From NCBI RefSeq assembly GCF_000214595.1, contig NZ_AFIG01000001.1:1158382-1222381 (forward strand): a stretch of 64,000 bases of DNA. Direction: 5' to 3'. The notes under the pieces were generated by a model, which worked only from the letters and a program-made list of their open reading frames with translations, had not been told where the DNA came from and searched no databases. Below, piece after piece: positions 1 through 64,000 of the stretch (position 1 is the first letter of the stretch; every line of letters begins with the position of its first letter). Source of the stretch: Methylophaga thalassica MP (GTDB lineage Bacteria; Pseudomonadota; Gammaproteobacteria; Nitrosococcales; Methylophagaceae). A program made the position numbers and the translations under genes.

Positions 1-2108
1 TTGACAGTGCACAATTTGTTCTGTGTGGTTTGAACGATTTATTAGCCAATCCGCAAATGCAAGTGGATATGCTGGCAGCCCAGTGGGATATGCTAATTGT
101 TGATGAAGCCCATCATCTGGAGTGGTCACCTGACCAGTCAAGCGAAGGTTATCAACTGATAGAAACGCTGGCTGCACAAATTCCTGCTTTATTGTTATTA
201 ACTGCGACGCCGGAGCAATTAGGCATCGAAAGCCATTTTGCGCGTCTGCGTTTATTAGACTCAGACAAGTTCTTTGATTTTGATGACTTCGTGAAGCAAG
301 AAGCCGCTTATCAACCTGTCAGCGAATTAATTGAACAGCTTGATGCGGCTGAAACCTGGGCACAATTATCAGCAGCACAACAGTCGCAGCTTAAGGACTA
401 CATTGATGAGCTGTTATTTGAACAATTAAGCTCAGAAGACCAGTTTACAGTCGCTAAAGTGGATGTGATTCAACAATTGCTCGACAGACACGGTACTGGT
501 CGGGTGTTGTATCGCAATACGCGTGATGTAGTGAAAGGTTTCCCCAATCGTATTCTTCATCAGTATGAATTGTCACTTCCGCAAGCGTTGGTCGGTGAAG
601 ATGTCAGCCATATTATTCTGCCAGAGCAGCATTTTACTGAGGCTGACTGGTTAAAAAATGATAGCCGTGTGAGCTGGCTGGTCGATTTCTTAAAAGCGCA
701 CCGTGATGACAAAATTTTGATTATCTGTGCTCAAGCCGACACAGCTCAGCAGCTTGAAAACTACCTGAATATTAATCAAGGCATCCGTTCAGCGGTATTC
801 CACGAAGGTTTAAGCCTGGTGAACCGTGACCGGGCGGCGGCCTATTTTGCTGATGACGAAGAAGGGGCACAATGCCTTGTTTGTTCTGAAATTGGCAGTG
901 AAGGGCGCAACTTCCAGTTCTCGCATCATCTGGTGTTATTTGATTTACCGGTAAATCCGGACTTGCTGGAGCAGCGGATCGGCCGTTTAGACCGTATCGG
1001 TCAGCATCATGATGTGCATATTCATGTGCCTTATTATGCGGGTACAGCTCAGTCTGTGTTATTGCATTGGTATCACGACGGTATGAATGCGTTTGAACAG
1101 GTTTTGGCGGCGGGGCAACGTATTGCCGGAGAAACCAAACAACAGTTGCAAGCCGCAATGGCAGAACCTGGAAACAACAAAGCATTAGACAGTTTAATAA
1201 AACAAACACAAAAAGTGACTGAGCAAACCCTGGCTGAATTACAGTCGGGTCGTCACCGTTTATTGGAACGCCATTCTTATAATGAATCCCATGCCGAATA
1301 TGTGGTCGGCGAAGTCGAGTCGCTGTCACGTTCACTTGAACTGGCGGGATTTATGGATGATGTGTTTGATGCCTTTGGTGTGGATCAGCAGCCGCATAGT
1401 ACCGACAGCATTATTATCGAGCCTGGCACTCACATGCAGACCCAGTTTCCAGAGCTGCCAGATGAAGGCTTAACGGCTACTTATCAGCGTCATAAAGCCT
1501 TAGGGCGTGAAGATATGACATTCCTGACCTGGGAACATCCTATGGTGCTGGGCGCCATTGATATGGTGTTAAATAGTGAGCTTGGTAATAGCGCTTTCTG
1601 CACACTGGCAACAGATGAGATGAAAGCTGGCAGCCTGTTACTTGAAGCGATATTTGTTATGCGAACCGTGTCTGAACGTGATTTACAGATTCAGCGTTTT
1701 ATTTCTGAAAGCCATATCAGACTGGTGGTTGATGAGCGTGGCAGACAATATCAAACCCTGTTTGAAGAGCAGGATTTTAATAAAATGGCTGGGCGTATTC
1801 CGCGCGCCACCGCACAAGAACTGATTCGTCATGCCCGAAGTCCCGTGGAAAACTTGCTGGAGCAAGCCAAAAAAGCGGTTGTTGATATGGAAAAAACGCT
1901 TAAACAAGAAGCGCTGGACAATATGAACAATGAATTGGAGCAAGAGTATCAACGGCTCAGCGCACTAGCGAAGGTCAATCCAAATATCCGACCACAAGAA
2001 CTGGATTACCTGAAACAACGTCAAGATAAGTTGAATAGCGGTATCCAATCGGCTTCATTATCACTGGATGCCATCAGGGTTGCTATAGTGACAGAACCGA
2101 ATAACTAA
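1..2108 (+). CDS. rapA: RNA polymerase-associated helicase RapA, 5' end outside window
   Basis: C-terminal two-thirds of the SWI2/SNF2-type ATPase that recycles stalled or post-termination RNA polymerase. The frame is open from base 3, so the gene runs in from outside the window and the TTG at base 30 is not its start. The DEAH box (DEAHHLEWS) follows within about 40 codons. The helicase C domain is clear, with AVFHEGLSLVNRDRAA, then CSEIGSEGRNFQ and motif VI (QRIGRLDRIGQ). The long RapA-specific C-terminal domain follows to the TAA stop. About 700 residues are visible of a family length near 950-970. The next gene starts 16 bp downstream, so the RND pair may be partly co-transcribed. Identity is firm from the RapA-specific spacing between helicase motifs and tail. 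Confidence 0.95.
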   Translation, partial: DSAQFVLCGLNDLLANPQMQVDMLAAQWDMLIVDEAHHLEWSPDQSSEGYQLIETLAAQIPALLLLTATPEQLGIESHFARLRLLDSDKFFDFDDFVKQEAAYQPVSELIEQLDAAETWAQLSAAQQSQLKDYIDELLFEQLSSEDQFTVAKVDVIQQLLDRHGTGRVLYRNTRDVVKGFPNRILHQYELSLPQALVGEDVSHIILPEQHFTEADWLKNDSRVSWLVDFLKAHRDDKILIICAQADTAQQLENYLNINQGIRSAVFHEGLSLVNRDRAAAYFADDEEGAQCLVCSEIGSEGRNFQFSHHLVLFDLPVNPDLLEQRIGRLDRIGQHHDVHIHVPYYAGTAQSVLLHWYHDGMNAFEQVLAAGQRIAGETKQQLQAAMAEPGNNKALDSLIKQTQKVTEQTLAELQSGRHRLLERHSYNESHAEYVVGEVESLSRSLELAGFMDDVFDAFGVDQQPHSTDSIIIEPGTHMQTQFPELPDEGLTATYQRHKALGREDMTFLTWEHPMVLGAIDMVLNSELGNSAFCTLATDEMKAGSLLLEAIFVMRTVSERDLQIQRFISESHIRLVVDERGRQYQTLFEEQDFNKMAGRIPRATAQELIRHARSPVENLLEQAKKAVVDMEKTLKQEALDNMNNELEQEYQRLSALAKVNPNIRPQELDYLKQRQDKLNSGIQSASLSLDAIRVAIVTEPNN

Positions 2109-2124
2109 AGAGACTGAAGCCAGG

Positions 2125-3363
2125 ATGGTCAAGCTGAAAAAATTTTTATTACCGGTATTAATCTTTGGCCTGACCATTCTGATTGTTGTGGTGCTTGTTG
2201 CGACGAAACCCAAAGCCACGCCAAAGGATGCACAGCAAAAAGCCTGGCTGGTGAATGCAGTTGCAGCGCAGATGACCACGGTGAGTCCACAAGTCACCGT
2301 ATATGGACGTATTGAAACGCCTCGTGATGCCACGCTAAAAGCGGCTGTTGAAGCCGATGTCGAGCAAGTTCTGGTGTTAGAAGGTGAAACCGTGACTCAG
2401 GGAGAGTTACTGCTGCAATTGGATAAAACAGATGTTGAACTAGTAAAACAGCAGCGTCAGGCCGATGTAGATGAAATTATCGCTTCAATTGCCAATGAAA
2501 ATGTCCGTTATCGACGTGACCTCGCATTATTAGAGAATCAAAAACAACTTGTTAACCTCGCCGATAAAGCGGTGCAACGCGCAAAAAAACTCGAACAAAA
2601 TAAATTAACCTCACAAGCGGCTTTGGATGAATCTTCGGCCGCTTATCAGCAACAAGAGCTGGCGCTAAAGCAGTTACAAAATGATATTGCTGAGCACCCT
2701 TCACGAATCGCCCAGCTAGAAGCATCAAAAAAACGGGCAGAAGCCTTGCTGAAGCAAAGTGAAGTCAATCTAGAACGAACAGATATCAGAGCACCGTTCC
2801 CGAGCCGGGTGGCGAAGTTAAATGTTGCCGTGGGTGATCGGGTCAGACCCGGTGATAGTCTGATTAATGTCTACGATCTTAATAATCTGGAAGTGCGGGC
2901 GCAGATCCCTGGACGATATAGCCAACAAATCCGACAAATGATGCAGCGCCATCAGCTTATTCAGGCGACGGCGATGATTGATGATGAACGCGTTAAACTT
3001 GAATTAAAACGGCTTTCAGGTGAAGTCAGGCTTGATAGTGGTGGTATCGACGGCTTGTTTCGCTTAGTGAATCACCCAAATAACTTACCGCTTGGTACCT
3101 TTGTTGAGCTGCAGTTACAGCTATCAGAACAGCACAACGTGATCGAGCTGCCATTCAGTGCTTTATATGGTTTGGACCGTGTCTATCTGATTGAAGACGG
3201 CCACTTAAAAGCCGTCACCATTGAACGCGTAGGGGAAGTTGTTGGCAAAGATAATCAACATCGTTTATTAATCCGAAGTGACGAGATTGCTAGCGGTGAT
3301 TTAATTGTCACTACTCAGCTTCCCAATGCCATCACCGGTTTAGCGGTTGAGACCAAGTTGTGA
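2125..3363 (+). CDS. RND efflux periplasmic adaptor (HlyD/MFP family)
   Basis: Membrane fusion protein of 412 residues that bridges an inner-membrane RND permease and an outer membrane channel. An N-terminal membrane anchor (about residues 7-27) is followed by the first half of a lipoyl domain (VLEGETVTQGELLLQLDK), an alpha-helical hairpin rich in Gln/Ala/Leu (about 110-215), then the second lipoyl half (RTDIRAPFPSRVAKLNVAVG) and beta-barrel domains. It overlaps the permease start by four bases (GTGA), so the two are translationally coupled. Substrate cannot be read from the sequence. No dedicated outer membrane gene directly follows that is certain to belong to it; the TolC-family gene at 6575 has its own promoter region. 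Confidence 0.92.
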   Translation: MVKLKKFLLPVLIFGLTILIVVVLVATKPKATPKDAQQKAWLVNAVAAQMTTVSPQVTVYGRIETPRDATLKAAVEADVEQVLVLEGETVTQGELLLQLDKTDVELVKQQRQADVDEIIASIANENVRYRRDLALLENQKQLVNLADKAVQRAKKLEQNKLTSQAALDESSAAYQQQELALKQLQNDIAEHPSRIAQLEASKKRAEALLKQSEVNLERTDIRAPFPSRVAKLNVAVGDRVRPGDSLINVYDLNNLEVRAQIPGRYSQQIRQMMQRHQLIQATAMIDDERVKLELKRLSGEVRLDSGGIDGLFRLVNHPNNLPLGTFVELQLQLSEQHNVIELPFSALYGLDRVYLIEDGHLKAVTIERVGEVVGKDNQHRLLIRSDEIASGDLIVTTQLPNAITGLAVETKL

Positions 3364-6300
3364 GTTTCACCTCCCATCGCGCAGATATCATTGGCATTTT
3401 TGCTCAACATAAGGTTGCAGCAAACCTGTTGATGCTGATGATGTTGATTGGTGGTTTTGTGTCATTGAGCAAACTCAATACCCAGTTTTTTCCAAACTTC
3501 GCCTTGGATGTGATTACTGTCAATGTGGTCTGGCGCGGTGCCAGTGCAGAAGATGTGGAAGACTCGTTAACCAGCCGTATTGAGCAAGAGCTTCGCACCA
3601 TCGATTATGTCGACAAAATGACCTCGACCTCATCTTATGGTTCGTCTTTAGTGACATTAGAGTTTGATGAAGGCACTGAGATGGGCCCGGCACTTGATCA
3701 GGTGAAAGATCATGTTGCCCGGCTCCGCAACCTGCCTAAAGATGCTGAAACACCCGAAATCAGCATTGCCACACACTATGACAATGTTGCCCGATTATTG
3801 GTCACTACCGACGGTCATTTAGACGAACTCCGTGGCTTAGTACATCAAATTGAACACGAACTGCTGGATGCCGGTATTTCACGAGTCACTATCACCGGAT
3901 TACCAGATGAAGAGATGGCGATTAAAGTCAGCACCTCGACACTGGAGTCTTTGGGTTTAAGTTTTGGTGATGTCAGTCAACGCGTCGCTGACCAGAGTCA
4001 GGATTTACCGGCAGGCGAGATTGGTAATGGTGAAACGACCCGGCAAATTCGTAGTCTTGACCAACGCAGGGATGCCGATGCCTTCGGCAATATCTCCTTA
4101 AAAAGTGATTATCAGGGACGTCGTTTATTGCTTGACGATGTGGCTGATGTGGAACGCCGCGCCATGCGTGATCAGGTGAAAGTCTTTTATCACGGACAAC
4201 CCGCCGTTGAAATTGCATTGCAACGAACAGAAAATGCTGATGCCCTTGAATCAGCGAGGATTATGGAAAACTGGCTGGAACAGGCTAAACCCAGCTTACC
4301 CAAAGGTGTAGATATCCGCGTTTATGATGCCAGTTGGTCACTGATACAGGAACGCATCAATTTGCTGCTCAGTAATGGTCTCAGTGGCTTATTACTGGTG
4401 TTGGCTATCCTTTTCTTATTCTTACACGGCAGAGTGGCTTTTTGGGTAGCCGTGGGTATTCCCGTTTCTTTTATGGCTGCATTGACCGTGCTGTATATAT
4501 TGGGCGGTAGCATTAATATGATCAGCCTGTTTGCCTTAATCATGGCGCTGGGGATAATTGTTGATGATGCGATTGTAGTGGGCGAAGATGCGTTATCACA
4601 CTATCAGAGTGGAGAACGCTCATTATTAGCCGCTGAGGGCGGGGCAAGGCGCATGCTGGCGCCAGTGATTTCTTCTTCTTTAACCACCATTGCAGCCTTT
4701 TTACCGCTGATGCTTATCAGTGGTGTGATCGGCAATATCTTATTCGATATCCCCTTTGTGGTGATTTGTGTAATCATTGCTTCACTTGTAGAAAGTTTTC
4801 TTATACTTCCCGGCCACTTACGCCATACTTTTCATACAATGCATCATCTTGATCCAGGTCGGTTAAGACGCTGGTTGGATGAAAAGTTTGAGCATTTTCG
4901 TGAGCAGTTTTTCAGACCCTTAGTGACCATGGCTGTGAAAAACAGTGCGGTAACCATCAGTCTCACACTGGCTTTATTGATCATTTCAATCAGCTTGCTG
5001 GCCAGTGGCCGAATCCTGTTTAACTTCTTCCCATCACCGGAAGGCACCACAATTACCGCGAATGCCCGATTTGTCGCTGGCACACCGAAGCAGGATGTTG
5101 AGCAGTTTTTGCAACATATCAATCTGGCACTGGATGAAGCTGAAGCGGATTATGAGCAAAACATTGTCAAAATGGCGGTTACACGGCTTGGCAGTGCTTC
5201 ATCAGCAAATTCAAATATTAGTAGCGGTCAAGCGGATGAGCGTTTCGGTTCTGTTCAGCTGGAAATGATATCGCCAGACCAACGCGATATCAGAAACAAA
5301 GATTTTATTAACAACTGGCGTGAACATATCAGCTTACCGCCAGGTATTGAAACATTTACCATCAGTGAAGCACGGGGTGGGCCGCCTGGCAGTGATATTG
5401 ATATTCGTCTCAGCGGCGCTTCAGCGCAGCAATTAAAAAAAGCCGCACATGAGGTGGCTGAACAATTAAAAAATTACACCGGTGTTAGTGCCATTGAAGA
5501 TGATATGCCTTATGGTCAGGAACAGCTGATTTATCGGATCAAAGGCCAGGGTGAAGTACTGGGGTTAACCGTTGAAAACGTAGGGCGTCAGTTACGGGCC
5601 GCGTTTGATGGGCAATTAGTTCAGATTTTTCAGGATGGCGATGATGAGGTTGAAGTACGTGTCATGTTACCTGACGCCGAGCGCAACACCTTGGCAACAT
5701 TAGAGAACTTTATGTTGCGTCTGCCCAATGGAGGCAGTGCGCCCTTATCCAGCGTGGTCGAGTTTGAGTCGCGTCGGGGTTTTGATGTGCTCAGGCATAC
5801 CGACAGTCAGTTAGCGATACATATTACCGCGACGGTTGATTCGGTGGTGAATAATAATAATGTCATTTTAGATGATATGAAAAAGGCTTTTTTACCTGAA
5901 ATATCATCTAAATACGGCGTGAAAGTTGGTTATGAAGGCCGAGCAGAAGAGCAGGCTGATACCATGTCAGATATGGCACAAGGTACATTGCTGGCCTTTA
6001 TTATGATTTATTTGGTGCTGGCCTGGGTGTTTTCATCCTATGGCTGGCCACTGGTGGTCATGGCAGCGATTCCATTTGGCTTGATTGGTGCCTTAATTGG
6101 ACATTGGTTACTCGGTATTGATCTGACCATTTTGTCTTTGTTTGGTATTTTTGGTTTATCAGGTATTGTTGTGAATGATTCCATCATTCTGGTGACGTTT
6201 TTCAAACAACTCACCGAGTCCGGAATGCCGACACAGCAAGCCATTATTGAAGCCTCAACACAACGTCTTCGCGCGGTGTTGTTGACCTCACTCACGACTA

Positions 6301-6494
6301 TCGCCGGACTCACGCCTTTATTATTTGAAACATCATTACAGGCACAGTTTTTAATCCCCATGGCGGTTTCCATGTCATTTGGACTGATGTTTTCAACGGT
6401 TTTAGTCTTATTGGTGATACCCGCCATGCTGGCCGTTTACGAACGAGTTGCTGATAAATTTCTGCCGAAACGAACAGAGTCAGTGACAATTTGA
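3360..6494 (+). CDS. RND efflux permease, HAE-1-like
   Basis: Proton-driven inner-membrane exporter of 1044 residues, close to the usual RND length. It begins at GTG inside the adaptor stop. The family layout is visible: TM1, a large periplasmic loop, a cluster of TM segments from about 335, a second periplasmic loop, and a final TM cluster from about 870. The proton-relay motif in TM4 is present (GIIVDDAIVVGED, with the Asp-Asp pair). The N-terminus lacks the AcrB-like FFIDRP and instead resembles the subfamily of VexD/MdtC-distant RND proteins often found with a lone adaptor. Likely substrates are organic compounds rather than metals, since the heavy-metal signature seen in the permease at 17400 is absent. 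This substrate statement is inference. Confidence 0.92.
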   Translation: MSFTSHRADIIGIFAQHKVAANLLMLMMLIGGFVSLSKLNTQFFPNFALDVITVNVVWRGASAEDVEDSLTSRIEQELRTIDYVDKMTSTSSYGSSLVTLEFDEGTEMGPALDQVKDHVARLRNLPKDAETPEISIATHYDNVARLLVTTDGHLDELRGLVHQIEHELLDAGISRVTITGLPDEEMAIKVSTSTLESLGLSFGDVSQRVADQSQDLPAGEIGNGETTRQIRSLDQRRDADAFGNISLKSDYQGRRLLLDDVADVERRAMRDQVKVFYHGQPAVEIALQRTENADALESARIMENWLEQAKPSLPKGVDIRVYDASWSLIQERINLLLSNGLSGLLLVLAILFLFLHGRVAFWVAVGIPVSFMAALTVLYILGGSINMISLFALIMALGIIVDDAIVVGEDALSHYQSGERSLLAAEGGARRMLAPVISSSLTTIAAFLPLMLISGVIGNILFDIPFVVICVIIASLVESFLILPGHLRHTFHTMHHLDPGRLRRWLDEKFEHFREQFFRPLVTMAVKNSAVTISLTLALLIISISLLASGRILFNFFPSPEGTTITANARFVAGTPKQDVEQFLQHINLALDEAEADYEQNIVKMAVTRLGSASSANSNISSGQADERFGSVQLEMISPDQRDIRNKDFINNWREHISLPPGIETFTISEARGGPPGSDIDIRLSGASAQQLKKAAHEVAEQLKNYTGVSAIEDDMPYGQEQLIYRIKGQGEVLGLTVENVGRQLRAAFDGQLVQIFQDGDDEVEVRVMLPDAERNTLATLENFMLRLPNGGSAPLSSVVEFESRRGFDVLRHTDSQLAIHITATVDSVVNNNNVILDDMKKAFLPEISSKYGVKVGYEGRAEEQADTMSDMAQGTLLAFIMIYLVLAWVFSSYGWPLVVMAAIPFGLIGALIGHWLLGIDLTILSLFGIFGLSGIVVNDSIILVTFFKQLTESGMPTQQAIIEASTQRLRAVLLTSLTTIAGLTPLLFETSLQAQFLIPMAVSMSFGLMFSTVLVLLVIPAMLAVYERVADKFLPKRTESVTI

Positions 6495-6500
6495 TACTGT

Positions 6501-6517
6501 GTTAAGTCTGATTTAAC
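6501..6517 (+). promoter_or_regulatory. PmrA/QseB-type box upstream of the TolC-family gene
   Basis: GTTAAG-TCTGA-TTTAAC: two TTAA half-sites 11 bp apart (start to start), the layout of PmrA/QseB-family response-regulator boxes. It lies about 58 bp upstream of the ATG at 6575. The following -10 is weak (CATGCT at 6528). Three other operons in the window share the spacing; see the boxes at 7849, 15989 and 59043. Confidence 0.5.
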
Positions 6518-6574
6518 AATCACTGTGCATGCTGTTGTAGTTTGGATAGATCAGCATTTATTTAAGGATTTTTC

Positions 6575-7834
6575 ATGCGACGTTATACCTCATATGTTAT
6601 AGCTGCCTTGATAGGCACATTGAGTCCTGTGGTGAGTTTTGCAGAAGATAGTGAGACGGTCAGTAGCAGCGTCCCTTATGCAGCTAACCTGGATTTAGCT
6701 TCACTAACGGATAAGGTATATCAGCGATTACCGGGGTTATTAGCTGAAGATAAATACCGCCAATTGCTGCAGGCGAATGATACATACAGTCAGGCCTTGT
6801 TTGCCGAGCCGGTGACCGGGAATCTGAGCCTGTTCAGTGATGAAGTGGGGACCGGACACGGTTTTCAAGAATGGGAAGGCGGTGTTGATTTACCGTTATG
6901 GTTGCCAGGACAAAAACAACAGCAACAGGCCTTGTCAGACAAAATAGCAGCCGAACTGCCTGCTTATCAGCAAGCATTGAAACTGGAAGCTTCAGGTGAA
7001 GTGAGACAACAAATCTGGCAGGTGAAACTGGCCGAAGCCCAACTTGAACAAGCCAAACTGACCTGGGAAAACGCAAAAAAATTACAAAATGATGTTGAGT
7101 CGCGGGTAAAAGCCGGGGATTTAGCCTCAACTGAACGTTTACTGGCGAGCAGTAACACGCTTGAAGCGCACAGCAAAATGGTGAATGCAGAGTCGCAGCT
7201 TCAACAGCGGCTGAAAATATATCAACTGATTACCGGTGAGAACGCCTTGCCGCAGCAGGTGGAAGAAGCCGTTAGCAACACCACTCAGGACTTACAGCAA
7301 CATCCGCAGTTGCAGTTACAGGATCAGTTGATAGCCAGACTACAGGCACAAATGGGGCTGGCACAATATGACGGCGCAGTAAATCCCAGCCTGTCTGTAG
7401 GCGTAAGACGAGAACGGGGAGATAGGGCGGAAGACTATACCAACAGTATGGGCATCGGATTCAGCATGGCGCTGGATGATAAGGCATACAGACAACCTGC
7501 CATCGCTCAGGCCTCAGCCGAATTAGCTGATGCTCAGGTTGCACGTCAATCATTATGGCGTCAGCTAAAAACACGACAAGTTGCCCTTCAGGAAGAATTA
7601 AACAGTAGTCGACAGCAGCTGGACTTGATCACGGAACAAAATAAAACCACCCAGCAGTATTACCAATTACAAAAACGTGCCTTTGATTTAGGTGAAATTA
7701 ATTTGATTGATTTATTGCGCAGTCAGGCGCTGGCGAATGATAATGAGAGCAGAAAGCGTCTGTTGGAAGTTCAAATAAAGCAACAGATTTCTGAATTAAA
7801 TCAATCATATGGGATGATTTTGTCTAATAGTTAA
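6575..7834 (+). CDS. TolC-family outer membrane efflux protein (CzcC/CusC-like)
   Basis: Outer membrane channel component of 419 residues. A Sec signal peptide is visible (residues 1-23, ending VVSFA). Two long alpha-helical repeats rich in Gln, Ala and Leu follow, typical of TolC/OEP domains, for example around residues 115-200 and 305-395. A consensus AAGG ribosome site precedes the ATG. It sits 80 bp after the RND permease but has its own upstream region with a regulator box of the same type as the heavy-metal RND operon at 16053-20755, which lacks an outer membrane gene. It may therefore serve that pump as a CzcC equivalent rather than the adjacent RND pair. The OEP family call is secure; the partner is inferred. 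Confidence 0.88.
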   Translation: MRRYTSYVIAALIGTLSPVVSFAEDSETVSSSVPYAANLDLASLTDKVYQRLPGLLAEDKYRQLLQANDTYSQALFAEPVTGNLSLFSDEVGTGHGFQEWEGGVDLPLWLPGQKQQQQALSDKIAAELPAYQQALKLEASGEVRQQIWQVKLAEAQLEQAKLTWENAKKLQNDVESRVKAGDLASTERLLASSNTLEAHSKMVNAESQLQQRLKIYQLITGENALPQQVEEAVSNTTQDLQQHPQLQLQDQLIARLQAQMGLAQYDGAVNPSLSVGVRRERGDRAEDYTNSMGIGFSMALDDKAYRQPAIAQASAELADAQVARQSLWRQLKTRQVALQEELNSSRQQLDLITEQNKTTQQYYQLQKRAFDLGEINLIDLLRSQALANDNESRKRLLEVQIKQQISELNQSYGMILSNS

Positions 7835-7845
7835 TAAAGCCCTCT

Positions 7846-7876
7846 AAGCTTAATTTTTCGTTAAGCTTTCTTTTTT
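7846..7876 (+). terminator. Hairpin with T-run after the TolC-family gene
   Basis: Stem AAGCTTAA (7846-7853), 7-nt loop, TTAAGCTT (7861-7868), then TCTTTTTT. It fits an intrinsic terminator for the gene ending at 7834. The same bases form the regulator box at 7849-7865, so the element may have two uses. Confidence 0.55.
7849..7865 (+). promoter_or_regulatory. PmrA/QseB-type box upstream of the ten-gene operon
   Basis: CTTAAT-TTTTC-GTTAAG, half-sites 11 bp apart, very near the classic PmrA box. A -10-like TTTAAT (7874-7879) follows after 8 bp, so the box overlaps the -35 position as expected for an OmpR-family activator. It lies about 48 bp upstream of the ATG at 7913. The operon encodes its own QseB-like regulator (12194), suggesting autoregulation. 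Confidence 0.6.
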
Positions 7877-7912
7877 AATCTAGCTTCCATACCACCTCCC
7901 AAGGGGAATTTT

Positions 7913-8623
7913 ATGGAAGCTAGATCGTTTGCACAGTCTGTCACTAAAAGTCGCTCTCAACGCGTCGTTGAGCGACAAATTATTCAGCCTGTTTTTCCAC
8001 TCACGCTGGCAAAAGCGAATGAGCCAGGACGAATGGACGCTGAACAATTTATTTATCAGCGCTTTGAAAAACAACATGGTGCAGAGATCAGCCATTTTCT
8101 GCCGTTTATCTTGTCTGCCAGGACAGGCGGTTTAGTTTCAGCAGCACTTGGTTTTCAGCCAGCCAGTTATTCATCACACCTTTTTCTTGAGTATTATCTT
8201 GAGAATGATATTCAAACGACGCTCAGTATTCTTACCCAAACAGTCGTTCAACGTGATGCGATTGTGGAAATAGGCAATCTGGCCTCCGGCCGACAACGTG
8301 CGACTCAAACACTATTTTTACTTCTTGCTGAGTTGTTCTATCAAGCCGGTTATGAATGGGTTGTGTTTACGGCTAATTCAGCCGTTTCACAGTGGTTGGC
8401 GAAATTAGATATTGAGACTATTGCCATTCGTGTTGCAGACCCGACCAGGTTGCCAGATAAAGGGGAAAGCTGGGGTAGTTATTACGATGATAAGCCAGTG
8501 GTAGTGGCCGGAAATATCCGACAAACCATGGCAAAACTGACTGACAATCCGCTTATGCTGTATTTGCGTCAAAGCTATCAGCATCAATTAGATGAATTTG
8601 TCGCGAGTTTCCGTCATGGCTGA
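7913..8623 (+). CDS. Thermostable hemolysin family protein (GNAT-like fold)
   Basis: Protein of 236 residues matching the T_hemolysin family, named after Vibrio delta-VPH. The family belongs to the acetyltransferase (GNAT) superfamily, so an acyl-transfer role is more plausible than pore formation. No signal peptide is visible. The conserved core runs from about residue 115 (IVEIGNLASGRQRATQ) through WVVFTANSAV, where acyl-CoA binding would be expected. An AAGGGG ribosome site sits 6 bp before the ATG. It is the first gene of a ten-gene operon and overlaps the AMP-ligase gene by 8 bp, which suggests that the ligase supplies its acyl donor (inference). The old name is kept because it is the family name. 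Confidence 0.8.
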   Translation: MEARSFAQSVTKSRSQRVVERQIIQPVFPLTLAKANEPGRMDAEQFIYQRFEKQHGAEISHFLPFILSARTGGLVSAALGFQPASYSSHLFLEYYLENDIQTTLSILTQTVVQRDAIVEIGNLASGRQRATQTLFLLLAELFYQAGYEWVVFTANSAVSQWLAKLDIETIAIRVADPTRLPDKGESWGSYYDDKPVVVAGNIRQTMAKLTDNPLMLYLRQSYQHQLDEFVASFRHG

Positions 8624-10097
8624 GTTAGTCGAACGTTTACGTCGGATTGCGGCACAACAGCCAAACGCACTGGCCTTGCAGGACCCATATCGTCAGCTGA
8701 CCTGGCGTCAGATGATAGACGAAGTGGATAGACTAACTGAACTGCTTTTACCTTATGCACAGAATGTCGTTGCCTTATATGCCGACAACAGTGTCGACTG
8801 GGCGTGTATTGATCTGGCCTGTTATCAAGCCGGAGTCATCAGTTTGCCTATTCCTGCCTTTTTTTCGGCAGAACAACAACATCATGCCATCAGTGAAAGT
8901 GGCGCATTAGCGTTAATCGAATCGAAAGGCACGACATTATTTCAATCACTCAAGCTGTTTGACCAGCTGCATCTGTCGTTAACGGACAATCTTATTTTGT
9001 TTCCATTAGACAAGAATGGTCAGAGTCAAATTCCAGAGAAAACCCAAAAAATTACCTTTACATCGGGATCTACTGGTCAGCCTAAAGGGGTGTGTTTGAG
9101 CACAGATAATCAATTAGCTGTGGCTGATGCCATTATTCAACGTACAGAATTACAAGCTATCAAACACCTTTGTGTATTACCGCTGACCACCTTACTGGAA
9201 AATCTAGCCGGCATTTACGCACCATTGCTTAGCAGAGGATCGGTCACCTTATTACCAGCAGCCGAGCTCGGCTTTAATGGTGGACGAGGTTTTGATGTTC
9301 AGCAATTTCTACAAACGCTGAGCAAACAACAGCCAGAAAGTGTGGTGTTATTACCCGAATTATTATTAACCCTGGTGTCAGCTGCTGAAACAGGCTGGCC
9401 AGTACCTGGCAGTTTGAAGTTTATTGCGGTGGGTGGCAGTCGCGTATCAGCAGACTTATTACGTAAAGCTGATGAGTTAGGCTTACCGGTTTACGAAGGT
9501 TATGGCTTATCGGAATGTAGCTCGGTTGTCAGCCTGAATAGTCCAAAACACCGTCAAATAGGCAGTGTCGGTCAGACGCTTGAACATCTGGAAGTCAGTA
9601 TTGAGTCCGGCGAAATCATCGTCCGGGGTAACTGCTTTTTAGGTTATATCAACCACCCTGATAGCTGGTATCCAACGCAGATACCTACCGGCGATTTAGG
9701 TTTTATTGATGATAACCATTATTTGCATATCAACGGCCGCCGTAAAAACCTGTTAATCAGCAGCTTTGGCAGAAATATCAATCCGGAGTGGGTGGAAAGC
9801 GAGTTATTGGCTAATCCTATTCTGGCCTATTGCACGGTGATTGGAGATGCAAAATCACATTGCAGTGTCTTGGTTCAGCCTCGTTTTGACAACATCAGCG
9901 ACGAGATGATCGGCCAATGGATAGCCCTGGTCAACAAACGCCTGCCAGATTACGCGCAGCTTGCTGACTGGCAGCGCTTTGAATGGCCGTTAAACGTTGA
10001 AGCAGGCACCTTAACAGCAAATGGCCGTCCGGTCAGACAACGTATCCTGGAAATATACGATCATCAGATTAACGATTTATACAAGGAACAAGCATAA
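8616..10097 (+). CDS. AMP-dependent acyl-CoA/acid ligase (ANL superfamily)
   Basis: Adenylate-forming enzyme of about 493 residues that activates a carboxylic acid with ATP, usually to an acyl-CoA or acyl thioester. P-loop FTSGSTGQPKG, the YGLSE adenine motif (YEGYGLSECSS), the TGDLG motif and the C-terminal hinge (INGRRKNLLISSFGRNI) are all present. The ATG at 8616 (overlapping the previous stop as ATGGCTGA) is preferred over an in-frame ATG at 8592 because family members begin near MAELVERLRR. It is shorter than typical long-chain acyl-CoA synthetases (about 550). The neighbouring diiron and SDR proteins suggest a small pathway acting on a fatty or other organic acid. The acid is unknown. 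Confidence 0.87.
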   Translation: MAELVERLRRIAAQQPNALALQDPYRQLTWRQMIDEVDRLTELLLPYAQNVVALYADNSVDWACIDLACYQAGVISLPIPAFFSAEQQHHAISESGALALIESKGTTLFQSLKLFDQLHLSLTDNLILFPLDKNGQSQIPEKTQKITFTSGSTGQPKGVCLSTDNQLAVADAIIQRTELQAIKHLCVLPLTTLLENLAGIYAPLLSRGSVTLLPAAELGFNGGRGFDVQQFLQTLSKQQPESVVLLPELLLTLVSAAETGWPVPGSLKFIAVGGSRVSADLLRKADELGLPVYEGYGLSECSSVVSLNSPKHRQIGSVGQTLEHLEVSIESGEIIVRGNCFLGYINHPDSWYPTQIPTGDLGFIDDNHYLHINGRRKNLLISSFGRNINPEWVESELLANPILAYCTVIGDAKSHCSVLVQPRFDNISDEMIGQWIALVNKRLPDYAQLADWQRFEWPLNVEAGTLTANGRPVRQRILEIYDHQINDLYKEQA

Positions 10098-10766
10098 ATG
10101 CTTTTTTTTGACAGATTACAAACAGAAACAGCCGCTGCTCGCGAGCAGTTATTTAGTGCACCGATTATTGCTAAAGCGATGACAGGCGATATCACTACCG
10201 AGCTTTATATTAACTTTCTGACGCAGGCCTATCATCACGTTAAACATACCGTACCATTGCTGATGAGTGTCGGTGGCGCTTTGCCGGAACAGAAAGAATG
10301 GCTACGTAATGCCGTGGCAGAATATATCGAAGAAGAATTAGGCCATCAGGAGTGGATACTGAACGATATCGCAGCCTGTGGTACTGATAAAGAAGCGGTA
10401 AGACACAGTCAGCCAAATCTGCAGACAGAAATGATGGTCGCCTATGCTTATGACATGGTACATCGCATCAATCCCTTAGGTTTTTTTGGCATGGTACATG
10501 TGCTGGAAGGTACCAGTATCACCACTGCAGACAAAGCCGCAGAAAGTATTCAAAATGCACTAGGTTTACCGACTAAAGCCTTTAGTTATCTGCGATCACA
10601 TGGAGCGCTGGATCAGGATCATGTCAAATTCTTCGAAGGTCTGATGAATCAAATCAACGATCCCGCCGAACAAGATCTCATTATTCATAGTGCCAAACGC
10701 TTTTATTATCTCTACGGCAACATCTTCCGTAGCCTGACTGAAGAGAAGATGCCATGCAAAGTCTGA
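10098..10766 (+). CDS. Heme-oxygenase-like diiron protein (TENA/THI-4/PqqC-like)
   Basis: Helical protein of 222 residues in the TENA/THI-4 superfamily, close in layout to heme-oxygenase-like diiron oxidases such as UndA. Candidate metal ligands are visible: H46/H47/H50 in QAYHHVKHTVP, E79 and H83 in EEELGHQEW, E137 in VHVLEGTS, and H168, D172, D174 and H175 in RSHGALDQDH. This rich Glu/His/Asp set argues for an iron enzyme and against a thiaminase II, since the catalytic Cys of TenA is not evident. It starts directly after the ligase stop with no gap and overlaps the SDR by 13 bp. The reaction is unknown; oxidation or decarboxylation of an activated or free acid is a reasonable guess. Confidence 0.82.
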   Translation: MLFFDRLQTETAAAREQLFSAPIIAKAMTGDITTELYINFLTQAYHHVKHTVPLLMSVGGALPEQKEWLRNAVAEYIEEELGHQEWILNDIAACGTDKEAVRHSQPNLQTEMMVAYAYDMVHRINPLGFFGMVHVLEGTSITTADKAAESIQNALGLPTKAFSYLRSHGALDQDHVKFFEGLMNQINDPAEQDLIIHSAKRFYYLYGNIFRSLTEEKMPCKV

Positions 10767-11539
10767 GAGATGTCACCATTCTGATTACCGGTGCCGCCGG
10801 TGGTATCGGGCAAAAGTTAGCTAAGGCATTACACGATCAGGGCGCTAAGTTGATATTGACCGATGTCAATGCAGACAAGTTAACTGAACTGAACGTCAGC
10901 TTAGGCGAAAAGCATTACGACTTTGTAGCTGACGTTAGCAAGACAACGCAGCGCCAGTCACTGCTGGATTATTGTGAAAATCTGCCTTATCCGGTGCAAA
11001 TGATCATTAATTTGGCGGGTATTAACCGTTTTGCTGCCATCACCGATCATTCAGATAATGATATTGAGCGGATGTTAACGATTAATCTGAGTTCACAGAT
11101 TGCACTGACACGCGATTTTATTCCTTTACTGGAAAAAAATGCGCCATCAACCATCGTCAATGTTGGCTCTATTCTGGGAAGTATCGGCATGCCCGGTTAT
11201 AGCGTTTATTGTGCTACCAAGTTTGGCTTACGGGGTTTTAGTGAAGCCCTGCATCGTGAACTGGCTGGCAGTGGGGTGGATGTGCGTTACTTTGCACCTC
11301 GCGCCACCAAAACGCCTCTCAACAATGACAATGTCAATGATATGAATAAAGCATTAGGCAGTGCGATGGACAGCCCTGAGCAAGTAGCCAATGCCATTGT
11401 CGACTTTTTGCTGACGGATAAACGAAGACATTATTTTGGCTGGCCTGAAAAACTGTTTGTCAGAATCAACAGTATTCTGCCAAGCATAGTTGATAAATCA
11501 ATTATTAAACAACTACCTATCATAAAACGTTATTTTTAA
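10754..11539 (+). CDS. Short-chain dehydrogenase/reductase
   Basis: Classical SDR of 261 residues. The Rossmann motif TGAAGGIG lies near residues 13-20, an acidic residue after beta-2 (LILTDVNADKL) suggests NAD(H) preference, the structural NLAGI stands in place of NNAG, and the active-site Tyr/Lys are in YSVYCATK with the upstream Ser in VNVGSILGS. The gene overlaps the diiron protein and ends 11 bp before the TPR gene. In this context it would oxidise or reduce a product of the ligase and diiron steps (inference). The SDR class is certain but substrate is not. Confidence 0.9.
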   Translation: MQSLRDVTILITGAAGGIGQKLAKALHDQGAKLILTDVNADKLTELNVSLGEKHYDFVADVSKTTQRQSLLDYCENLPYPVQMIINLAGINRFAAITDHSDNDIERMLTINLSSQIALTRDFIPLLEKNAPSTIVNVGSILGSIGMPGYSVYCATKFGLRGFSEALHRELAGSGVDVRYFAPRATKTPLNNDNVNDMNKALGSAMDSPEQVANAIVDFLLTDKRRHYFGWPEKLFVRINSILPSIVDKSIIKQLPIIKRYF

Positions 11540-11550
11540 TGGAGAAAATG

Positions 11551-12213
11551 ATGAAAGCGTATATATTCTCGATGATTCTGGGGCTGGTGAGTCTACCTGT
11601 CAGTGCCGATGTGATGCAAAGCGTCGCTGATTTGCAGCATGACTGGGCTAAAGTGAATTACACTCTAACAGGTGATGCACAGGAAAAAGCCTTTGAAAGC
11701 CTGATTGAAAAAGCGAATAGTGTGGTGAAGCAATATCCAGAGGCGGCGGAATCACATATCTGGCGTGGCATTATTGAATCAAGTTATGCCGGTGCCAAGG
11801 GCGGACTTGGCGCTTTATCTCTGGCGAAAGCCGCAAAAGCCGATTTGGAAGAAGCGATGAAAATAAATGATACCGCGCTGGACGGTTCGGCTTATACCAG
11901 CTTAGGTACCTTATATGCCAAAGTACCCGGCTGGCCTATTGGGTTTGGTGATGATGACAAAGCCGAAATGATGTTGAAAAAAGCCTTGACCATCAATCCA
12001 ACTGGCATAGATAGTAATTACTTCTATGCACAGTATTTAATAGATAATAACCAGTATAAAGAAGCAGAAACTTATCTGTTAAAAGCACAACAAGCACCTG
12101 CCAGACCAAGTAGACCCCTTGCAGATAAAGGAAGACAGCAAGAAATCGAAAAAGCCTTACAGCAGGTCAGATACAAACTAGGGAATGAACAACATGCAGG
12201 TATTACTCATTGA
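11551..12213 (+). CDS. Periplasmic TPR-repeat protein (TatT-like)
   Basis: About 220 residues with a Sec signal peptide (MKAYIFSMILGLVSLPVSA). The mature part has TPR-like helical pairs, including EAAESHIWRGIIESSYAG, ALDGSAYTSLGTLYAKVPG and YKEAETYLLKAQQAP, and the PGWPIGFGDDDKAE segment seen in TatT-like TPR proteins. The second of two adjacent ATGs is chosen because the GGAG site at 11541-11544 is then 6 bp away. The 3' end overlaps the response-regulator start by 20 bp. The function is probably as a periplasmic scaffold or lipid/substrate-handling partner, but this is unproven. Confidence 0.78.
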   Translation: MKAYIFSMILGLVSLPVSADVMQSVADLQHDWAKVNYTLTGDAQEKAFESLIEKANSVVKQYPEAAESHIWRGIIESSYAGAKGGLGALSLAKAAKADLEEAMKINDTALDGSAYTSLGTLYAKVPGWPIGFGDDDKAEMMLKKALTINPTGIDSNYFYAQYLIDNNQYKEAETYLLKAQQAPARPSRPLADKGRQQEIEKALQQVRYKLGNEQHAGITH

Positions 12214-12853
12214 AGATGATGTTTCACTCGCAAAAGGCTTACAAACCAGCCTGAAAAGGGAAGGTTTTATCGTTAATCATTTGAGTGAAGGCAAGCAGGC
12301 CATTAACAGCATTGCTTCTTCTGAGCCGGATATTGTGGTGTTGGATCTGGGCCTGCCAGATATGGACGGTAATGAAGTCCTGAAACAAATTCGACGGCGT
12401 AATGCCGAGTTGCCTGTGCTGATTCTTACAGCTCGTAACTCTATTCAGGATAAAGTCGCCGGGCTTGATAGTGGCGCGGATGATTATCTGGCAAAACCGT
12501 TTGAAATGGATGAGTTACTCGCGCGCCTGCGCGTGTTGGAACGCCGGCTCAGTAGCCTGAAACATGCTGATCTGACCGTAGGCAACGTGTCCATCGATAC
12601 GCGCGCTCAACAGGTGAAAGTTAATGGTGAGAATGTCGATTTCTTCCGTCGTGAATACATGCTATTAAAAATGTTGATGGAGAATGTTGGCCGCGTGCAG
12701 ACCCGCGATAGTCTGGAAAGTAAGCTTTACAGCTGGGGAGAAGAAATTGCCAGTAATGCGATTGAAGTCCACATTCATCATTTAAGAAAGAAACTACCGG
12801 AGAACTTCATCACAACGGTGCGTGGTGTGGGTTACACAATTAAAGCGCAATGA
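12194..12853 (+). CDS. OmpR-family response regulator, QseB/PmrA-like
   Basis: 219 residues with an N-terminal receiver (acidic EDD, phosphoacceptor Asp in IVVLDLGLPDMDG, LTARN, and KPF) and a C-terminal winged helix with the QseB/PmrA-type recognition segment ASNAIEVHIHHLRKKL. Two in-frame ATGs exist (12185, 12194); the second gives an AGGGA ribosome site at proper spacing and removes three odd residues. Translationally coupled to the kinase (ATGA). Boxes with TTAA half-sites 11 bp apart lie upstream of its own operon, the TolC-family gene and the metal RND operon, and are natural targets. The signal is unknown, but co-encoded FTR1 and cupredoxin point to metal (inference). Confidence 0.92.
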   Translation: MQVLLIEDDVSLAKGLQTSLKREGFIVNHLSEGKQAINSIASSEPDIVVLDLGLPDMDGNEVLKQIRRRNAELPVLILTARNSIQDKVAGLDSGADDYLAKPFEMDELLARLRVLERRLSSLKHADLTVGNVSIDTRAQQVKVNGENVDFFRREYMLLKMLMENVGRVQTRDSLESKLYSWGEEIASNAIEVHIHHLRKKLPENFITTVRGVGYTIKAQ

Positions 12854-14181
12854 AGTCTATTCGCCTTTATTTATTACTGGCGTTATTAGCCACAATAACG
12901 CTGGTGAACTTTGTGTCGTTATTGCATGGTTATCAGTCGAGTATGCAAAAGGCACAAAATTTATTTGATTCTCGTTTAGAAAGCACCGCGATATTGATCG
13001 CCTCAGCTAACTCTCGTCAGGTCGGCCAGGAAACGGTAACCAATCAGCAAACACCCTATACCTTTTTTCAGATTATTGATGATAACGGTCAGTTATTAAC
13101 GCGTTCTGAGAATGCCCCAGATAAAGTGCTGGGTGTACTGGATGAGGGCTTTCATATCATTAACTTTGGCAGTTATCGCTGGCGAAATTATGTTTACCGC
13201 GACACGGTTTTGCAGCGATGGGTCGTAGTGGCCGAGCGTATCGATATTCGCTATATGCTTGCCGAAGATGTGGTGATGGAATCGTTACTGCCGATTGTGA
13301 TGGCAATACCTGTAGCCGCGTTAATTATCTGGTTTGCCGTCGGGATTGGTCTCAAACCACTTAACGCGTTTGCCAGCCAGTTGAGCGAGAGAAAAGCGGA
13401 TGATCTCCGTCCGATTGAGCTTGACCGTGTGCCGAAAGAACTCACAACAGTAGTCAATAATACGAATAGTCTGTTATTACGTTTGGCTGAAGCCTTTGAT
13501 CGTGAGCAACGTTTCTCAGCTGATGCGGCGCATGAGTTACGTACCCCTGTCAGCGTGCTCAAAGTACATTTACATAATTTACGTGCAAGACTGGGTAATG
13601 ACGATGAAGACATTATCTTATTACGCGATGGTGTCGAACGTATGGGGCACCTTATCGAACAGATTCTGGCGCTGTACCGTACCTCGCCTGATCAGGCGGC
13701 AGTCAAGTTTGAAAGTGTAGATTTATTTAAATTAGTTCAATCACTTATTGCACGAAGTTATCATGCTTTTGAGTCTAAACAGCAAGAAATAGAAATGGAT
13801 GGTGAGTCACACATCATCGAAGGTAATGTGTTTGCACTGGAAACCCTGATAAGCAATTTATTAAATAATGCGAATAAATACACACCGGAGAAAGGTCGTA
13901 TTCATGTTGTGGTAAGGCGTCATGAAGAAGGGGTGTTACTGAGAGTCGAAGATTCTGGCCCAGGCATACCTGAAGAACAATATCAGCGTGTGTTTGAACG
14001 TTTTTATCGCCTGCATGGTGATCAGCATAATAGTGGTGTCATTGGCTGTGGATTAGGACTGACTATTGTTAAGCATATCGCTGATTTGCATCGTGCCCAC
14101 ATTCAATTGGGGACATCCGCTTGGGGCCATGGATTAAAGGTCGATGTCATATTTCCTCTGAGAGCAGTCAATTATGCGTAG
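12850..14181 (+). CDS. Sensor histidine kinase, QseC/PmrB-like
   Basis: Inner-membrane kinase of 443 residues, partner of the preceding regulator. TM1 lies at about residues 5-25, followed by a periplasmic sensor of about 120 residues, then TM2 around 148-170. The H-box FSADAAHELRTPVSVLK, N-box NLLNNANKYTP and G-box DSGPGIPEEQ are intact, as is the GLGLTIVKHIA segment. The sensor part contains no obvious acidic iron-binding ExxE pair. The 3' end overlaps the cupredoxin gene by 8 bp. Confidence 0.93.
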   Translation: MKSIRLYLLLALLATITLVNFVSLLHGYQSSMQKAQNLFDSRLESTAILIASANSRQVGQETVTNQQTPYTFFQIIDDNGQLLTRSENAPDKVLGVLDEGFHIINFGSYRWRNYVYRDTVLQRWVVVAERIDIRYMLAEDVVMESLLPIVMAIPVAALIIWFAVGIGLKPLNAFASQLSERKADDLRPIELDRVPKELTTVVNNTNSLLLRLAEAFDREQRFSADAAHELRTPVSVLKVHLHNLRARLGNDDEDIILLRDGVERMGHLIEQILALYRTSPDQAAVKFESVDLFKLVQSLIARSYHAFESKQQEIEMDGESHIIEGNVFALETLISNLLNNANKYTPEKGRIHVVVRRHEEGVLLRVEDSGPGIPEEQYQRVFERFYRLHGDQHNSGVIGCGLGLTIVKHIADLHRAHIQLGTSAWGHGLKVDVIFPLRAVNYA

Positions 14182-14497
14182 AGTTGGGTTATTTTTATTC
14201 TTATCGTTTTTGGTGATGCCGGTGTTCGCTGGCCCTCCGGTGATTGAAATCGAAATTCGTGATCATCTTTTCTTTCCCGATGAAGTTAAAATCCCTGCCA
14301 ATACCAAAGTCAAACTGTTGGTGAAAAATATGGATCCGACAGCGGAAGAATTTGAAAGTTATGAACTAAACCGTGAAAAGGTAATAGCCGGAAACAGTCA
14401 GGCGTTTATCTTTATTGGTCCACTGCCAGCCGGGGTGTATCCGTTTTTTGGTGAGTTTTTCCCTAAAACGGCACAAGGCAAAGTCATAGCGGAGTAG
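14174..14497 (+). CDS. Small periplasmic cupredoxin-fold protein
   Basis: 107 residues with a signal peptide (MRRVGLFLFLSFLVMPVFA) and a mature cupredoxin-like beta sandwich (VIEIEIRDHLFFPDEVKIPA, VKLLVKNMDPTAEEFES, LPAGVYPFFGEFF). It has no Cys at all, so a type-1 copper site is impossible; it resembles the EfeO-like Cupredoxin_1 domains that accompany FTR1 iron permeases. Acidic residues (TAEEFESYE) and the single Met of NMDPT could bind metal. The FTR1 gene starts 5 bp downstream. The likely role is handing iron to the permease (family-based inference). Confidence 0.82.
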   Translation: MRRVGLFLFLSFLVMPVFAGPPVIEIEIRDHLFFPDEVKIPANTKVKLLVKNMDPTAEEFESYELNREKVIAGNSQAFIFIGPLPAGVYPFFGEFFPKTAQGKVIAE

Positions 14498-14502
14498 AAA
14501 TA

Positions 14503-15279
14503 GTGTTACTTAATGCGGTAGTGATTGTTTTACGTGAGGTGCTGGAAGCCTCGTTGATTATCAGCGTGTTTTTGGCACTTAGTCAGATTTTGAACCGAAG
14601 TTTAAAGTGGATGTTGCTCGCATTAGTTTCAGGGCTAATCAGTGGTTTTATCTACGCTGGCACTATCAGTACTGTCTCAATGGCCTTTGGTGGGATTGGA
14701 CAGGAAATCGTCAATGCAACGATTAATATCCTTATCTTCATGGCTTTAGTTATTTTTGTCACTGCTGTACCGCATCAGAATGTGCAGCGCTGTCGTCGCC
14801 TAACCGTGATAGCTATTATGAGCACTGTTATTTTAGCGATTATGCGCGAAGGTTCAGAAGTCCTGTTATTTATCACTGGCTTTATTGGCGTGCCGGATTT
14901 ATTGGGGCCCGTATTAATGGGAGGAGCTGTGGGGGCTGGACTCGGTGTAAGTGTTGGTGTGTTTATTTATTATTTCATCGTAAACCTTATCCCCCGGCAC
15001 GGTGTATGGGTTGGCTATTTATTATTGTTACTGGTGGCAGGAAGTTTAATGTCGCAGGCGGTTGAGTTTCTGATTCAGGCGGATCTGTTAACCTCATCAG
15101 AACCTATTTGGAATAGCTCTAATATCATTGATGAACACTCTGTTGCCGGGCAACTTCTGTTTGCTTTATTAGGTTATGAAGCAACACCCCAAACAAGTCA
15201 GGTCATCGCCTATATTTGTAGCATGGCCGCTTTGCTTTGTGTGGCGATGTTCAGCTTTATAAAACGAGACCGAAATTAA
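14503..15279 (+). CDS. FTR1-family iron permease
   Basis: Polytopic inner-membrane protein of 258 residues with the two REXXE iron-binding motifs of FTR1/EfeU: REVLE near the N-terminus and REGSE about a hundred residues later. About seven membrane segments are visible. A GTG start is used with a GGAG site 8 bp upstream. No EfeB peroxidase or full-length EfeO is nearby, so iron oxidation or delivery would depend on the small cupredoxin or on other loci. The stop shares its last base with the next ATG (TAATG). Iron import could serve the diiron protein in the same operon (inference). Confidence 0.9.
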   Translation: MLLNAVVIVLREVLEASLIISVFLALSQILNRSLKWMLLALVSGLISGFIYAGTISTVSMAFGGIGQEIVNATINILIFMALVIFVTAVPHQNVQRCRRLTVIAIMSTVILAIMREGSEVLLFITGFIGVPDLLGPVLMGGAVGAGLGVSVGVFIYYFIVNLIPRHGVWVGYLLLLLVAGSLMSQAVEFLIQADLLTSSEPIWNSSNIIDEHSVAGQLLFALLGYEATPQTSQVIAYICSMAALLCVAMFSFIKRDRN

Positions 15280-15965
15280 TGAAATACCGTGTAATGACCG
15301 TTACTGGCGCTTTATTAATTGCGCCTATCCTGGCCCAAGCGGATGGATCAGCAGTCGATAAAGTCTACCATCCGTATGTGCAGCCGCTGGAAAAGGAAGT
15401 AGAGTGGCGGATGATTACTGCTGAAGGCGATAGTCTGCAAAAACTGAGTTATGGCCAGTCTTTATCTGATCGCCTTTATGTTGAAGGTTATCTTACCGCC
15501 AGTGAAGAAAATGATAATTTTCGTTTGTATAGTTATGAACTCGAAGCCAAGTGGCAACTGACTGAGCAGGGAGAGTATGCCATTGACTGGGGACTGGTCA
15601 CCGAACTGGAAAAATCCAATATCCGTGATCAGTGGGAAGCAGCAACAGCATTACTTATGGAAAAGGAGTGGGGTGATTGGGTCGGAGCAGCCAATCTTTG
15701 GCTTGAATACGAATGGGGTAATGATATTGAGGAAGAGCTCGAAACAGCACTAAGCATGCAGGCGCGTTATCGACTGTCACCTATGTTTGAGCCAGCCATT
15801 GAATATTATGCCGGTGATGAAACCCGCGCCATTGGCCCGGTTGCATTGGGAGATGTGCGCTTTTCTGCTGGTAAAAAACTCCATTGGGAAACCGGAATAT
15901 TATTTGGTGTTGGTAAACAATCTCCTGACGCCACCTTACGTTTTCTGACCGAGTTTGAGTTTTAG
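15279..15965 (+). CDS. Putative outer membrane beta-barrel protein
   Basis: 228 residues with a signal peptide (MKYRVMTVTGALLIAPILAQA) and alternating hydrophobic/polar beta strands, ending in an aromatic Phe (TLRFLTEFEF) as expected for an outer membrane barrel recognised by BAM. The ATG at 15279 overlaps the FTR1 stop by one base and is preferred over an upstream in-frame ATG inside FTR1, since only it gives a signal peptide. It is last in the ten-gene operon. The family is not recognised by name. Its location after FTR1 suggests a role in metal or substrate passage across the outer membrane, but nothing in the sequence proves it. Confidence 0.75.
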   Translation: MKYRVMTVTGALLIAPILAQADGSAVDKVYHPYVQPLEKEVEWRMITAEGDSLQKLSYGQSLSDRLYVEGYLTASEENDNFRLYSYELEAKWQLTEQGEYAIDWGLVTELEKSNIRDQWEAATALLMEKEWGDWVGAANLWLEYEWGNDIEEELETALSMQARYRLSPMFEPAIEYYAGDETRAIGPVALGDVRFSAGKKLHWETGILFGVGKQSPDATLRFLTEFEF

Positions 15966-15988
15966 TCTGTGTAAAGTTTTGTTAACAC

Positions 15989-16005
15989 TTTAAGACTCTG
16001 TTAAT
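15989..16005 (+). promoter_or_regulatory. PmrA/QseB-type box upstream of the metal RND operon
   Basis: TTTAAG-ACTCT-GTTAAT with half-sites 11 bp apart, plus a third TTAA half-site at 15981-15986. A -10-like TAATAT (16016-16021) follows after 10 bp, the same arrangement as upstream of the ten-gene operon. The gap 15966-16299 otherwise holds only the small reading frame at 16053. Confidence 0.55.
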
Positions 16006-16052
16006 AAGCCATCACTAATATGGTGCTATCTTTATGACGGTAGAACCAAGTG

Positions 16053-16313
16053 ATGCAAACAGGGACGATAATAAAAAAGCCAGTCACGATAGACAATGAG
16101 CTGGCAAAGCCAATTTATTCGCCTCAACAGCGACATCTGAAAAAGACAGAGCAAACTTCGTATCTGTCGACATCACCTGCGTTTTTTCCTAAAACTGGCA
16201 AGCTGATTTGCCATCTGATACTCGTCTTACAAGTACTGGCTCTCGATGTATTTTCTTTGGTCTTTATGCTTTTTTCTCCACTCTTTTGTTTAGGAAAACA
16301 TGATGTTGACTAA
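16053..16313 (+). CDS. Possible small membrane protein or leader peptide
   Basis: Reading frame of 86 residues from an ATG at 16053, between the regulator box and the metal RND adaptor, overlapping the adaptor start by 14 bp. The first half is polar; the second half has one strongly hydrophobic segment (HLILVLQVLALDVFSLVFML), followed by a short Cys/His-containing tail (CLGKHDVD). The ribosome site is weak. It occupies the place where czc operons often carry a small accessory gene, and the overlap could couple translation to the adaptor. I do not recognise the family. It may be spurious. Confidence 0.35.
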   Translation: MQTGTIIKKPVTIDNELAKPIYSPQQRHLKKTEQTSYLSTSPAFFPKTGKLICHLILVLQVLALDVFSLVFMLFSPLFCLGKHDVD

Positions 16314-17397
16314 TCTGTTACGCCCCTTATTGATCACTATTACACTCGGCTTATCCATCCCCACTTATTCGCAAAGTTTGCAATTGGATAAAACCCAAAT
16401 GGACAACCTTGGAGTGAGCTATCAAGCGGCGGTATCTGTTTCCGAAACAAAAAGTCATCATTATCCCGCCAAAGTGTCTGTTCCTAATGCGAATCGGCAT
16501 ATTGTTCATACCAGTCAGGAAGGCGTAGTCACGCAAATGTTAGTGGCTGAAGGCGATATTGTTAAGGCAGGTCAAGTGTTGGCCACCGTTAATAGTCCGG
16601 CCTTGTTATCGTTGCAGACCCAGTATTTACAGGCTGAGGGGCTGCTCAATCAATTACTCACTGAAATGCAACGGGATAAGCAATTATTTAATGAGGGCAT
16701 TATTGCCGAGCGCCGTTATCTTGATGCTAAAACGCGTTATCAACAGCAAAAAACCTTGGTTGATAGCCAAATAAAAACCTTGCAGTTAGCAGGAATGCCC
16801 TTAGATGCCATTAAAACATTAAAGCAACAACAAACCATGGGCAGCCATTTACATGTTCGTGCGGTCAGTGAGGGTGTGGTCATGGCACAAAATGCCGTGA
16901 TTGGCCAACGCGTGATGGCATCTGATGTGTTGTATGAGGTGGCTGATTTATCAACATTATGGCTTGAAATCCATGTGCCACTGCTGGTCGCAAGTAACAT
17001 CAATATTGGCTCAAAAGTGATGGTGTGCGACAGGGATGTCTCAGCGTCAGTAATGACGGTTGGCAGGCAAGTTCATAATATTGATCAGGGTGTGCTGGTA
17101 CGTGCTGAAACTTCTGAGAATACGGGGTTATTGACGCCCGGCGAATTTGTACAGGTTTGTTTTGTGCAAAATACGCAGTCGATGCTTTATGAGATTCCTT
17201 ACAAAGCCATATTACGTGTCGAAGGCATAACCCATATCTTTTATTTTGATGGTCAATCTATCAGCCTGCGACCAGTACATATCGTTTCTCAATCAGAGAA
17301 TAGTGTCACGGTATCAGATGCTTTTTTAAGTAACGGATATGTGATTGATGAAGGCGTGTCATCGCTGAAGTCTGCCTGGCAAGCTGAGGGGAAATAG
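16300..17397 (+). CDS. Heavy-metal RND periplasmic adaptor (CzcB/CusB-like)
   Basis: 365 residues with a signal peptide (ending IPTYSQS), a lipoyl half-motif (VAEGDIVKAGQVLATV), a helical hairpin (about 95-155) and the second lipoyl half (HVRAVSEGVVMAQNAVIGQ), then beta-barrel and membrane-proximal domains. An AGGAAA ribosome site precedes ATGATG. It ends 2 bp before the permease gene. It lacks the N- and C-terminal His-rich metal-binding extensions of some CzcB and CusB proteins. Adaptor class is firm, and membership in the heavy-metal group rests mainly on its permease partner. Confidence 0.88.
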   Translation: MMLTNLLRPLLITITLGLSIPTYSQSLQLDKTQMDNLGVSYQAAVSVSETKSHHYPAKVSVPNANRHIVHTSQEGVVTQMLVAEGDIVKAGQVLATVNSPALLSLQTQYLQAEGLLNQLLTEMQRDKQLFNEGIIAERRYLDAKTRYQQQKTLVDSQIKTLQLAGMPLDAIKTLKQQQTMGSHLHVRAVSEGVVMAQNAVIGQRVMASDVLYEVADLSTLWLEIHVPLLVASNINIGSKVMVCDRDVSASVMTVGRQVHNIDQGVLVRAETSENTGLLTPGEFVQVCFVQNTQSMLYEIPYKAILRVEGITHIFYFDGQSISLRPVHIVSQSENSVTVSDAFLSNGYVIDEGVSSLKSAWQAEGK

Positions 17398-17399
17398 AC

Positions 17400-20300
17400 A
17401 TGGATGGTCTGATTCGTTTTTCATTGACGCAGCGTCTGATGATGCTGATTCTGGTGGTTGTTCTGATTGGTTTTGGCTGGAAGGCCTTTAACGATACGCC
17501 GATCGATGCTTTTCCTGATGTCTCGACAACACAAGTAAAAATTATCCTCAAAGCACCGGGTATGACACCGGAAGAAGTCGAAAGCCGCATTACCGCCCTG
17601 GTCGAGGTTGAGATGCTGGGGATACCCAAACAACGCATGTTACGGTCTGTAGTGAAATATGGTCTGACCGATATTACTGTGGATTTTGAAGAGGGCACGG
17701 ATATCTATTGGGCACGTCAGCAAGTGGCTGAACGTTTATCAGCTATCAAAGATACCTTGCCCACCGATATTCAGGGAGGATTGGCACCGTTAACGACTCC
17801 GTTGGGTGAAATGTTCATGTTTACCGTGAACAGTCCCACGCTGGATTTGATGCAACGGCGTGAATTATTGGATTGGGTCATCAGGCCAGCCTTACGCAGT
17901 GTTGAGGGGGTGGCTGATGTCAATTCATTAGGCGGTTATGTCAAAACCTTTGAAATTATCCCGGATTTAGCCAAACTTGCCGCATTAAATATCAGCCTTG
18001 CTGATATCCAACAGGCATTGGAAAACAATAACCGTAACGATGGTGCGGGACGCATTGATGAAGGCGAAGAAGTGTTACTGGTTCGTGCTCAGGGTAGTCT
18101 GCAAAATCTGGACGATATAAAACGCCTGGTGGTGAAGTCCGATGCCGATGAACCTGTTTTACTCTCACAGGTCGCGGAATGCAGAATTGGTTCACTGACG
18201 CGTTATGGTGCAGTCAGTGCCAATGGACAGGGCGAAGCGGTACAAGGCTTGGTGTTGGGTTTACGAGGTGCGAATGCCAAAAAAGTCGTAGCCGGTATTG
18301 AAAAACGGCTCGCCGAATTACAATCCTCCTTGCCAGATGATGTAAGCATCAATGTTTTTTATAACCGTGGTGAGCTAGTCGCAGATGCAATTCATGGTGT
18401 GAACAAAGCATTGATTGAAGCGGTGGTGCTGGTTCTGGTCTTTCTGCTGCTATTTCTGGGTGATCTCAGGGCGGCGATTGTGGTTGCACTGGTATTACCG
18501 CTTTCAGCCATGATCACTTTTATCATGATGCGACAGTTTGGTTTATCAGCCAACTTGATGAGTTTAGGTGGACTAACGATTGCCATTGGTATGCTGGTTG
18601 ATGCTGCGGTAGTCGTGGTTGAAAACATCGTGTCACAGTTAGCGGATAAATCACGTGCAGCGGTGCTGCCAAGACTGCATTTGATTTATCGTGCAGTAAA
18701 AAATGTCTCGGTGCCAGTTACCTCAGGCATCATTATTATCGTCATTGTTTTTCTGCCATTACTGACCTTACAGGGCCTGGAAGGCAAACTGTTTATTCCT
18801 GTGGCGTTGACCATTGTGTTTGCACTGGCTGGTTCCTTAGTTTTATCACTGACGGTGATTCCGGTGCTGGCCTCTTTTTTATTGAAACACGTGTCTCATG
18901 ATGAGCCATTTTTACCCAGAGTATTAAAAAGGCTCTATGCGCCGGTATTAGCCTGGTCACTGGATCATACAAAAAGTGTGGTGATGATTGCGTTGTTATT
19001 ACTCGCCTTTGCCGCTGTTTTATACACCCAAGTGGGTAAGGCCTTTATGCCAGTTATGGATGAGGGCGATTTGATTGTGCAATTAGAAAAACTGCCTTCA
19101 ATTACCCTGGAACAATCCGTTGCTTTAGACAAGCGCGTGCAACAGGCATTATTAAAAAATGTGCCTGAAATCACCGGCGTAGTTGCCAGAACCGGTGCAG
19201 ATGAACTCGGCCTGGATCCGATGGGCCTAAATGAAACGGATATGTTTTTAATCCTCAAGCCTCGTGAGCAATGGCAGGTAACAACAAAAGAAGATCTAAA
19301 GCTAAAAATAAGGCAGGTTCTGGAGCAGTTTCCGGGGTTGAATTATGGCTTTACACAGCCAATTGAAATGCGTGTGTCTGAAATGCTTACCGGCGTCAGA
19401 GGCGATCTGGCCATCAAAATATTTGGTGAAGATGGTGACACACTCAATGAGTTAGCTAAACGTGTTGTGCAAGTTGTGTCCAGTATTCGCGGTGCGGAAG
19501 ATGTCATCACCAGTCAGAATGATGGTGCTCAGTATTATCAAATTGATCTGAATGCATTAACGCTCGGCCGTCTCGGCTTAAGTGTTGAAGACGTTCTGCC
19601 GCAACTACGAATGTTAATTCAGGGAAGTCAGGTAGGCACGATTTATCAGGGTGCCAGACGCTATCCACTGATGATTCAAGGCGAACGCAGTTTACAGAAA
19701 GTGGTGAGCTTATTTGCCCATGCGAGATTGAACGTGGCGGGCAACAGACAAGTACAGATCTCGGATCTGGCCACTTTAAAACGGGTCGAAGGACCAGTAT
19801 CTATTCGCAGAGAGCAAGGACAGCGAATGTCGGTGGTGGTCGCGAATGTGGCCGATCGTGATTTAGTCAGTTTTGTAGAAGAAGCTCAGGCCGCTGTGGC
19901 AAAAGATATCGATTTACCGAGCGGCTATCAGTTTTCCTGGGGTGGTCAGTTTGAAAACCAGCAGCGAGCCGCAAAACGCTTAATGGTCGTCATTCCTGTG
20001 GCTTTATCTTTAATTTTCTTATTATTGTTTTCCACTTTCCGATCTTTACGCCAAGCTACATTGGTGATGAGTAATGTGCCATTTGCCATGGTGGGCGGAA
20101 TCACTGCACTTTGGCTGACGGGTGAATATTTATCTGTGCCAGCTTCTGTGGGGTTTATCGCTTTACTCGGCATTGCTGTATTAAATGGCGTGGTAATGGT
20201 GAGTTACTTTAATGAGCTGTTAGAAACAGGTATGGCAGTAGATGACGTGGTCAGAGAGGGTGCGATGCGCCGCTTAAGACCAGTGATGATGACAGCGACG

Positions 20301-20462
20301 ATTGCTGCCTTTGGTCTTGTGCCTTTACTGTTCGCAAGCGGGCCGGGCTCAGAAATTCAGCGGCCGCTAGCTATTGTGGTGATAGGCGGTTTAGTTAGCG
20401 CCACCTTATTAACCCTGGTGTTACTGCCACTCTTGTTCAGACGATTTGGAGTCGCAAAATGA
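17400..20462 (+). CDS. Heavy-metal efflux RND permease (CzcA/CusA family)
   Basis: 1020 residues with the HME signatures: AFPDVSTTQVKI near the N-terminus, DFEEGTDIYWARQQVAERL, and the TM4 motif IGMLVDAAVVVVENI. The TM4 motif lacks the DFG seen in Zn/Co/Cd pumps and resembles the VDAAIV form of Cu/Ag pumps, but I could not map the three CusA methionines, so the metal is left open. The protein exports cations from cytoplasm or periplasm using the proton gradient. It overlaps the DUF3240 gene by four bases. No outer membrane gene follows; the TolC-family gene at 6575 is a candidate, sharing the same regulator box. Confidence 0.93.
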   Translation: MDGLIRFSLTQRLMMLILVVVLIGFGWKAFNDTPIDAFPDVSTTQVKIILKAPGMTPEEVESRITALVEVEMLGIPKQRMLRSVVKYGLTDITVDFEEGTDIYWARQQVAERLSAIKDTLPTDIQGGLAPLTTPLGEMFMFTVNSPTLDLMQRRELLDWVIRPALRSVEGVADVNSLGGYVKTFEIIPDLAKLAALNISLADIQQALENNNRNDGAGRIDEGEEVLLVRAQGSLQNLDDIKRLVVKSDADEPVLLSQVAECRIGSLTRYGAVSANGQGEAVQGLVLGLRGANAKKVVAGIEKRLAELQSSLPDDVSINVFYNRGELVADAIHGVNKALIEAVVLVLVFLLLFLGDLRAAIVVALVLPLSAMITFIMMRQFGLSANLMSLGGLTIAIGMLVDAAVVVVENIVSQLADKSRAAVLPRLHLIYRAVKNVSVPVTSGIIIIVIVFLPLLTLQGLEGKLFIPVALTIVFALAGSLVLSLTVIPVLASFLLKHVSHDEPFLPRVLKRLYAPVLAWSLDHTKSVVMIALLLLAFAAVLYTQVGKAFMPVMDEGDLIVQLEKLPSITLEQSVALDKRVQQALLKNVPEITGVVARTGADELGLDPMGLNETDMFLILKPREQWQVTTKEDLKLKIRQVLEQFPGLNYGFTQPIEMRVSEMLTGVRGDLAIKIFGEDGDTLNELAKRVVQVVSSIRGAEDVITSQNDGAQYYQIDLNALTLGRLGLSVEDVLPQLRMLIQGSQVGTIYQGARRYPLMIQGERSLQKVVSLFAHARLNVAGNRQVQISDLATLKRVEGPVSIRREQGQRMSVVVANVADRDLVSFVEEAQAAVAKDIDLPSGYQFSWGGQFENQQRAAKRLMVVIPVALSLIFLLLFSTFRSLRQATLVMSNVPFAMVGGITALWLTGEYLSVPASVGFIALLGIAVLNGVVMVSYFNELLETGMAVDDVVREGAMRRLRPVMMTATIAAFGLVPLLFASGPGSEIQRPLAIVVIGGLVSATLLTLVLLPLLFRRFGVAK

Positions 20463-20755
20463 AATGTCTATTAGCTCTTATCGTAAAACCCTCGTTAGAA
20501 GCAGCATTAAGCGACTGGTTATTACTTCATCCGCAGATTGATGGCTTTACCTCGCAACTGGCCTCCGGTCATGGTGCTGGTCATGCGATGAGTATTAGCG
20601 AACAGGTAGAGGGGCAACGCAAACAAATGATTTACTGGGTAGAACTTGATGATGAACGAGTAAAAACGGTTCTTGATGGTTTATCGTCGAGTTTTGCTGG
20701 CGCCGAGATACATTATTGGCAGTTACCTCTCAGCGCCAGTGGCATTATTCGCTAG
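20459..20755 (+). CDS. DUF3240 family protein
   Basis: 98 residues matching DUF3240, a small PII/CutA-like ferredoxin-fold family commonly found directly after CusA/CzcA-type permeases. The pattern is LLALIVKPSLEAALSDWLL, then GFTSQLASGHG, SISEQVEGQRKQ and IHYWQLPLSASG. Translation is coupled to the permease (ATGA). Its 3' end overlaps the convergent lapG gene by 11 bp. A role in metal sensing or modulation of the pump is suspected for the family but not established. Confidence 0.85.
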   Translation: MKCLLALIVKPSLEAALSDWLLLHPQIDGFTSQLASGHGAGHAMSISEQVEGQRKQMIYWVELDDERVKTVLDGLSSSFAGAEIHYWQLPLSASGIIR

Positions 20756-21416
20756 TAGCTTCTTCTGCTTGTTTTTGCATACGTTTTTCTAAGTCCTGCC
20801 ACAAAGACAAACGGGAAGATCCTCCGACACGCTGGCCTTCCCCACGTGATTTTGCCAGCCATAAACCGGTACCATTGAAGCTATAAACCGGGGTTAAGTC
20901 ATTACGCTGAGTGGCTGGTTTGATGTCGGTGATTAAATTATCCAGTACTAACGGTACAGAGCGTTTTGTCTTGAAATAGGTCAGCACCATATGGGCTTGA
21001 TTGAGTTCTTTCGCTTTAACATAAGTGATACGTAATTTATCTTCATCCACGCCTAATTCTTTTAGCGTGAAATATTTCGCGATCGAATAGTCTTCACAGT
21101 CACCACCCCCAATTGACAGCATTTCCAGTGGCGTTGCCCAATAGTCTTTTTTGTTCCAGAGGTCGATATCGTCGATAAACAACACATTGGTATTAAAAAA
21201 CTGATTCACCAGCTCAAGTTTTTCCGCTTCAGGTAAGTCCTTATTTTCTGCCACCAGTTTTTGCCAGTCTTCAACACGCTTGCGGGCAAATTTATTATAT
21301 TGCGCCTCAATCTTGTCCAATACGCGTGAACTGATATTGAGGTCAGCGACAAGCGGCAACGACAATAACAAAAATGTCAGTATCACCAATAATGACAAGG
21401 GGCGTTTTAACAGCAT
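20745..21416 (-). CDS. lapG: Periplasmic transglutaminase-like protease LapG
   Basis: 223 residues with an N-terminal membrane/signal segment and the bacterial transglutaminase-like cysteine proteinase fold. The catalytic triad is visible: C107 in GGGDCEDYS, H142 in QAHMVLTY and D159 in LVLDNLI. In the known Lap system LapG clips the LapA-type adhesin near its N-terminus unless held by c-di-GMP-bound LapD. LapD is encoded 14 bp upstream on the same strand. No giant RTX adhesin or its type I exporter lies in the window, so the substrate must be encoded elsewhere. Confidence 0.92.
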   Translation of the reverse strand: MLLKRPLSLLVILTFLLLSLPLVADLNISSRVLDKIEAQYNKFARKRVEDWQKLVAENKDLPEAEKLELVNQFFNTNVLFIDDIDLWNKKDYWATPLEMLSIGGGDCEDYSIAKYFTLKELGVDEDKLRITYVKAKELNQAHMVLTYFKTKRSVPLVLDNLITDIKPATQRNDLTPVYSFNGTGLWLAKSRGEGQRVGGSSRLSLWQDLEKRMQKQAEEATSE

Positions 21417-21430
21417 GGATAGCTCAGACT

Positions 21431-23329
21431 TTAACGACTGATACCGTAAATGCCAGCTTGTTTAACCGTATTAAAATCTTCATCCGCTGTCACTGCCTCA
21501 GCCAGTACTTTGATATCCAGCAAACGTGAGACTTCATGCATAATTTCCAGAAAGTCGGGTTTACTGGCGTTGCCACGAATATTTTGCGTCAGATCACGTG
21601 CCAGTCTGATGTAGTCAAGATGCAAATGACGCAACTCATCGACCGCAATAATATCTGCAGAGTAACGCTTTATCAGACTCTTAGCGCCCAATGACTTCAC
21701 AAAACGACTGAAATTAGTGAAGGCTTTTAGATTTTTGGTAGCGGCATAGGCCGAAACAGAAAAAGTCAGTAACTCAGCAGAAATAACTGACTGCTCGATG
21801 CGAGATTCCAACCACTTATGGAAACTGGCTGAATCGATAGAATCCATGGTCAGATTGATGCTGACAGGGCAGGTAATATGATCTTGCTCCATTTTGAGCA
21901 AGACTTTGTTCACAATGCAGCGGTCAACAGATTCTGCCAGACCAAACTCTTGTGCCATAGAGAAAAAAGTACCAACAGACAAGGTCTTACCGGCTTTATC
22001 TTTAACAAAACTAAAGGCTTCCTGCATCACTTTGACAGGCTTGGGACCATCGTAATTATAGGCTTCGGCGGTGAAATAGATTTCGGGTGTATCACGATTA
22101 ATAGCATGGGTGATAACCGCTTTCCATTCTTGTTCAGATAAGGAACTGATCGAATCATCTTTAATGAAAAAGGCATTATGTCCAATAATACGGGCTTGTT
22201 CATAAGCTTCGATCAATGCCGGCATTAAGCGTTCAAACTCGCTGGTGCGGTCAAATTTCACTAAACCAAAGTGAACCAGATCTTCCACTTCATAATGCTC
22301 AGCCAACTCTGTCAGTGCTTGTTGCAGGTTTTTAGCAAATGACTGAATGAGATTGATATCAGATTCATCGTAAATAATCGCAAATTCAGCACCATAGAGC
22401 CGGTAGGCATGACCATTACCTGCCACCGCATTATTCAGAATACGAGCCATATCTTTCAGTAGCGTATCTGCCAGCTGATTACCTTTCTGTTTGCTGATAG
22501 CGGCCAGATCAAGAAATTTGATATAGCTGACATAACCTGTATGTCCGCTGGATAGGCGTCGTTTAACATCGGCGGTAAACGTGGCCTGATTTAGCAATCG
22601 TGTCAGAGTGTCACGTTTAAGGTTGTCATTGAGTGAGTCCAGCCGTTGATTGAGGCGAGTAATGGTATCGCCAATCTTGACTGACATGCTGTTCATGGAT
22701 TGAGCGACCTGGCGGACTTCTCGCGTCCAGGGTAAACGATCAATGGTGGTAAATTGACCGGAAGAAATTTCGTTAGCCTGTTTTTGTATCGCTTTAAGTG
22801 GTTGTAGCGTAAACCGTAACACCAACATTAACAAAGCAAAGGCACCGACAAAAATAATGGCTGAGTAAAGTAGGGTTTCTTTCGCTTGTTTATAGAGTTT
22901 CAAATAAGCATAAGCCGGGTTGCTGCTGACATACAATGTGCCGGAGATTGACCAGCCTGAGCTGATTTCAGATGAGGCCGTGGCGGATTTCATCGGCAAC
23001 CAATTGATCAGCCATTGCGGTACACCTTCCATTTTGACCGGATTTTTTAAGCTGACCAGCGTTTTTCCATCAATGTCTTCCAGACGCATTTCTCGGTAGT
23101 AACCCATATCAAAAATCGCGTTCATCATCGTTTGTAATATCGGATCATTTTCATCTTCCATATGTGGGCTAAGTGAAAGACCCAGCGATGTCGCGGTATC
23201 CTGCATATGTATTTCAGATTCAACTTCGAGATAGTCACGGATGCTGCCCATGCTGATCACAAAGCTTGCTGAAAAAACAATCAGAAAAAGTAAGCTGATT
23301 AGAATTAACAACTGCTTAGAAAGTGACAT
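21431..23329 (-). CDS. lapD: c-di-GMP receptor LapD (LapD/MoxY-N, HAMP, GGDEF, EAL)
   Basis: 632 residues: TM1 (about 7-27), a periplasmic LapD output domain, TM2 (about 150-172), HAMP (QPLKAIQKQANEISSG), then degenerate GGDEF and EAL domains. The GGDEF site reads YGAEF and the EAL site EAF, so both enzyme activities should be lost, as in known LapD, which binds c-di-GMP through its EAL domain and holds LapG from the membrane. A good AAGGAAA ribosome site precedes the ATG. Together with lapG it forms a two-gene operon controlling surface attachment. Confidence 0.92.
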   Translation of the reverse strand: MSLSKQLLILISLLFLIVFSASFVISMGSIRDYLEVESEIHMQDTATSLGLSLSPHMEDENDPILQTMMNAIFDMGYYREMRLEDIDGKTLVSLKNPVKMEGVPQWLINWLPMKSATASSEISSGWSISGTLYVSSNPAYAYLKLYKQAKETLLYSAIIFVGAFALLMLVLRFTLQPLKAIQKQANEISSGQFTTIDRLPWTREVRQVAQSMNSMSVKIGDTITRLNQRLDSLNDNLKRDTLTRLLNQATFTADVKRRLSSGHTGYVSYIKFLDLAAISKQKGNQLADTLLKDMARILNNAVAGNGHAYRLYGAEFAIIYDESDINLIQSFAKNLQQALTELAEHYEVEDLVHFGLVKFDRTSEFERLMPALIEAYEQARIIGHNAFFIKDDSISSLSEQEWKAVITHAINRDTPEIYFTAEAYNYDGPKPVKVMQEAFSFVKDKAGKTLSVGTFFSMAQEFGLAESVDRCIVNKVLLKMEQDHITCPVSINLTMDSIDSASFHKWLESRIEQSVISAELLTFSVSAYAATKNLKAFTNFSRFVKSLGAKSLIKRYSADIIAVDELRHLHLDYIRLARDLTQNIRGNASKPDFLEIMHEVSRLLDIKVLAEAVTADEDFNTVKQAGIYGISR

Positions 23330-23534
23330 ATTGATTTCCTTATTACGATGTTCAGGCCATTTAAGTAGTGCCTGATATATATCGGCTAACTTGATGGAAT
23401 CTGATGAATTATCACCAAAACGCTAACAATACCCTGACCAAGGCATCACAGCAAGCGCCGTCATCACGGGCGATAACACTTTTGTTTCAGCAGGTAGATT
23501 GCTACGATCTACGTTTCATTTATAGGCGATACAG

Positions 23535-24458
23535 ATGTTATTAGTGTTAGTGCAGATGGGCCTGCTTATTGCCTGTGGTTTTGCCTGGAAACAGTGGGCA
23601 CCAAGACACATCCCAGCCCTGGCGCATCGCCGTGCCTTAACCGATCTGGTTTTCTTTATTTTGCTGCCAGCTCTGGTGCTTGATGTCATTTGGGGCGCGC
23701 CGATTGACGGGACCTCACTGAAAATTTCTCTCACAGCATTTTCTGGATTGCTGACAGCAGGCATCATCATGTGGTGTTTACTGCGGTTTATCAAAACCAC
23801 ACCCGAACAGAAAGGTGCGCTAATGCTAGCTGCCATCTTTCCGAACGTGACTTATCTAGGTTTACCTGTCACTAATCAGGTACTGGGGTCATGGAGTAAT
23901 GCCATTGTGCTGCAATATGACTTGTTTGCCTGCACGCCAGCCTTGATGACCTTTGGCATTTTAATGGCTCATTATTATGGGGGGGCCGGCCAGCATAAAG
24001 TCCATCCATTAAAAGAACTGACCAGAGTGCCACCTTTGTGGGCGGTGGTGATTGCGCTTTTATTAAACGTGCTACATGTGCCGCGTCCTGAATTGATTCA
24101 TCACACATTAAGCACATTATCAGGCGGTGTGGTGCCACTGATGTTGATTGCCTTGGGCATGAGCATTCGCTGGGACAGCCTGAGACTGCGATATTTACCA
24201 CTGTTACTCCCCGTTGCTGTAATTACCTTATTACTAGTGCCGATTGCCGTTTTTTTTACGGGCGGTTGGTTTGATCTACCTGCTGATATCGCGCTGGCCG
24301 TGGTGCTTTTGGCCGCAATGCCGACCATGGTGTTTGGTGTAGTGATCTGTGAACGTTACCAACTGGATAGTCCACTGTATGCTGCGGCAGTCACATTGAC
24401 GACTTTATTAAGTGTGGTCACGCTGCCTTTATGGTTTCATTATTTACCCGGCGTATAG
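23535..24458 (+). CDS. AEC-family transporter (auxin efflux carrier-like permease)
   Basis: 307 residues with about ten hydrophobic segments in the bile/auxin-carrier two-half layout. Features include the N-terminal LTDLVFFILLPALVL block, ALMLAAIFPNVTYLGLPVT in the middle and PTMVFGVVICERYQLD near the end, all typical of the bacterial AEC family. Substrates of bacterial members are mostly unknown, though some carry malate or malonate. The 3' end overlaps the convergent cinA-like gene by 19 bp. The 205-bp gap before it (23330-23534) holds the promoters of this gene and of lapD; I see no other element there. Confidence 0.88.
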   Translation: MLLVLVQMGLLIACGFAWKQWAPRHIPALAHRRALTDLVFFILLPALVLDVIWGAPIDGTSLKISLTAFSGLLTAGIIMWCLLRFIKTTPEQKGALMLAAIFPNVTYLGLPVTNQVLGSWSNAIVLQYDLFACTPALMTFGILMAHYYGGAGQHKVHPLKELTRVPPLWAVVIALLLNVLHVPRPELIHHTLSTLSGGVVPLMLIALGMSIRWDSLRLRYLPLLLPVAVITLLLVPIAVFFTGGWFDLPADIALAVVLLAAMPTMVFGVVICERYQLDSPLYAAAVTLTTLLSVVTLPLWFHYLPGV

Positions 24459-25189
24459 TCAGACCAGATAAAACCGGCTGCTTCAACCGCTGAAATCACA
24501 TGTTGCATGGCTTTTTCAATCTGTTCAGCGTCACCACGCAAGCTGAACTCAATCTGAGGTTCAGCGCCGAGTTTAGGTAAGCTCGACAATTTTAACTGTG
24601 GATACTGGGCGACAATTTCATTCATTGTTGGCAGTAAATCTGACTCACGACCTTTGGTAATGGTAATAATTCTTTCAGATTTCGGACGTAAACCCTGCAA
24701 GTGTGGGTAATGTGTATCTAAAATCCATTCCAACATAGGCCATGACATTTCTGGAAACCCTGGCATAAAGTGATGGTTATCCAAGCTAAAGCCAGGCACG
24801 CGATTGATAGTATTGGGAATAATTCGGCTGCCTTCGGGTAAGTGGCCCATCAAAATACGATTAGGATAGGCATCTTCACCAAACTGACCTTCAATTGCTT
24901 TGACTGCATCAGGATGAGGTTTAATCTCAACACCTTTCACCAAAGCAGCCGTCTGGCGGGTTCTATCATCCGGTGTAGCACCAATACCACCAAAACTGAA
25001 CACCAGATCAGGACTGCTCATTGAAAAGCGTAAGGCCCGTTCCAGTTGTTGTGGATCGTCACCGACAATTAAGGTCCAGCTAAGCTCTAATTCACGTTTG
25101 GCCAGAACCAATTGCAAATGAGCGAAATGTTTATCCTGACGCTTGCCACTCAGAATTTCATCACCAATGATTAGCGCGCCGATTTTCAT
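24440..25189 (-). CDS. CinA-like molybdopterin-binding domain protein
   Basis: 249 residues corresponding to the N-terminal MoCF-binding domain of CinA (competence/damage-inducible protein A), without the C-terminal amidohydrolase domain. The signature is near the start (IIGDEILSGKRQDKH), with SFGGIGATPDDRT in the middle and LPGFPEM-like PGFPEMSWPM later. Single-domain versions of this kind are common in gammaproteobacteria and may act as nucleotide pyrophosphatases; the reaction here is not determined. It overlaps the upstream globin gene by four bases on the same strand, so the two are translationally coupled. Confidence 0.88.
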   Translation of the reverse strand: MKIGALIIGDEILSGKRQDKHFAHLQLVLAKRELELSWTLIVGDDPQQLERALRFSMSSPDLVFSFGGIGATPDDRTRQTAALVKGVEIKPHPDAVKAIEGQFGEDAYPNRILMGHLPEGSRIIPNTINRVPGFSLDNHHFMPGFPEMSWPMLEWILDTHYPHLQGLRPKSERIITITKGRESDLLPTMNEIVAQYPQLKLSSLPKLGAEPQIEFSLRGDAEQIEKAMQHVISAVEAAGFIWSDYTPGK

Positions 25190-25587
25190 TGTTCAGTTGT
25201 CTCTGGACGATTACGCATAAAATCAGCGGTTTGCACAAACGACGCCATGAGTTGCTCTGAAAATAACGGATCTAAATCCATCGATTTCAATGCCTGCGCC
25301 ATGCAATACAACCATTGATCACGCTCTTCTATACCAATAGAGAAGGGGAGATGCCGAGCTCTGAGTCTGGGATGACCGTATTTATCCGTATATAAGGAAG
25401 GGCCACCCAACCAGCCAGTCAGAAATAAATATAATTTTTCTTCACTGATGCTGATGTCTTTTGGGTGATAGTCGCGAATATGTTGTGTTTGGGGTGTCTC
25501 ACACATAACCTCATAAAAGGTTTTGCATAATTGTCTAACACCGGCTTCGCCACCGATACGTTCGTAGGGAGTTGCTATTTCAGCCAT
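25186..25587 (-). CDS. Group II truncated hemoglobin
   Basis: About 133 residues starting at ATG 25587; an upstream in-frame TTG at 25602 is less likely. Group II features are YERIGGEAGVRQLCKTFYE, the proximal-side segment LTGWLGGPSLYTDKYGHPRLRARHLPF with its conserved His, and the Trp of RDQWLYCM. These proteins bind O2 or NO and are thought to protect against nitrosative or oxidative stress. It is coupled to the cinA-like gene. Divergent from fae, with the fae promoter in the 130-bp gap. Confidence 0.92.
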   Translation of the reverse strand: MAEIATPYERIGGEAGVRQLCKTFYEVMCETPQTQHIRDYHPKDISISEEKLYLFLTGWLGGPSLYTDKYGHPRLRARHLPFSIGIEERDQWLYCMAQALKSMDLDPLFSEQLMASFVQTADFMRNRPETTEQ

Positions 25588-25651
25588 GATCGAATTCAAC
25601 AAAAAAAGAGTAGTTTAACCTTGTTGAACAAGACGATAAAGCCAATCAAGG

Positions 25652-25680
25652 TTGCGAGCTCGTGCCTAGACCGGGATAAT
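25652..25680 (+). promoter_or_regulatory. Sigma-70-type promoter of fae
   Basis: TTGCGA (25652-25657), a 17-bp spacer, then GATAAT (25675-25680). The transcript would start near 25687, giving a leader of about 32 nt with an AGGAGA ribosome site (25705-25710) 8 bp from the ATG. Both signals are close to consensus, fitting strong constitutive expression. Confidence 0.6.
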
Positions 25681-25718
25681 TACTTCATCTTTTAGCAATC
25701 CAACAGGAGAATTATCCT

Positions 25719-26267
25719 ATGAGCGATAGAATTATCATGCGTACAGGTGAAGCACTAGTTGCCGGTGGTCCTGCTTTTACAGCAGCTGAGCCAGAAGTGG
25801 TCATCGGTGAATTAGACGGTCCATTTGGTACCGCATTTGCTAACCTGATGGGCGACCAGGTTCAAGGTCACTCACGCGTATTAGCGCTGATGAACACTGA
25901 CATGCAAGTTAAACCTGCGACATTAATGGTCAGTAAAGTGACTGTTAAGAAAACGGCGTATACCAATATTTTGATGGGTACAGTTCAAGGCGCCATCGCT
26001 AATGGTGTATTAGATGCGGTTCGTAACGGCACTATTCCAAAAGAAAAAGCGAATGATTTAGGTATCATCGTTTCTGTTTGGTTGAACCCAAGCATCGTGA
26101 CTGTTGAAGATTTAGATCACGAAGCTTTATTCAATATTCACCGCGAAGCGACTCGCCGTGCTATCGAAAAAGCCATGAATAACGAACCAAGCATCGATTA
26201 TTTATTGGAAAATCAAGATAAATTGGTTCACAAATATTACCAAAAAGAACTTGATGCAAAAAAATAA
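25719..26267 (+). CDS. fae: Formaldehyde-activating enzyme Fae
   Basis: 182 residues, full family length. Fae speeds condensation of formaldehyde with tetrahydromethanopterin, the entry to the H4MPT-linked oxidation pathway and a hallmark of methylotrophs. The N-terminal part matches the family throughout (MRTGEALVAGGPAFTAAEPE, DGPFGTAFANLMGDQVQGHS), including the conserved His of VQGHSRVLA near the active site. The gene has an excellent promoter and ribosome site and a strong terminator, as expected for a very abundant enzyme. It stands alone: no other H4MPT-pathway or methanol dehydrogenase gene is within the window. Confidence 0.97.
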   Translation: MSDRIIMRTGEALVAGGPAFTAAEPEVVIGELDGPFGTAFANLMGDQVQGHSRVLALMNTDMQVKPATLMVSKVTVKKTAYTNILMGTVQGAIANGVLDAVRNGTIPKEKANDLGIIVSVWLNPSIVTVEDLDHEALFNIHREATRRAIEKAMNNEPSIDYLLENQDKLVHKYYQKELDAKK

Positions 26268-26334
26268 AAACTGGAAACTCAATGAGTTAGCTGTGGTCTC
26301 TTTATAAGAGGAGATATTCACAGCCTCAAGTTTT

Positions 26335-26373
26335 AAACGGTCTGTCTATTTAACTGGACAGACCGTTTTTTTT
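26335..26373 (+). terminator. Intrinsic terminator of fae
   Basis: A 12-bp stem, AAACGGTCTGTC (26335-26346) pairing with GACAGACCGTTT (26357-26368), followed by an unbroken T-run. It is about 70 bp after the fae stop. Confidence 0.85.
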
Positions 26374-26385
26374 GCCATGTATAAT
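26355..26385 (+). promoter_or_regulatory. Promoter overlapping the fae terminator
   Basis: TATAAT at 26380-26385 with TGGACA at 26355-26360 (19-bp spacer). The -35 lies in the terminator stem. A start near 26391 would exclude the upstream GTG at 26388 as the start of the next gene and supports the ATG at 26418. Confidence 0.45.
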
Positions 26386-26417
26386 CGGTGGCAAATGAAA
26401 AAACATTCAAGGTAGAT

Positions 26418-26921
26418 ATGGACCTCTATTCCATTGATAAATTAATGCATGAAACCCGACAGCTCGCGGCCAAATACCGTGAGGCGACCGGAAGTACCTT
26501 ACCTATTACGGGCGAGATTGCCCGTTTTGATGCTGCTCGAGCACTCAACCTTTCTCTGATTAATGATCCTAACAGTCCGATTGATGCGACGGGTAAAGAG
26601 GGTAGTCGTCAGGATAAACGCATTATTATCAAAGGGCGTGCGATTTTTGATAGCAGTAAAGCCAGCCCAAGAATTGGACAATTAAATCCAGAGCAGGATT
26701 GGGACCTCGCTGTATTAGTGCTGTTTGATGAGCACTATGAAGTCGATGAAATCTATGAAGCAAGCCGCGAAGCTATCGCAGAAGCCTTAGATAATAAAAA
26801 AGACAGTAACCGAAAAAAACGCGGTGCCATGTCGATTGCACAGTTCAAAATTATCGGTGAACGGGTATGGACACGTGAAAATGGGTCGGAAACCGAAGTA
26901 TGGGACAACCAGGACGACTAA
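26418..26921 (+). CDS. Conserved hypothetical protein (DUF6998-like)
   Basis: 167 residues from the ATG at 26418, which has an AAGG site 5 bp upstream; an earlier GTG at 26388 lies before the predicted transcript start. A helical start (MDLYSIDKLMHETRQLAAKY) leads into GEIARFDAARALNL, then DATGKEGSRQDKRIIIKGRA, whose acidic residue and IKGR resemble the core of nuclease-fold or DUF6998 proteins. A charged segment, DNKKDSNRKKRGAMS, follows. It is followed after 18 bp by lemA, so it is probably in one operon with LemA and the GIDE protein. No function is assigned. Confidence 0.7.
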   Translation: MDLYSIDKLMHETRQLAAKYREATGSTLPITGEIARFDAARALNLSLINDPNSPIDATGKEGSRQDKRIIIKGRAIFDSSKASPRIGQLNPEQDWDLAVLVLFDEHYEVDEIYEASREAIAEALDNKKDSNRKKRGAMSIAQFKIIGERVWTRENGSETEVWDNQDD

Positions 26922-26939
26922 TTATTTGAGGGAAAATGG

Positions 26940-27515
26940 ATGACTATTACCGGATTTATATTTTGGGCAGTTGTTGTTGTTCTAATCGTCTATCTCATTA
27001 TCATTTACAACAATCTGGTCACGTTGAAACACAATGTCAGTAAAGCCTGGTCAAACATTGATGTATTACTAAAACAACGTCACGATGAACTCCCCAAACT
27101 GGTTGAAACCTGCCGTCAATATATGCAGTATGAGCAGGACACTTTGGAAAAAGTCATGCAGGCACGTGCTTCGGTCGCCTCTGCCCAACAAAATGGCGAT
27201 ATTTCAGCGTTAGGTTCTGCCGAAGGCGCATTAAGAATGGGACTGGGTAGTTTATTTGCTGTGGCAGAAGCCTATCCCGAACTGAAGGCAGATCAATCAT
27301 TCCAGCATTTACAGGCACGGATTACCGGCTTGGAAAACAGCATTGCTGATCGCCGTGAATTTTATAATGAAAGCGTCAATATCAATAATGTCCGTATCGA
27401 GCAGTTTCCTGATGTTATCCTGGCGCGCTTTTTTGGTTTTAAATCGTTTACTTTGCTCGAATTTACATCTGAAGAACTTGTCGACCTGGACATCAAGAGC
27501 TTGTTTGAACGTTAG
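26940..27515 (+). CDS. lemA: LemA family protein
   Basis: 191 residues with an N-terminal membrane anchor (FIFWAVVVVLIVYLIIIYNN) and the LemA core: VTLKHNVSKAWSNIDVLLKQRHDELPKLV, AEAYPELKADQSFQHLQ and ENSIADRREFYNESVNINN written here in parts. The mature protein forms a long four-helix bundle in the periplasm. The gene ends exactly where the GIDE-domain gene begins. LemA and GIDE genes are frequent neighbours, suggesting a shared membrane function that is still unknown. Confidence 0.92.
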   Translation: MTITGFIFWAVVVVLIVYLIIIYNNLVTLKHNVSKAWSNIDVLLKQRHDELPKLVETCRQYMQYEQDTLEKVMQARASVASAQQNGDISALGSAEGALRMGLGSLFAVAEAYPELKADQSFQHLQARITGLENSIADRREFYNESVNINNVRIEQFPDVILARFFGFKSFTLLEFTSEELVDLDIKSLFER

Positions 27516-28427
27516 ATGCAGGACTGGCTGGCCTCACTTTCTATTGAGATAAACAAGCTCACTGTTACTGAGTTTTATATTGCGGCGGCGGTCTTATCAG
27601 CGATAGTGATCGTATTGTTTTATCAGATGGTAAAACACTATCAATATGCCAGACTGATCGAAAACGTGCCAACGGCTAAAATCCGCTCAGCACCGCAAGG
27701 TTATGTTGAATTAATTGGTACGACTGGTTTGATGGAAGGGCCACCGATTATTTCGCCGATATCTGGGACAAGATGTGTCTGGTTTCGCTATACCATCGAA
27801 GAACAAGTCACTGAATATGAAGGAAAAGGGCGTATCAAGTCACGCTGGAAAGTTATCAAAACACACACGAGTGATGATATTTTCCTGTTAGATGACAGCT
27901 CGGATCAGTGCGTGATTGATCCGGATGATGCCAACGTCATCACCAAGCGAAAAAAACGCTGGTATAAACGAGATAGCTTTCCTGCTCGTCGTTATACCGA
28001 GTGGAGCATTCTGGAAGGGGAATATCTTTATGCGCTGGGCGAGTTTCAAACCGTAGCCAGCATTGAAGATTCGAGTTTAAAAAATATGATGACTTCCACC
28101 TTAAAAGACTGGAAAAAAGATCCCAATGATCTTTTGCATCGATATGATACAAATCGAGATGGCCAACTTAGCCAGCAAGAATGGGAGCAAGCCAGAAAAG
28201 ATGCCTATCAGCAGGCCAAAGCAAAAGTTGGTGCAATGGCACATGAAAAACCACTGAGCATACTTAAAGCTTCCACACATAAAGACCAGCCATATATTTT
28301 ATCCACTGAGCCTGAAGCAAACTTGATAAACCAGCATAAAAGAGTCGCTTATGCCTGTGGACTTAGTTTTTTTGTCGTGGGTATCTGTCTGGTGTGGATG
28401 ATAAATCAACGAATAGGGATAGCATGA
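27516..28427 (+). CDS. GIDE-domain membrane protein with an EF-hand
   Basis: 303 residues: TM1 about 20-38, a GIDE domain (IRSAPQGYVELIGTTG, then PIISPISGTRCVWFRYTIEE) and TM2 about 277-297. GIDE is the domain between the membrane segments of mitochondrial MULAN/MAPL ligases; no RING finger is present, so this is not a ubiquitin ligase. A canonical 12-residue EF-hand loop lies at 211-222 (DTNRDGQLSQQE), an uncommon addition that implies calcium binding. The ATG follows the lemA stop with no gap, and the helicase gene overlaps its end by four bases. Confidence 0.88.
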   Translation: MQDWLASLSIEINKLTVTEFYIAAAVLSAIVIVLFYQMVKHYQYARLIENVPTAKIRSAPQGYVELIGTTGLMEGPPIISPISGTRCVWFRYTIEEQVTEYEGKGRIKSRWKVIKTHTSDDIFLLDDSSDQCVIDPDDANVITKRKKRWYKRDSFPARRYTEWSILEGEYLYALGEFQTVASIEDSSLKNMMTSTLKDWKKDPNDLLHRYDTNRDGQLSQQEWEQARKDAYQQAKAKVGAMAHEKPLSILKASTHKDQPYILSTEPEANLINQHKRVAYACGLSFFVVGICLVWMINQRIGIA

Positions 28428-30334
28428 TCGAACGCATTGATGAACTATTTGCAGATAATGGTTTGTTATCAAAACACATTTCAGGTTACACCAGCAGAAT
28501 CCAACAGTTGGAGATGGCACGGCAAGTCGGTGAAGCGCTAACGCATGGCGATATTCTCATCGCTGAAGCCGGCACGGGCACAGGTAAGACCTTTGCCTAC
28601 CTTGCACCAGCAATGCTTTCTGGCCAAAAAGTCTTTATCTCAACGGGTACAAAAAACTTACAAGACCAATTATTTAACAAAGATTTACCGAAACTTCGTG
28701 AAGTACTTTCTGTGCCATTAAAAACCGCTTTATTAAAAGGTCGCAGTAATTATTTATGCCATCACCGTCTTGGTCTGGCTGAGTCTGAACCCGGTCAGCA
28801 ATACCATCAACATACCCTGCAAACCTTACGAGAATGGAGCGGTAAAACGACTACTGGGGATTTAAGTGAAACCGATTTATTAGACGAAAACTCCCCGCTA
28901 TGGCCAAAAGTCACCTCAACCGTTGATAACTGTCTTGGTCAGCAATGCCCACAATACGACGAATGTTTTATTGTTGAAGCCAGACGCAAAGCTCAGGAAG
29001 CCGATATAGTAGTCGTTAACCACCACTTACTGATGTCGGATATGGCACTGAAATCGTCGGGGCAGGGTGAGGTCTTACCTGATGCCGATGCATATATTAT
29101 TGATGAAGCCCATCAACTTCCGGCAATTGCCAGTCAATTCCTCGGACATCGAGTCAGCAGTCATCAAATTCAGGAATTAAGTCGCGACAGCATTCGTGAA
29201 ATGGAAGCTGAAGCTACCGATATGAACGATATTCGCAGTGCGGCAGAACAACTGGATAATCGCTTACACCAATTTAATCTGTCCCTGGGCGAGCATGAGC
29301 AACGTGTTCCCTGGCAGACTGTGTTAGAGAAGTCTCAAGATATTATAGAAAAGCTTAATATCTTATTGGAATCATTGGAAAAACTGGAAATTCAACTTGA
29401 TGCTGCAGCCGAGCGGGGCAGAGGCCTGGAACAGTGTCACCAACGTAGTCAGGATTTGATCGAACGTTTGTCTTTATTTCAGCAAAACGAACAAACAGAA
29501 CTGGTGTTGTGGCTTGATAACCGTAGCTCGAGTTTTATTTTGCATGCCACTCCACAAGAAGTTAGTCAGTATTTTCAAAGCTGGATAAAAGATAAACCGC
29601 AGGCCTGGATATTCACTTCAGCCACGCTCACTGTGGCAGGCAAGTTTAATAACTTCACACATCAGTTAGGTTTGGAAGATCCGGTAACAGCCAGTTGGCA
29701 AAGTCCCTTTGATTATGGCAAACAAAGCTTACTTTATATGCCCACCATTCCGGTTGAACCCTCACACCCGAACTACAATAGTCATGTGGCTGAAGTAGCG
29801 AAATCGGTGATTGAACACAGCCAGGGACGCATTTTTTTATTATTCACCAGCTATAAAGCCATGCATGAAGTTGCTGAGGCCTTGAAAGAATCTGATTATC
29901 CGGTGCTGGTACAAGGCTCAGGCGCCAAAACCCAGTTACTAGAAGAATTTCGCAGTCATGGCAATGCTATTTTGCTTGGCACCAATAGCTTCTGGGAAGG
30001 CGTGGATGTGCGGGGTGAAGCGCTGTCCTGTGTGTTAATTGATAAAATTCCCTTTGCTTCACCCGGTGATCCCGTGTTGGAAGCCCGTATTAATGACTTA
30101 AAAGAGCGGGGCGGTAACCCTTTTCGAACGATCCAAATCCCGGCTGCCGTTATTCAATTGAAACAAGGGATTGGCCGCCTCATTCGTGATACCCATGATT
30201 CAGGAGTATTGGTACTCTGCGATCCCCGCTTTTTAAGTAAACCTTACGGTAAAGTGTTTATGCGTAGTTTACCGCCCATGCCAATAAGCCAGAATATTGA
30301 AGATGTAGAAAGGTTTTTTACCAGTCACACGTAA
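28424..30334 (+). CDS. XPD/DinG-family ATP-dependent DNA helicase (YoaA-like)
   Basis: 636 residues from ATG 28424 (AGGGA site; overlaps the previous stop as ATGA). Walker A AGTGTGKT at 49-56, DEAH at 227-230 and motif VI near the end (QLKQGIGRLIRD). Four cysteines at 112, 170, 175 and 181 sit between Walker A and the DEAH box, the position of the 4Fe-4S cluster in XPD, DinG and YoaA. The enzyme should unwind 5'-3' at forks, R-loops or damaged DNA. The length matches YoaA (about 636) better than DinG (about 716). Being at the end of the lemA operon is probably not functional coupling. Confidence 0.92.
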   Translation: MIERIDELFADNGLLSKHISGYTSRIQQLEMARQVGEALTHGDILIAEAGTGTGKTFAYLAPAMLSGQKVFISTGTKNLQDQLFNKDLPKLREVLSVPLKTALLKGRSNYLCHHRLGLAESEPGQQYHQHTLQTLREWSGKTTTGDLSETDLLDENSPLWPKVTSTVDNCLGQQCPQYDECFIVEARRKAQEADIVVVNHHLLMSDMALKSSGQGEVLPDADAYIIDEAHQLPAIASQFLGHRVSSHQIQELSRDSIREMEAEATDMNDIRSAAEQLDNRLHQFNLSLGEHEQRVPWQTVLEKSQDIIEKLNILLESLEKLEIQLDAAAERGRGLEQCHQRSQDLIERLSLFQQNEQTELVLWLDNRSSSFILHATPQEVSQYFQSWIKDKPQAWIFTSATLTVAGKFNNFTHQLGLEDPVTASWQSPFDYGKQSLLYMPTIPVEPSHPNYNSHVAEVAKSVIEHSQGRIFLLFTSYKAMHEVAEALKESDYPVLVQGSGAKTQLLEEFRSHGNAILLGTNSFWEGVDVRGEALSCVLIDKIPFASPGDPVLEARINDLKERGGNPFRTIQIPAAVIQLKQGIGRLIRDTHDSGVLVLCDPRFLSKPYGKVFMRSLPPMPISQNIEDVERFFTSHT

Positions 30335-30340
30335 CAAGGT

Positions 30341-30730
30341 CTAATTCAGATCTGCCGCATATTCTTTTAAAACTTCAAGCGGAATCACTTCAGTCGCACG
30401 CTGATGTGTGGCTGCCAGATAGATTTTTGGTGCCATGTCGTGCTCATAGGCTTCCAACCAGCGTTGAGCACATAAGCACCAGCGATCGCCTGGTTTCAAA
30501 CCAGGAAAACCAAACTCTTTCACTGGCGTAGTTAAATCATTACCACGGAAACGCGAATATTCCAGAAATGCCTGACTAACTTGCACACAAACCGTGTGCT
30601 GACCGTAGTCAGCATCACTGGTATTACAACAACCATCACGGTAAAACCCCGTGAGAGGTTCTTCACTACAACTTTCTAACTTCTCACCAAAGACATTTAG
30701 TGACTCATCAATATCCATCTCGCTATCCAT
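30341..30730 (-). CDS. DUF2237 family protein
   Basis: 129 residues matching DUF2237: SLNVFGEKLESCSEEPLTGF, then FYRDGCCNTSDADYGQHTVC and CLCAQRWLEAY near the C-terminus, with PGLKPGDRWCLC. Several conserved cysteines are present (C21, C34, C35, C48 and the CLC pair), which may bind metal. The family is widespread in bacteria without known function. Its start overlaps the stop of the PCD gene by one base, so both come from one transcript. Confidence 0.88.
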   Translation of the reverse strand: MDSEMDIDESLNVFGEKLESCSEEPLTGFYRDGCCNTSDADYGQHTVCVQVSQAFLEYSRFRGNDLTTPVKEFGFPGLKPGDRWCLCAQRWLEAYEHDMAPKIYLAATHQRATEVIPLEVLKEYAADLN

Positions 30731-31113
30731 TAATCGTATTTAATATATTTAAAGCGAGCATCATCCGGGGTGCCAACTAATGCACCATCATCCAGGCCCG
30801 GTTGCCACATCACCACTTCTTCAAATTTCTTGGCCAGCTCAAAATCTTTATCCGTAATCCCTTTGGCTGCATGGTTGGTGAGTTTGACGATAACAAATGC
30901 GTAAGACACCGTTAAATCCGGATGATGAAATGCCGCCTCTGCTAAATGACCAATGGTATTGACCACCATCAAGGTACTTTTCCAGCCACTGGTTTTATAT
31001 TTGCGACGTATCCAGCCGTTCTCTAAATACCAATGTGGAAGCTCTTGTTTTAAACGTGCTTCAACTTCTTCATCTGTATAGGTTTTTTCTGTACCATCTT
31101 CACGCCATCCCAT
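30730..31113 (-). CDS. Pterin-4a-carbinolamine dehydratase (PCD/DCoH)
   Basis: About 127 residues from ATG 31113, chosen because AAGGAGA lies just upstream; an earlier in-frame ATG at 31143 is less supported. Active-site histidines are visible: H56 in TIGHLAEA, the H63-H64-P65 of AFHHPDLTV and H81 in LTNHAAKG. The enzyme dehydrates 4a-hydroxytetrahydropterins, often beside phenylalanine hydroxylase, which is not present here. It could also act as a pterin-pathway enzyme (folate or molybdopterin). It precedes the DUF2237 gene on the minus strand. Confidence 0.9.
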   Translation of the reverse strand: MGWREDGTEKTYTDEEVEARLKQELPHWYLENGWIRRKYKTSGWKSTLMVVNTIGHLAEAAFHHPDLTVSYAFVIVKLTNHAAKGITDKDFELAKKFEEVVMWQPGLDDGALVGTPDDARFKYIKYD

Positions 31114-31248
31114 ATTATTCTCCTTATCTATGTATCTGTTCACACCAGTTATACAGAAATGAAATCATGAGTCAAAAACAGATCAGGCTTTGTAAGCCTG
31201 GCAGGTAAGCGTAAGATAGATAATCACTAAGTAATAAAAGAGGTTTTT

Positions 31249-32067
31249 ATGTCAGAGCAAACAAGTTTTAAGGATACAGGCTTTCTATCAGAGCAATCAC
31301 GAACAGGAACGCTCAGTGTTGAAATGCACCAGACTCCACAATACCTTGTTTGTGAAGATTTAAGCCAGTTGGGGCAATCGATTTTAAATCACTGTCACAT
31401 TCACCCTGATGATAAAAATGAAGTCTATCTAAGCCTTTATTTCCAACGCATGCTCTCTCACTTTCAATCTATTCTGCTGATGGCCGAACGGGGCATGATT
31501 CATGAAACAGAAATCATGTCACGTTGTTTACTAGAGGCCTTATTCAATCTCGCGGCATTTTATCGTCATGAAGACTTTCTCGAAGCCATGACCGATGGTG
31601 ATACCGATCAAAGAAGGGAAGTGCTGACACGCTTTTATCTGAAACAGCTCGAGATTCATGCTTTAACCGAACTTGAGATGAATGATTTGGAACGCATGAT
31701 AAACAGCGCGGATGAAATTAACCGTGGCGATGTCAGTACTGCTATCAAAGCTGAAATGGCCGGTTTGATGAGTGAATATCGCACAGAATATGCCTTTTTA
31801 AGCGAAACCGTTCATTCTCGAATTCACTCTGTCGAACAAGATCTTGAAATGGATGATCATCAGATTATTGTCGGTATTGCCACCCGAGCCGAAGACACCA
31901 ATCGTTTAGCCAGTTTATTAATGAACGCGGCTGATTATCTGATAGACGGCATTAGCATAATGCTTGAACTTCATAAACAGCCAGAACAATCAGCACACTT
32001 TGAACAAATCAAAAGACAAGTTCACAAAGTCTGGCAAAACACGACCGTCAAAGTAGCACACCGTTAA
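31249..32067 (+). CDS. DUF5677-like conserved protein
   Basis: 272 residues, largely helical and soluble, with no signal peptide. The pattern LMAERGMIHETEIMSRCLLEALFNLAAF and a later FLSETVHSRIHSV with conserved His fits the DUF5677 group, related to HEPN-like helical families. The neighbours do not suggest a role. It has its own upstream region of about 100 bp with a 7-bp inverted repeat (31184-31200) and a terminator after the stop (32156). The assignment is by eye and moderate. Confidence 0.6.
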   Translation: MSEQTSFKDTGFLSEQSRTGTLSVEMHQTPQYLVCEDLSQLGQSILNHCHIHPDDKNEVYLSLYFQRMLSHFQSILLMAERGMIHETEIMSRCLLEALFNLAAFYRHEDFLEAMTDGDTDQRREVLTRFYLKQLEIHALTELEMNDLERMINSADEINRGDVSTAIKAEMAGLMSEYRTEYAFLSETVHSRIHSVEQDLEMDDHQIIVGIATRAEDTNRLASLLMNAADYLIDGISIMLELHKQPEQSAHFEQIKRQVHKVWQNTTVKVAHR

Positions 32068-32077
32068 AATCGACATA

Positions 32078-32139
32078 TTCAGATTTTAAAATCTGCAGGG
32101 TAATTACCCGAAATCAACGTCAGATTTTAAATTTTGAAC
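32078..32139 (-). repeat. Palindromic intergenic repeat, copy A
   Basis: About 62 bp with A/T-rich inverted arms (AGATTTTAAAATCTGC on one side, CAGATTTTAAATTTTGAA on the other) around a perfect palindrome GGGTAATTACCC (32098-32109). Copies B (32786) and C (37205) run in the opposite orientation. Confidence 0.75.
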
Positions 32140-32155
32140 ATACAAAGAAGAGGGG

Positions 32156-32185
32156 GCGATTATGCAAATTAATCGCTCTTTTTTT
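32156..32185 (+). terminator. Intrinsic terminator after the DUF5677-like gene
   Basis: Stem GCGATTA (32156-32162), 7-nt loop, TAATCGC (32170-32176), then TCTTTTTTT. It overlaps the stop of the convergent HTH gene. Confidence 0.7.
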
Positions 32186-32519
32186 GGCGACTATGATTTT
32201 TTTTTCTTAGCCTCACATTCTCTTCATAAAGTTCATCCGCCAATTTTCTAGTCATACGCGATGCGAGAATTTCTCCACTGGTAAATTTCTCTCCAGAGGG
32301 TGACCACAGATAACCATTGCCAAAAGACCAACCCTCAAAACAATTCCGACGGCCGATACTTGGCATCTTGCCACCAAGCAATAAAAGACACTCAATAATT
32401 ACTTTGGGGGCATGGTTTGTTTTCTCATAACGAGCGACTGTGCCTGGTGATATTTCCAGGTACTCAGCCACTTGTTTCTTTGTCATTCTGGCTGCATATC
32501 GAGCCTGTCTGAACGTCAT
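32169..32519 (-). CDS. Phage-like XRE/HTH protein (DUF3653-like)
   Basis: About 116 residues from ATG 32519. The N-terminal helix-turn-helix is clear (ARMTKKQVAEYLEISPGTVARYE written in part: KKQVAEYLEISPGTVARYE). The second part, CFEGWSFGNGYLWSPSGEKF followed by TSGEILA, matches the DUF3653 module found in phage and phage-satellite regulators. A basic C-terminal tail ends KKNHSRQKKSD. No other phage gene is nearby, so this is an orphan, perhaps a relic of a mobile element. It is surrounded by palindromic repeats and A/T-rich DNA. Confidence 0.7.
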   Translation of the reverse strand: MTFRQARYAARMTKKQVAEYLEISPGTVARYEKTNHAPKVIIECLLLLGGKMPSIGRRNCFEGWSFGNGYLWSPSGEKFTSGEILASRMTRKLADELYEENVRLRKKNHSRQKKSD

Positions 32520-33011
32520 CTTCAACACAAATATCTGTGCTTTTAACTACCAAAAGAGGTTGGTCTTAAGAAAACCATGTAAATACTCACATCTACTAGA
32601 GAAAGCATTATTATCTATTCGATTTAACATAATATATATTATACGAACTTAAATAGACGCGAAAACGAGAGCCGAATGACTCGATTTTTAAGTTGTTCAA
32701 ATCCGCTTCTGGTCTATTCTTATAATATGCGTTATGACAAATCGATCGTTGTCATTGAGGATGTTTCTTGTGGCGTTTTGCAGGTATTCAAAATTTAAAA
32801 TCTGACTTTTATTTTGGGTAATCACCCTGCAGATTTTTAAATTCAAAAGTGCTTATTCAGCATTTTTTTGGATGCGTGTTTTATTTATTAGATCTCAAAT
32901 TCTGGTTAATCAGAGATCCAAACCAATCTTTAATAAATAAATGTTAGTGAGTCCAGATGGACGATTTTGTATTCTGCAATAGTTGTCTCAAACCGGACTT
33001 ACTAGCGTTGA
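32520..33011. other. A/T-rich intergenic region
   Basis: 492 bp without a convincing gene. It holds the probable promoter region of the HTH gene (reading left), repeat copy B (32786-32849), and runs of A/T-rich DNA such as ATAATATATATTATA near 32630. No tRNA, riboswitch or attachment-site repeat could be recognised by eye. Confidence 0.6.
32786..32849 (+). repeat. Palindromic intergenic repeat, copy B
   Basis: Starts ATTCAAAATTTAAAATCTGA, has the core GGGTAATCACCC (32816-32827) and ends CTGCAGATTTTTAAATTC. Same orientation as copy C and opposite to copy A. Confidence 0.75.
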
Positions 33012-34079
33012 TTATTTTTTCTCCCGCTGCATCAAATTTCTTACTAAACTAAAACTGACATAAATAAATACAGCTGGAATTATGCCATAGATTAAAGCCT
33101 GTTCTAATGTGGTTGCGAAGTTAGCCTGAGTAACCACTAAAATCATGTACGAAACATAAGATGTATATAAAAGCAGGAATAAAAATCCCTCAAACCGGGT
33201 TAATGCGGCACCCACAAAAAATAAGGGTAAACATAAAACTGAAACAGCCAACATGACAGGTATATCTAATGTTGCCAATTGTGGGCCAGCAATTAATGGT
33301 TCTGGTGAGATGAGTCCTGCCAGACCAAGCACACAGAGGATATTGAAAATATTACTACCGACAACATTACCAATTGCAATGTCTCGCTCCCCTCGTATTG
33401 TTGCCATAACTGAGGTCATAACTTCGGGTAATGATGTGCCCACGGCAACAATAGTTAGTCCGATAACAGCTTCACTAACACCTAATCCTGTAGCAATGCT
33501 AATCGCACTTTGTACTAACCAGCGAGCACCTAACACCAGTAATATGAGGCCGATAAGAAAATACAATACGCTTTTCCATGTCGGTGTATTCACGGAGAGC
33601 AATTCATCTATTTCAGCTATTCCCTCTTCATCGTTTTGCTTTTTACCTTGTATAAACAGAAAACCGGTGTAAGCAAGTAAAGCTAAAAACAAAATGGCTG
33701 ATTCCCATCTCTCAAGTAATCCATTCCATACCATGACCGTCGCTATGGCAGATACCGCAATCATAATAGGCACATCCTGTCTGATAAGCTGCTTGGAAAC
33801 GAGTAATGGGGATATGAGTGCAGCCAGACCAAGAATGAATAGAATGTTAAAAATATTACTTCCAATCACATTCGCAATAGCCAGCTCTGCCTGGCCGGAC
33901 CAGGCAGATTTAACGCTGACAGCGAGTTCAGGAGCACTCGTTCCAAAGGCGACGACGGTTAAGCCAATGACTAATGGCGGCACACCAAAACTACCGGCTA
34001 GCTTGGCAGCCCCTTTTACCAGCATATCTGCTCCAACAATGAGCAGTACTAAACCACTTAACAGCAATAGCCAAACCAT
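33012..34079 (-). CDS. Calcium/sodium antiporter (CaCA, YrbG-like)
   Basis: 355 residues with two inverted halves, each carrying the CaCA alpha repeat: VAFGTSAPELAVS with NVIGSNIFNIL in the first half, and VAVGTSLPEVMTS with NVVGSNIFNIL in the second. About ten membrane segments. The acidic residues in the two repeats bind Ca2+/Na+. A charged loop (KKQNDEEGIAEIDELLS) separates the halves. It starts 11 bp after the secDF stop on the same strand and may be co-transcribed. The link to SecDF could reflect a sodium-based energy economy in a marine organism (inference). Confidence 0.93.
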   Translation of the reverse strand: MVWLLLLSGLVLLIVGADMLVKGAAKLAGSFGVPPLVIGLTVVAFGTSAPELAVSVKSAWSGQAELAIANVIGSNIFNILFILGLAALISPLLVSKQLIRQDVPIMIAVSAIATVMVWNGLLERWESAILFLALLAYTGFLFIQGKKQNDEEGIAEIDELLSVNTPTWKSVLYFLIGLILLVLGARWLVQSAISIATGLGVSEAVIGLTIVAVGTSLPEVMTSVMATIRGERDIAIGNVVGSNIFNILCVLGLAGLISPEPLIAGPQLATLDIPVMLAVSVLCLPLFFVGAALTRFEGFLFLLLYTSYVSYMILVVTQANFATTLEQALIYGIIPAVFIYVSFSLVRNLMQREKK

Positions 34080-34090
34080 ACTTATCCTCT

Positions 34091-36127
34091 CTAAGGAATC
34101 TGAGCCAACTTCTCACGCATTTCTTCTGTCGTTGGTCTCAGCAGTGCCAGACCTTTTTGGCTTCTGCGTTGACTCAAGAAATACAAAATAGGTGCCGCAA
34201 TAAATACTGATGAACTTGTACCAATCACTATGCCAAAAAGCATAGGTAAGGCAAAACTTGAAACGGCTGACCCGCCTGCTATTCCCATCGGTAAAAGTGC
34301 CAAAAATGTGGTAACAGACGTAAATACCGTCCTGGTTAATGTCGACGAAATACTCTCATTCATCATCTGAATAATCGGTTTATCCGGCGTGGCCCGTATG
34401 CTTTCTCGAATACGATCAAACACCACCACTTTATCATTGATGGAATAACCGATAAGGGCTAACAATGCCGCCACTGCCGTCAGATTAAATTCAACACCTG
34501 TTAACGCAAAGAAACCAATGGTTTTAGTTAAATCTAAAGCAATCGTTAATGTTGCAGCGATAGCAAAATGAGATTCAAACCTCACTGTCAGGTAGATTAA
34601 CATCCCTACCCCAGCTAACAAGATAGCCAGGATCGTGTTATCGGAGAAATTACCACTGACTTTAGGGCCTACCATATCGACTTTAGGAAAGTCAGCATCA
34701 GGCTGAATAGTCAGTACGGCTTCTTTTAAATCATTAACTTGCTGTGATGTGGCACCAGGGGCAGTTGATGTCACAGGCAGCCTGACCAGAAAGTCCCCCG
34801 CCTTCCCTGTTTCCTGAATAAGTGCATCTGATAAATGGTGAGTTCCCAGCGTATTTCTGATTTGTTCAACAGATAAATCTGTGGCGTGAACCTCAACTAA
34901 TGTTCCCCCAGTAAAATCAACGCCATATTTCAGACCAGGCTGAAAGAACAACACCACAGCAGCAATAGACAAAATGGCTGACGTTGTCAGGCCAGCATAA
35001 CGCCCACGCAGAAAATTAATCCCCTTGCCACTTAATTTATCTAAGAAATTGAAACCGTTGATCTTTAAAGGCTGTTTTTCTTTACCCCGAATAGACCATT
35101 CCATCAGTAATCGTGTCACGGCAACGGCAGTAAACATTGAAGTCACCAAGCCGATTCCTATCGTCACAGCAAAGCCCTGAACAGGTCCTGTACCAAACAT
35201 AAATAACAAACTTACAGCGATAAGCGTCGTTAAATTTGAATCCAGAATGGTGGTATACGCTTTGTCAAAGCCCTCACGAAGCGCTTTCCAAGACGCTTTA
35301 CCTCGTTTTGATTCTTCCCTGATGCGTTCATTAATAAGAATATTGGCATCCACCGCCATGCCAATGGTCAGGATAATACCGGCAATACCAGGCAGCGTTA
35401 GTGTTGCACCAAGTAAACCCAGTGCACCAAAAATTAGGCCTACGTTGATAGCAAGACCTGTACACGCGATAAGTCCCCATCTGCCATAGATTCCCAACAT
35501 GAAAATCACCACCATAGCTGCGCCTAAGAGGCCGGTTGTTAGCCCCATTTGTATGGCATCACTGCCAAGATCAGGACCAACGGTTCGCTCTTCAATCACA
35601 TGTAATGGAACAGGCAAAGCCCCTGCTCTCAATAATAACGCTAAATTATTCGCTTCAGCGGTAGTGAAATTGCCACTAATCTCACCGCTTCCACCCGGTA
35701 TTTCACTACGTATAACAGGGGCTGTAATGACTTTCCCATCAAGCACGATAGCGAGTGCCCGACCTATATTGTTATGGGTCATATTGCCAAATAATTTGGC
35801 GCCTTCACTATCAAGCTTGAAATTAACTACGGGTTCGCCGGTTTTCTGATTAAAGCCTACCTGAGCATCACGTATATGTTTACCTTCCATGGCCACATGG
35901 GTTTCGAGACGGTAGCGGCTATCCGTATTGATATCTGGGTAAGTCACCGTATTTTTTGTTGTATCAGTGGCTGCCCAATGAAACGTCATTTTTGCCGTGG
36001 TGCCAAGCAGTTCACGAATCTTAGTAGGATCTGCCACACCCGGCATTTGAACCAGAATATCCTGCTTGCCTTGACGGGTAATACTCGGATCAACCAGTCC
36101 CGTTTCATCAAGGCGTTTTCTGACCAC
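34091..36127 (-). CDS. SecDF, C-terminal part after the internal stop
   Basis: Open frame of 678 codons beginning at a GTG downstream of the TAA. It holds most of the SecD P1 domain (VDPSITRQGKQDILVQMPG), the SecD membrane domain (GMAVDANILINERIREE) and the whole SecF half (LKYGVDFTGGTLVEVH, YSINDKVVVFDRIRES). It lacks TM1 and the first P1 strand. No ribosome site is obvious before the GTG, so separate translation is doubtful. Confidence 0.5.
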   Translation of the reverse strand: MVRKRLDETGLVDPSITRQGKQDILVQMPGVADPTKIRELLGTTAKMTFHWAATDTTKNTVTYPDINTDSRYRLETHVAMEGKHIRDAQVGFNQKTGEPVVNFKLDSEGAKLFGNMTHNNIGRALAIVLDGKVITAPVIRSEIPGGSGEISGNFTTAEANNLALLLRAGALPVPLHVIEERTVGPDLGSDAIQMGLTTGLLGAAMVVIFMLGIYGRWGLIACTGLAINVGLIFGALGLLGATLTLPGIAGIILTIGMAVDANILINERIREESKRGKASWKALREGFDKAYTTILDSNLTTLIAVSLLFMFGTGPVQGFAVTIGIGLVTSMFTAVAVTRLLMEWSIRGKEKQPLKINGFNFLDKLSGKGINFLRGRYAGLTTSAILSIAAVVLFFQPGLKYGVDFTGGTLVEVHATDLSVEQIRNTLGTHHLSDALIQETGKAGDFLVRLPVTSTAPGATSQQVNDLKEAVLTIQPDADFPKVDMVGPKVSGNFSDNTILAILLAGVGMLIYLTVRFESHFAIAATLTIALDLTKTIGFFALTGVEFNLTAVAALLALIGYSINDKVVVFDRIRESIRATPDKPIIQMMNESISSTLTRTVFTSVTTFLALLPMGIAGGSAVSSFALPMLFGIVIGTSSSVFIAAPILYFLSQRRSQKGLALLRPTTEEMREKLAQIP

Positions 36128-36163
36128 CTCAAGACTTTGATTAACAACATCCGTGACAAGTGA

Positions 36164-36607
36164 TTAAACCCATCGTTGATCTAAGCTTATTTGAATCCCG
36201 TCCGTTTCTTTTTTGATGTCAAAACGTTTTTTGCCATCTGTTGAATTACGGGCTAACTGACTAGCAAGTTCAACGGATTTATCGATGTCCGCGCTTTTAC
36301 GAATGGGTATATATAAACCTGACTCAGAAATGACAGGACTCGTGTAGTAAATCCCCTGCTTTTGCAACTCGCTGGTCAGTTCAGACTGCAGCAAATCATA
36401 TTGTTTGTTTAATAACTCTTTTGTGTCCGCTTCCAAAAGCAGGTGAGAACCTCCCTGTAAATCCAACCCCATAGAAATGGTCGTGTCGGTATACCAGGCA
36501 GGCAGTTTTTGAGACAAAGAATAAGGAAGAATGTTAGGTAAACTGCACAGCAGCCCGAACACAATCAACAAACCATAAACAATGGTCCGTGAAGACAATG
36601 ATTTCAT
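36164..36607 (-). CDS. SecDF, N-terminal fragment before the internal stop
   Basis: 147 codons: TM1 (about 10-28), the conserved SMGLDLQGGSHLLLE, and the first part of the P1 domain, ending at the TAA. The ATG has an AGAGG site 6 bp upstream, which is predicted to be hidden in RNA structure (see 36613-36685). Not functional alone as a Sec component. Confidence 0.5.
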   Translation of the reverse strand: MKSLSSRTIVYGLLIVFGLLCSLPNILPYSLSQKLPAWYTDTTISMGLDLQGGSHLLLEADTKELLNKQYDLLQSELTSELQKQGIYYTSPVISESGLYIPIRKSADIDKSVELASQLARNSTDGKKRFDIKKETDGIQISLDQRWV

Positions 36608-36612
36608 GAAAA

Positions 36613-36685
36613 ACCTCTAACGTTTTCGAAATAAAAAAGCCCTGGCCAAAGGGCCGATTTGTATGGACGAAACTAAGCTAGAGGT
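36613..36685 (-). promoter_or_regulatory. RNA structure predicted to mask the secD ribosome site
   Basis: On the minus-strand transcript, ACCTCTAGC (36685-36677, within the last Pro-Pro-Leu-Ala codons of the upstream gene) is complementary to GTTAGAGGT (36621-36613), which contains the secD Shine-Dalgarno AGAGG: nine pairs including one G-U. A second ACCTCTA copy lies at 36710-36704. A ribosome stalled on the RAPP codons would cover the first strand and free the secD site. This is the design known for SecM, MifM and VemP; here it is a prediction. Confidence 0.55.
36632..36656 (-). terminator. GC hairpin with U-run between the RAPP gene and secD
   Basis: On the minus strand, GCCCT-TTGGCC-AGGGC followed by TTTTTT. 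It can act as an intrinsic terminator or attenuator, and lies inside the loop of the larger predicted structure. Confidence 0.55.
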
Positions 36686-37056
36686 GGCGCCCTCAAAGGC
36701 GGATAGAGGTAATAACGAGAAAAAGGCGTTGCTTCTGTAATGTCTTTAAATACAAAACAGACTGAACCCCAGTTTTTCGGATGTTGATTTTGTGAGTGAC
36801 AAATAGCCCACAAAGGTAAGTCAATATCAGGAAAAAATGCTTCAGCAGACTGATTTTTAATTTCAGCTATTCGAAGAAAGTATCCCTGCGTATTAAATGA
36901 ATCAAGATGACTAATAAGCCCGTGATTAATCTCATTGCTTGAGTCACTCTTAGCATAGGAAGCTATTGGCAGAGCCAGCAACAACAACGACAAAAAGCAT
37001 ATCCCCAAAAGGGATAAGACATAGCGTTGAGAGAGAGATTGTTCGGATTTATACAT
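36673..37056 (-). CDS. Putative secDF arrest peptide (secreted, C-terminal RAPP motif)
   Basis: 127 residues directly upstream of secDF, 65 bp before its ATG. It has an N-terminal Sec signal or anchor (hydrophobic about 13-32, ending SYA) and a short non-repetitive body (about 90 residues). It ends YYLYPPLRAPPLA. The RAPP at 122-125 is the stalling motif of the ApdA/ApdP class of translation-arrest peptides, which are also secreted proteins encoded upstream of secDF; VemP plays the same part before Vibrio secDF2. When secretion is slow the ribosome would stall at the second Pro, open the RNA helix over the secD ribosome site and induce SecDF. The position, signal sequence, motif and RNA complementarity all agree, but stalling is not shown. 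I know of no overall family match. Confidence 0.7.
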   Translation of the reverse strand: MYKSEQSLSQRYVLSLLGICFLSLLLLALPIASYAKSDSSNEINHGLISHLDSFNTQGYFLRIAEIKNQSAEAFFPDIDLPLWAICHSQNQHPKNWGSVCFVFKDITEATPFSRYYLYPPLRAPPLA

Positions 37057-37204
37057 GACTGGATTAGAGGTACAGGGATATACCGTTAACTGGATGGCGA
37101 AATCGTATCACGTTTTTATTCAAGTCTGTTTAATTATTAATAGACACGAACAGTAAGCATCACATCGTGTTATTCAGAATGTTTTTGTGTCGATTTTAGA
37201 GCGG

Positions 37205-37270
37205 TTCAAAATTTAAAAACTGACATTCATTGTGGGTTATCATCACCCTGCAGAATTTAAAATTCAAAAT
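37205..37270 (+). repeat. Palindromic intergenic repeat, copy C
   Basis: Starts TTCAAAATTTAAAAACTGAC, core GGGTTATCATCACCC, ends CTGCAGAATTTAAAATTCAA. The core is 3 bp longer than in A and B. It ends 4 bp before the stop of the HNH gene, in the gap 37057-37273, which otherwise holds only the upstream region of the RAPP-tailed gene. Confidence 0.75.
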
Positions 37271-37273
37271 CGT

Positions 37274-37963
37274 CTAATAAATGCTTTTTAGTCTGTCTAT
37301 TAACGAATCCAGTACACGATGTTCCATATGTATTTCGAGTTTATCCGCGACGAGTTCTTGTAATTTGATCGCTGTGGTTATGTAACTGATTTGTTCATCA
37401 ATAGAAAATCTTGCCCAGTTTTCATTACTTTTACGAGCATTGTGTGCTCGGAGTAACAACTGCAAATTATCTGGATGATGCTGACCAGACTCTGATGCAT
37501 TTAATAATGACTTGGCATGATCCACTTCAAAGTCCAAACCAAAAAACGCTTTGAGTTGTTTGGCTATATTTTCAAATTCAGTCAATCGATACCGTTCATG
37601 TGTCGACATTGTACTAAGTGATTGTTTAATAATGTCATCACGTTTTAGTGGCGCGATATCTTCTTCGATTTCTTGTGCTTGATGGATTTGTCGAAGCGGT
37701 TCAGGTACATAACGAACACGTTTAGGTTTATCGCTGGTATCTATTTCGACTAACTCATCATAGGCACCACGGCTTAATGCAGAACTGATCCTTGCTGCTA
37801 TCTCTCTGATGCCTGTGGTGTCATTAAGTTGATTAGCGGCTTCTAACTCGGCTTTTTCTAAGAGGTCTGGGTACATTTCACCGAACTTCTTCGCCCAGTC
37901 AGAAACAATGACCCAATCATCAAATGTTTTTAATGCTTCTAAATATTTATCAATTATTCTCAT
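37274..37963 (-). CDS. HNH-endonuclease-like protein beside the type I RM genes
   Basis: 229 residues. The C-terminal part has an HNH/beta-beta-alpha-metal pattern: FEVDHAKSLLNASESG, then HHPDNLQLLLRAHNARKS, with the D-H pair, the Asn and the final His-Asn-Ala-Arg spaced as in HNH nucleases. The N-terminal 90 residues look like a helical DNA- or protein-binding domain (DWAKKFGEMYPDLLEKAE). It lies 147 bp after hsdS on the same strand, suggesting it belongs to the restriction island, as an extra nuclease or regulator. The exact family was not identified. Confidence 0.7.
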   Translation of the reverse strand: MRIIDKYLEALKTFDDWVIVSDWAKKFGEMYPDLLEKAELEAANQLNDTTGIREIAARISSALSRGAYDELVEIDTSDKPKRVRYVPEPLRQIHQAQEIEEDIAPLKRDDIIKQSLSTMSTHERYRLTEFENIAKQLKAFFGLDFEVDHAKSLLNASESGQHHPDNLQLLLRAHNARKSNENWARFSIDEQISYITTAIKLQELVADKLEIHMEHRVLDSLIDRLKSIY

Positions 37964-38109
37964 TATATGTCTTTGTTTTTATTATTTATGCAGTCCATGC
38001 TTCAGATAAGGATTCTGCTTGTTTAAGGCATAACTACACCTGTCCCCTTTTTCGCACGATCATGAACAAAAACTATTACGAGAAGCACTGTGAAAATGAA
38101 TGTCAGTGA

Positions 38110-39261
38110 TCATTTTACAGTTACCTGACCGTTCATTAGCATCGGGAGAAGCCAGTCGCGGAGAGCTATTAGCTCTCTATTTTCGAGGCTTCGCTCAAAT
38201 ATCATTTTGTTGTAATTCGTAACGATCTCATCATACTTTTTGAGCAAATTCGAAGTTGGATAAGCAAGTGTCAGCGAATGCAAATCGTTTTTTGTGATAG
38301 AGCCAAAGGTTGTACCTTCGGAGTTTCGACGGTCAAAAATCTGTTTAAAATACTTCATCACGTAAAACAGAAAACCATCTGAGCCGGTTTTACTGTTTAA
38401 TGCAGCTAAGCCTCGACCAATACAGCAGTCGGTATTAGCAATATTCATATCACCTACTGGTGCACGAACGCTTAATAATATGTCGCCTTTCTTTGCCATG
38501 CGGCTAGGCGCTGTCGTGTACTGGCGTGTGGTAGGGAACAACCAACCAAAGTCTGTAGAACCTTGATAAAAAATGGTTCCAACGCCTTCATCATTATACG
38601 AACTCCCCTCTGGGGATTGACCTATCGTGATGTTCGCTATTTCAGATAGCGTTTTGTCGCTCCACCCCTCCGGTATTTCGCGCTTTAGGGTTGGGTTGTA
38701 GACCATTTTACCGCCGGAGGTTTTGTAGGGTTTGCCGTTGGCGTCGGGGAAATCGAACTGTACAAACCAATAGTCGTACAGGGTTTTAGCCATGGCTTCC
38801 AGCTCGGCGTTGATGCGGTTATTGAGTTCGATTTTTTGGTCGATGACACTCAACACATTGGCGATTTCTGTTTGTTCATCACCTGTAATATCGCGAAAGT
38901 GGATGCCTGTGAGAATTGGCATAGTCAAAAATTTAGTCTGAGAGCCTTGTGACTTTTCCCGTAATCTCTTTAATTCGAGTTTTAGTGCGTAATAAACATA
39001 ATCAATATTGAAGCCTTCTTTGGCGGTTAGAATATAAGTGCGCTGGTAAGCATTGAATTTCCCCTTGTACCGACTTACATGAAAATTCCCCCGGGCATTG
39101 TTACCAGCTACAAGCACAACATCATCATCATATGCAAAGTGATCTATCTGATCAGGGAATTCAGCACAAGTAAAAAATGGATATTCTCCGCCTGAAACCG
39201 CTTGATTGGCATCTAGTTTTCCGGTTGATATGTTACAAGCAAGACCTATTGTTTTATCCAT
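38110..39261 (-). CDS. hsdS: Type I restriction-modification specificity subunit HsdS
   Basis: 383 residues with two target recognition domains separated and followed by conserved helical spacers. TRD1 starts at the very N-terminus (GEYPFFTCAEFPDQIDHFAY). The central repeat is EIANVLSVIDQKIELNNRIN. TRD2 begins near WSDKTLSEIANITIGQSPEG, and the second spacer carries YDEIVTNYNKMIFERSLENR. The subunit sets the split DNA recognition sequence, which cannot be deduced here. It overlaps hsdM by 8 bp. Confidence 0.93.
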   Translation of the reverse strand: MDKTIGLACNISTGKLDANQAVSGGEYPFFTCAEFPDQIDHFAYDDDVVLVAGNNARGNFHVSRYKGKFNAYQRTYILTAKEGFNIDYVYYALKLELKRLREKSQGSQTKFLTMPILTGIHFRDITGDEQTEIANVLSVIDQKIELNNRINAELEAMAKTLYDYWFVQFDFPDANGKPYKTSGGKMVYNPTLKREIPEGWSDKTLSEIANITIGQSPEGSSYNDEGVGTIFYQGSTDFGWLFPTTRQYTTAPSRMAKKGDILLSVRAPVGDMNIANTDCCIGRGLAALNSKTGSDGFLFYVMKYFKQIFDRRNSEGTTFGSITKNDLHSLTLAYPTSNLLKKYDEIVTNYNKMIFERSLENRELIALRDWLLPMLMNGQVTVK

Positions 39262-40891
39262 TAAACTTCAACCCCACCAACTGCTTTTTAATCTCCGTTT
39301 CCAATTCATGAGACTGACTAAACAGGTTATCTAGGTTACTGGTAAAACCCTGCATCTTTTGTGCGAATTGCTCTGGGGTAATATCCACATATTCGATTTT
39401 GACATCAAAGTACTGGCCAGCACTTAACGAGTAATTTTTAGCTACGATGTCGGCATAACTGACCGCGACGGAAAAATCTTCTACAGCTTGTTTAGCGTTA
39501 AAGACATCAATAATTTGTTTTTCTTCATCTGGCGTTAATACGGTTTTTTGGTTTTTACCGTCTTTGACTTTTTCGCCCAAGTTTGAGGCGTCCACCAGTA
39601 CTACATCGCCATCGTTACTGGCATCGATAAACAGAATAGAGACGTTGGTGCCGGTAGTGGCGAAGATATTGGATGGCATAGAAACCACACCCGCCAGCAT
39701 TTTGTTTTTCACCAAATGTTCACGGATTTTCTTGTCGATACCCGATTGCGCGGTAATAAAACCGGTTGGCACTACCACCGCCGCTTTGCCGCCCGGTTTA
39801 AGCGAAGCAATGATGTGCTGTAAAAACAGCGAATAAATCGCCATTTTGTCTTTTGCTTTCGCCGGTGCTTTAGGAATACCGGCAAAGAAGCGTTCTTTGT
39901 TTTCTTTGCTGTCGAGCTCATCCCTAAAATCGCTGAAATCGAGCTTAAACGGTGGGTTAGAGACGATATAATCGAAGCGCTTTAACTCTTTTCCGTCCTT
40001 ATGATAGGGGTGCTGAACAGTATTACCTTGAATCACATTCGGGATAGAGTGCACCAAATTGTTTAAGATCAGGTTTAAACGCAGCAGGTTAGAGGATTTT
40101 TGTGAAATATCCTGGGTGTAAATGCTACAGCGGTTTTCACCAATGGCGTGGGCGACATTCATCAATAGCGTGCCCGAACCTGCGGATGGGTCGTAACAGG
40201 CAACATTTCGTACTGTGCCTCGCTCAGCTTGTGGTACGAGGATTTCGGCCATAATACGCGCCACCGCATGAGGGGTAAAATACTCGGCGTATTTGCCGCC
40301 AGAGTTGCTGTTGTAGTCTTTGATCAGGTATTCAAAGATGGTGGCGTAGAAGTCGAATTTTTGGGTAAAAATACGCTCAAAACTGAATTCCACCAGTTTG
40401 TTGATAATGGCGCGACAGAAGGCATCGCGTTTTGAGTCGTCGGCAATATATTGGCTGATGCGGTCGAACAGTACCACTTTCGCGCCGCCATCGGTTTTAA
40501 CCGCGAATACATCGTTATTGGTAATGGCAATGTCGATAAGAGTATCGTCAAATAGCTTGGCAAAGTCAGGCGCGTTTTGTTGGCTAAACAGGTAGCTTAT
40601 AAAGTGCTGCGGTTTTAGCCGTGCCGTATCGCCGCCCATTTGCAGTTGTAGCATGTCGAGGTCGTCTTCGCTCATGGCTACTAGCACTTCTTCCCACTTA
40701 TCGGCTTTAGCTATAGTGTCGTCGAGCTTTTTGGCTTCAAAGGCGAACTTGTCGTTTAAAAACTTATACAAAAAGGTTTGGGTAATGATTTTAAATTCGT
40801 TACCGTCGTTCCCTAAACCATAGTTGGCACAGATGCTTTTTAAGCTGTCAATCAGGGTTTTGGTTTTTTGCTGAAACTCTAATTCAACCAT
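39254..40891 (-). CDS. hsdM: Type I restriction-modification methyltransferase HsdM
   Basis: 545 residues: an N-terminal helical HsdM domain, the SAM-binding motif I (CYDPSAGSGTLLMNVAHAIG) and the catalytic NPPF motif (YIVSNPPFKLDF) for N6-adenine methylation. A C-terminal helical region contacts HsdS. The length is usual. It starts 34 bp after the hsdR stop. With HsdS it forms the modification enzyme, and with HsdR the restriction complex. Confidence 0.95.
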   Translation of the reverse strand: MVELEFQQKTKTLIDSLKSICANYGLGNDGNEFKIITQTFLYKFLNDKFAFEAKKLDDTIAKADKWEEVLVAMSEDDLDMLQLQMGGDTARLKPQHFISYLFSQQNAPDFAKLFDDTLIDIAITNNDVFAVKTDGGAKVVLFDRISQYIADDSKRDAFCRAIINKLVEFSFERIFTQKFDFYATIFEYLIKDYNSNSGGKYAEYFTPHAVARIMAEILVPQAERGTVRNVACYDPSAGSGTLLMNVAHAIGENRCSIYTQDISQKSSNLLRLNLILNNLVHSIPNVIQGNTVQHPYHKDGKELKRFDYIVSNPPFKLDFSDFRDELDSKENKERFFAGIPKAPAKAKDKMAIYSLFLQHIIASLKPGGKAAVVVPTGFITAQSGIDKKIREHLVKNKMLAGVVSMPSNIFATTGTNVSILFIDASNDGDVVLVDASNLGEKVKDGKNQKTVLTPDEEKQIIDVFNAKQAVEDFSVAVSYADIVAKNYSLSAGQYFDVKIEYVDITPEQFAQKMQGFTSNLDNLFSQSHELETEIKKQLVGLKFNG

Positions 40892-40924
40892 TTTCTATTT
40901 ACTTCCTAATCAGTTTTACCCGCA

Positions 40925-43900
40925 TTACCACGCTTGGCTGCCGGTATTAAATTCTTTTAAATATTCCGCGACGACGAGGTGATTAATGTAACGCGAGGCG
41001 TCGGCGTTGAGTTTGATGTTTTGCTCTTTCATAAAACGGCTAATCACCAATGGCATCATTTGCCGTTCGAAGTAGCTTTCGTTATCCAATACTTGGCTAT
41101 TGTTGAGTACTTGCTCGTCGGCATCTTGTTTCACGCCTGCCAATGCTTCAAAAATTTTACGTTCTGATTCGCTAATGTCGCTTTGGCTTTGCTGGCGCTC
41201 TTGCAAGCGCTTATGAATACGGGTGTATTTGGCATCGCCTAAGTACTTTTGCCGCAGTTGGTTGTTTTGGCGGTTGAGCTCTTTGACGCGGTCGTGAATT
41301 TTATTCAGCGCGTCAATATTGGCAACCATTTCATCTTGAGTCACTTCGCTGAGGTTTTTCTTCTTAAATAGGCGCTCTAGCTCTTCTTTTAAGCTAATAA
41401 ACTGTGGGTCTTGCTGGTCAAAGTTGCTGGCCAGCGCCTCGCGGGTTTGGCGTAGGGTGTTTTTGAGCTTGTCGGCCAAAACTAGCTCTTCTTCGCCGAT
41501 TTTTACAAACTTGAAAATCACGTCTTCTAAGGCGCGGTTGAGCAGGTTACTGGTGTCTTCGCCGCTTTCTAAATCGTTTTTAAGGTTGAGTAAATCTAGA
41601 TGGTTGCTGGTTTCGCGATACAGCACATTGAGCTTGGCAAAATCCAGTTCATCGAGAAAGTCATACTCACCTTGCAAGCGGATCAAGTTATACAAACTAC
41701 GAGCATCACCTAAGGCTTTCTTTAGCGCTAGTATGGTATCGCGGTCTTGTATTTGGCTGATCTGATTGCAGAACTCTTCCATGTTGTCGGTATCAAAACG
41801 GAACAGTACGTCTTTGATGTGCTCGATTTCTTGTTTGATCTCTTCTGGAGATTTAAATAAGTCTGAGTAATGCTCAAGTTCATCGCCTAGCTCAGCTTGC
41901 AACTCATCAAAGTAAGCTTGATTAGTGGCATCAAACTCTTTGCGAATATCGGCAAAGTCAACCACATAACCATAGCGGAAGTCTTCATATGGGCGATTTA
42001 CACGTGTGAGTGCTTGTAGCAAATTATGCTTCCTGATTACCCGGCCAAGATAGAGTTTTTTGAGTCGCTTAGCATCAAAACCAGTCAGTAGCATGTTGTA
42101 GACAAATAAGAAATCGATCTTGCCTGCTTTAAAATCCTCTACCCAGTCTTTACGATCATCTTTAGTGCCAACATCATGCAAGATCAAGGCACCTTTTTTT
42201 ACCTTTTGTGATTGTTTGATTGACTTCACATAGGATGGGGATGGCTCAGCAACTTCTAATACCGAATCATACATTTCATGTGATATGTGCTCTTTAATAA
42301 GAGTTTTTTCAGCATAAATCTCATTGAAAATCTCAAACATCTGCTTAGCTTGATCTGAGCTATCGCATATAACCATACCGCCAATACTGTTATCGTTTAA
42401 CGCACCACGGCTTTTTTCAAAGTCGGTGATAATATAATCAAGCATCGGCTCAACAAAACTTCGATGAGAGTATATGAGCTTACGATCAACATCCCCCATT
42501 TTCACTTCAGCTTCTTCTAATGCTTTTTGTAGTTTGATTTTGTATTGGGTGGAGATTTCTTCACGAATTAATCTTAAAGTGTAACCATCAGCAATGGATG
42601 CGTTGTAGTAATACTTATGTATGTAATCGCCGAATAACATACGTGAGTTATAGTCATCACCCAATAACGGTGTACCAGTTAAACCAATTTTAATCGCGTT
42701 GGTATCTGACTGACTTAAGTTAGCTAAAAAACTACCCTTTGGGTTATAGCTTCTGTGGACTTCATCCAGAAAATAGATACGTTGAATAGCAACGTTATAG
42801 TCTTTGGTAGTTACCACATCTGGATCATCTTCAAATTTCTGGATATTAACCACAGTAATTTCTGGCTTACCGGAATGGTTGTGGATCACTTGTGTTGCTT
42901 TGATATCACGCGTAAATGCATCACGCGAATTAATCGTGTGTACTGTCAGACCTCGAGTAGTGAACTCTGTTTTTGCCTGTTGCAGCAGGTCTAAGCGGTC
43001 AACAATAAAGTAAAACTTAGGGACTATTTGTTGCTGTTGGAAATAATCAGTTAAAAAACGTACGTTATAAAAAGTAAGAGCGGTTTTACCACTGCCCTGA
43101 GTGTGCCAAATAATCCCCTTTTTCAATCCATCATTAAGCTTACTTTCAATCGACTTCGTGGCGAACAATTGTGGGTAACGCATAATGTGTTTTTGTAGCC
43201 CATCTGGCTCAGATACATAAGCCAACGCATATTGCAGAACAAATGCCAAGCGCTCACGGCTCAACAATGATGTGCAGATACGATTTGTCGGCCGTTCAGG
43301 TTGCTTATTAGTTTGAAACTCTGGATTACTGCGGATTACTTCCAAGTTATTATCTTTTAAAACCTTAAGTTCATCTGAATCTGATAGCGGTTTTAATATT
43401 GCTGTTAGGTTTAAAATTTCTTCTTCACGAAAGTAGTTGAATGTGGGCTTTTGATAGGAGCTGCTCGCATAAAATGCGCCTTGTACTGGCTCTGGATCAC
43501 CATCGTCATACTCCATATTATTAGAGAAAATCATAAACTGGGTGATATTAGCGAAACGCTTGAACTTAGGATTCTGAAAACGTTTATTAATACGGTCACG
43601 TTCAGCCAGAATTCCCTCACGGTTATTTGGTTTTTTCACCTCAATAAACACCAGAGGCATTCCGTTTATTAACAGAGTGATATCGGGGCGAAACTCTTCG
43701 TCACCATTTTGGCAAGTCAATTCGGTGACTACATGAAAACTGTTATTATCGAAGTTCTCAAAGTCGATGAGCTTGGTGTTGGAACGCTCTGAGATGCGTT
43801 CAAAAAAAGCACGGCCTAAGTCTTCGTTATCAAGTTCTAATTTAATATCAGCAAGCAATCTTTTTACATCGGTTGGCTCAGTGCCAGGGTTGATCTTAAG

Positions 43901-44041
43901 AATAGTCTCACCGAATAAATCGGGGAATATATTGGTGTCGATATCCCAAGTTTGATCTTTAAGGGATAGATACTCATAGCCCAATTTCATCAAATGTAGA
44001 ATCGTTGGAATTTTTACTCGGGCATCTTCATTGAACTTCAT
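40925..44041 (-). CDS. hsdR: Type I restriction endonuclease subunit HsdR
   Basis: 1038 residues from ATG 44041 (AGGGA site just upstream); an upstream in-frame ATG at 44086 would add 15 atypical residues. An N-terminal PD-(D/E)XK nuclease is seen (FRPDITLLINGMPLVFIEVK, with D, E and K). Walker A follows (WHTQGSGKTALTF), then the DExH box (YFLDEVHRSY) and motif VI-like ALTRVNRPY. All motor and nuclease motifs look intact. It is the first gene of the hsdR-hsdM-hsdS-HNH run and is transcribed divergently from hflK, with a 268-bp shared upstream region in which I see no further element. Confidence 0.95.
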   Translation of the reverse strand: MKFNEDARVKIPTILHLMKLGYEYLSLKDQTWDIDTNIFPDLFGETILKINPGTEPTDVKRLLADIKLELDNEDLGRAFFERISERSNTKLIDFENFDNNSFHVVTELTCQNGDEEFRPDITLLINGMPLVFIEVKKPNNREGILAERDRINKRFQNPKFKRFANITQFMIFSNNMEYDDGDPEPVQGAFYASSSYQKPTFNYFREEEILNLTAILKPLSDSDELKVLKDNNLEVIRSNPEFQTNKQPERPTNRICTSLLSRERLAFVLQYALAYVSEPDGLQKHIMRYPQLFATKSIESKLNDGLKKGIIWHTQGSGKTALTFYNVRFLTDYFQQQQIVPKFYFIVDRLDLLQQAKTEFTTRGLTVHTINSRDAFTRDIKATQVIHNHSGKPEITVVNIQKFEDDPDVVTTKDYNVAIQRIYFLDEVHRSYNPKGSFLANLSQSDTNAIKIGLTGTPLLGDDYNSRMLFGDYIHKYYYNASIADGYTLRLIREEISTQYKIKLQKALEEAEVKMGDVDRKLIYSHRSFVEPMLDYIITDFEKSRGALNDNSIGGMVICDSSDQAKQMFEIFNEIYAEKTLIKEHISHEMYDSVLEVAEPSPSYVKSIKQSQKVKKGALILHDVGTKDDRKDWVEDFKAGKIDFLFVYNMLLTGFDAKRLKKLYLGRVIRKHNLLQALTRVNRPYEDFRYGYVVDFADIRKEFDATNQAYFDELQAELGDELEHYSDLFKSPEEIKQEIEHIKDVLFRFDTDNMEEFCNQISQIQDRDTILALKKALGDARSLYNLIRLQGEYDFLDELDFAKLNVLYRETSNHLDLLNLKNDLESGEDTSNLLNRALEDVIFKFVKIGEEELVLADKLKNTLRQTREALASNFDQQDPQFISLKEELERLFKKKNLSEVTQDEMVANIDALNKIHDRVKELNRQNNQLRQKYLGDAKYTRIHKRLQERQQSQSDISESERKIFEALAGVKQDADEQVLNNSQVLDNESYFERQMMPLVISRFMKEQNIKLNADASRYINHLVVAEYLKEFNTGSQAW

Positions 44042-44309
44042 ATCATTCCCTAATTTATTGCTACATTCATTTATGCAGACTGCCAATACAGCTCAAACAC
44101 TATCTTGATTGCCTATACAGAGTTAAGAGTATCAACGGAGGATACCATGTGATATGGATTTATCTAGCACTTTGTGACTTGATTTTTATCTCTATAACAC
44201 TCTAATCACGACCTCCCGAACATAGACTACTTCTTAACCATTTTGCCCCAATACCGTACACAGCCGCCCCTAAAGAGTAGACTGGCCTTTCAAATAAAGG
44301 AGAGAGAAG

Positions 44310-45362
44310 ATGATTCAATCTGTAAAAGACGATGGTCGAGGGCCTTCTGGCCCACCCGACCTGTTTGAATTAATAAAAAAGTTGACTGGTGGTGGCCGCG
44401 GCCCTTCGCGTGGCAAGTTAGGTGGCGGTTTTATTGGCGTCCTACTACTTATTCTGCTGGTGTGGGGTGCAATGACTTCTTTCTATACGGTGCAACCAGA
44501 ACAGCGCGCTGTGGTGAAACGCTTCGGTTCCGTCAAAGGGATTACTGATCCGGGTCTGCATTTCAAAATTCCGTTTGGTATTGATCAAATACAACTGGTC
44601 GCGACTGAACGTGTGCTGAAACAGGAGTTTGGCTTTCGCACTCGGGGAACCCGTCAGGGAGAAAGCTCCACCTACAGTGCGGCCGAATTTGAAGATGAGT
44701 CATTAATGCTCACCGGCGATTTGAATATGATCGATGTTGAATGGGTGGTGCAATACCGTATTGAAGACCCCATCAAGTTTCTCTATCAGATGCGTGAACC
44801 TACCCGCACCCTGCGTGATATTTCCGAGTCTGTGATGCGTCGCATCGTCGGTAATATGCTGGGCTCTGAGGTGTTGACTATCGGCCGGGTGGAGATTCAG
44901 CAGAAAGCCGGTGATGAGATTCAGGTGATACTCAACCAATACGATGCCGGGATTCGTATTAGCACCGTTGAAATGCAGGATGTGGTGCCGCCCCCTGCTG
45001 TTCAACCTGCTTTCAATGAAGTGAATGAAGCCCGTCAGGAGCGCGAACGCATGATTAATGAGGCACAAAAACGAGTGAATCAGGAGATTCCAAACGCTGA
45101 GGGTGCTGCCCTACGTACCGTCGCTGAGGCTGAAGGTTATGCCACGGAACGGGTGAACCGGGCCGATGGTGAAAGTACACGTTTTAGTGCCGTTCTGCGT
45201 GAATACCAACAAGCCCCTACGGTGACGCGTTCACGTCTCTATCTGGAAACGTTGAATGAGATCCTGCCGAATATCGGACAAATCTTGGTGGTGCAGGATG
45301 GCCAAGTCGGGCCGCTGCCATTGCTTGATGTGAATCGTAAAACCATTGGAGGTGACAAATGA
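44310..45362 (+). CDS. hflK: FtsH modulator HflK
   Basis: 350 residues, SPFH/prohibitin-family protein. A Gly/Pro/Arg-rich cytoplasmic N-terminus (DGRGPSGPPDLFELIKKLTG) is followed by TM1 (about 45-65), the SPFH domain (VQPEQRAVVKRFGSVKGITD, PGLHFKIPF) and a coiled-coil segment (EARQERERMINEAQKRVNQE). HflK and HflC form the large membrane cage around the FtsH protease. A good GGAGAG site precedes the ATG. It overlaps hflC by four bases. The gene is not next to hfq-hflX as in E. coli. Confidence 0.95.
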   Translation: MIQSVKDDGRGPSGPPDLFELIKKLTGGGRGPSRGKLGGGFIGVLLLILLVWGAMTSFYTVQPEQRAVVKRFGSVKGITDPGLHFKIPFGIDQIQLVATERVLKQEFGFRTRGTRQGESSTYSAAEFEDESLMLTGDLNMIDVEWVVQYRIEDPIKFLYQMREPTRTLRDISESVMRRIVGNMLGSEVLTIGRVEIQQKAGDEIQVILNQYDAGIRISTVEMQDVVPPPAVQPAFNEVNEARQERERMINEAQKRVNQEIPNAEGAALRTVAEAEGYATERVNRADGESTRFSAVLREYQQAPTVTRSRLYLETLNEILPNIGQILVVQDGQVGPLPLLDVNRKTIGGDK

Positions 45363-46300
45363 AAACCTCACTACTTGCCTTCATCGTTGTGTTAGCCGTT
45401 ATCCTCGGTAACCTTACTCTCTATACTGTAGATGAAGCTGAACAAGCCATTGTGGTCCAGTTCGGTGAACCAATTGGCGATGTCATTAATGAGTCGGGGC
45501 TGAAGTTCAAACTCCCCTGGCAGAATGTCCGTTATTTCGATAAACGTCTGTTGGTCTGGGATGGTGATGTGACACAGATTCCGACACTGGGGCGTGAGTT
45601 TATTCTTGTGGATACCACGGCACGCTGGAGAATCACTGATCCCCTACTCTTTTTAACCAGTGTTCGCGATGAAGCTGGTGCACGTACTCGACTCGATGAC
45701 ATTATTGATTCGGTGGTAAGAGATATGGTGTCGTCCACCGAACTGGAAGAGATCGTTCGCTCGAAAGACTGGCAAGTGAATGTCGCGGAGTTAGATGATC
45801 CCGCTTTGGCTGAACGCAGTGACGTTAATTTGGAGAAACAACCAAAACTGGGTCGTGAATTATTGGAAGCCGGTATTCTGAAACGGGCTCGGGATTCTAT
45901 GCCAGCACTGGGGATTGAGCTTGATGATGTGCGTATTAAACGCGTCAATTACATTCAATCAGTTCGTCGTCAGGTAGAAAGCCGGATGATTGCTGAACGT
46001 CAGTCTATTGCTGAACGTTTCCGTTCTGAAGGTCGGGGCCGTAGCCAGGAAATCCTGGGTAATATGGAACGCGATCTGCGTCGTATTCGTTCTGAAGCAG
46101 CACGTGATGCTGAGAAAATACGCGGTGAGGCAGATGCTGAAGCGACGCGTATTTATGGTGAAGCTTTCGGCGCTGATGCCGAGTTCTATTCTTTCTTCCG
46201 TACGCTGGAAAGCTACCGGGCCTTGGGTGCGAATAGTACGCTTATGCTCAATGCTGACTCGGACTTCTTCCGTTATCTGGAAGAGCCACAAGCTCAGTAA
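45359..46300 (+). CDS. hflC: FtsH modulator HflC
   Basis: 313 residues with TM1 (about 4-22), the SPFH domain (EAEQAIVVQFGEPIGD, LKFKLPWQNVRYFDKR) and a charged coiled coil (MIAERQSIAERFRSEGRGRS), then AEATRIYGEAFGADAEFYSF near the end, as in HflC. Translation is coupled to hflK. A strong terminator follows the stop. Confidence 0.95.
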   Translation: MKTSLLAFIVVLAVILGNLTLYTVDEAEQAIVVQFGEPIGDVINESGLKFKLPWQNVRYFDKRLLVWDGDVTQIPTLGREFILVDTTARWRITDPLLFLTSVRDEAGARTRLDDIIDSVVRDMVSSTELEEIVRSKDWQVNVAELDDPALAERSDVNLEKQPKLGRELLEAGILKRARDSMPALGIELDDVRIKRVNYIQSVRRQVESRMIAERQSIAERFRSEGRGRSQEILGNMERDLRRIRSEAARDAEKIRGEADAEATRIYGEAFGADAEFYSFFRTLESYRALGANSTLMLNADSDFFRYLEEPQAQ

Positions 46301-46319
46301 ATCTTTGCCTGTCAGAATC

Positions 46320-46350
46320 GTCACGCCCATCTGGGCGTGACACCCTTTTT
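46320..46350 (+). terminator. Intrinsic terminator of hflKC
   Basis: Stem GTCACGCCCA (46320-46329), 2-nt gap, TGGGCGTGAC (46332-46341), then ACCCTTTTT. It sits between convergent hflC and the PLD gene. Confidence 0.8.
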
Positions 46351-46374
46351 GGGTTATCCCATTTTTAGCTGTAA

Positions 46375-47856
46375 CTAAAACGTACTGAGTCCTGTGGCTT
46401 CCATGCTGCGATATAACAGTTGGGGCCAACGTCTTTCATCCGCATAGTTTTCATAGTCCACGCTGTAATGACGGCCATACAGATTATGCCAGCGTTCATC
46501 AAACCAGCTACGACCACGCCGAAAAGGTGCTGCGTTGGCTGGTCCTTTTACAATCACACTGGTTTCAAGATTAAGATTGTGCAGATTACGTCTGGTGAAA
46601 TTGGTTGAGCCAAGTAACATGGTTGTTTCACCAGCGCCACGGTGCATCAGCCATTTAGCATGACATTGTTCGCCATGGGTATCACACCAGCGAACGATGA
46701 TACCGGCTTGCGTTAATTCATGGGCCACTGGACGATTCGGAATACCATTTTTTTGTCGCCCGAAGGCATCTTTATTGGGATCCAGCAACACTCTTAACAC
46801 GACACCTCGTGTTTGTGCTGATTTCAGCGCTTCCACAATATCCCGATCAGATAAGTAGAACATCGCCATATCCAGCTTATCACCCGATTTAGCTTGGTTA
46901 ATCATGGCTAATGAGGCTTGTTCTACGGCATTCTCGGTGACGACTTGCACACTGAGATTACTGTCTGTGTTTTCAGCCTTTTGTGGAAGTGCCACTTCGG
47001 CTAAGGCTTTACCTGACAATGCCAGCATAGCTTTTTCACTCTCCAGTAAATCCCATGCCGCCGGCCCATTAAAACGTAAGGCCACATTGCCATGGGCGCT
47101 GCTGCCATCATGTGGATTGGCCGAGGTCACTAATGCGGTTAATTCTGAGCCATTATCAGCGATAAGCAGTTTGCGGTGATTCGCTTTGAAATTCAGTAAG
47201 TTGAGATAGCTTCTTACAGAGACTTGTCCTTCACCAAACGGATTGGGTAACCATCCGCCTTCACTATTACCAAACGGCTGAATCAATAAACGCCAAAAAC
47301 CGGAATAAGCTGGGTTGCTATCACGTAATTGAGTCAAGTCAGTTTGTGTGACAGGTATGCCAGCCGCTTTAAGCTCAACAAAATGTTTGGAAGGAAGCCC
47401 GCCATACAGGCTATTAATGGGATCGGAAATAACATGTATTTGCAGATCCGGATAACGCTTTTTCTGAGCAATCAACGCGTTGCTGAGTTCATCTGAAAGT
47501 GGTATATGCTGTTCCGAACCCTTGCCCAGATAGTCATTAAATAAAAACATATCAACCAGTACGATATGGCGCGCGTTGGCAATCATCTCAAATACGGTAT
47601 CGAAAATCTGTTGCTGCGTTTGGCGCTCACCATCAACGGTGAAGGTCCTGTCTGCCAGAAACTGTACATCCGTGGCTGTGCGTTGGGGGCTGGTGAAATT
47701 AACACCTGCGGGCAAAGGCTTGTTAACGTGATAAATCGCGACACAAACCGTTGTTAGCAAAAGTAAAAAGAATATCCAACGCCATTTTCCCTTATTCCTT
47801 CTCTGCTGTTTCGTACCGAATAAAGTTCTGTGTTGCGGTTTTTTTCTGAATGGCAT
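46375..47856 (-). CDS. Phospholipase D-family protein (cardiolipin synthase-like)
   Basis: 493 residues with an N-terminal membrane anchor (WIFFLLLLTTVCVAIYHV, about 27-44) and two PLD domains. The first HKD motif is intact: H227, K229, D234 (HRKLLIAD). The second reads HAKWLMHR, keeping H399 and K401 but with Arg406 in place of Asp, followed by the expected GSTNF. An odd second half-site could mean altered activity. The layout suggests a periplasm-facing phospholipid transferase or hydrolase. It is a single gene, divergent from the bufferin operon. Confidence 0.85.
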   Translation of the reverse strand: MPFRKKPQHRTLFGTKQQRRNKGKWRWIFFLLLLTTVCVAIYHVNKPLPAGVNFTSPQRTATDVQFLADRTFTVDGERQTQQQIFDTVFEMIANARHIVLVDMFLFNDYLGKGSEQHIPLSDELSNALIAQKKRYPDLQIHVISDPINSLYGGLPSKHFVELKAAGIPVTQTDLTQLRDSNPAYSGFWRLLIQPFGNSEGGWLPNPFGEGQVSVRSYLNLLNFKANHRKLLIADNGSELTALVTSANPHDGSSAHGNVALRFNGPAAWDLLESEKAMLALSGKALAEVALPQKAENTDSNLSVQVVTENAVEQASLAMINQAKSGDKLDMAMFYLSDRDIVEALKSAQTRGVVLRVLLDPNKDAFGRQKNGIPNRPVAHELTQAGIIVRWCDTHGEQCHAKWLMHRGAGETTMLLGSTNFTRRNLHNLNLETSVIVKGPANAAPFRRGRSWFDERWHNLYGRHYSVDYENYADERRWPQLLYRSMEATGLSTF

Positions 47857-48063
47857 ATTGGATGATCTAAGTAATAATCAATCTCATAAAGTAGCACTAT
47901 TTATCGATAGTGATAAACCACGTTATCTCGTCTCTCCCCTTTCAAGCTGGCTGACTACTGATTTTTATGAAAAACATTGCAGCTTAATTATTTCAGTTTG
48001 CGTAATAGTTTTTTAATCATTCGTCCTATTATTTTATAAATCTGAATGAGAAATAATGTCTCC

Positions 48064-48121
48064 GCTGATTCGAAAATCATCAGTCACTTAATGTGTAACG
48101 AATCTAAACTGTAATTAATAC
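48064..48121 (+). promoter_or_regulatory. Candidate promoter region of the bufferin operon
   Basis: A dyad CTGAT-N9-ATCAG (48064-48082) lies before a possible promoter: TGTAAC (48094-48099), 16-bp spacer, TAATAC (48116-48121). The TGTAACG/CGAA content near 48094 also recalls ECF-type -35 elements. The call is weak. The rest of the gap 47857-48147 is featureless by eye. Confidence 0.3.
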
Positions 48122-48147
48122 AAATACCTATAACGGAGATGTAAACC

Positions 48148-48624
48148 ATGATAAAGCAATTTTTAATGACGACTACAGCAGCGGTTGCGATCACGCTTTC
48201 AGCAGCAACATTGGCAGCAGATATTGATATGAATGCCAATGCCAATGACCTGGCTATTCAGGGTTATGACCCAGTGGCGTATTTCACCAAAGCGGCACCC
48301 ACTAAAGGTTCGAGTGAATATACCGCGACCTATAAAAATGCGATTTATCACTTTAGCAGTGAAAAAAATCGCGATTTATTCCGTGCTGAGCCAGCCAAAT
48401 ATGCCCCACAGTTCGGTGGCTTTTGTGCTTATGGCGTCACCAAAGGCAGAAAGTTTGATACAGACCCAACTGCTTGGCGTGTGGTGGATGGCAAGCTCTA
48501 TCTGAACCTGAATAAAGATGTGCAAAAACTCTGGGTTGAAGATATTCCTGGCTATATCACCAATGCCAATGACACCTGGCCAACCATCAAAACTTTCAGT
48601 GATAAAACACTTGAAACATTTTAG
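48148..48624 (+). CDS. Periplasmic YHS-domain protein
   Basis: 158 residues with a signal peptide (about 1-23, ending LAADI) and a YHS domain: IQGYDPVAYFTKAAPTKG, then YHFSSEKNRDLFRAEPAKYA and FGGFCAYGVTKG. The lone Cys of GGFCAYG and nearby residues are typical of YHS proteins linked to metal binding. It opens the operon carrying the bufferin genes, so a copper-related periplasmic role is likely (inference). A hairpin separates it from the thioredoxin gene. Confidence 0.9.
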   Translation: MIKQFLMTTTAAVAITLSAATLAADIDMNANANDLAIQGYDPVAYFTKAAPTKGSSEYTATYKNAIYHFSSEKNRDLFRAEPAKYAPQFGGFCAYGVTKGRKFDTDPTAWRVVDGKLYLNLNKDVQKLWVEDIPGYITNANDTWPTIKTFSDKTLETF

Positions 48625-48631
48625 GTGCTTT

Positions 48632-48666
48632 AGCCCTGGCTTTACTTGCTCGAGTAAGTCAGGGCT
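48632..48666 (+). terminator. Hairpin between the YHS and thioredoxin genes
   Basis: AGCCCTG...CAGGGCT with inner CTT-ACTTGCTCGAGT-AAG pairing, 35 bp in all. The T-run after it is short (TTTCATT), so it may be a leaky terminator or an mRNA-processing site. Confidence 0.45.
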
Positions 48667-48685
48667 TTCATTAAGGAGTTTAACA

Positions 48686-49003
48686 ATGCGAAGAATTACT
48701 ACTCATGACGAGCTAGAAGCTGAGGCACAGCGTCATGCCTATTTATTACTGAAAATCTCAGCTTCCTGGTGCAACCCTTGCCAAATTTATAGCCCGATTA
48801 TTGAGTCAGTTTCAAAGACTCGTAGCGATATTAGTGTGGCTGAAGTGGATGTCGATGATATGCCCGCCATTCGTGAGACCTTTCATGTTCGCTCTGTACC
48901 GACACTCATCATGTTTAAAAATGGCAGTGCAGTTGATTCGCTGATTGGCTCACAGGCAGTTGAAAACGTACATGCCTGGATTGACCACACTATCCAAGCT
49001 TAA
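48686..49003 (+). CDS. Thioredoxin-family protein
   Basis: 105 residues with a thioredoxin fold and active site C29-N30-P31-C32 (SASWCNPCQ), cis-Pro region [13 protein letters not shown] and no signal peptide. The ATG at 48686 has AAGGAG 7 bp upstream; the frame is open further upstream but overlaps the YHS gene without a ribosome site. The CNPC variant differs from the common CGPC. It sits just before the bufferin precursor, where a thiol-disulfide enzyme could keep precursor cysteines reduced before modification (inference). Confidence 0.9.
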
Positions 49004-49025
49004 TACTTATATAAGGAATGAAGTG

Positions 49026-49301
49026 ATGAAAAACAACGCAATTATTGCTGCTGCAATTGCAGCGACTGTATCACTGGGCGTAACAGCCCCAATCAATGCC
49101 TATGCGGCGAGTAAAGAAAAATGCTACGGCGTGGCGAAAGCAGGTCAAAACGACTGTGCCAACTTGGCGGGTACGCACTCATGTGCCGCTCAATCTAAAA
49201 CGGACAACGATCCAGGTGAATGGAAACTGGTGCCAGCCGGTACCTGTACCGATCTGGGTGGCTTATCCAAAGATGAAGCGAAGAAGCTTCTTACAAACTA
49301 A
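49026..49301 (+). CDS. bufA: Bufferin precursor BufA (DUF2282)
   Basis: 91 residues: a signal peptide (about 1-27, ending NAYA) and a short mature part with four conserved cysteines (C33, C44, C53, C74) in the DUF2282 pattern: [18 protein letters not shown], then THSCAAQS and [14 protein letters not shown]2282 proteins are bufferins, ribosomally made copper-binding peptides whose Cys residues are oxidised to thiooxazole-type rings by an MNIO enzyme before export. The AAGGAA site is 8 bp upstream. The stop overlaps a downstream ATG; bufB follows at once. Confidence 0.9.
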
Positions 49302-49330
49302 TGACCCGTGACGAACCTATGGAGGCTGAG

Positions 49331-50173
49331 ATGATACAAGTCGGTGTAGGATTACGATCCAAACATTATGAAGCCGCCTTAGAACCGGCCTCCATAGACT
49401 TCGTTGAAGTGCATGCAGAGAATTTTTTTGCCGATGGTGGTGTATCTCATGCCATATTGGAGCGTATTTCTGAGCGGTATAAGCTGAGTTTTCATGGTAC
49501 TTCACTGGGGTTGGGTTCATTCACTCCCCCGCCCTTGGCCCATATCCAGAAAATGCGACGGTTGATTGAACGCTATTCACCCCTATTAGTATCGGATCAT
49601 GCCTGCTTTAGTTGGTCGAGTGACGGTGACAATATCATGCATGCTGGTGACTTATTGCCACTTCGCTTTGATAAGGAAACACTGAGGGCGATGTGTCGTA
49701 ATATCCGACGCGTGCAGGATGTTTTTGGTCAGCAACTACTTGTTGAAAATATTTCGTCGTATTTACCCATAACGGCCTCTGTCATACCTGAAGCAGAATT
49801 TTTTAATTCACTTTGTCAGTCGACAGGCTGTGCTGTGTTGCTGGATGTTCACAATCTTCACGCCAATGCGGTCAATCAACAGTCACAATCACCTTTAGAT
49901 GATGTTTTACAGTTCATTTCAGAATTGGATACGAACTTTGTCGGTGAAATTCATTTAGCCGGCATTGCCGAGCCTTCAGCTGAAATGTGGATTGATGATC
50001 ATAGTGGCCCAGTCAGTGATGACTGCTGGATGGCTTATTCAGCGGCCATTCAACGTTTTGGTCATGTACCTACCTTAGTTGAATGGGATAGCAGATTACC
50101 CGAATGGTCCGAACTTATCGACGAAGCTATGCGCGCTAAGGACTATGCAAATAAGGTGTCTGGCCATGGCTAA
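49331..50173 (+). CDS. bufB: Bufferin-modifying multinuclear iron oxidase BufB (DUF692)
   Basis: 280 residues from ATG 49331, preceded by GGAGG at 5 bp; an ATG at 49301 would give ten extra residues. DUF692/MNIO TIM barrel with the iron ligands visible: H55 (LSFHGTSLG), D89/H90 (VSDHACF), E139/N140 (LVENISS), D172/H174/N175 (LLDVHNLHANA), E206/H208 (GEIHLAG), D223/H224 and E251 (LVEWDS). MNIO enzymes such as MbnB and BufB convert Cys residues of a precursor using iron and O2. It overlaps bufC by 8 bp. Confidence 0.93.
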   Translation: MIQVGVGLRSKHYEAALEPASIDFVEVHAENFFADGGVSHAILERISERYKLSFHGTSLGLGSFTPPPLAHIQKMRRLIERYSPLLVSDHACFSWSSDGDNIMHAGDLLPLRFDKETLRAMCRNIRRVQDVFGQQLLVENISSYLPITASVIPEAEFFNSLCQSTGCAVLLDVHNLHANAVNQQSQSPLDDVLQFISELDTNFVGEIHLAGIAEPSAEMWIDDHSGPVSDDCWMAYSAAIQRFGHVPTLVEWDSRLPEWSELIDEAMRAKDYANKVSGHG

Positions 50174-50918
50174 TTATCAGTCAGATTTATTTCAGGCACT
50201 TTGGCTGCAGACAACTTCCCCGTACAGCACAGAGGCAGTTTCTATCTACAGAAATAATCTGTTGATGAATGCCAATAGAGCCTTAGCCATCACTTATCCA
50301 ACCGTCGTTCAACTGCTGGGTGAGGACGTGTTTAGCTTGTTGATAAGGGACTTTATCCAGCATGAACTATTGACCGAAGGTGACTGGGGCATGTGGGGGG
50401 AAACCCTACCAGACTGGTTAGAACAACATCAGGATCTGGACGATTATCCATTCATTAAAGACTGTGCCAGGCTCGACTGGCTTTGCCATGAAGCTGAGCG
50501 TGCGTGTGATGTGGTTAATATAACCGGGTTTGATCTTGCACCAGAAGCTAACTTAGCAAGCCTGAAACTTCAATATTGTGCTGGCGTGGCGCTGCTTGAA
50601 TCGAATTATCCCGTGGTTGATATCTGGCAGGCACATCAGGCCTCAGATAAACATCAACGCCAATCTTTTTTTCAACAGGCAAAAAACAAACTCTCAGATG
50701 GCAGCGGTCAACACGCTCTGGTTTGGCGACCTCAGTGGAAGGCCAATGTCCGTGAGGTGGATGAGGCTGAGATCGATTGGCTCAGACTCACTGTTTCCGG
50801 CTGCGGTATTTCTGATGCACTGGACCAGGTTAATCCTCAATTTAATTTTGAAACGTGGTTACAACAATCCACCAGTGAGGGGCTTATCACTGGCTTTTAT
50901 CAGGAGAAAACACGATGA
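50166..50918 (+). CDS. bufC: MNIO partner protein BufC (DUF2063, putative DNA-binding domain family)
   Basis: 250 residues from ATG 50166. The N-terminal DUF2063 domain is clear: TEAVSIYRNNLLMNANRALA, then TYPTVVQLLGEDVF and LPDWLEQHQDLDDYPFIKD. In bufferin and methanobactin systems the partner (BufC/MbnC-type) binds the precursor leader and the oxidase. The old DNA-binding label of this family is a historical guess. Translational coupling on both sides (8-bp and 4-bp overlaps) implies equal dosage with BufB and BufD. Confidence 0.9.
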   Translation: MANYQSDLFQALWLQTTSPYSTEAVSIYRNNLLMNANRALAITYPTVVQLLGEDVFSLLIRDFIQHELLTEGDWGMWGETLPDWLEQHQDLDDYPFIKDCARLDWLCHEAERACDVVNITGFDLAPEANLASLKLQYCAGVALLESNYPVVDIWQAHQASDKHQRQSFFQQAKNKLSDGSGQHALVWRPQWKANVREVDEAEIDWLRLTVSGCGISDALDQVNPQFNFETWLQQSTSEGLITGFYQEKTR

Positions 50919-51367
50919 CTTATCTTAATTTACGCGTCCCGTATAGCGGGCAACTTATAAAGGCGCGATCGGTACTTGAATCACTGACTTTACTCAGTGT
51001 CAGGTTTTACCTGTTCTCTGTCTTTTTCTTTGCTGGATTTAATAAATTAAAAGAATGGGAGTCCACCCTGTTTTTATTTGAATACGAATATAGCGTGCCG
51101 TTTTTAAGACATGATATTGCAGCTTATCTTGGCACAGCAGCCGAGATTGCTTTACCGGTGTTGCTGCTAATTGGGTTATTAACCCCGGTAGCCGCTATCG
51201 GTTTGTTTATATTTAATTTTGTGGCCGTTATCAGTTTGGCAGAAATGCCTGCGGCGACTTTTTTATTACACGTTATCTGGGGTGGATTGCTATTTTCTCT
51301 ATTGCTTTGGGGACCAGGCAAAATAGCGTTGGATAAGTTCGTATTTAATAGTAGAGATACACACTGA
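50915..51367 (+). CDS. bufD: DoxX-family membrane protein (BufD)
   Basis: 150 residues with four membrane segments in the DoxX layout: FYLFSVFFFAGFNKLKEWES, then LGTAAEIALPVLLLIGLL and GLFIFNFVAVISLAEM and a last segment before a short tail. DoxX proteins are the usual last member of bufABCD operons. The role is not settled. The start overlaps bufC (ATGA). A terminator follows. Confidence 0.9.
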   Translation: MTYLNLRVPYSGQLIKARSVLESLTLLSVRFYLFSVFFFAGFNKLKEWESTLFLFEYEYSVPFLRHDIAAYLGTAAEIALPVLLLIGLLTPVAAIGLFIFNFVAVISLAEMPAATFLLHVIWGGLLFSLLLWGPGKIALDKFVFNSRDTH

Positions 51368-51375
51368 TCATATCG

Positions 51376-51417
51376 GCTATCCAGAGCATATCGACTCTGG
51401 ATAGCTAGTTGTTTTGC
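51376..51417 (+). terminator. Terminator of the bufferin operon
   Basis: An 11-bp perfect stem, GCTATCCAGAG (51376-51386) with CTCTGGATAGC (51395-51405), then TAGTTGTTTTG. It lies between convergent bufD and the LysR gene and may serve both. Confidence 0.7.
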
Positions 51418-51419
51418 GT

Positions 51420-52319
51420 TTAATTCAACGACGTTTGTGAACGTAGGTGCTCTACCATCCAGTCAATCAGGCTCCGTGTTCTGGCAGAAGAATAACGGCC
51501 TTCTCTGTGCACCACATGCACGGGGACGGGGGGATGTTCGTATTCGCTTAGAATGATTTTTAATGCCCCGCTCTCCAGGCTATCGGCGACTTGATAAGAC
51601 AGAAATCGAGAAATGCCCATATCGGCTAACACGGCTTTTTCTGCCGAGAAATTATCACTGACGGTTAAAAATGGATTGACTCTGACACTGGTGGTTTTGC
51701 CATTATCGGTGAATTTCAGTTCATTACTTGGGCTCAAACCTCTGGCTAGAATAATTCTGTGGTCGGCTAAGTCTTCTGGTTTTTTCGGGTAGCCATGTTC
51801 CTTCAGATATGGCGTCGATGCACATAAAACCCGACGAATAGCCCCGACTTTAATAGCTTTATACGATGAGTCCTGTAGTTCACCAATTCGTATCGCGACA
51901 TCAATTCCTTCTTCCAGCATATTAACGACACGGTCGACAAATAGTGCATCCACCTGCATTTCAGGGTAGTTTTTTAAATAACTGATAAGCCCATCCATCA
52001 CATAAAGCCGCCCGAATAATACGGAGGCAGTAATTCTGACCAGCCCTTTGGGGATGGCATTTCTGCCTCTGACGGCATCATCGGCCTCTTCGGATAAGGC
52101 GACTATTTGTTTGGCATCTTTGTAATAACGTTGCCCGGCATCGGTGATTTGCAAGTGTCGGGTGGTTCGGTGTAACAGTTTTACACCCAGCCGGGTTTCC
52201 AGTTCTGATACGGCCCGGCTGACGGCGGGAGGACTTAGTCTGAGTTTACGGGCGGCACTGGCAAAACCTTCGTTTTCCACCACGGCCACGAACACCGTCA
52301 TTAAGTGTAATCGGTCCAT
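51420..52319 (-). CDS. LysR-family transcriptional regulator
   Basis: 299 residues: N-terminal winged HTH (FASAARKLRLSPPAVSRAVS) and a periplasmic-binding-like effector domain (LVRITASVLFGRLYVMDGLI, AEKAVLADMGISRFLSYQVA). It belongs to the subgroup with the starting MDRLHLMTVFVAVVE, common in proteobacteria. It is divergent from the four-gene operon starting at 52444 and shares a 124-bp intergenic region that carries a long inverted repeat (52356-52388). It is the likely regulator of that operon; the inducer is unknown. Confidence 0.93.
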   Translation of the reverse strand: MDRLHLMTVFVAVVENEGFASAARKLRLSPPAVSRAVSELETRLGVKLLHRTTRHLQITDAGQRYYKDAKQIVALSEEADDAVRGRNAIPKGLVRITASVLFGRLYVMDGLISYLKNYPEMQVDALFVDRVVNMLEEGIDVAIRIGELQDSSYKAIKVGAIRRVLCASTPYLKEHGYPKKPEDLADHRIILARGLSPSNELKFTDNGKTTSVRVNPFLTVSDNFSAEKAVLADMGISRFLSYQVADSLESGALKIILSEYEHPPVPVHVVHREGRYSSARTRSLIDWMVEHLRSQTSLN

Positions 52320-52355
52320 TTATTATTCCACTTTATGCAATAGTTAATTAATCAT

Positions 52356-52388
52356 TTGGCTGATTATTATATTTCTGATAATAGCCAA
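52356..52388. promoter_or_regulatory. Inverted repeat between LysR and its target operon
   Basis: Arms TTGGCT-G-ATTAT (52356-52367) and ATAATAGCCAA (52378-52388): 11 matching bases with one extra G on the left. It lies midway between the divergent genes and fits a LysR-family operator. Confidence 0.5.
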
Positions 52389-52443
52389 TAATGTTCTCGC
52401 TGGAAACACAACAGCATTAATTACTGACAACAGGAGAACAAAC

Positions 52444-52989
52444 ATGAGCAGAATCACTACCGTCACAGACGATATTGCTAATAACGAACAAGCCGAATTA
52501 TTTGCAGCCATTAAAGCAAAATTAGGCATCGTGCCCAATTTCCTTCGGGTGTTTGCCAATTCACCGGATGCACTGAAAGCCTTTCTGGGTTTTCACCATA
52601 TTGCTGGCAATGGCTCTTTGGATGCCGCCACACGTGAGCGAATTGCATTAACGCTGGCCCAGAAAAATGAATGTAGCTATTGCTTATCAGCGCATACGGC
52701 TATCGGACGTAAAACCGGACTCAACAGTGATGAGATAACCGCCAACCGTCAGGGTGACAGCCATGATGCGAAAGCCGCTGTGGCTGTGAAGTTTGCACGC
52801 AAACTGGCTGAGCACACAGGTGATGTGACGACCGCTGAACTACAGGAAATGCGTGATGCAGGGTTTACTGATGCCGATATTGTCGAAGTGATTACCCATA
52901 CAGGCATTAACTTATTAACGAATATTCTGAGTAAATCCAGTCGTGTCGAAATTGACTTTCCTAAAGTCGATTTGAATCAGGCGGCGTAG
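52444..52989 (+). CDS. Carboxymuconolactone decarboxylase/AhpD-like protein
   Basis: 181 residues in the CMD/AhpD superfamily. The CxxC redox motif with conserved His is present: KNECSYCLSAHTAIG. The preceding LDAATRERIALTLAQ and later DADIVEVITHTGIN are typical. Members are peroxidase-related thiol proteins. The GGAGA site is 7 bp upstream. First gene of an operon with an FMN-type protein, a GST and an NTF2-like protein, divergent from LysR. Confidence 0.9.
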   Translation: MSRITTVTDDIANNEQAELFAAIKAKLGIVPNFLRVFANSPDALKAFLGFHHIAGNGSLDAATRERIALTLAQKNECSYCLSAHTAIGRKTGLNSDEITANRQGDSHDAKAAVAVKFARKLAEHTGDVTTAELQEMRDAGFTDADIVEVITHTGINLLTNILSKSSRVEIDFPKVDLNQAA

Positions 52990-52999
52990 AGCAGAGTGT

Positions 53000-53019
53000 G
53001 CCCGGCCTTCTGGCCGGGC
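53000..53019 (+). other. Intercistronic GC hairpin
   Basis: Perfect 8-bp stem GCCCGGCC-TTCT-GGCCGGGC, no T-run after it. It may adjust mRNA stability or partially attenuate between the first and second genes of the operon. Confidence 0.6.
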
Positions 53020-53040
53020 AGTTATTCTGAGGAGCGTAAT

Positions 53041-53601
53041 ATGGCCAGAGCGTTTACCAAAATCGCGTTCACCGATCATGTGAAACAGGTGCAGTCTGAT
53101 ATGGGCAGTCGCGCGCTTTATCAGACACTGGAACATGGTGTAACGGATGAAGTATTTATTGATGCCCGAGTAAAAAAGTTTATCGAACAACAGGATAGCT
53201 TCTATATAGCAACCACCAATGAGGATGGTTGGCCGTATATTCAGCACCGCGGTGGGCCAAAAGGTTTTCTGAAAGTGTTGAATGAGACACAAATTGGCTT
53301 TGCTGACTTTGCTGGCAACCGGCAATATCTCACGGTAGGTAATATTGTTGGTAATAATAAGGTGTGTTTATTTTTGATGAACTATGCCGAAAAACGGCGA
53401 CTGAAACTATGGGGCCGTGCTGAACTGGTCCATGAACAAGATAATTTCAGTCTGGTTCAGCAACTTGAGGTGGCTGAGTTTCGTGCTCCAGTTGAGCGAG
53501 GTATTGTTATCACGCTGGAAGCGATGGACTGGAACTGCCCAAAGTATATTACGCCACGTTATACGCAGGATGAAATAGCGCAGTTTTTAGTTGATGATTA
53601 G
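53041..53601 (+). CDS. Pyridoxamine 5'-phosphate oxidase-like flavoprotein
   Basis: 186 residues from ATG 53041 (GAGGAG site). PPOX-type split beta-barrel: IATTNEDGWPYIQHRGGPKG, GFADFAGNRQYLTVGNI and KVCLFLMNYAEKRRLKLWGR. This subgroup binds FMN or F420-like cofactors and is often annotated as a general stress or nitroreductase-type protein. No PdxH-specific PLP residues are evident, so vitamin B6 synthesis is unlikely. Redox context is shared with the CMD and GST neighbours. Confidence 0.87.
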   Translation: MARAFTKIAFTDHVKQVQSDMGSRALYQTLEHGVTDEVFIDARVKKFIEQQDSFYIATTNEDGWPYIQHRGGPKGFLKVLNETQIGFADFAGNRQYLTVGNIVGNNKVCLFLMNYAEKRRLKLWGRAELVHEQDNFSLVQQLEVAEFRAPVERGIVITLEAMDWNCPKYITPRYTQDEIAQFLVDD

Positions 53602-53656
53602 CGTGTAATTAATTGATAAGGCTATTTTATTTAGCCTTTAAAAGAGTGTCTTGATT

Positions 53657-54262
53657 ATGATTTTATATAACATTCCATTATCTGGTAACTGCCATAAAGT
53701 CAGGCTAATGCTTCGCTTTTTAGGATTGGATTATCAAATATACGATTTAGATTTGGGGACGACTGAACAGTTAAGTGAAGATTTTTTGAAATTAAATCCA
53801 TTTGGGCAGGCACCTGCGATTAATGATCAAGGTGTGGTGGTTCGTGATAGTCACGCGATTTTAGTTTATCTGGCTAAAAAATATGGCGGTGAACAATGGT
53901 GGAGTGAGGATCCTATTCTATTAGCCGAGATCACAAGCTGGTTATCTACGGCCGCGAATGAGCTACAAAATGGTCCGGCCAGATTACGTCTGCACCATAA
54001 AATGGGCCGACCTATCGACGTTAAACACGCCACTGATACTACAACGAAGTTGTTGAACATCATTGACCGTCATTTAGCCAATAGACAGTGGCTAGTCGCT
54101 GACAAGTTAAGCATTGCTGATATTGCTATTTACCCTTATCTGGCCTTGGCTCATGAAGGCCAGGTCAATCTTAGTCACTATCAGAATATCAGTGCTTGGC
54201 TGGCACGGTTTGAGTCTTTACCAGACTATGTGTCCATGCCAGGCATCAACCTACAAATCTAA
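53657..54262 (+). CDS. Glutathione S-transferase
   Basis: 201 residues from ATG 53657 (an upstream TTG adds two residues). N-terminal thioredoxin-like domain with the active-site region YNIPLSGNCHKVRLMLRFLG, where Ser/Asn-Cys replace the Tyr of alpha-class enzymes, and the cis-Pro plus Ser segment QAPAI...VVRDSHAILVYLA. The C-terminal helical domain has the N-capping box DKLSIADIAIYPYLA. It likely conjugates or reduces electrophiles, within a LysR-controlled operon. Confidence 0.92.
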   Translation: MILYNIPLSGNCHKVRLMLRFLGLDYQIYDLDLGTTEQLSEDFLKLNPFGQAPAINDQGVVVRDSHAILVYLAKKYGGEQWWSEDPILLAEITSWLSTAANELQNGPARLRLHHKMGRPIDVKHATDTTTKLLNIIDRHLANRQWLVADKLSIADIAIYPYLALAHEGQVNLSHYQNISAWLARFESLPDYVSMPGINLQI

Positions 54263-54280
54263 TATTGGAGAACAAACACT

Positions 54281-54754
54281 ATGACAACTGACATTAAGCC
54301 CCCTCTTCCGCCATTTGATGAAGCCTCGGCGACACAAAAAGTCCGCATGGCTGAAGATGCCTGGAATAGTCGCGACCCAGATCGTGTTGCACAGGTTTAC
54401 ACCGAAGATACGATTTGGCGTAACCGTGCTGAATTTCCACGAGGTCGTGACCAAGTGAGAGATTTTTTGCAGAAAAAATGGGCAAGAGAACTCGACTATC
54501 GCTTAATAAAAGAACTGTGGGCCTTTGAACAAAACCGTATTGCTGTGCGCTTTGCTTATGAATGGCATGATGACAGCGGTAACTGGTTTCGCTCATATGG
54601 TAATGAAAACTGGGAATTTAATGAGCAAGGCTTAATGCAGCGTCGTTTTGCCTGCATTAATGATTTGCCTATTAAAGAATCCGACCGTTTATTTCACTGG
54701 GCATTAGGCAGAAGACCGGATGACCACCCTAGTTTGAGTGATTTAAACCTGTAA
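54281..54754 (+). CDS. NTF2-like DUF1348 protein
   Basis: 157 residues matching DUF1348, an NTF2-like cone fold: [58 protein letters not shown] and [14 protein letters not shown]. The pocket would bind a small ligand, but the ligand and any catalysis are unknown. The family is frequent in operons with GST or LysR genes. It starts 18 bp after the GST stop and ends the operon. Confidence 0.9.
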
Positions 54755-54765
54755 ACCATGACAGG

Positions 54766-54798
54766 GCTCCGGGTTAGTGTATCAGCCTGGAGCTATTT
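54766..54798 (+). terminator. Likely terminator of the redox operon
   Basis: Stem GCTCC-GGG/CC-T-GGAGC (54766-54793) with one mismatch, followed by TATTTT. It overlaps the 3' end of the convergent phosphatase-like gene by one base. Confidence 0.5.
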
Positions 54799-55260
54799 TA
54801 CCGCTTCTAACAGCATCGCTTCAGATTGCGTGATAAACGCAGACCAGGTTTCATTGGGTTGCCATGATGGCAGCATTGCTTGCTTGGCTTCATGCTCAGG
54901 CAGTTGTTCAATGACACGCAGATAAAGATACAAAAATGCGGATGCCCGGTAGTTCAACGCACAGTGAACCCAGATTTTTCTATCCGAAAGTCCGGCCATG
55001 ACATTAAAGAATTGGATTAAATGGCTCTGTTTAGGGGCATCAAAGGGTACGGGGATATGAACATAGGTCATGCCTAAGCTGGTGACAATATGGCCTTCAT
55101 CTGCAATAGCTGAACTGGAATCGGGCATCGCCAGATTGATAATGACTTGATAACCTTGCTCTGCAATTTGCTCAAACTCATTGACTGCAGGCTGGCCTGA
55201 ACTGGCAATAGTCGTTGTTACCGCTAAGTAGTTTTTAATATTGGTCTGCACAGCAGTCAT
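54793..55260 (-). CDS. Protein tyrosine phosphatase-family protein with short P-loop
   Basis: 155 residues. The fold matches the DUF442/PTP-like group: IKNYLAVTTTIASSGQPAVN, YQVIINLAMPDSSSAI and WVHCALNYRASAF. The loop has Cys100 and Arg105, that is C-x4-R rather than the usual C-x5-R. This shortened loop is a feature of this bacterial family; whether it still cleaves phosphoesters is unclear. No signal peptide. It is convergent with the redox operon. Confidence 0.85.
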   Translation of the reverse strand: MTAVQTNIKNYLAVTTTIASSGQPAVNEFEQIAEQGYQVIINLAMPDSSSAIADEGHIVTSLGMTYVHIPVPFDAPKQSHLIQFFNVMAGLSDRKIWVHCALNYRASAFLYLYLRVIEQLPEHEAKQAMLPSWQPNETWSAFITQSEAMLLEAVK

Positions 55261-55415
55261 ACTCCATGTTTTATCGTCAGGGTAAGCCTATCATGGCTTA
55301 TTATCAGGAAACACTTATCAGTATATCTATGGCATTATGCCTGCCTGAATAGCCATGTGAACTCTCGGCTGAAATGACACTCTGAATACCTTTAATAATA
55401 AAAACACACTTAACA

Positions 55416-56417
55416 ATGACGTTAAAAACAGGACTCGCTTTTTCTTTACTGCTGACCAGTCAGCTTGTGTCAGCTCGTGATTACATCGACGCACATTTAC
55501 ACTACGTCGACTTTTTCCAGGAAACAGATGGCATGCCGGCCTTACTGAAGGCCATGGATGAAAGTGATATTACGCAAGCGGTGATTATGGGGATTCCGGT
55601 TGCGAAAACATGGCATGAAAATGAACCCAAAAAACCCCGTTATTATGCCGGTGATGATGCGGCTATTTACTGGTATAGCGCTACCGACTTTGAATTACAC
55701 GCTGCCATACAATCACTCAACCCCGAACAACAAAAACGCTTTATTCCCTTTTTGTCTGGTTTTAATCCCGATGATAAAAACTCGGTGAATCATATACGTC
55801 GCGCTTTAGAATTAAATCCCGGCTTTTGGCAAGGCATTGGTGAAGTTTTTACCCGCCATGATGATCTAACTGCATTGATTCACGGCAGTGCACCCCGTGC
55901 CAATAGTGAAGCAATGATGAAAGTCTATAAGTTGGCTGCTGAGTATGATTTACCGGTGTTATTGCACAGTAATATCACCTCAAAACGTGAGCGTAACCCT
56001 TTGTATTTAGAAGAGTTAGAGGATGCTTTAAACAAGAATCCTGACGTGAAGTTTATTTGGGCCCATGCTGGCACCAGTAAAGAGTTACATCGTCATCAGG
56101 AGGAGCTGGACTTTATCCGCCCCCTTCTGCAAGAGCTATTAGACAAATACGATAATCTGACCATTGATTTGTCATGGACGATGATTGAACCCTATTTATT
56201 AAATGAAAAAGGTCAGCCTCGTGCTAAATGGCTGGCGTTGTTGGAACAATACCCAAGCCGCTTTGTGATTGGTAGTGATGTGGTCGGTAGCTTTGATAAC
56301 CTGGGTAAAATTATGCATGGCTTTGATCCGATATTGGATGCCTTACCCGCCGATGTGGCTAAAGCCATTGCTCATGATAACTTTTTAGCCTTATTACCTA
56401 AAAAGACGGCTGATTAA
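55416..56417 (+). CDS. Periplasmic amidohydrolase-family protein
   Basis: 333 residues with a signal peptide (about 1-20, ending QLVSA). Amidohydrolase-2-type TIM barrel: DYIDAHLHYVDFF (the HxH metal motif), PVLLHSN, FIWAHAGTSKE and FVIGSDVVGSF, giving H, H and D metal ligands. The reaction may be hydrolysis or decarboxylation of a small molecule; the substrate is unknown. Its stop overlaps the convergent DUF3750 gene by four bases. Confidence 0.88.
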   Translation: MTLKTGLAFSLLLTSQLVSARDYIDAHLHYVDFFQETDGMPALLKAMDESDITQAVIMGIPVAKTWHENEPKKPRYYAGDDAAIYWYSATDFELHAAIQSLNPEQQKRFIPFLSGFNPDDKNSVNHIRRALELNPGFWQGIGEVFTRHDDLTALIHGSAPRANSEAMMKVYKLAAEYDLPVLLHSNITSKRERNPLYLEELEDALNKNPDVKFIWAHAGTSKELHRHQEELDFIRPLLQELLDKYDNLTIDLSWTMIEPYLLNEKGQPRAKWLALLEQYPSRFVIGSDVVGSFDNLGKIMHGFDPILDALPADVAKAIAHDNFLALLPKKTAD

Positions 56418-56959
56418 TCTGCGTAACCACTACCGATAGCCCGAAATGGCATTTTTAAGCCCAGCTCTTTGACTTGTAACCCCACCCAGGCTGGGAAGGT
56501 ATTGCTGTTAGGGCCGGGAAATAAGGTGTAGTCATTAGCCCAAGGATAATGCGATACCGCCGTTTTGATTTTGGGGATCAGCTTGGCGGCTTTCTGCCCA
56601 TGCAGAGATAAGATTTTTTCCGGTCTGGCGCCATACCAATAGGTGTCAGGTGTGGTGGTTTGATATTCCCGTAATGCTGGTAAACCTCGCTTTACACGCC
56701 AGCCAACCACTTCATAGACCGTATAACTTGCTGCATTTTCTGGTTTTATGGCAATCCAGGTATGCACGGCAAACCAGCCGCGCCAGCTAAAGGCATCCGC
56801 GGCATAGACTTCAATAATGGCTTGTTTCTGTGTCGCCGGATCGGCTGCAATACCGGCTGATTCACGGCTGGCTATTCGCCAATCTTTTGTTGTACAGGCG
56901 CTTAGTGAAAACACCGAAACCAACAAAATACACATTGCTTTTAAGCTGTTATTCATCAT
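56414..56959 (-). CDS. DUF3750 lipoprotein
   Basis: 181 residues with a lipoprotein signal (lipobox LSAC, Cys22). The mature protein matches DUF3750: AIIEVYAADAFSWRGWFAVH, then TWIAIKPENAASYTVYEVVG, WRVKRGLPALREYQ and YTLFPGPNSNTFPAWVG. The conserved His, Trp and FPGPNSNTF suggest a catalytic pocket, but no activity is known. It starts 6 bp after the sensor-kinase stop, so it is probably the third gene of the response-regulator/kinase operon. Confidence 0.87.
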   Translation of the reverse strand: MMNNSLKAMCILLVSVFSLSACTTKDWRIASRESAGIAADPATQKQAIIEVYAADAFSWRGWFAVHTWIAIKPENAASYTVYEVVGWRVKRGLPALREYQTTTPDTYWYGARPEKILSLHGQKAAKLIPKIKTAVSHYPWANDYTLFPGPNSNTFPAWVGLQVKELGLKMPFRAIGSGYAD

Positions 56960-56965
56960 AAATAG

Positions 56966-58339
56966 CTAGTTGAGTGTTTGCTCTGAGTTGAGCTCATGGC
57001 TGGAATATGGCAATGAAATATCGACACGTAATCCTGCTTTTGTATTGTTGATAGTCAATTTACCATTCAGGATATCAATGACGGCTTTGGTAATACTTAA
57101 TCCCAAACCGAAATTACCTTTTTTCTTGTCATGTACAAAGCGGTTGGTCACATTGGGTAATAAGTCGGGATTGATGCCCCCTGCTTCATCGGTGATCTGC
57201 CAGGTGACAAAGTCTGGTTGCTCAGTCACCAGAATAGACACCGATTGTTCCGCTGAAGAAAATTGAATGGCATTTTTGATCACATTTCTAATCGCCACTG
57301 CTACCAACTCCTGTGGTAGCAACAAGTCCTGTTCACTATGGATAATTTTATGAATCTGGATCTGACTTTCTTGAATCATACCCTGCAATGGCATTAGCGC
57401 TTTTGCGGTAATCTCACTCGCCGAACTGCTGACAGTAATGGACGCCATTTGCTCGGCATCCAGTCTTGCCAGCATTAATAACTGATCCAGCAATTCCGTT
57501 AGCTGTTTGACGGCCAGGTTAGCTTGCTTGAGATTGTTATCAACGGTTTCACCTTGTTTGAGCATGGCTACTTGAAGCTGTGTAGTAATACCCGCCAGTG
57601 GTGTTCTCAGCTCATGAGCTGCATCTGTAGTAAAACGACGCTCACTCTCCAGCACCGCTTTGACTCTGGCGAGTAAGGCGTTAAAGCCGGCAATCACACC
57701 TTTAACTTCACTCGGCACATCCTCAATTTCTATTGGCGTTAAACTGTTACCCGTGTGTTTATCAAAGTGGTCCTGTAGCTGTGTCATCGGTTTAAAGACA
57801 CGCTGGATAATAAAATACAGGGAGATAATTAAGGTCAGAACAGCCAGAATCCAGGGAATAAGTACCCCAATTAACACAATATTGAAGAGCTGACGACGTT
57901 TATCCAGCTTCTCAGCAGTAGTGACTGAAATACCATGTTCGGTCAGTTTGAATACACGCCAGATGGTGCCATTGTCACGAATAAAGCTGTAACCATCTTT
58001 CACAGAAGTCAGCACGTCTTGATTACCGTCTTCTGTGCTAATAATTAATTCACCATCGATGCGTGTGACATTACATACAATAACCTCAGTATTATCTTTA
58101 TTTTGTTCAATCTGTTGTATGAGTTCATTAGTCAGTGACGATGATGGTTTTTCATTTTTCACATCGTATTGGTGCACTATGTGAGACAGCATTTTTGCTG
58201 ATGCAGCCAGGCGGTCATCCAAAATCTCTTTCACATCACTTTTGATGGTGTGATACATAAACGGACCGATAGCCAGACATAAAATACCCGTGACCAGCAG
58301 TACTGAGATTAATAACTTATTTCTTAAGCTGCCTTTCAT
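56966..58339 (-). CDS. Sensor histidine kinase, QseC-like
   Basis: 457 residues: TM1 (about 9-28), a periplasmic sensor of about 110 residues, TM2 (about 152-175), HAMP, H-box FTTDAAHELRTPLAG, N-box IRNVIKNAIQFSS and the ATP-lid FGLGLSITKAVIDI. All catalytic boxes look intact. Its ATG overlaps the regulator stop by one base (TAATG). The pair is divergent from a complete RND pump that it probably controls. Confidence 0.93.
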   Translation of the reverse strand: MKGSLRNKLLISVLLVTGILCLAIGPFMYHTIKSDVKEILDDRLAASAKMLSHIVHQYDVKNEKPSSSLTNELIQQIEQNKDNTEVIVCNVTRIDGELIISTEDGNQDVLTSVKDGYSFIRDNGTIWRVFKLTEHGISVTTAEKLDKRRQLFNIVLIGVLIPWILAVLTLIISLYFIIQRVFKPMTQLQDHFDKHTGNSLTPIEIEDVPSEVKGVIAGFNALLARVKAVLESERRFTTDAAHELRTPLAGITTQLQVAMLKQGETVDNNLKQANLAVKQLTELLDQLLMLARLDAEQMASITVSSSASEITAKALMPLQGMIQESQIQIHKIIHSEQDLLLPQELVAVAIRNVIKNAIQFSSAEQSVSILVTEQPDFVTWQITDEAGGINPDLLPNVTNRFVHDKKKGNFGLGLSITKAVIDILNGKLTINNTKAGLRVDISLPYSSHELNSEQTLN

Positions 58340-59001
58340 TATTTATCAACGGCCAAAAAGTAGCCTAAGCGACGTTCAGTACATATCAGATCGGTACCGA
58401 GTTTCTTACGCAGATTGTGTATATGCACGGCGACGGCATTACTTGCCACACCTTCAGCCCAGCCATAAAGTCTGTCCTGAAGTTGGTCTGTATTAACAAC
58501 TTTACCAGGTTGGTGCATTAAGGCTTCCAGTACAATCAATTCACTTTTGGATAATTTCACCGGCAGACCGTTAGCTTTAACTTCGCCCTTAGTGGGGTTA
58601 TAGCTGATATGGGCAAAGGTGATAACGTTGTCTGCCCGACCAGCGATGCGACGGGTGATGGATTGCAGCCGAGCTACCAACTCATCAAAGTCAAAAGGTT
58701 TAGTGAGGTAGTCATCGGCCCCGGCTGATAATCCAGTCACCCTGTCTGGTATGGCGTCACGTGCCGTGAGGATAAGGACTGGAATTAATATCTTATTCTG
58801 CCGCCAATTAGTAAGTAGTGTCATGCCATCGTAATCTGGCAATGATAGATCAAGAATCACCACATCGTAATCGACATGTTGAATGGCCTGATTGGCGGTA
58901 TTAGCGTCTGTCACCCAATCTGTGCTGTGACCGAGCGTTTCCAGACCTTGTTTAATGCCATCACCGACAATGTCATTGTCTTCAACCAACAAAATATACA
59001 T
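58339..59001 (-). CDS. OmpR-family response regulator, QseB-like
   Basis: 220 residues from ATG 59001 (GGGA site); an upstream in-frame ATG at 59025 is less likely. The receiver has EDN, phosphoacceptor Asp in VVILDLSLPDYDG and KPF. The winged helix carries the recognition segment ASNAVAVHIHNLRKKL, which is close to that of the regulator at 12194. A perfect direct-repeat box (CTTAAT-N5-CTTAAT on this strand) lies just upstream at 59059-59043, pointing to autoregulation and control of the divergent RND operon. Confidence 0.93.
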   Translation of the reverse strand: MYILLVEDNDIVGDGIKQGLETLGHSTDWVTDANTANQAIQHVDYDVVILDLSLPDYDGMTLLTNWRQNKILIPVLILTARDAIPDRVTGLSAGADDYLTKPFDFDELVARLQSITRRIAGRADNVITFAHISYNPTKGEVKANGLPVKLSKSELIVLEALMHQPGKVVNTDQLQDRLYGWAEGVASNAVAVHIHNLRKKLGTDLICTERRLGYFLAVDK

Positions 59002-59042
59002 AGATGATTCCCAAGAATTACACACTTATTATGGTTAATAAC

Positions 59043-59059
59043 ATTAAGTGAACATTAAG
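59043..59059 (-). promoter_or_regulatory. Perfect PmrA/QseB-type box between the regulator and RND operons
   Basis: On the minus strand CTTAAT-GTTCA-CTTAAT, identical half-sites 11 bp apart, followed after 9 bp by CATAAT (59033-59028) as a -10 for the regulator operon. On the plus strand a TAATGT (59067) could serve the RND operon. The best of the four boxes. Confidence 0.7.
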
Positions 59060-59188
59060 ATCAGCCTAATGTAGGGCTAACAATAGCCACTTAGACTTGA
59101 TGAAAATTACACATCAAGGTGTATATATTCGCCTTTTGTTGCTGAAGCAAACAACCTGATTGAATTTATTTATATAGAGATGTTTATC

Positions 59189-60355
59189 ATGCGAGCCATT
59201 CCTTTAACACTGCTTTCTGCTTTTTCCCTGATGCTGGTTGCCTGCTCTGAGCCAGAGAGTCAGGCACCACAACAGCAAGCCAAGCCTGCTGAAGTCGATG
59301 TTGCCATTCCGCTTCAACACAAACTGACCGATTGGGATGAGTTTACAGGTCGCTTTGAAGCCATTAGCAACGTCAATTTACGGGCCCGTGTCACTGGCTA
59401 CCTTATCGAGAAAAAGTTTAAAGATGGTCAGCAAGTTAAAAAAGGTGATGTGTTGTACGTGATTGACCCGCGTCCTTTTCGTTATGAGTTAAGGCAAATT
59501 CAGGCTCAATATGAGCTCGCTAAAAAGGAATTGGATCGTGCCCATCTATTACGTGAGTCCAATGCAATTTCGCAAGAAGAAGTCGATAGACGTTTCCAGG
59601 AGCTTCAGATTACCGAAGCCTCATTAAACAATGCCAAGCTCCAGTTAGGCTTTACTGAAGTGACCTCTCCTATCGACGGTAAAATTAGTGATAGCTATGT
59701 TGATGTTGGCAATATGGTCGAAGAAAACCAGACCATTTTGACCCGTATCGTTAGCACCAATCCTATCCACTTCCGTTTCGAAGGTTCACAAGGCGATTTA
59801 TTGAAATACATCCGTCTTGATCGTGCAGGCCAACGCCCAAGTAGTGATTCCAGCCCTAATCCTATCTATATCAAATTGATGGACGAAGATAAGTTCTACC
59901 ACGAAGGCACTATGCACTTCGTCGACAATGTGGTCGATAGTGCCACAGGCACTATCCAGGCGACTGCGACGGTAAATAATGATGAAGGGATTATTTATCC
60001 CGGACTGTTTGGCCGTGCTCGCTTGCTGGGCCGTGCCAATTACGACGCCGTATTGGTACCTGAAAATGCTATCAATACGGATCAGGATAAAAAGTTTGTT
60101 TATCTCATTGATGAGAATAATGCCATCAAACGTCAGTATGTCACTGTCGGTAATTTACTTGAAAATGATCTGATTGTGGTCAGCACAGGTTTAACCGGTA
60201 ATGAAAAAGTGGTGGTGAATGGCATTCAACGTATACAAGCCAGTGGGCAGGAAGTGACACCGAATGTGGTCGAGCTTGAGTGGAAACCTATCAATGTTTT
60301 AGGCAAGCAAGCTTCTGATGAAACAACGAACACGACAAACACTAATAAGGAATAA
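59189..60355 (+). CDS. RND efflux adaptor lipoprotein (AcrA/MexE-like)
   Basis: 388 residues from ATG 59189; an ATG three codons upstream is possible. A lipoprotein signal (LMLVAC) replaces a membrane anchor. Lipoyl halves (LIEKKFKDGQQVKKGDVLYV, FTEVTSPIDGKISDSYVDVG), a helical hairpin (about 105-150) and beta-barrel domains follow. It belongs to the AcrA/MexE/AdeA type, which links an AcrB-like permease to an OprM-like channel, both encoded next. The operon is likely controlled by the divergent QseBC-like pair. Confidence 0.92.
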   Translation: MRAIPLTLLSAFSLMLVACSEPESQAPQQQAKPAEVDVAIPLQHKLTDWDEFTGRFEAISNVNLRARVTGYLIEKKFKDGQQVKKGDVLYVIDPRPFRYELRQIQAQYELAKKELDRAHLLRESNAISQEEVDRRFQELQITEASLNNAKLQLGFTEVTSPIDGKISDSYVDVGNMVEENQTILTRIVSTNPIHFRFEGSQGDLLKYIRLDRAGQRPSSDSSPNPIYIKLMDEDKFYHEGTMHFVDNVVDSATGTIQATATVNNDEGIIYPGLFGRARLLGRANYDAVLVPENAINTDQDKKFVYLIDENNAIKRQYVTVGNLLENDLIVVSTGLTGNEKVVVNGIQRIQASGQEVTPNVVELEWKPINVLGKQASDETTNTTNTNKE

Positions 60356-60361
60356 GCGACT

Positions 60362-63300
60362 GTGAATTTCCCAAAATTCTTTATTGATAGGCCTATTTTT
60401 GCTTCGGTACTCTCCATCATCGTTGTCATTATTGGCTACATGGCTTACCTGAGTTTACCGATTGAGCAATACCCACAAGTAGCACCACCAACCATACAAG
60501 TCTCCGCCACTTACCCTGGCGCAACAGCCGAAACCGTGGCGGAAACGGTAGCCACACCGATTGAGCAAGAAGTGAATGGTGTTGAGGGCATGCTTTATAT
60601 GTACTCTCAATCATCTGCCGATGGCTCGATGACCCTGACAGTTACCTTTGAGCTGGGAACCGATCTGGATACCGCGCAAGTCTTAGTACAAAACCGGGTG
60701 GCGATTGCTGAAGCAAAATTACCACAGAGTGTCCGTGCTCTAGGTGTCACCACCAAGAAGAACTCGCCAGATCTGATGATCGTTATCAACCTGTCCTCTC
60801 CCGATGGAACCTACGATCAAAACTACCTCGCTAATTATGGTGTATTGAATATTCGTGACCGTATTCGTCGTATTGATGGTGTGGGTGAAGTACCGGTTTA
60901 TGGCGCCTCAGATTACGCGATGCGTATCTGGTTAAAACCTGACTTACTTCAGTCGTATGATATTGCAGCAGGTGATGTGATATCGGCTATCCGCAGCCAA
61001 AACGTTCAGGTTGCCAGCGGTACCTTAAACCGTGCTCCACAACCCGATCAAAACTATTATGAATATATTATTCAGACACAAGGACGATTAACCACCCCAG
61101 AAGAGTTTGGTGAAGTTATTGTCAAAGCCAGTGATGATGGCCGTATCGTTCGGCTGCGTGATGTAGCTCGCATCGAATTAGCGGCACAGGAATACATCAC
61201 AAAAGGTTATTTAGGTGGTAAACAAGCCGTAGCCTTGCCTATATTCCAACGCCCGGGCACCAATGCGATTGAAACAGCCAATCAGATCAAAGCTGAAATG
61301 GAAGATATCGCGGCCGATTTCCCGCCAGGTATGACCTATGAGTTTGCTTATAACCCGACTGACTTTATCGAACAATCGGTAGATGCGGTGAAAATGACGG
61401 TGTATGAAGCCGTATTTCTGGTGGTGATTGTCATTCTGGTTTTCTTGCAAACCTGGCGTGCAGCGATTATCCCTATTGTGGCTATCCCGGTATCGCTTAT
61501 TGGTACCTTTGCAGTGATGTCAGCCATTGGTTTCTCGTTAAACAACCTGACGTTATTCGGCCTGGTCTTAGCCATCGGTATCGTGGTGGATGATGCCATT
61601 GTTATCGTCGAGAATATGGAACGAAACCTGCGAAATGGTCTTTCTCCCCGTGAGTCAGCACGTAAAACCATGGATGAGGTAGGCTCGGCATTAATTGCCA
61701 TGGGGCTGGTATTAGTTGCGGTGTTCCTGCCTACCCTGTTCCTCGAAGGGATTTCAGGCGAATTTTATCAAGCCTTTGGTATCACCATCGCTGTGGCGAC
61801 AATGATTTCTGTGGCGGTATCGTTAACCTTATCACCGGCTTTAGCCGCGATTTTGATGAAGTCTCATGACAAGAATAAGCCAGAAAAACCGGTTAAATGG
61901 TATCGCTCACCGGTTAAAGCGTTCTTTAATGGTTTCAACCGGGGGATGGAAGGTTTATCTGCTCGCTATGGTTGGTTTGTTGGTAAAACCATCCGTATGG
62001 GACTCATTATGTTAGTGATTTATGCGGGCTTGATGACCTTAACCGCATTTCAGTTTAACCGCGTACCTACTGGCTTTATTCCAACGCAGGATCAAGGCTC
62101 TTTGATTGTGGCCATTACACTGCCTGATGGCGCTTCCTTTAATGCCACGGATAAAGTGGTTCAGGCTGTTACTGATCAAATGTTGTCAGTGCCAGGTGTC
62201 AAAAACGCGGTTGGCTTTACGGGTTTTTCTGGTGCGACCAGAACCATACAATCGAATGCAGCCGTCATATTTACACCTTTAGAGCCGTTTGAAGATCGCA
62301 TTGCTAAAGGGATTAAATATCAAACCATCCTCAGTGATATGCGGGCTGTTGCTGCTGGCTTCAAAGAAGCCAAAGTAGCGGTATTTGAGCGTCCTCCTGT
62401 ACCCGGTATTGGTAGTGCGGGTGGCTTCAAAATGATGCTGCAGGACCGTGGTGGTCGTGGCTTAAAAGTTTTAGAGCAGGCCGCTACCGATATGGCAGCC
62501 GCCGCGAATAGTCCTGATAGTCCTGCCACCACAGCGGTGTATTCGTTCTTTAATACCAATAATCCTCAAATCTACCTGGATATTGATCGTAATAAAGCCG
62601 AACGTCTTAACGTGCCCGTCGCTGACGTATTTGAGGCTTTAGAAGTGTTTATTGGCTCTGTCTATGTTAATGATTTCAATTATTTAGGAAGAACATTTAG
62701 AGTAACAGCTCAGGCTGAAGCAGAAGATCGTTTAACGGTAGATGATGCGCTGAGAATCCGGGTCAGAAGCACCAATGGTGATATGGTGCCGTTAGGCTCT
62801 TTTGCCACAGTACGGGATACGTCTGGCCCTTCGCGTGTGCCACGCTATAACTTATATCCAGCAGCGGGTGTCATGGGCAGTAGTGCTGATGGCTTTAGTA
62901 GTGGTCAAACACTTGATGCGATGGAAGATTTAGCCGCCAAAATTCTGCCTGATGGCATTGGTTATGAGTGGACTGAAATAGCTTATCAGGAGAAAGCGAC
63001 CGGTGACACAGCCGCCCTTGCTTTCCTGCTGGCCGTGGTATTTGTCTTCTTATTACTGGCAGCACAGTATGAAAGTTGGGCATTGCCGTTTTCTATCATC
63101 CTGATTGTGCCGATGTGTTTGTTATCCGCTATTACCGGTGTTTATCTGGCAAAAATGGATAACAATATTCTGACGCAAATAGGCTTGGTTGTTCTGGTTG
63201 GTTTAGCCTCAAAGAATGCTATTTTGATTGTCGAGTTTGCCAGAGAATTGGAACGTCAAGGCCGGTCTGTCTGGGATGCAGCTGTTGAAGCCGCCAGATT

Positions 63301-63532
63301 ACGTCTGCGTCCAATCCTGATGACTTCATTTGCTTTCATTCTTGGGGTTGTGCCCATGGCCATTGCTCAAGGTGCAGGTGCTGAAATGCGACAAGCATTA
63401 GGTGTCGCTGTGTTTTCGGGCATGTTAGGGGTCACCTTCTTCGGCCTGATATTTACGCCGGTGTTTTATGTGATTTGTCGTCGGGTTGCACTTCACTTTA
63501 AGCCTGAGAAAACGACAGGAGAAACATCATGA
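60362..63532 (+). CDS. RND multidrug permease (AcrB/MexF-like, HAE-1)
   Basis: 1056 residues with the typical start NFPKFFIDRPIFASVLSIIV, the porter loops and the TM4 proton-relay motif VVDDAIVIVENMERN. The late motif of AcrB (RLRPILMTSFAFILG) is present. A GTG start is used, 6 bp after the adaptor stop. The overall similarity is to MexF/AdeB-type exporters of antibiotics, dyes or solvents, while no heavy-metal signature is seen. It overlaps the outer membrane gene by four bases. Confidence 0.95.
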   Translation: MNFPKFFIDRPIFASVLSIIVVIIGYMAYLSLPIEQYPQVAPPTIQVSATYPGATAETVAETVATPIEQEVNGVEGMLYMYSQSSADGSMTLTVTFELGTDLDTAQVLVQNRVAIAEAKLPQSVRALGVTTKKNSPDLMIVINLSSPDGTYDQNYLANYGVLNIRDRIRRIDGVGEVPVYGASDYAMRIWLKPDLLQSYDIAAGDVISAIRSQNVQVASGTLNRAPQPDQNYYEYIIQTQGRLTTPEEFGEVIVKASDDGRIVRLRDVARIELAAQEYITKGYLGGKQAVALPIFQRPGTNAIETANQIKAEMEDIAADFPPGMTYEFAYNPTDFIEQSVDAVKMTVYEAVFLVVIVILVFLQTWRAAIIPIVAIPVSLIGTFAVMSAIGFSLNNLTLFGLVLAIGIVVDDAIVIVENMERNLRNGLSPRESARKTMDEVGSALIAMGLVLVAVFLPTLFLEGISGEFYQAFGITIAVATMISVAVSLTLSPALAAILMKSHDKNKPEKPVKWYRSPVKAFFNGFNRGMEGLSARYGWFVGKTIRMGLIMLVIYAGLMTLTAFQFNRVPTGFIPTQDQGSLIVAITLPDGASFNATDKVVQAVTDQMLSVPGVKNAVGFTGFSGATRTIQSNAAVIFTPLEPFEDRIAKGIKYQTILSDMRAVAAGFKEAKVAVFERPPVPGIGSAGGFKMMLQDRGGRGLKVLEQAATDMAAAANSPDSPATTAVYSFFNTNNPQIYLDIDRNKAERLNVPVADVFEALEVFIGSVYVNDFNYLGRTFRVTAQAEAEDRLTVDDALRIRVRSTNGDMVPLGSFATVRDTSGPSRVPRYNLYPAAGVMGSSADGFSSGQTLDAMEDLAAKILPDGIGYEWTEIAYQEKATGDTAALAFLLAVVFVFLLLAAQYESWALPFSIILIVPMCLLSAITGVYLAKMDNNILTQIGLVVLVGLASKNAILIVEFARELERQGRSVWDAAVEAARLRLRPILMTSFAFILGVVPMAIAQGAGAEMRQALGVAVFSGMLGVTFFGLIFTPVFYVICRRVALHFKPEKTTGETS

Positions 63533-64000
63533 AAAAATTGATGCTTTGTACATTAATTAGCCTGTCCATTAGCGGCTGTGCTCAATTTCGTGATTATCAG
63601 TCCCCCACCGCGGATAGTTCAGTTGAAAGCACCCAACTGAGCGATGACAGCTACCAATTTTCTACGGCACAGCAACCGATTGCTGACTGGTGGACTTCCT
63701 TTCAGGATCCCCAACTCAGTCAATTGGTTGAAGAGGCTTTATCACATAACCTTGATGTACGTATCGCACTGGCAAACTTGCAAGCGGCTCGGGCTTTATC
63801 AAGAGCGGTTGGCTCAGATAGATACCCGACTGTTAACGCAAACGCTGGCTACAGCCGGAATTTGTATTCTGAAGAAGCACAAAACTCAACAACGCGAGCA
63901 GCGGATATTTATGAGACCGGATTTGATGCCAATTGGGAATTAGATATTTTCGGTCGTGTCAGTTACGGCATTCAATCTCAGCTTGCTCAGGAACAAGCTA
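63529..64000 (+). CDS. RND outer membrane lipoprotein (OprM/NodT family), 3' end outside window
   Basis: The first 157 codons are visible. The ATG overlaps the permease stop. A lipoprotein signal with lipobox ISGC (Cys17) is followed by the family start DWWTSFQDPQLSQLVEEALS, then NLDVRIALANLQAARALSRA and WELDIFGRVSYG. It completes a tripartite pump with the two preceding genes. The gene is cut by the end of the window. Confidence 0.92.
   Translation, partial: MKKLMLCTLISLSISGCAQFRDYQSPTADSSVESTQLSDDSYQFSTAQQPIADWWTSFQDPQLSQLVEEALSHNLDVRIALANLQAARALSRAVGSDRYPTVNANAGYSRNLYSEEAQNSTTRAADIYETGFDANWELDIFGRVSYGIQSQLAQEQA

Follow-up and report, generated by a model that had tools for sequence, protein, structure and literature searches.

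An upstream open reading frame (uORF) that directly precedes a fused secDF gene, here called secDF2, was recognized in a 64,000-nucleotide stretch of the Methylophaga thalassica MP genome (the window), and very probably encodes an arrest peptide of the RAPP-like (RQH) type that monitors secretion and controls secDF2 through exposure of its Shine-Dalgarno (SD) sequence. The first-pass annotation of this DNA had proposed the same core reading, namely that a ribosome arrested by a RAPP peptide makes the start of secD accessible. It is now supported by three comparative tests: the conservation of the motif relative to control loci, the cost of opening the SD relative to shuffled sequences, and the covariation of the SD helix in relatives.

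According to the proposed mechanism, the N-terminus of the uORF product would engage the Sec machinery with the C-terminus still inside the ribosome. Once stalled at RAPP, the ribosome would sit over ACCUCUAGC, upon which the secDF2 SD (GUUAGAGGU) would be released and the backup translocation motor made. Under strong export, pulling would cancel the arrest, the ribosome would terminate, the helix would re-form and secDF2 would stay off. The present study establishes that the motif is conserved and that the uORF is placed before secDF2, and it predicts a ribosome-dependent RNA switch. Stalling, its force-dependent release and the induction that follows would take place as in the published relatives, in which RAP on the P-site tRNA blocks the reaction of the A-site proline (PMC10951233).

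The uORF and its interrupted target gene

The uORF (37056-36673, minus strand) encodes a 127-residue candidate arrest peptide, and equivalent uORFs are present at related SecDF2 loci. Its C-terminus is PPLRAPPLA (letters YYLYPPLRAPPLA), and a gap of 65 nt separates it from the start of the downstream fused secDF gene, an ATG at 36607 on the minus strand. The earlier description of a 127-residue frame directly before secDF with this ending was borne out, coordinates included, when the letters were read again. The protein had no match at E<=1 in either Pfam or NCBIfam, a PDB sequence search returned nothing relevant, and an Rfam search gave three matches only, every one under its gathering score.

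A hydrophobic segment that may act as a signal sequence or membrane anchor lies towards the N-terminus, at approximately residues 12-35 (36952..37023, minus strand). It was located from hydropathy (19-residue Kyte-Doolittle mean up to 2.68, residues 13-31) and from Leu-rich columns that are kept across the family in the protein alignment. The spacer from this segment to RAPP is about 86 residues, compared with the more than 30 residues set for RQH peptides. RAPP itself is encoded by codons 122-125 (36682..36693, minus strand). Based on the published rule that the third motif codon of RQH peptides occupies the P site (PMC10987492), the predicted stall places Pro124 (36687-36685) in the P site and Pro125 in the A site. 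Only one occurrence of RAPP or RGPP was found in the 25,089 residues of the window's stop-to-stop frames of at least 100 aa. RQH peptides have been described as small uORFs of unknown function before secA, secDF or yidC, with an N-terminal segment, a spacer and a conserved C-terminal RAPP-like sequence (PMC10987492); the window uORF has all of these and, judged by its sequence features, fits the known family.

The 5' part of the fused secDF2 (36164..36607, minus strand) runs for 147 codons and is closed by an in-frame TAA (36166-36164). Apart from this stop the frame stays open as far as 34091, and the rest of the gene (34091..36163, minus strand), which includes a 678-aa ORF from a GTG at 36127, matches SecD_SecF_C (3.4e-75) and the NCBIfam SecDF family NF009583 (825.6 bits, cut-off 721). 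The gene is free of internal stops both in G070, which belongs to the same species, and in the 97%-identical G008, so that on this comparison the window TAA is either a nonsense mutation particular to the strain or an error in the sequence. Given the nonsense codon, the output of the switch has probably been lost in this strain. Separate secD and secF matches occur elsewhere in the same genome (G000:C3:781032 and following), and the fused SecDF appears to be an additional copy.

The interruption invites the view that the locus is decaying and that the arrest peptide is a leftover in this strain. We consider the arguments for and against such decay to be evenly balanced, and it can hold alongside the main reading, since that is a statement about the lineage. 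The in-frame stop, absent from the same-species G070, is what favours it; against it, neither the uORF nor the RNA helix is damaged, which means that any loss would be recent, and the TAA may also reflect a base-calling error.

Predicted masking of the ribosome site ahead of secDF2

The candidate anti-SD strand, ACCTCTAGC (36677..36685, minus strand), is made up of the third base of Pro124, the codons of Pro125 and Leu126, and two bases of Ala127, and lies where the stalled ribosome is predicted to sit on the mRNA. The SD strand of secD, GTTAGAGGT (36613..36621, minus strand), is predicted to be paired in the free mRNA. In the minimum-energy fold the two strands (36685-36677 and 36621-36613) pair along 9 bp, one of them G-U; the helix that the first-pass annotation had proposed between the Pro-Pro-Leu-Ala codons and the secD ribosome site is thus present in the predicted fold of the window RNA. 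The fold has an energy of -31.1 kcal/mol (z -2.06), and 8 of 200 shuffles folded equally well or better.

The effect of a stalled ribosome was expressed as the opening cost, i.e. how much free energy it takes to unpair the SD. The free RNA was started 16 nt before the P-site codon, and the RNA of the stalled state 16 nt after the first base of that codon, the upstream RNA being omitted. In the shuffled controls (100 per locus) the peptide and the SD were fixed, synonymous codons were redrawn and intergenic bases were shuffled. The predicted opening cost of the window SD fell from 11.06 kcal/mol in the free RNA to 3.40 kcal/mol in the stalled state. This drop of 7.66 was not reached by any of the 100 shuffles (shuffle mean 0.57, z 6.0).

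A cruder measure, tried before the opening cost, was the accessibility of the SD, taken as its mean unpaired probability with the RNA upstream of the ribosome kept. By this measure the window SD showed no rise, with values of 0.03 both free and stalled. Amongst 38 loci the mean unpaired probability went up on stalling in 26 and down in 11, the latter including G008 and G070. Folding of the downstream RNA alone suggests that the freed SD may partly form a weak hairpin with the start region, and the flat accessibility, together with this hairpin, is a real limit of the switch prediction. Masking of the SD, understood as pairing under the stalled ribosome with easier opening after the stall, is indicated in the window by the opening cost, without a gain in accessibility.

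Control at the level of transcription has also to be weighed. A consensus scan placed a terminator-like hairpin followed by a T run (36638..36655, minus strand) in the loop of the SD helix, and transcription might terminate there, between the uORF and secDF2, with the ribosome on the uORF setting the read-through. The site has a 6-bp stem and a T-rich tail on the minus strand, inside the 65-nt gap. Its stem is identical in G070 and G008, G070 differing at two loop bases and one T-run base and G008 at one loop base; as the differences in G070 spare the stem, our estimate for attenuation was raised very slightly. It stays low, and attenuation is considered unlikely: the T run of G070 is interrupted while both core strands of the SD helix are kept, and the stalled ribosome, whose predicted footprint stops about 17 nt short of the hairpin, would leave it uncovered. 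The scan itself asks for no more than a bare consensus: over 851 bases it hit 5 sites, where shuffled sequence averaged 0.7, and three of the 5 are this one inverted repeat, read on both strands.

Conservation, variation and spread of the proposed switch

Loci for comparison were gathered by SecDF2 similarity, without regard to the presence of a uORF. A pattern scan of named genomes covered 38 loci, of which five were alphaproteobacterial, one belonged to Chloroflexota and 32 were gammaproteobacterial (including Marinobacter, Methylophaga, Nitrincola and Marinimicrobium); a uORF with the motif was seen by eye at all 32 of the last group. The set used for counting had 40 rows, comprising 38 gammaproteobacterial SecDF2 loci and two alphaproteobacterial ones. 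Repeats and near copies (L046, L051, L055, L058-L062, L071 and L074) and the non-gammaproteobacterial L076-L078 and L083 were omitted from it. When the motif was defined as R[AG][AP]P at most 8 residues from the uORF end, all 38 gammaproteobacterial rows had such a uORF and neither of the two alphaproteobacterial rows did. Four further loci, from a single genus of the class, all carry a motif uORF.

With near copies counted, the motif uORF was thus present at 42 of 42 gammaproteobacterial SecDF2 loci (RAPP in 38, RGPP in 3 and RAAP in 1), the farthest of which has a SecDF2 54% identical to the query. The controls were 42 loci with separate secD genes or from outside the Gammaproteobacteria. 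Two of these, at contig edges, were set aside: L091 and L013, the latter a SecDF2-like fragment (61%) of G018 that starts at the contig end, so that its upstream side falls outside the sequence. None of the 40 testable controls had the motif near the end of the upstream ORF, and a simple string test found a yajC-like tail upstream in 31 of the 40. The search for RAPP-ending proteins before secDF in relatives, proposed in the first-pass annotation, came out in favour of its reading.

In the protein alignment of 38 uORFs, the four motif columns are occupied by Arg (38/38), Ala (36/38), Pro (37/38) and Pro (38/38). RAPP is the sole near-invariant stretch in a fast-diverging protein, and all other columns lie far below it. 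The underlying codons are variable, with 31 distinct 12-mers among the 38 loci. Between the window and the same-species G070, three of the four motif codons differ, all three synonymously and none nonsynonymously, and 7 nonsynonymous differences lie in the uORF protein outside the motif. Since the motif codons vary while the residues stay, selection acts on the peptide. The RAAP exception is G009, Methylophaga sp. OBS3 (L038 / L058), whose uORF ends RAAPQANFA and keeps a strong SD helix. Mutants in which this Pro was replaced showed a raised reporter, i.e. lost arrest, in ApcA, in ApdA and almost always in ApdP, Gly excepted (PMC12992588). The G009 copy is doubted on these grounds and, by analogy, may be weak, lost or SecM-like.

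Opening costs were compared over 33 deduplicated loci, which are related to one another, after the near copies L032, L031, L049, L045 and L044 had been dropped. Owing to this relatedness, no weight is given to the Fisher and Wilcoxon values for the set. The mean predicted cost fell from 7.34 to 2.97 kcal/mol on stalling; the gain had a positive z in 30 of the 33 loci and reached p<=0.05 in 21. The other 12 missed this level: L056, L067 and L072 show no RNA switch, and the gain was not significant in L040, L041, L042, L052, L053, L065, L068, L070 and L073. In 37 of 38 minimum-energy folds (the exception being L056) the SD is at least partly paired with the region from -13 to +23 of the P-site codon, which the stalled ribosome would cover or border.

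The anti-SD strand, however, differs from locus to locus. In 20 of the 38 loci, positions +11 to +19 from the P site pair with the SD GAGGAUUAC at 7 or more of 9 positions, and in nearly all of these 20 the segment is the uORF's own stop codon with its neighbours (GUAAUCCUC). Covariation was scored on 20 loci, i.e. 19 of those just mentioned (minus the near copy L049) plus L079 (6/9 pairs), leaving out L040 and L041 (6/9 pairs each). Two-sided changes were found in 6 of the 9 pairs, amounting to 15 cells; none of 500 shuffles matched either covariation count and slid versions of the helix scored far lower. The paired percentage of 91.7 is inflated, the loci having been picked by pairing. In Marinimicrobium L066 the uORF extends beyond this point, and the same RAPP-relative position still pairs, with a change of U-A to C-G.

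The idea that one stop-codon helix serves the whole family was also considered and rejected, since at least 7 of 9 pairs form in only 20 of the 38 loci and the helix is absent from the window clade. There, the anti-SD strand consists of the Pro-Leu-Ala codons. The ACCTCTA/TAGAGGT pairing, whose conservation had been put forward as a check on the first reading, is kept in the window's closest clade of 3 genomes, but not farther afield, where other relatives use a different anti-SD strand. G008 and G070 retain eight of the nine pairs and lack the other because of a synonymous CCA/CCC difference. The comparative set accordingly separates the two halves of the switch, with a fixed peptide motif and a changing anti-SD strand.

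It is very improbable that the uORF encodes an ordinary small secreted protein in which RAPP and the SD helix coincide by chance, as its lack of a known family and the general failure of RAPP-like sequences alone to stall (PMC10987492) might be taken to suggest, for this account does not fit the comparative sequence data, i.e. 42 of 42 loci against 0 of 40 controls, synonymous-only change in the motif and helix covariation in relatives. Counting against the main reading are the 12 of 33 loci without a significant switch, the flat accessibility, the RAAP of G009, the broken target and the fact that most of the RAPP-like sequences tested from E. coli and B. subtilis stalled inefficiently (PMC10987492).

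A fused SecDF2 was found at E<=1e-200 in 15 of 57 genomes of the family, and an order-wide search of 63 genomes at E<=1e-160 returned the same 15. Nothing passed E<=1e-200 in the remaining 42 genomes of the family, a number of which are incomplete. The window clade (G000, G008, G070, G003 and G014) stands apart from the other Methylophagaceae in the SecDF2 tree. A single group of all 15 Methylophagaceae SecDF2 was rejected with a p-AU of 6e-7 (31 rows, quick tree), an optimistic value given that the test was run after the tree had been seen. The backbone around Marinobacter is without resolution. For the window-clade SecDF2 (34091-36607), the best segments reached 67-70% with Marinobacter, 58-61% with other Methylophaga and 71-72% with G003 and G014. 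The simplest reading of these sequence comparisons is that the uORF-secDF2 cassette has spread by horizontal transfer.

Known monitors and a recurrent arginine

A gammaproteobacterial RQH member has been tested experimentally. The uDF_RQH_Enterobacterales peptide of Alteromonas naphthalenivorans (RGPP) stalls and induces secDF2 through an SD-masking stem-loop, and its arrest-defective P127A form lowers secDF2 reporter activity about 5.6-fold (PMC10987492). The novelty implied by the earlier remark, that no described gammaproteobacterial methylotroph example was known to its author, was therefore claimed too strongly. Both are gammaproteobacterial secreted uORFs of about 130 residues with a RAPP-like C-terminus (R125GPP in Alteromonas) and an SD-masking stem-loop, whereas the window uORF has RAPP rather than RGPP, another anti-SD strand and belongs to another order (PMC10987492). 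An RGPP uORF is also present in a genus of another order of the class (g266; L105), with a TTCCTGT/ACAGGAA anti-SD match as judged by eye.

ApdP of alphaproteobacteria and ApdA of actinobacteria share with the window uORF the RAPP motif, an N-terminal export signal and a position before a presumably secondary SecDF (PMC7897499; PMC10951233). They differ from it in host, the carriers of the window-type uORF being Gammaproteobacteria (Methylophaga, Marinobacter and others), and the ApdP and ApdA groups have been defined by phylum or class (PMC10987492). VemP, which acts on secD2/secF2 of Vibrio, is likewise an export monitor that controls a second SecDF through SD exposure (PMC11470409). It is set apart by the description of its motif, with no Pro reported in the A or P site (PMC7897499), unlike the RAPP of the window uORF.

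Among the papers searched, none joins Methylophaga, or Marinobacter, with the term 'arrest peptide', and none combines Gammaproteobacteria with SecDF, an upstream ORF and ribosome stalling. Neither Methylophaga nor Nitrosococcales is named in the main text of PMC10987492, which distinguishes 11 secDF groups whose members are listed in the supplements, and the Methylophaga and Marinobacter uORFs may already be included in those lists. The parts for which no description was found in these papers are the changing anti-SD strands and an arginine about 61 residues before the stall. The present analysis places a well-supported, predicted RAPP arrest peptide in Methylophaga, Marinobacter and their relatives.

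The arginine in question, Arg62 in the window (36871..36873, minus strand), lies 62 residues ahead of the P-site residue and is a candidate sensor residue. Counted back from the P-site residue, an Arg falls at a distance of 61+-2 in 28 of the 33 deduplicated uORFs, compared with 18 at any distance in the best of 2000 spacer shuffles, a control figure that is optimistic because the loci are related. None of the 33 has an Arg 36-49 residues before the stall. Asp occurs within 2 residues of distance 44 in 29 of the 33, and Pro within 2 residues of distance 43 in 27. Of the 38 aligned uORFs, 32 have an Arg in the corresponding column, at 55-64 residues before the stall (mean 60.9). Strict spacing is contradicted by the four further uORFs, of which only L106 has an Arg at 59-63 (at 62), the others having it at 54-57.

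VemP also has an Arg in the region that contacts the translocon: Arg-85, beside a short hydrophobic segment in the SecY-contact region, controls the release of arrest (PMC11470409). The likeness of the two residues is one of analogy. Tentatively, and with the balance of our judgement somewhat against it, the uORFs of the SecDF2 clade may be modular sensors, in which a RAPP stall module is combined with a separate conserved export-sensing module. The latter would comprise G-F/L-V/I, a hydrophobic patch, the Arg at 61+-2, and then an Arg-free stretch with an Asp/Pro-rich patch. At the stall it would be located in or just past SecYEG and would act like VemP Arg-85 and its short hydrophobic segment. 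With a stall motif different from that of VemP, the same type of sensor of SecDF activity would have been invented independently. The cassette and its target would travel together among marine and salt-loving gammaproteobacteria, and its RNA half would be rebuilt from the bases beneath the stalled ribosome, often with the stop codon of the uORF among them. The Arg some 61 residues ahead of the stall offers a testable bridge to VemP, by which the SecDF-sensing part of a monitor peptide could be told from the ribosome-stalling part.

A calcium/sodium antiporter gene (TIGR00367; 33012..34079, minus strand) begins 11 nt after secDF2 in the window. Linkage could be judged in 14 Methylophagaceae genomes with 0.9-3 kb of downstream sequence, and nine of these, from both clades, have the antiporter on the secDF2 strand (at 11 nt in the window and within about 0.5 kb in the eight others). 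The antiporter may be co-transcribed with secDF2 and, given that the linkage recurs, the secDF2 switch may also touch ion transport. The hosts of uORF-secDF2 loci are mostly marine or saline. From these habitats and the adjoining antiporter we infer that the inducing signal would be low Na+, as for VemP. On the other side of the locus, upstream of secDF2 at 38110-40891, there are ORFs whose translations resemble type I restriction-modification specificity and methylase subunits.
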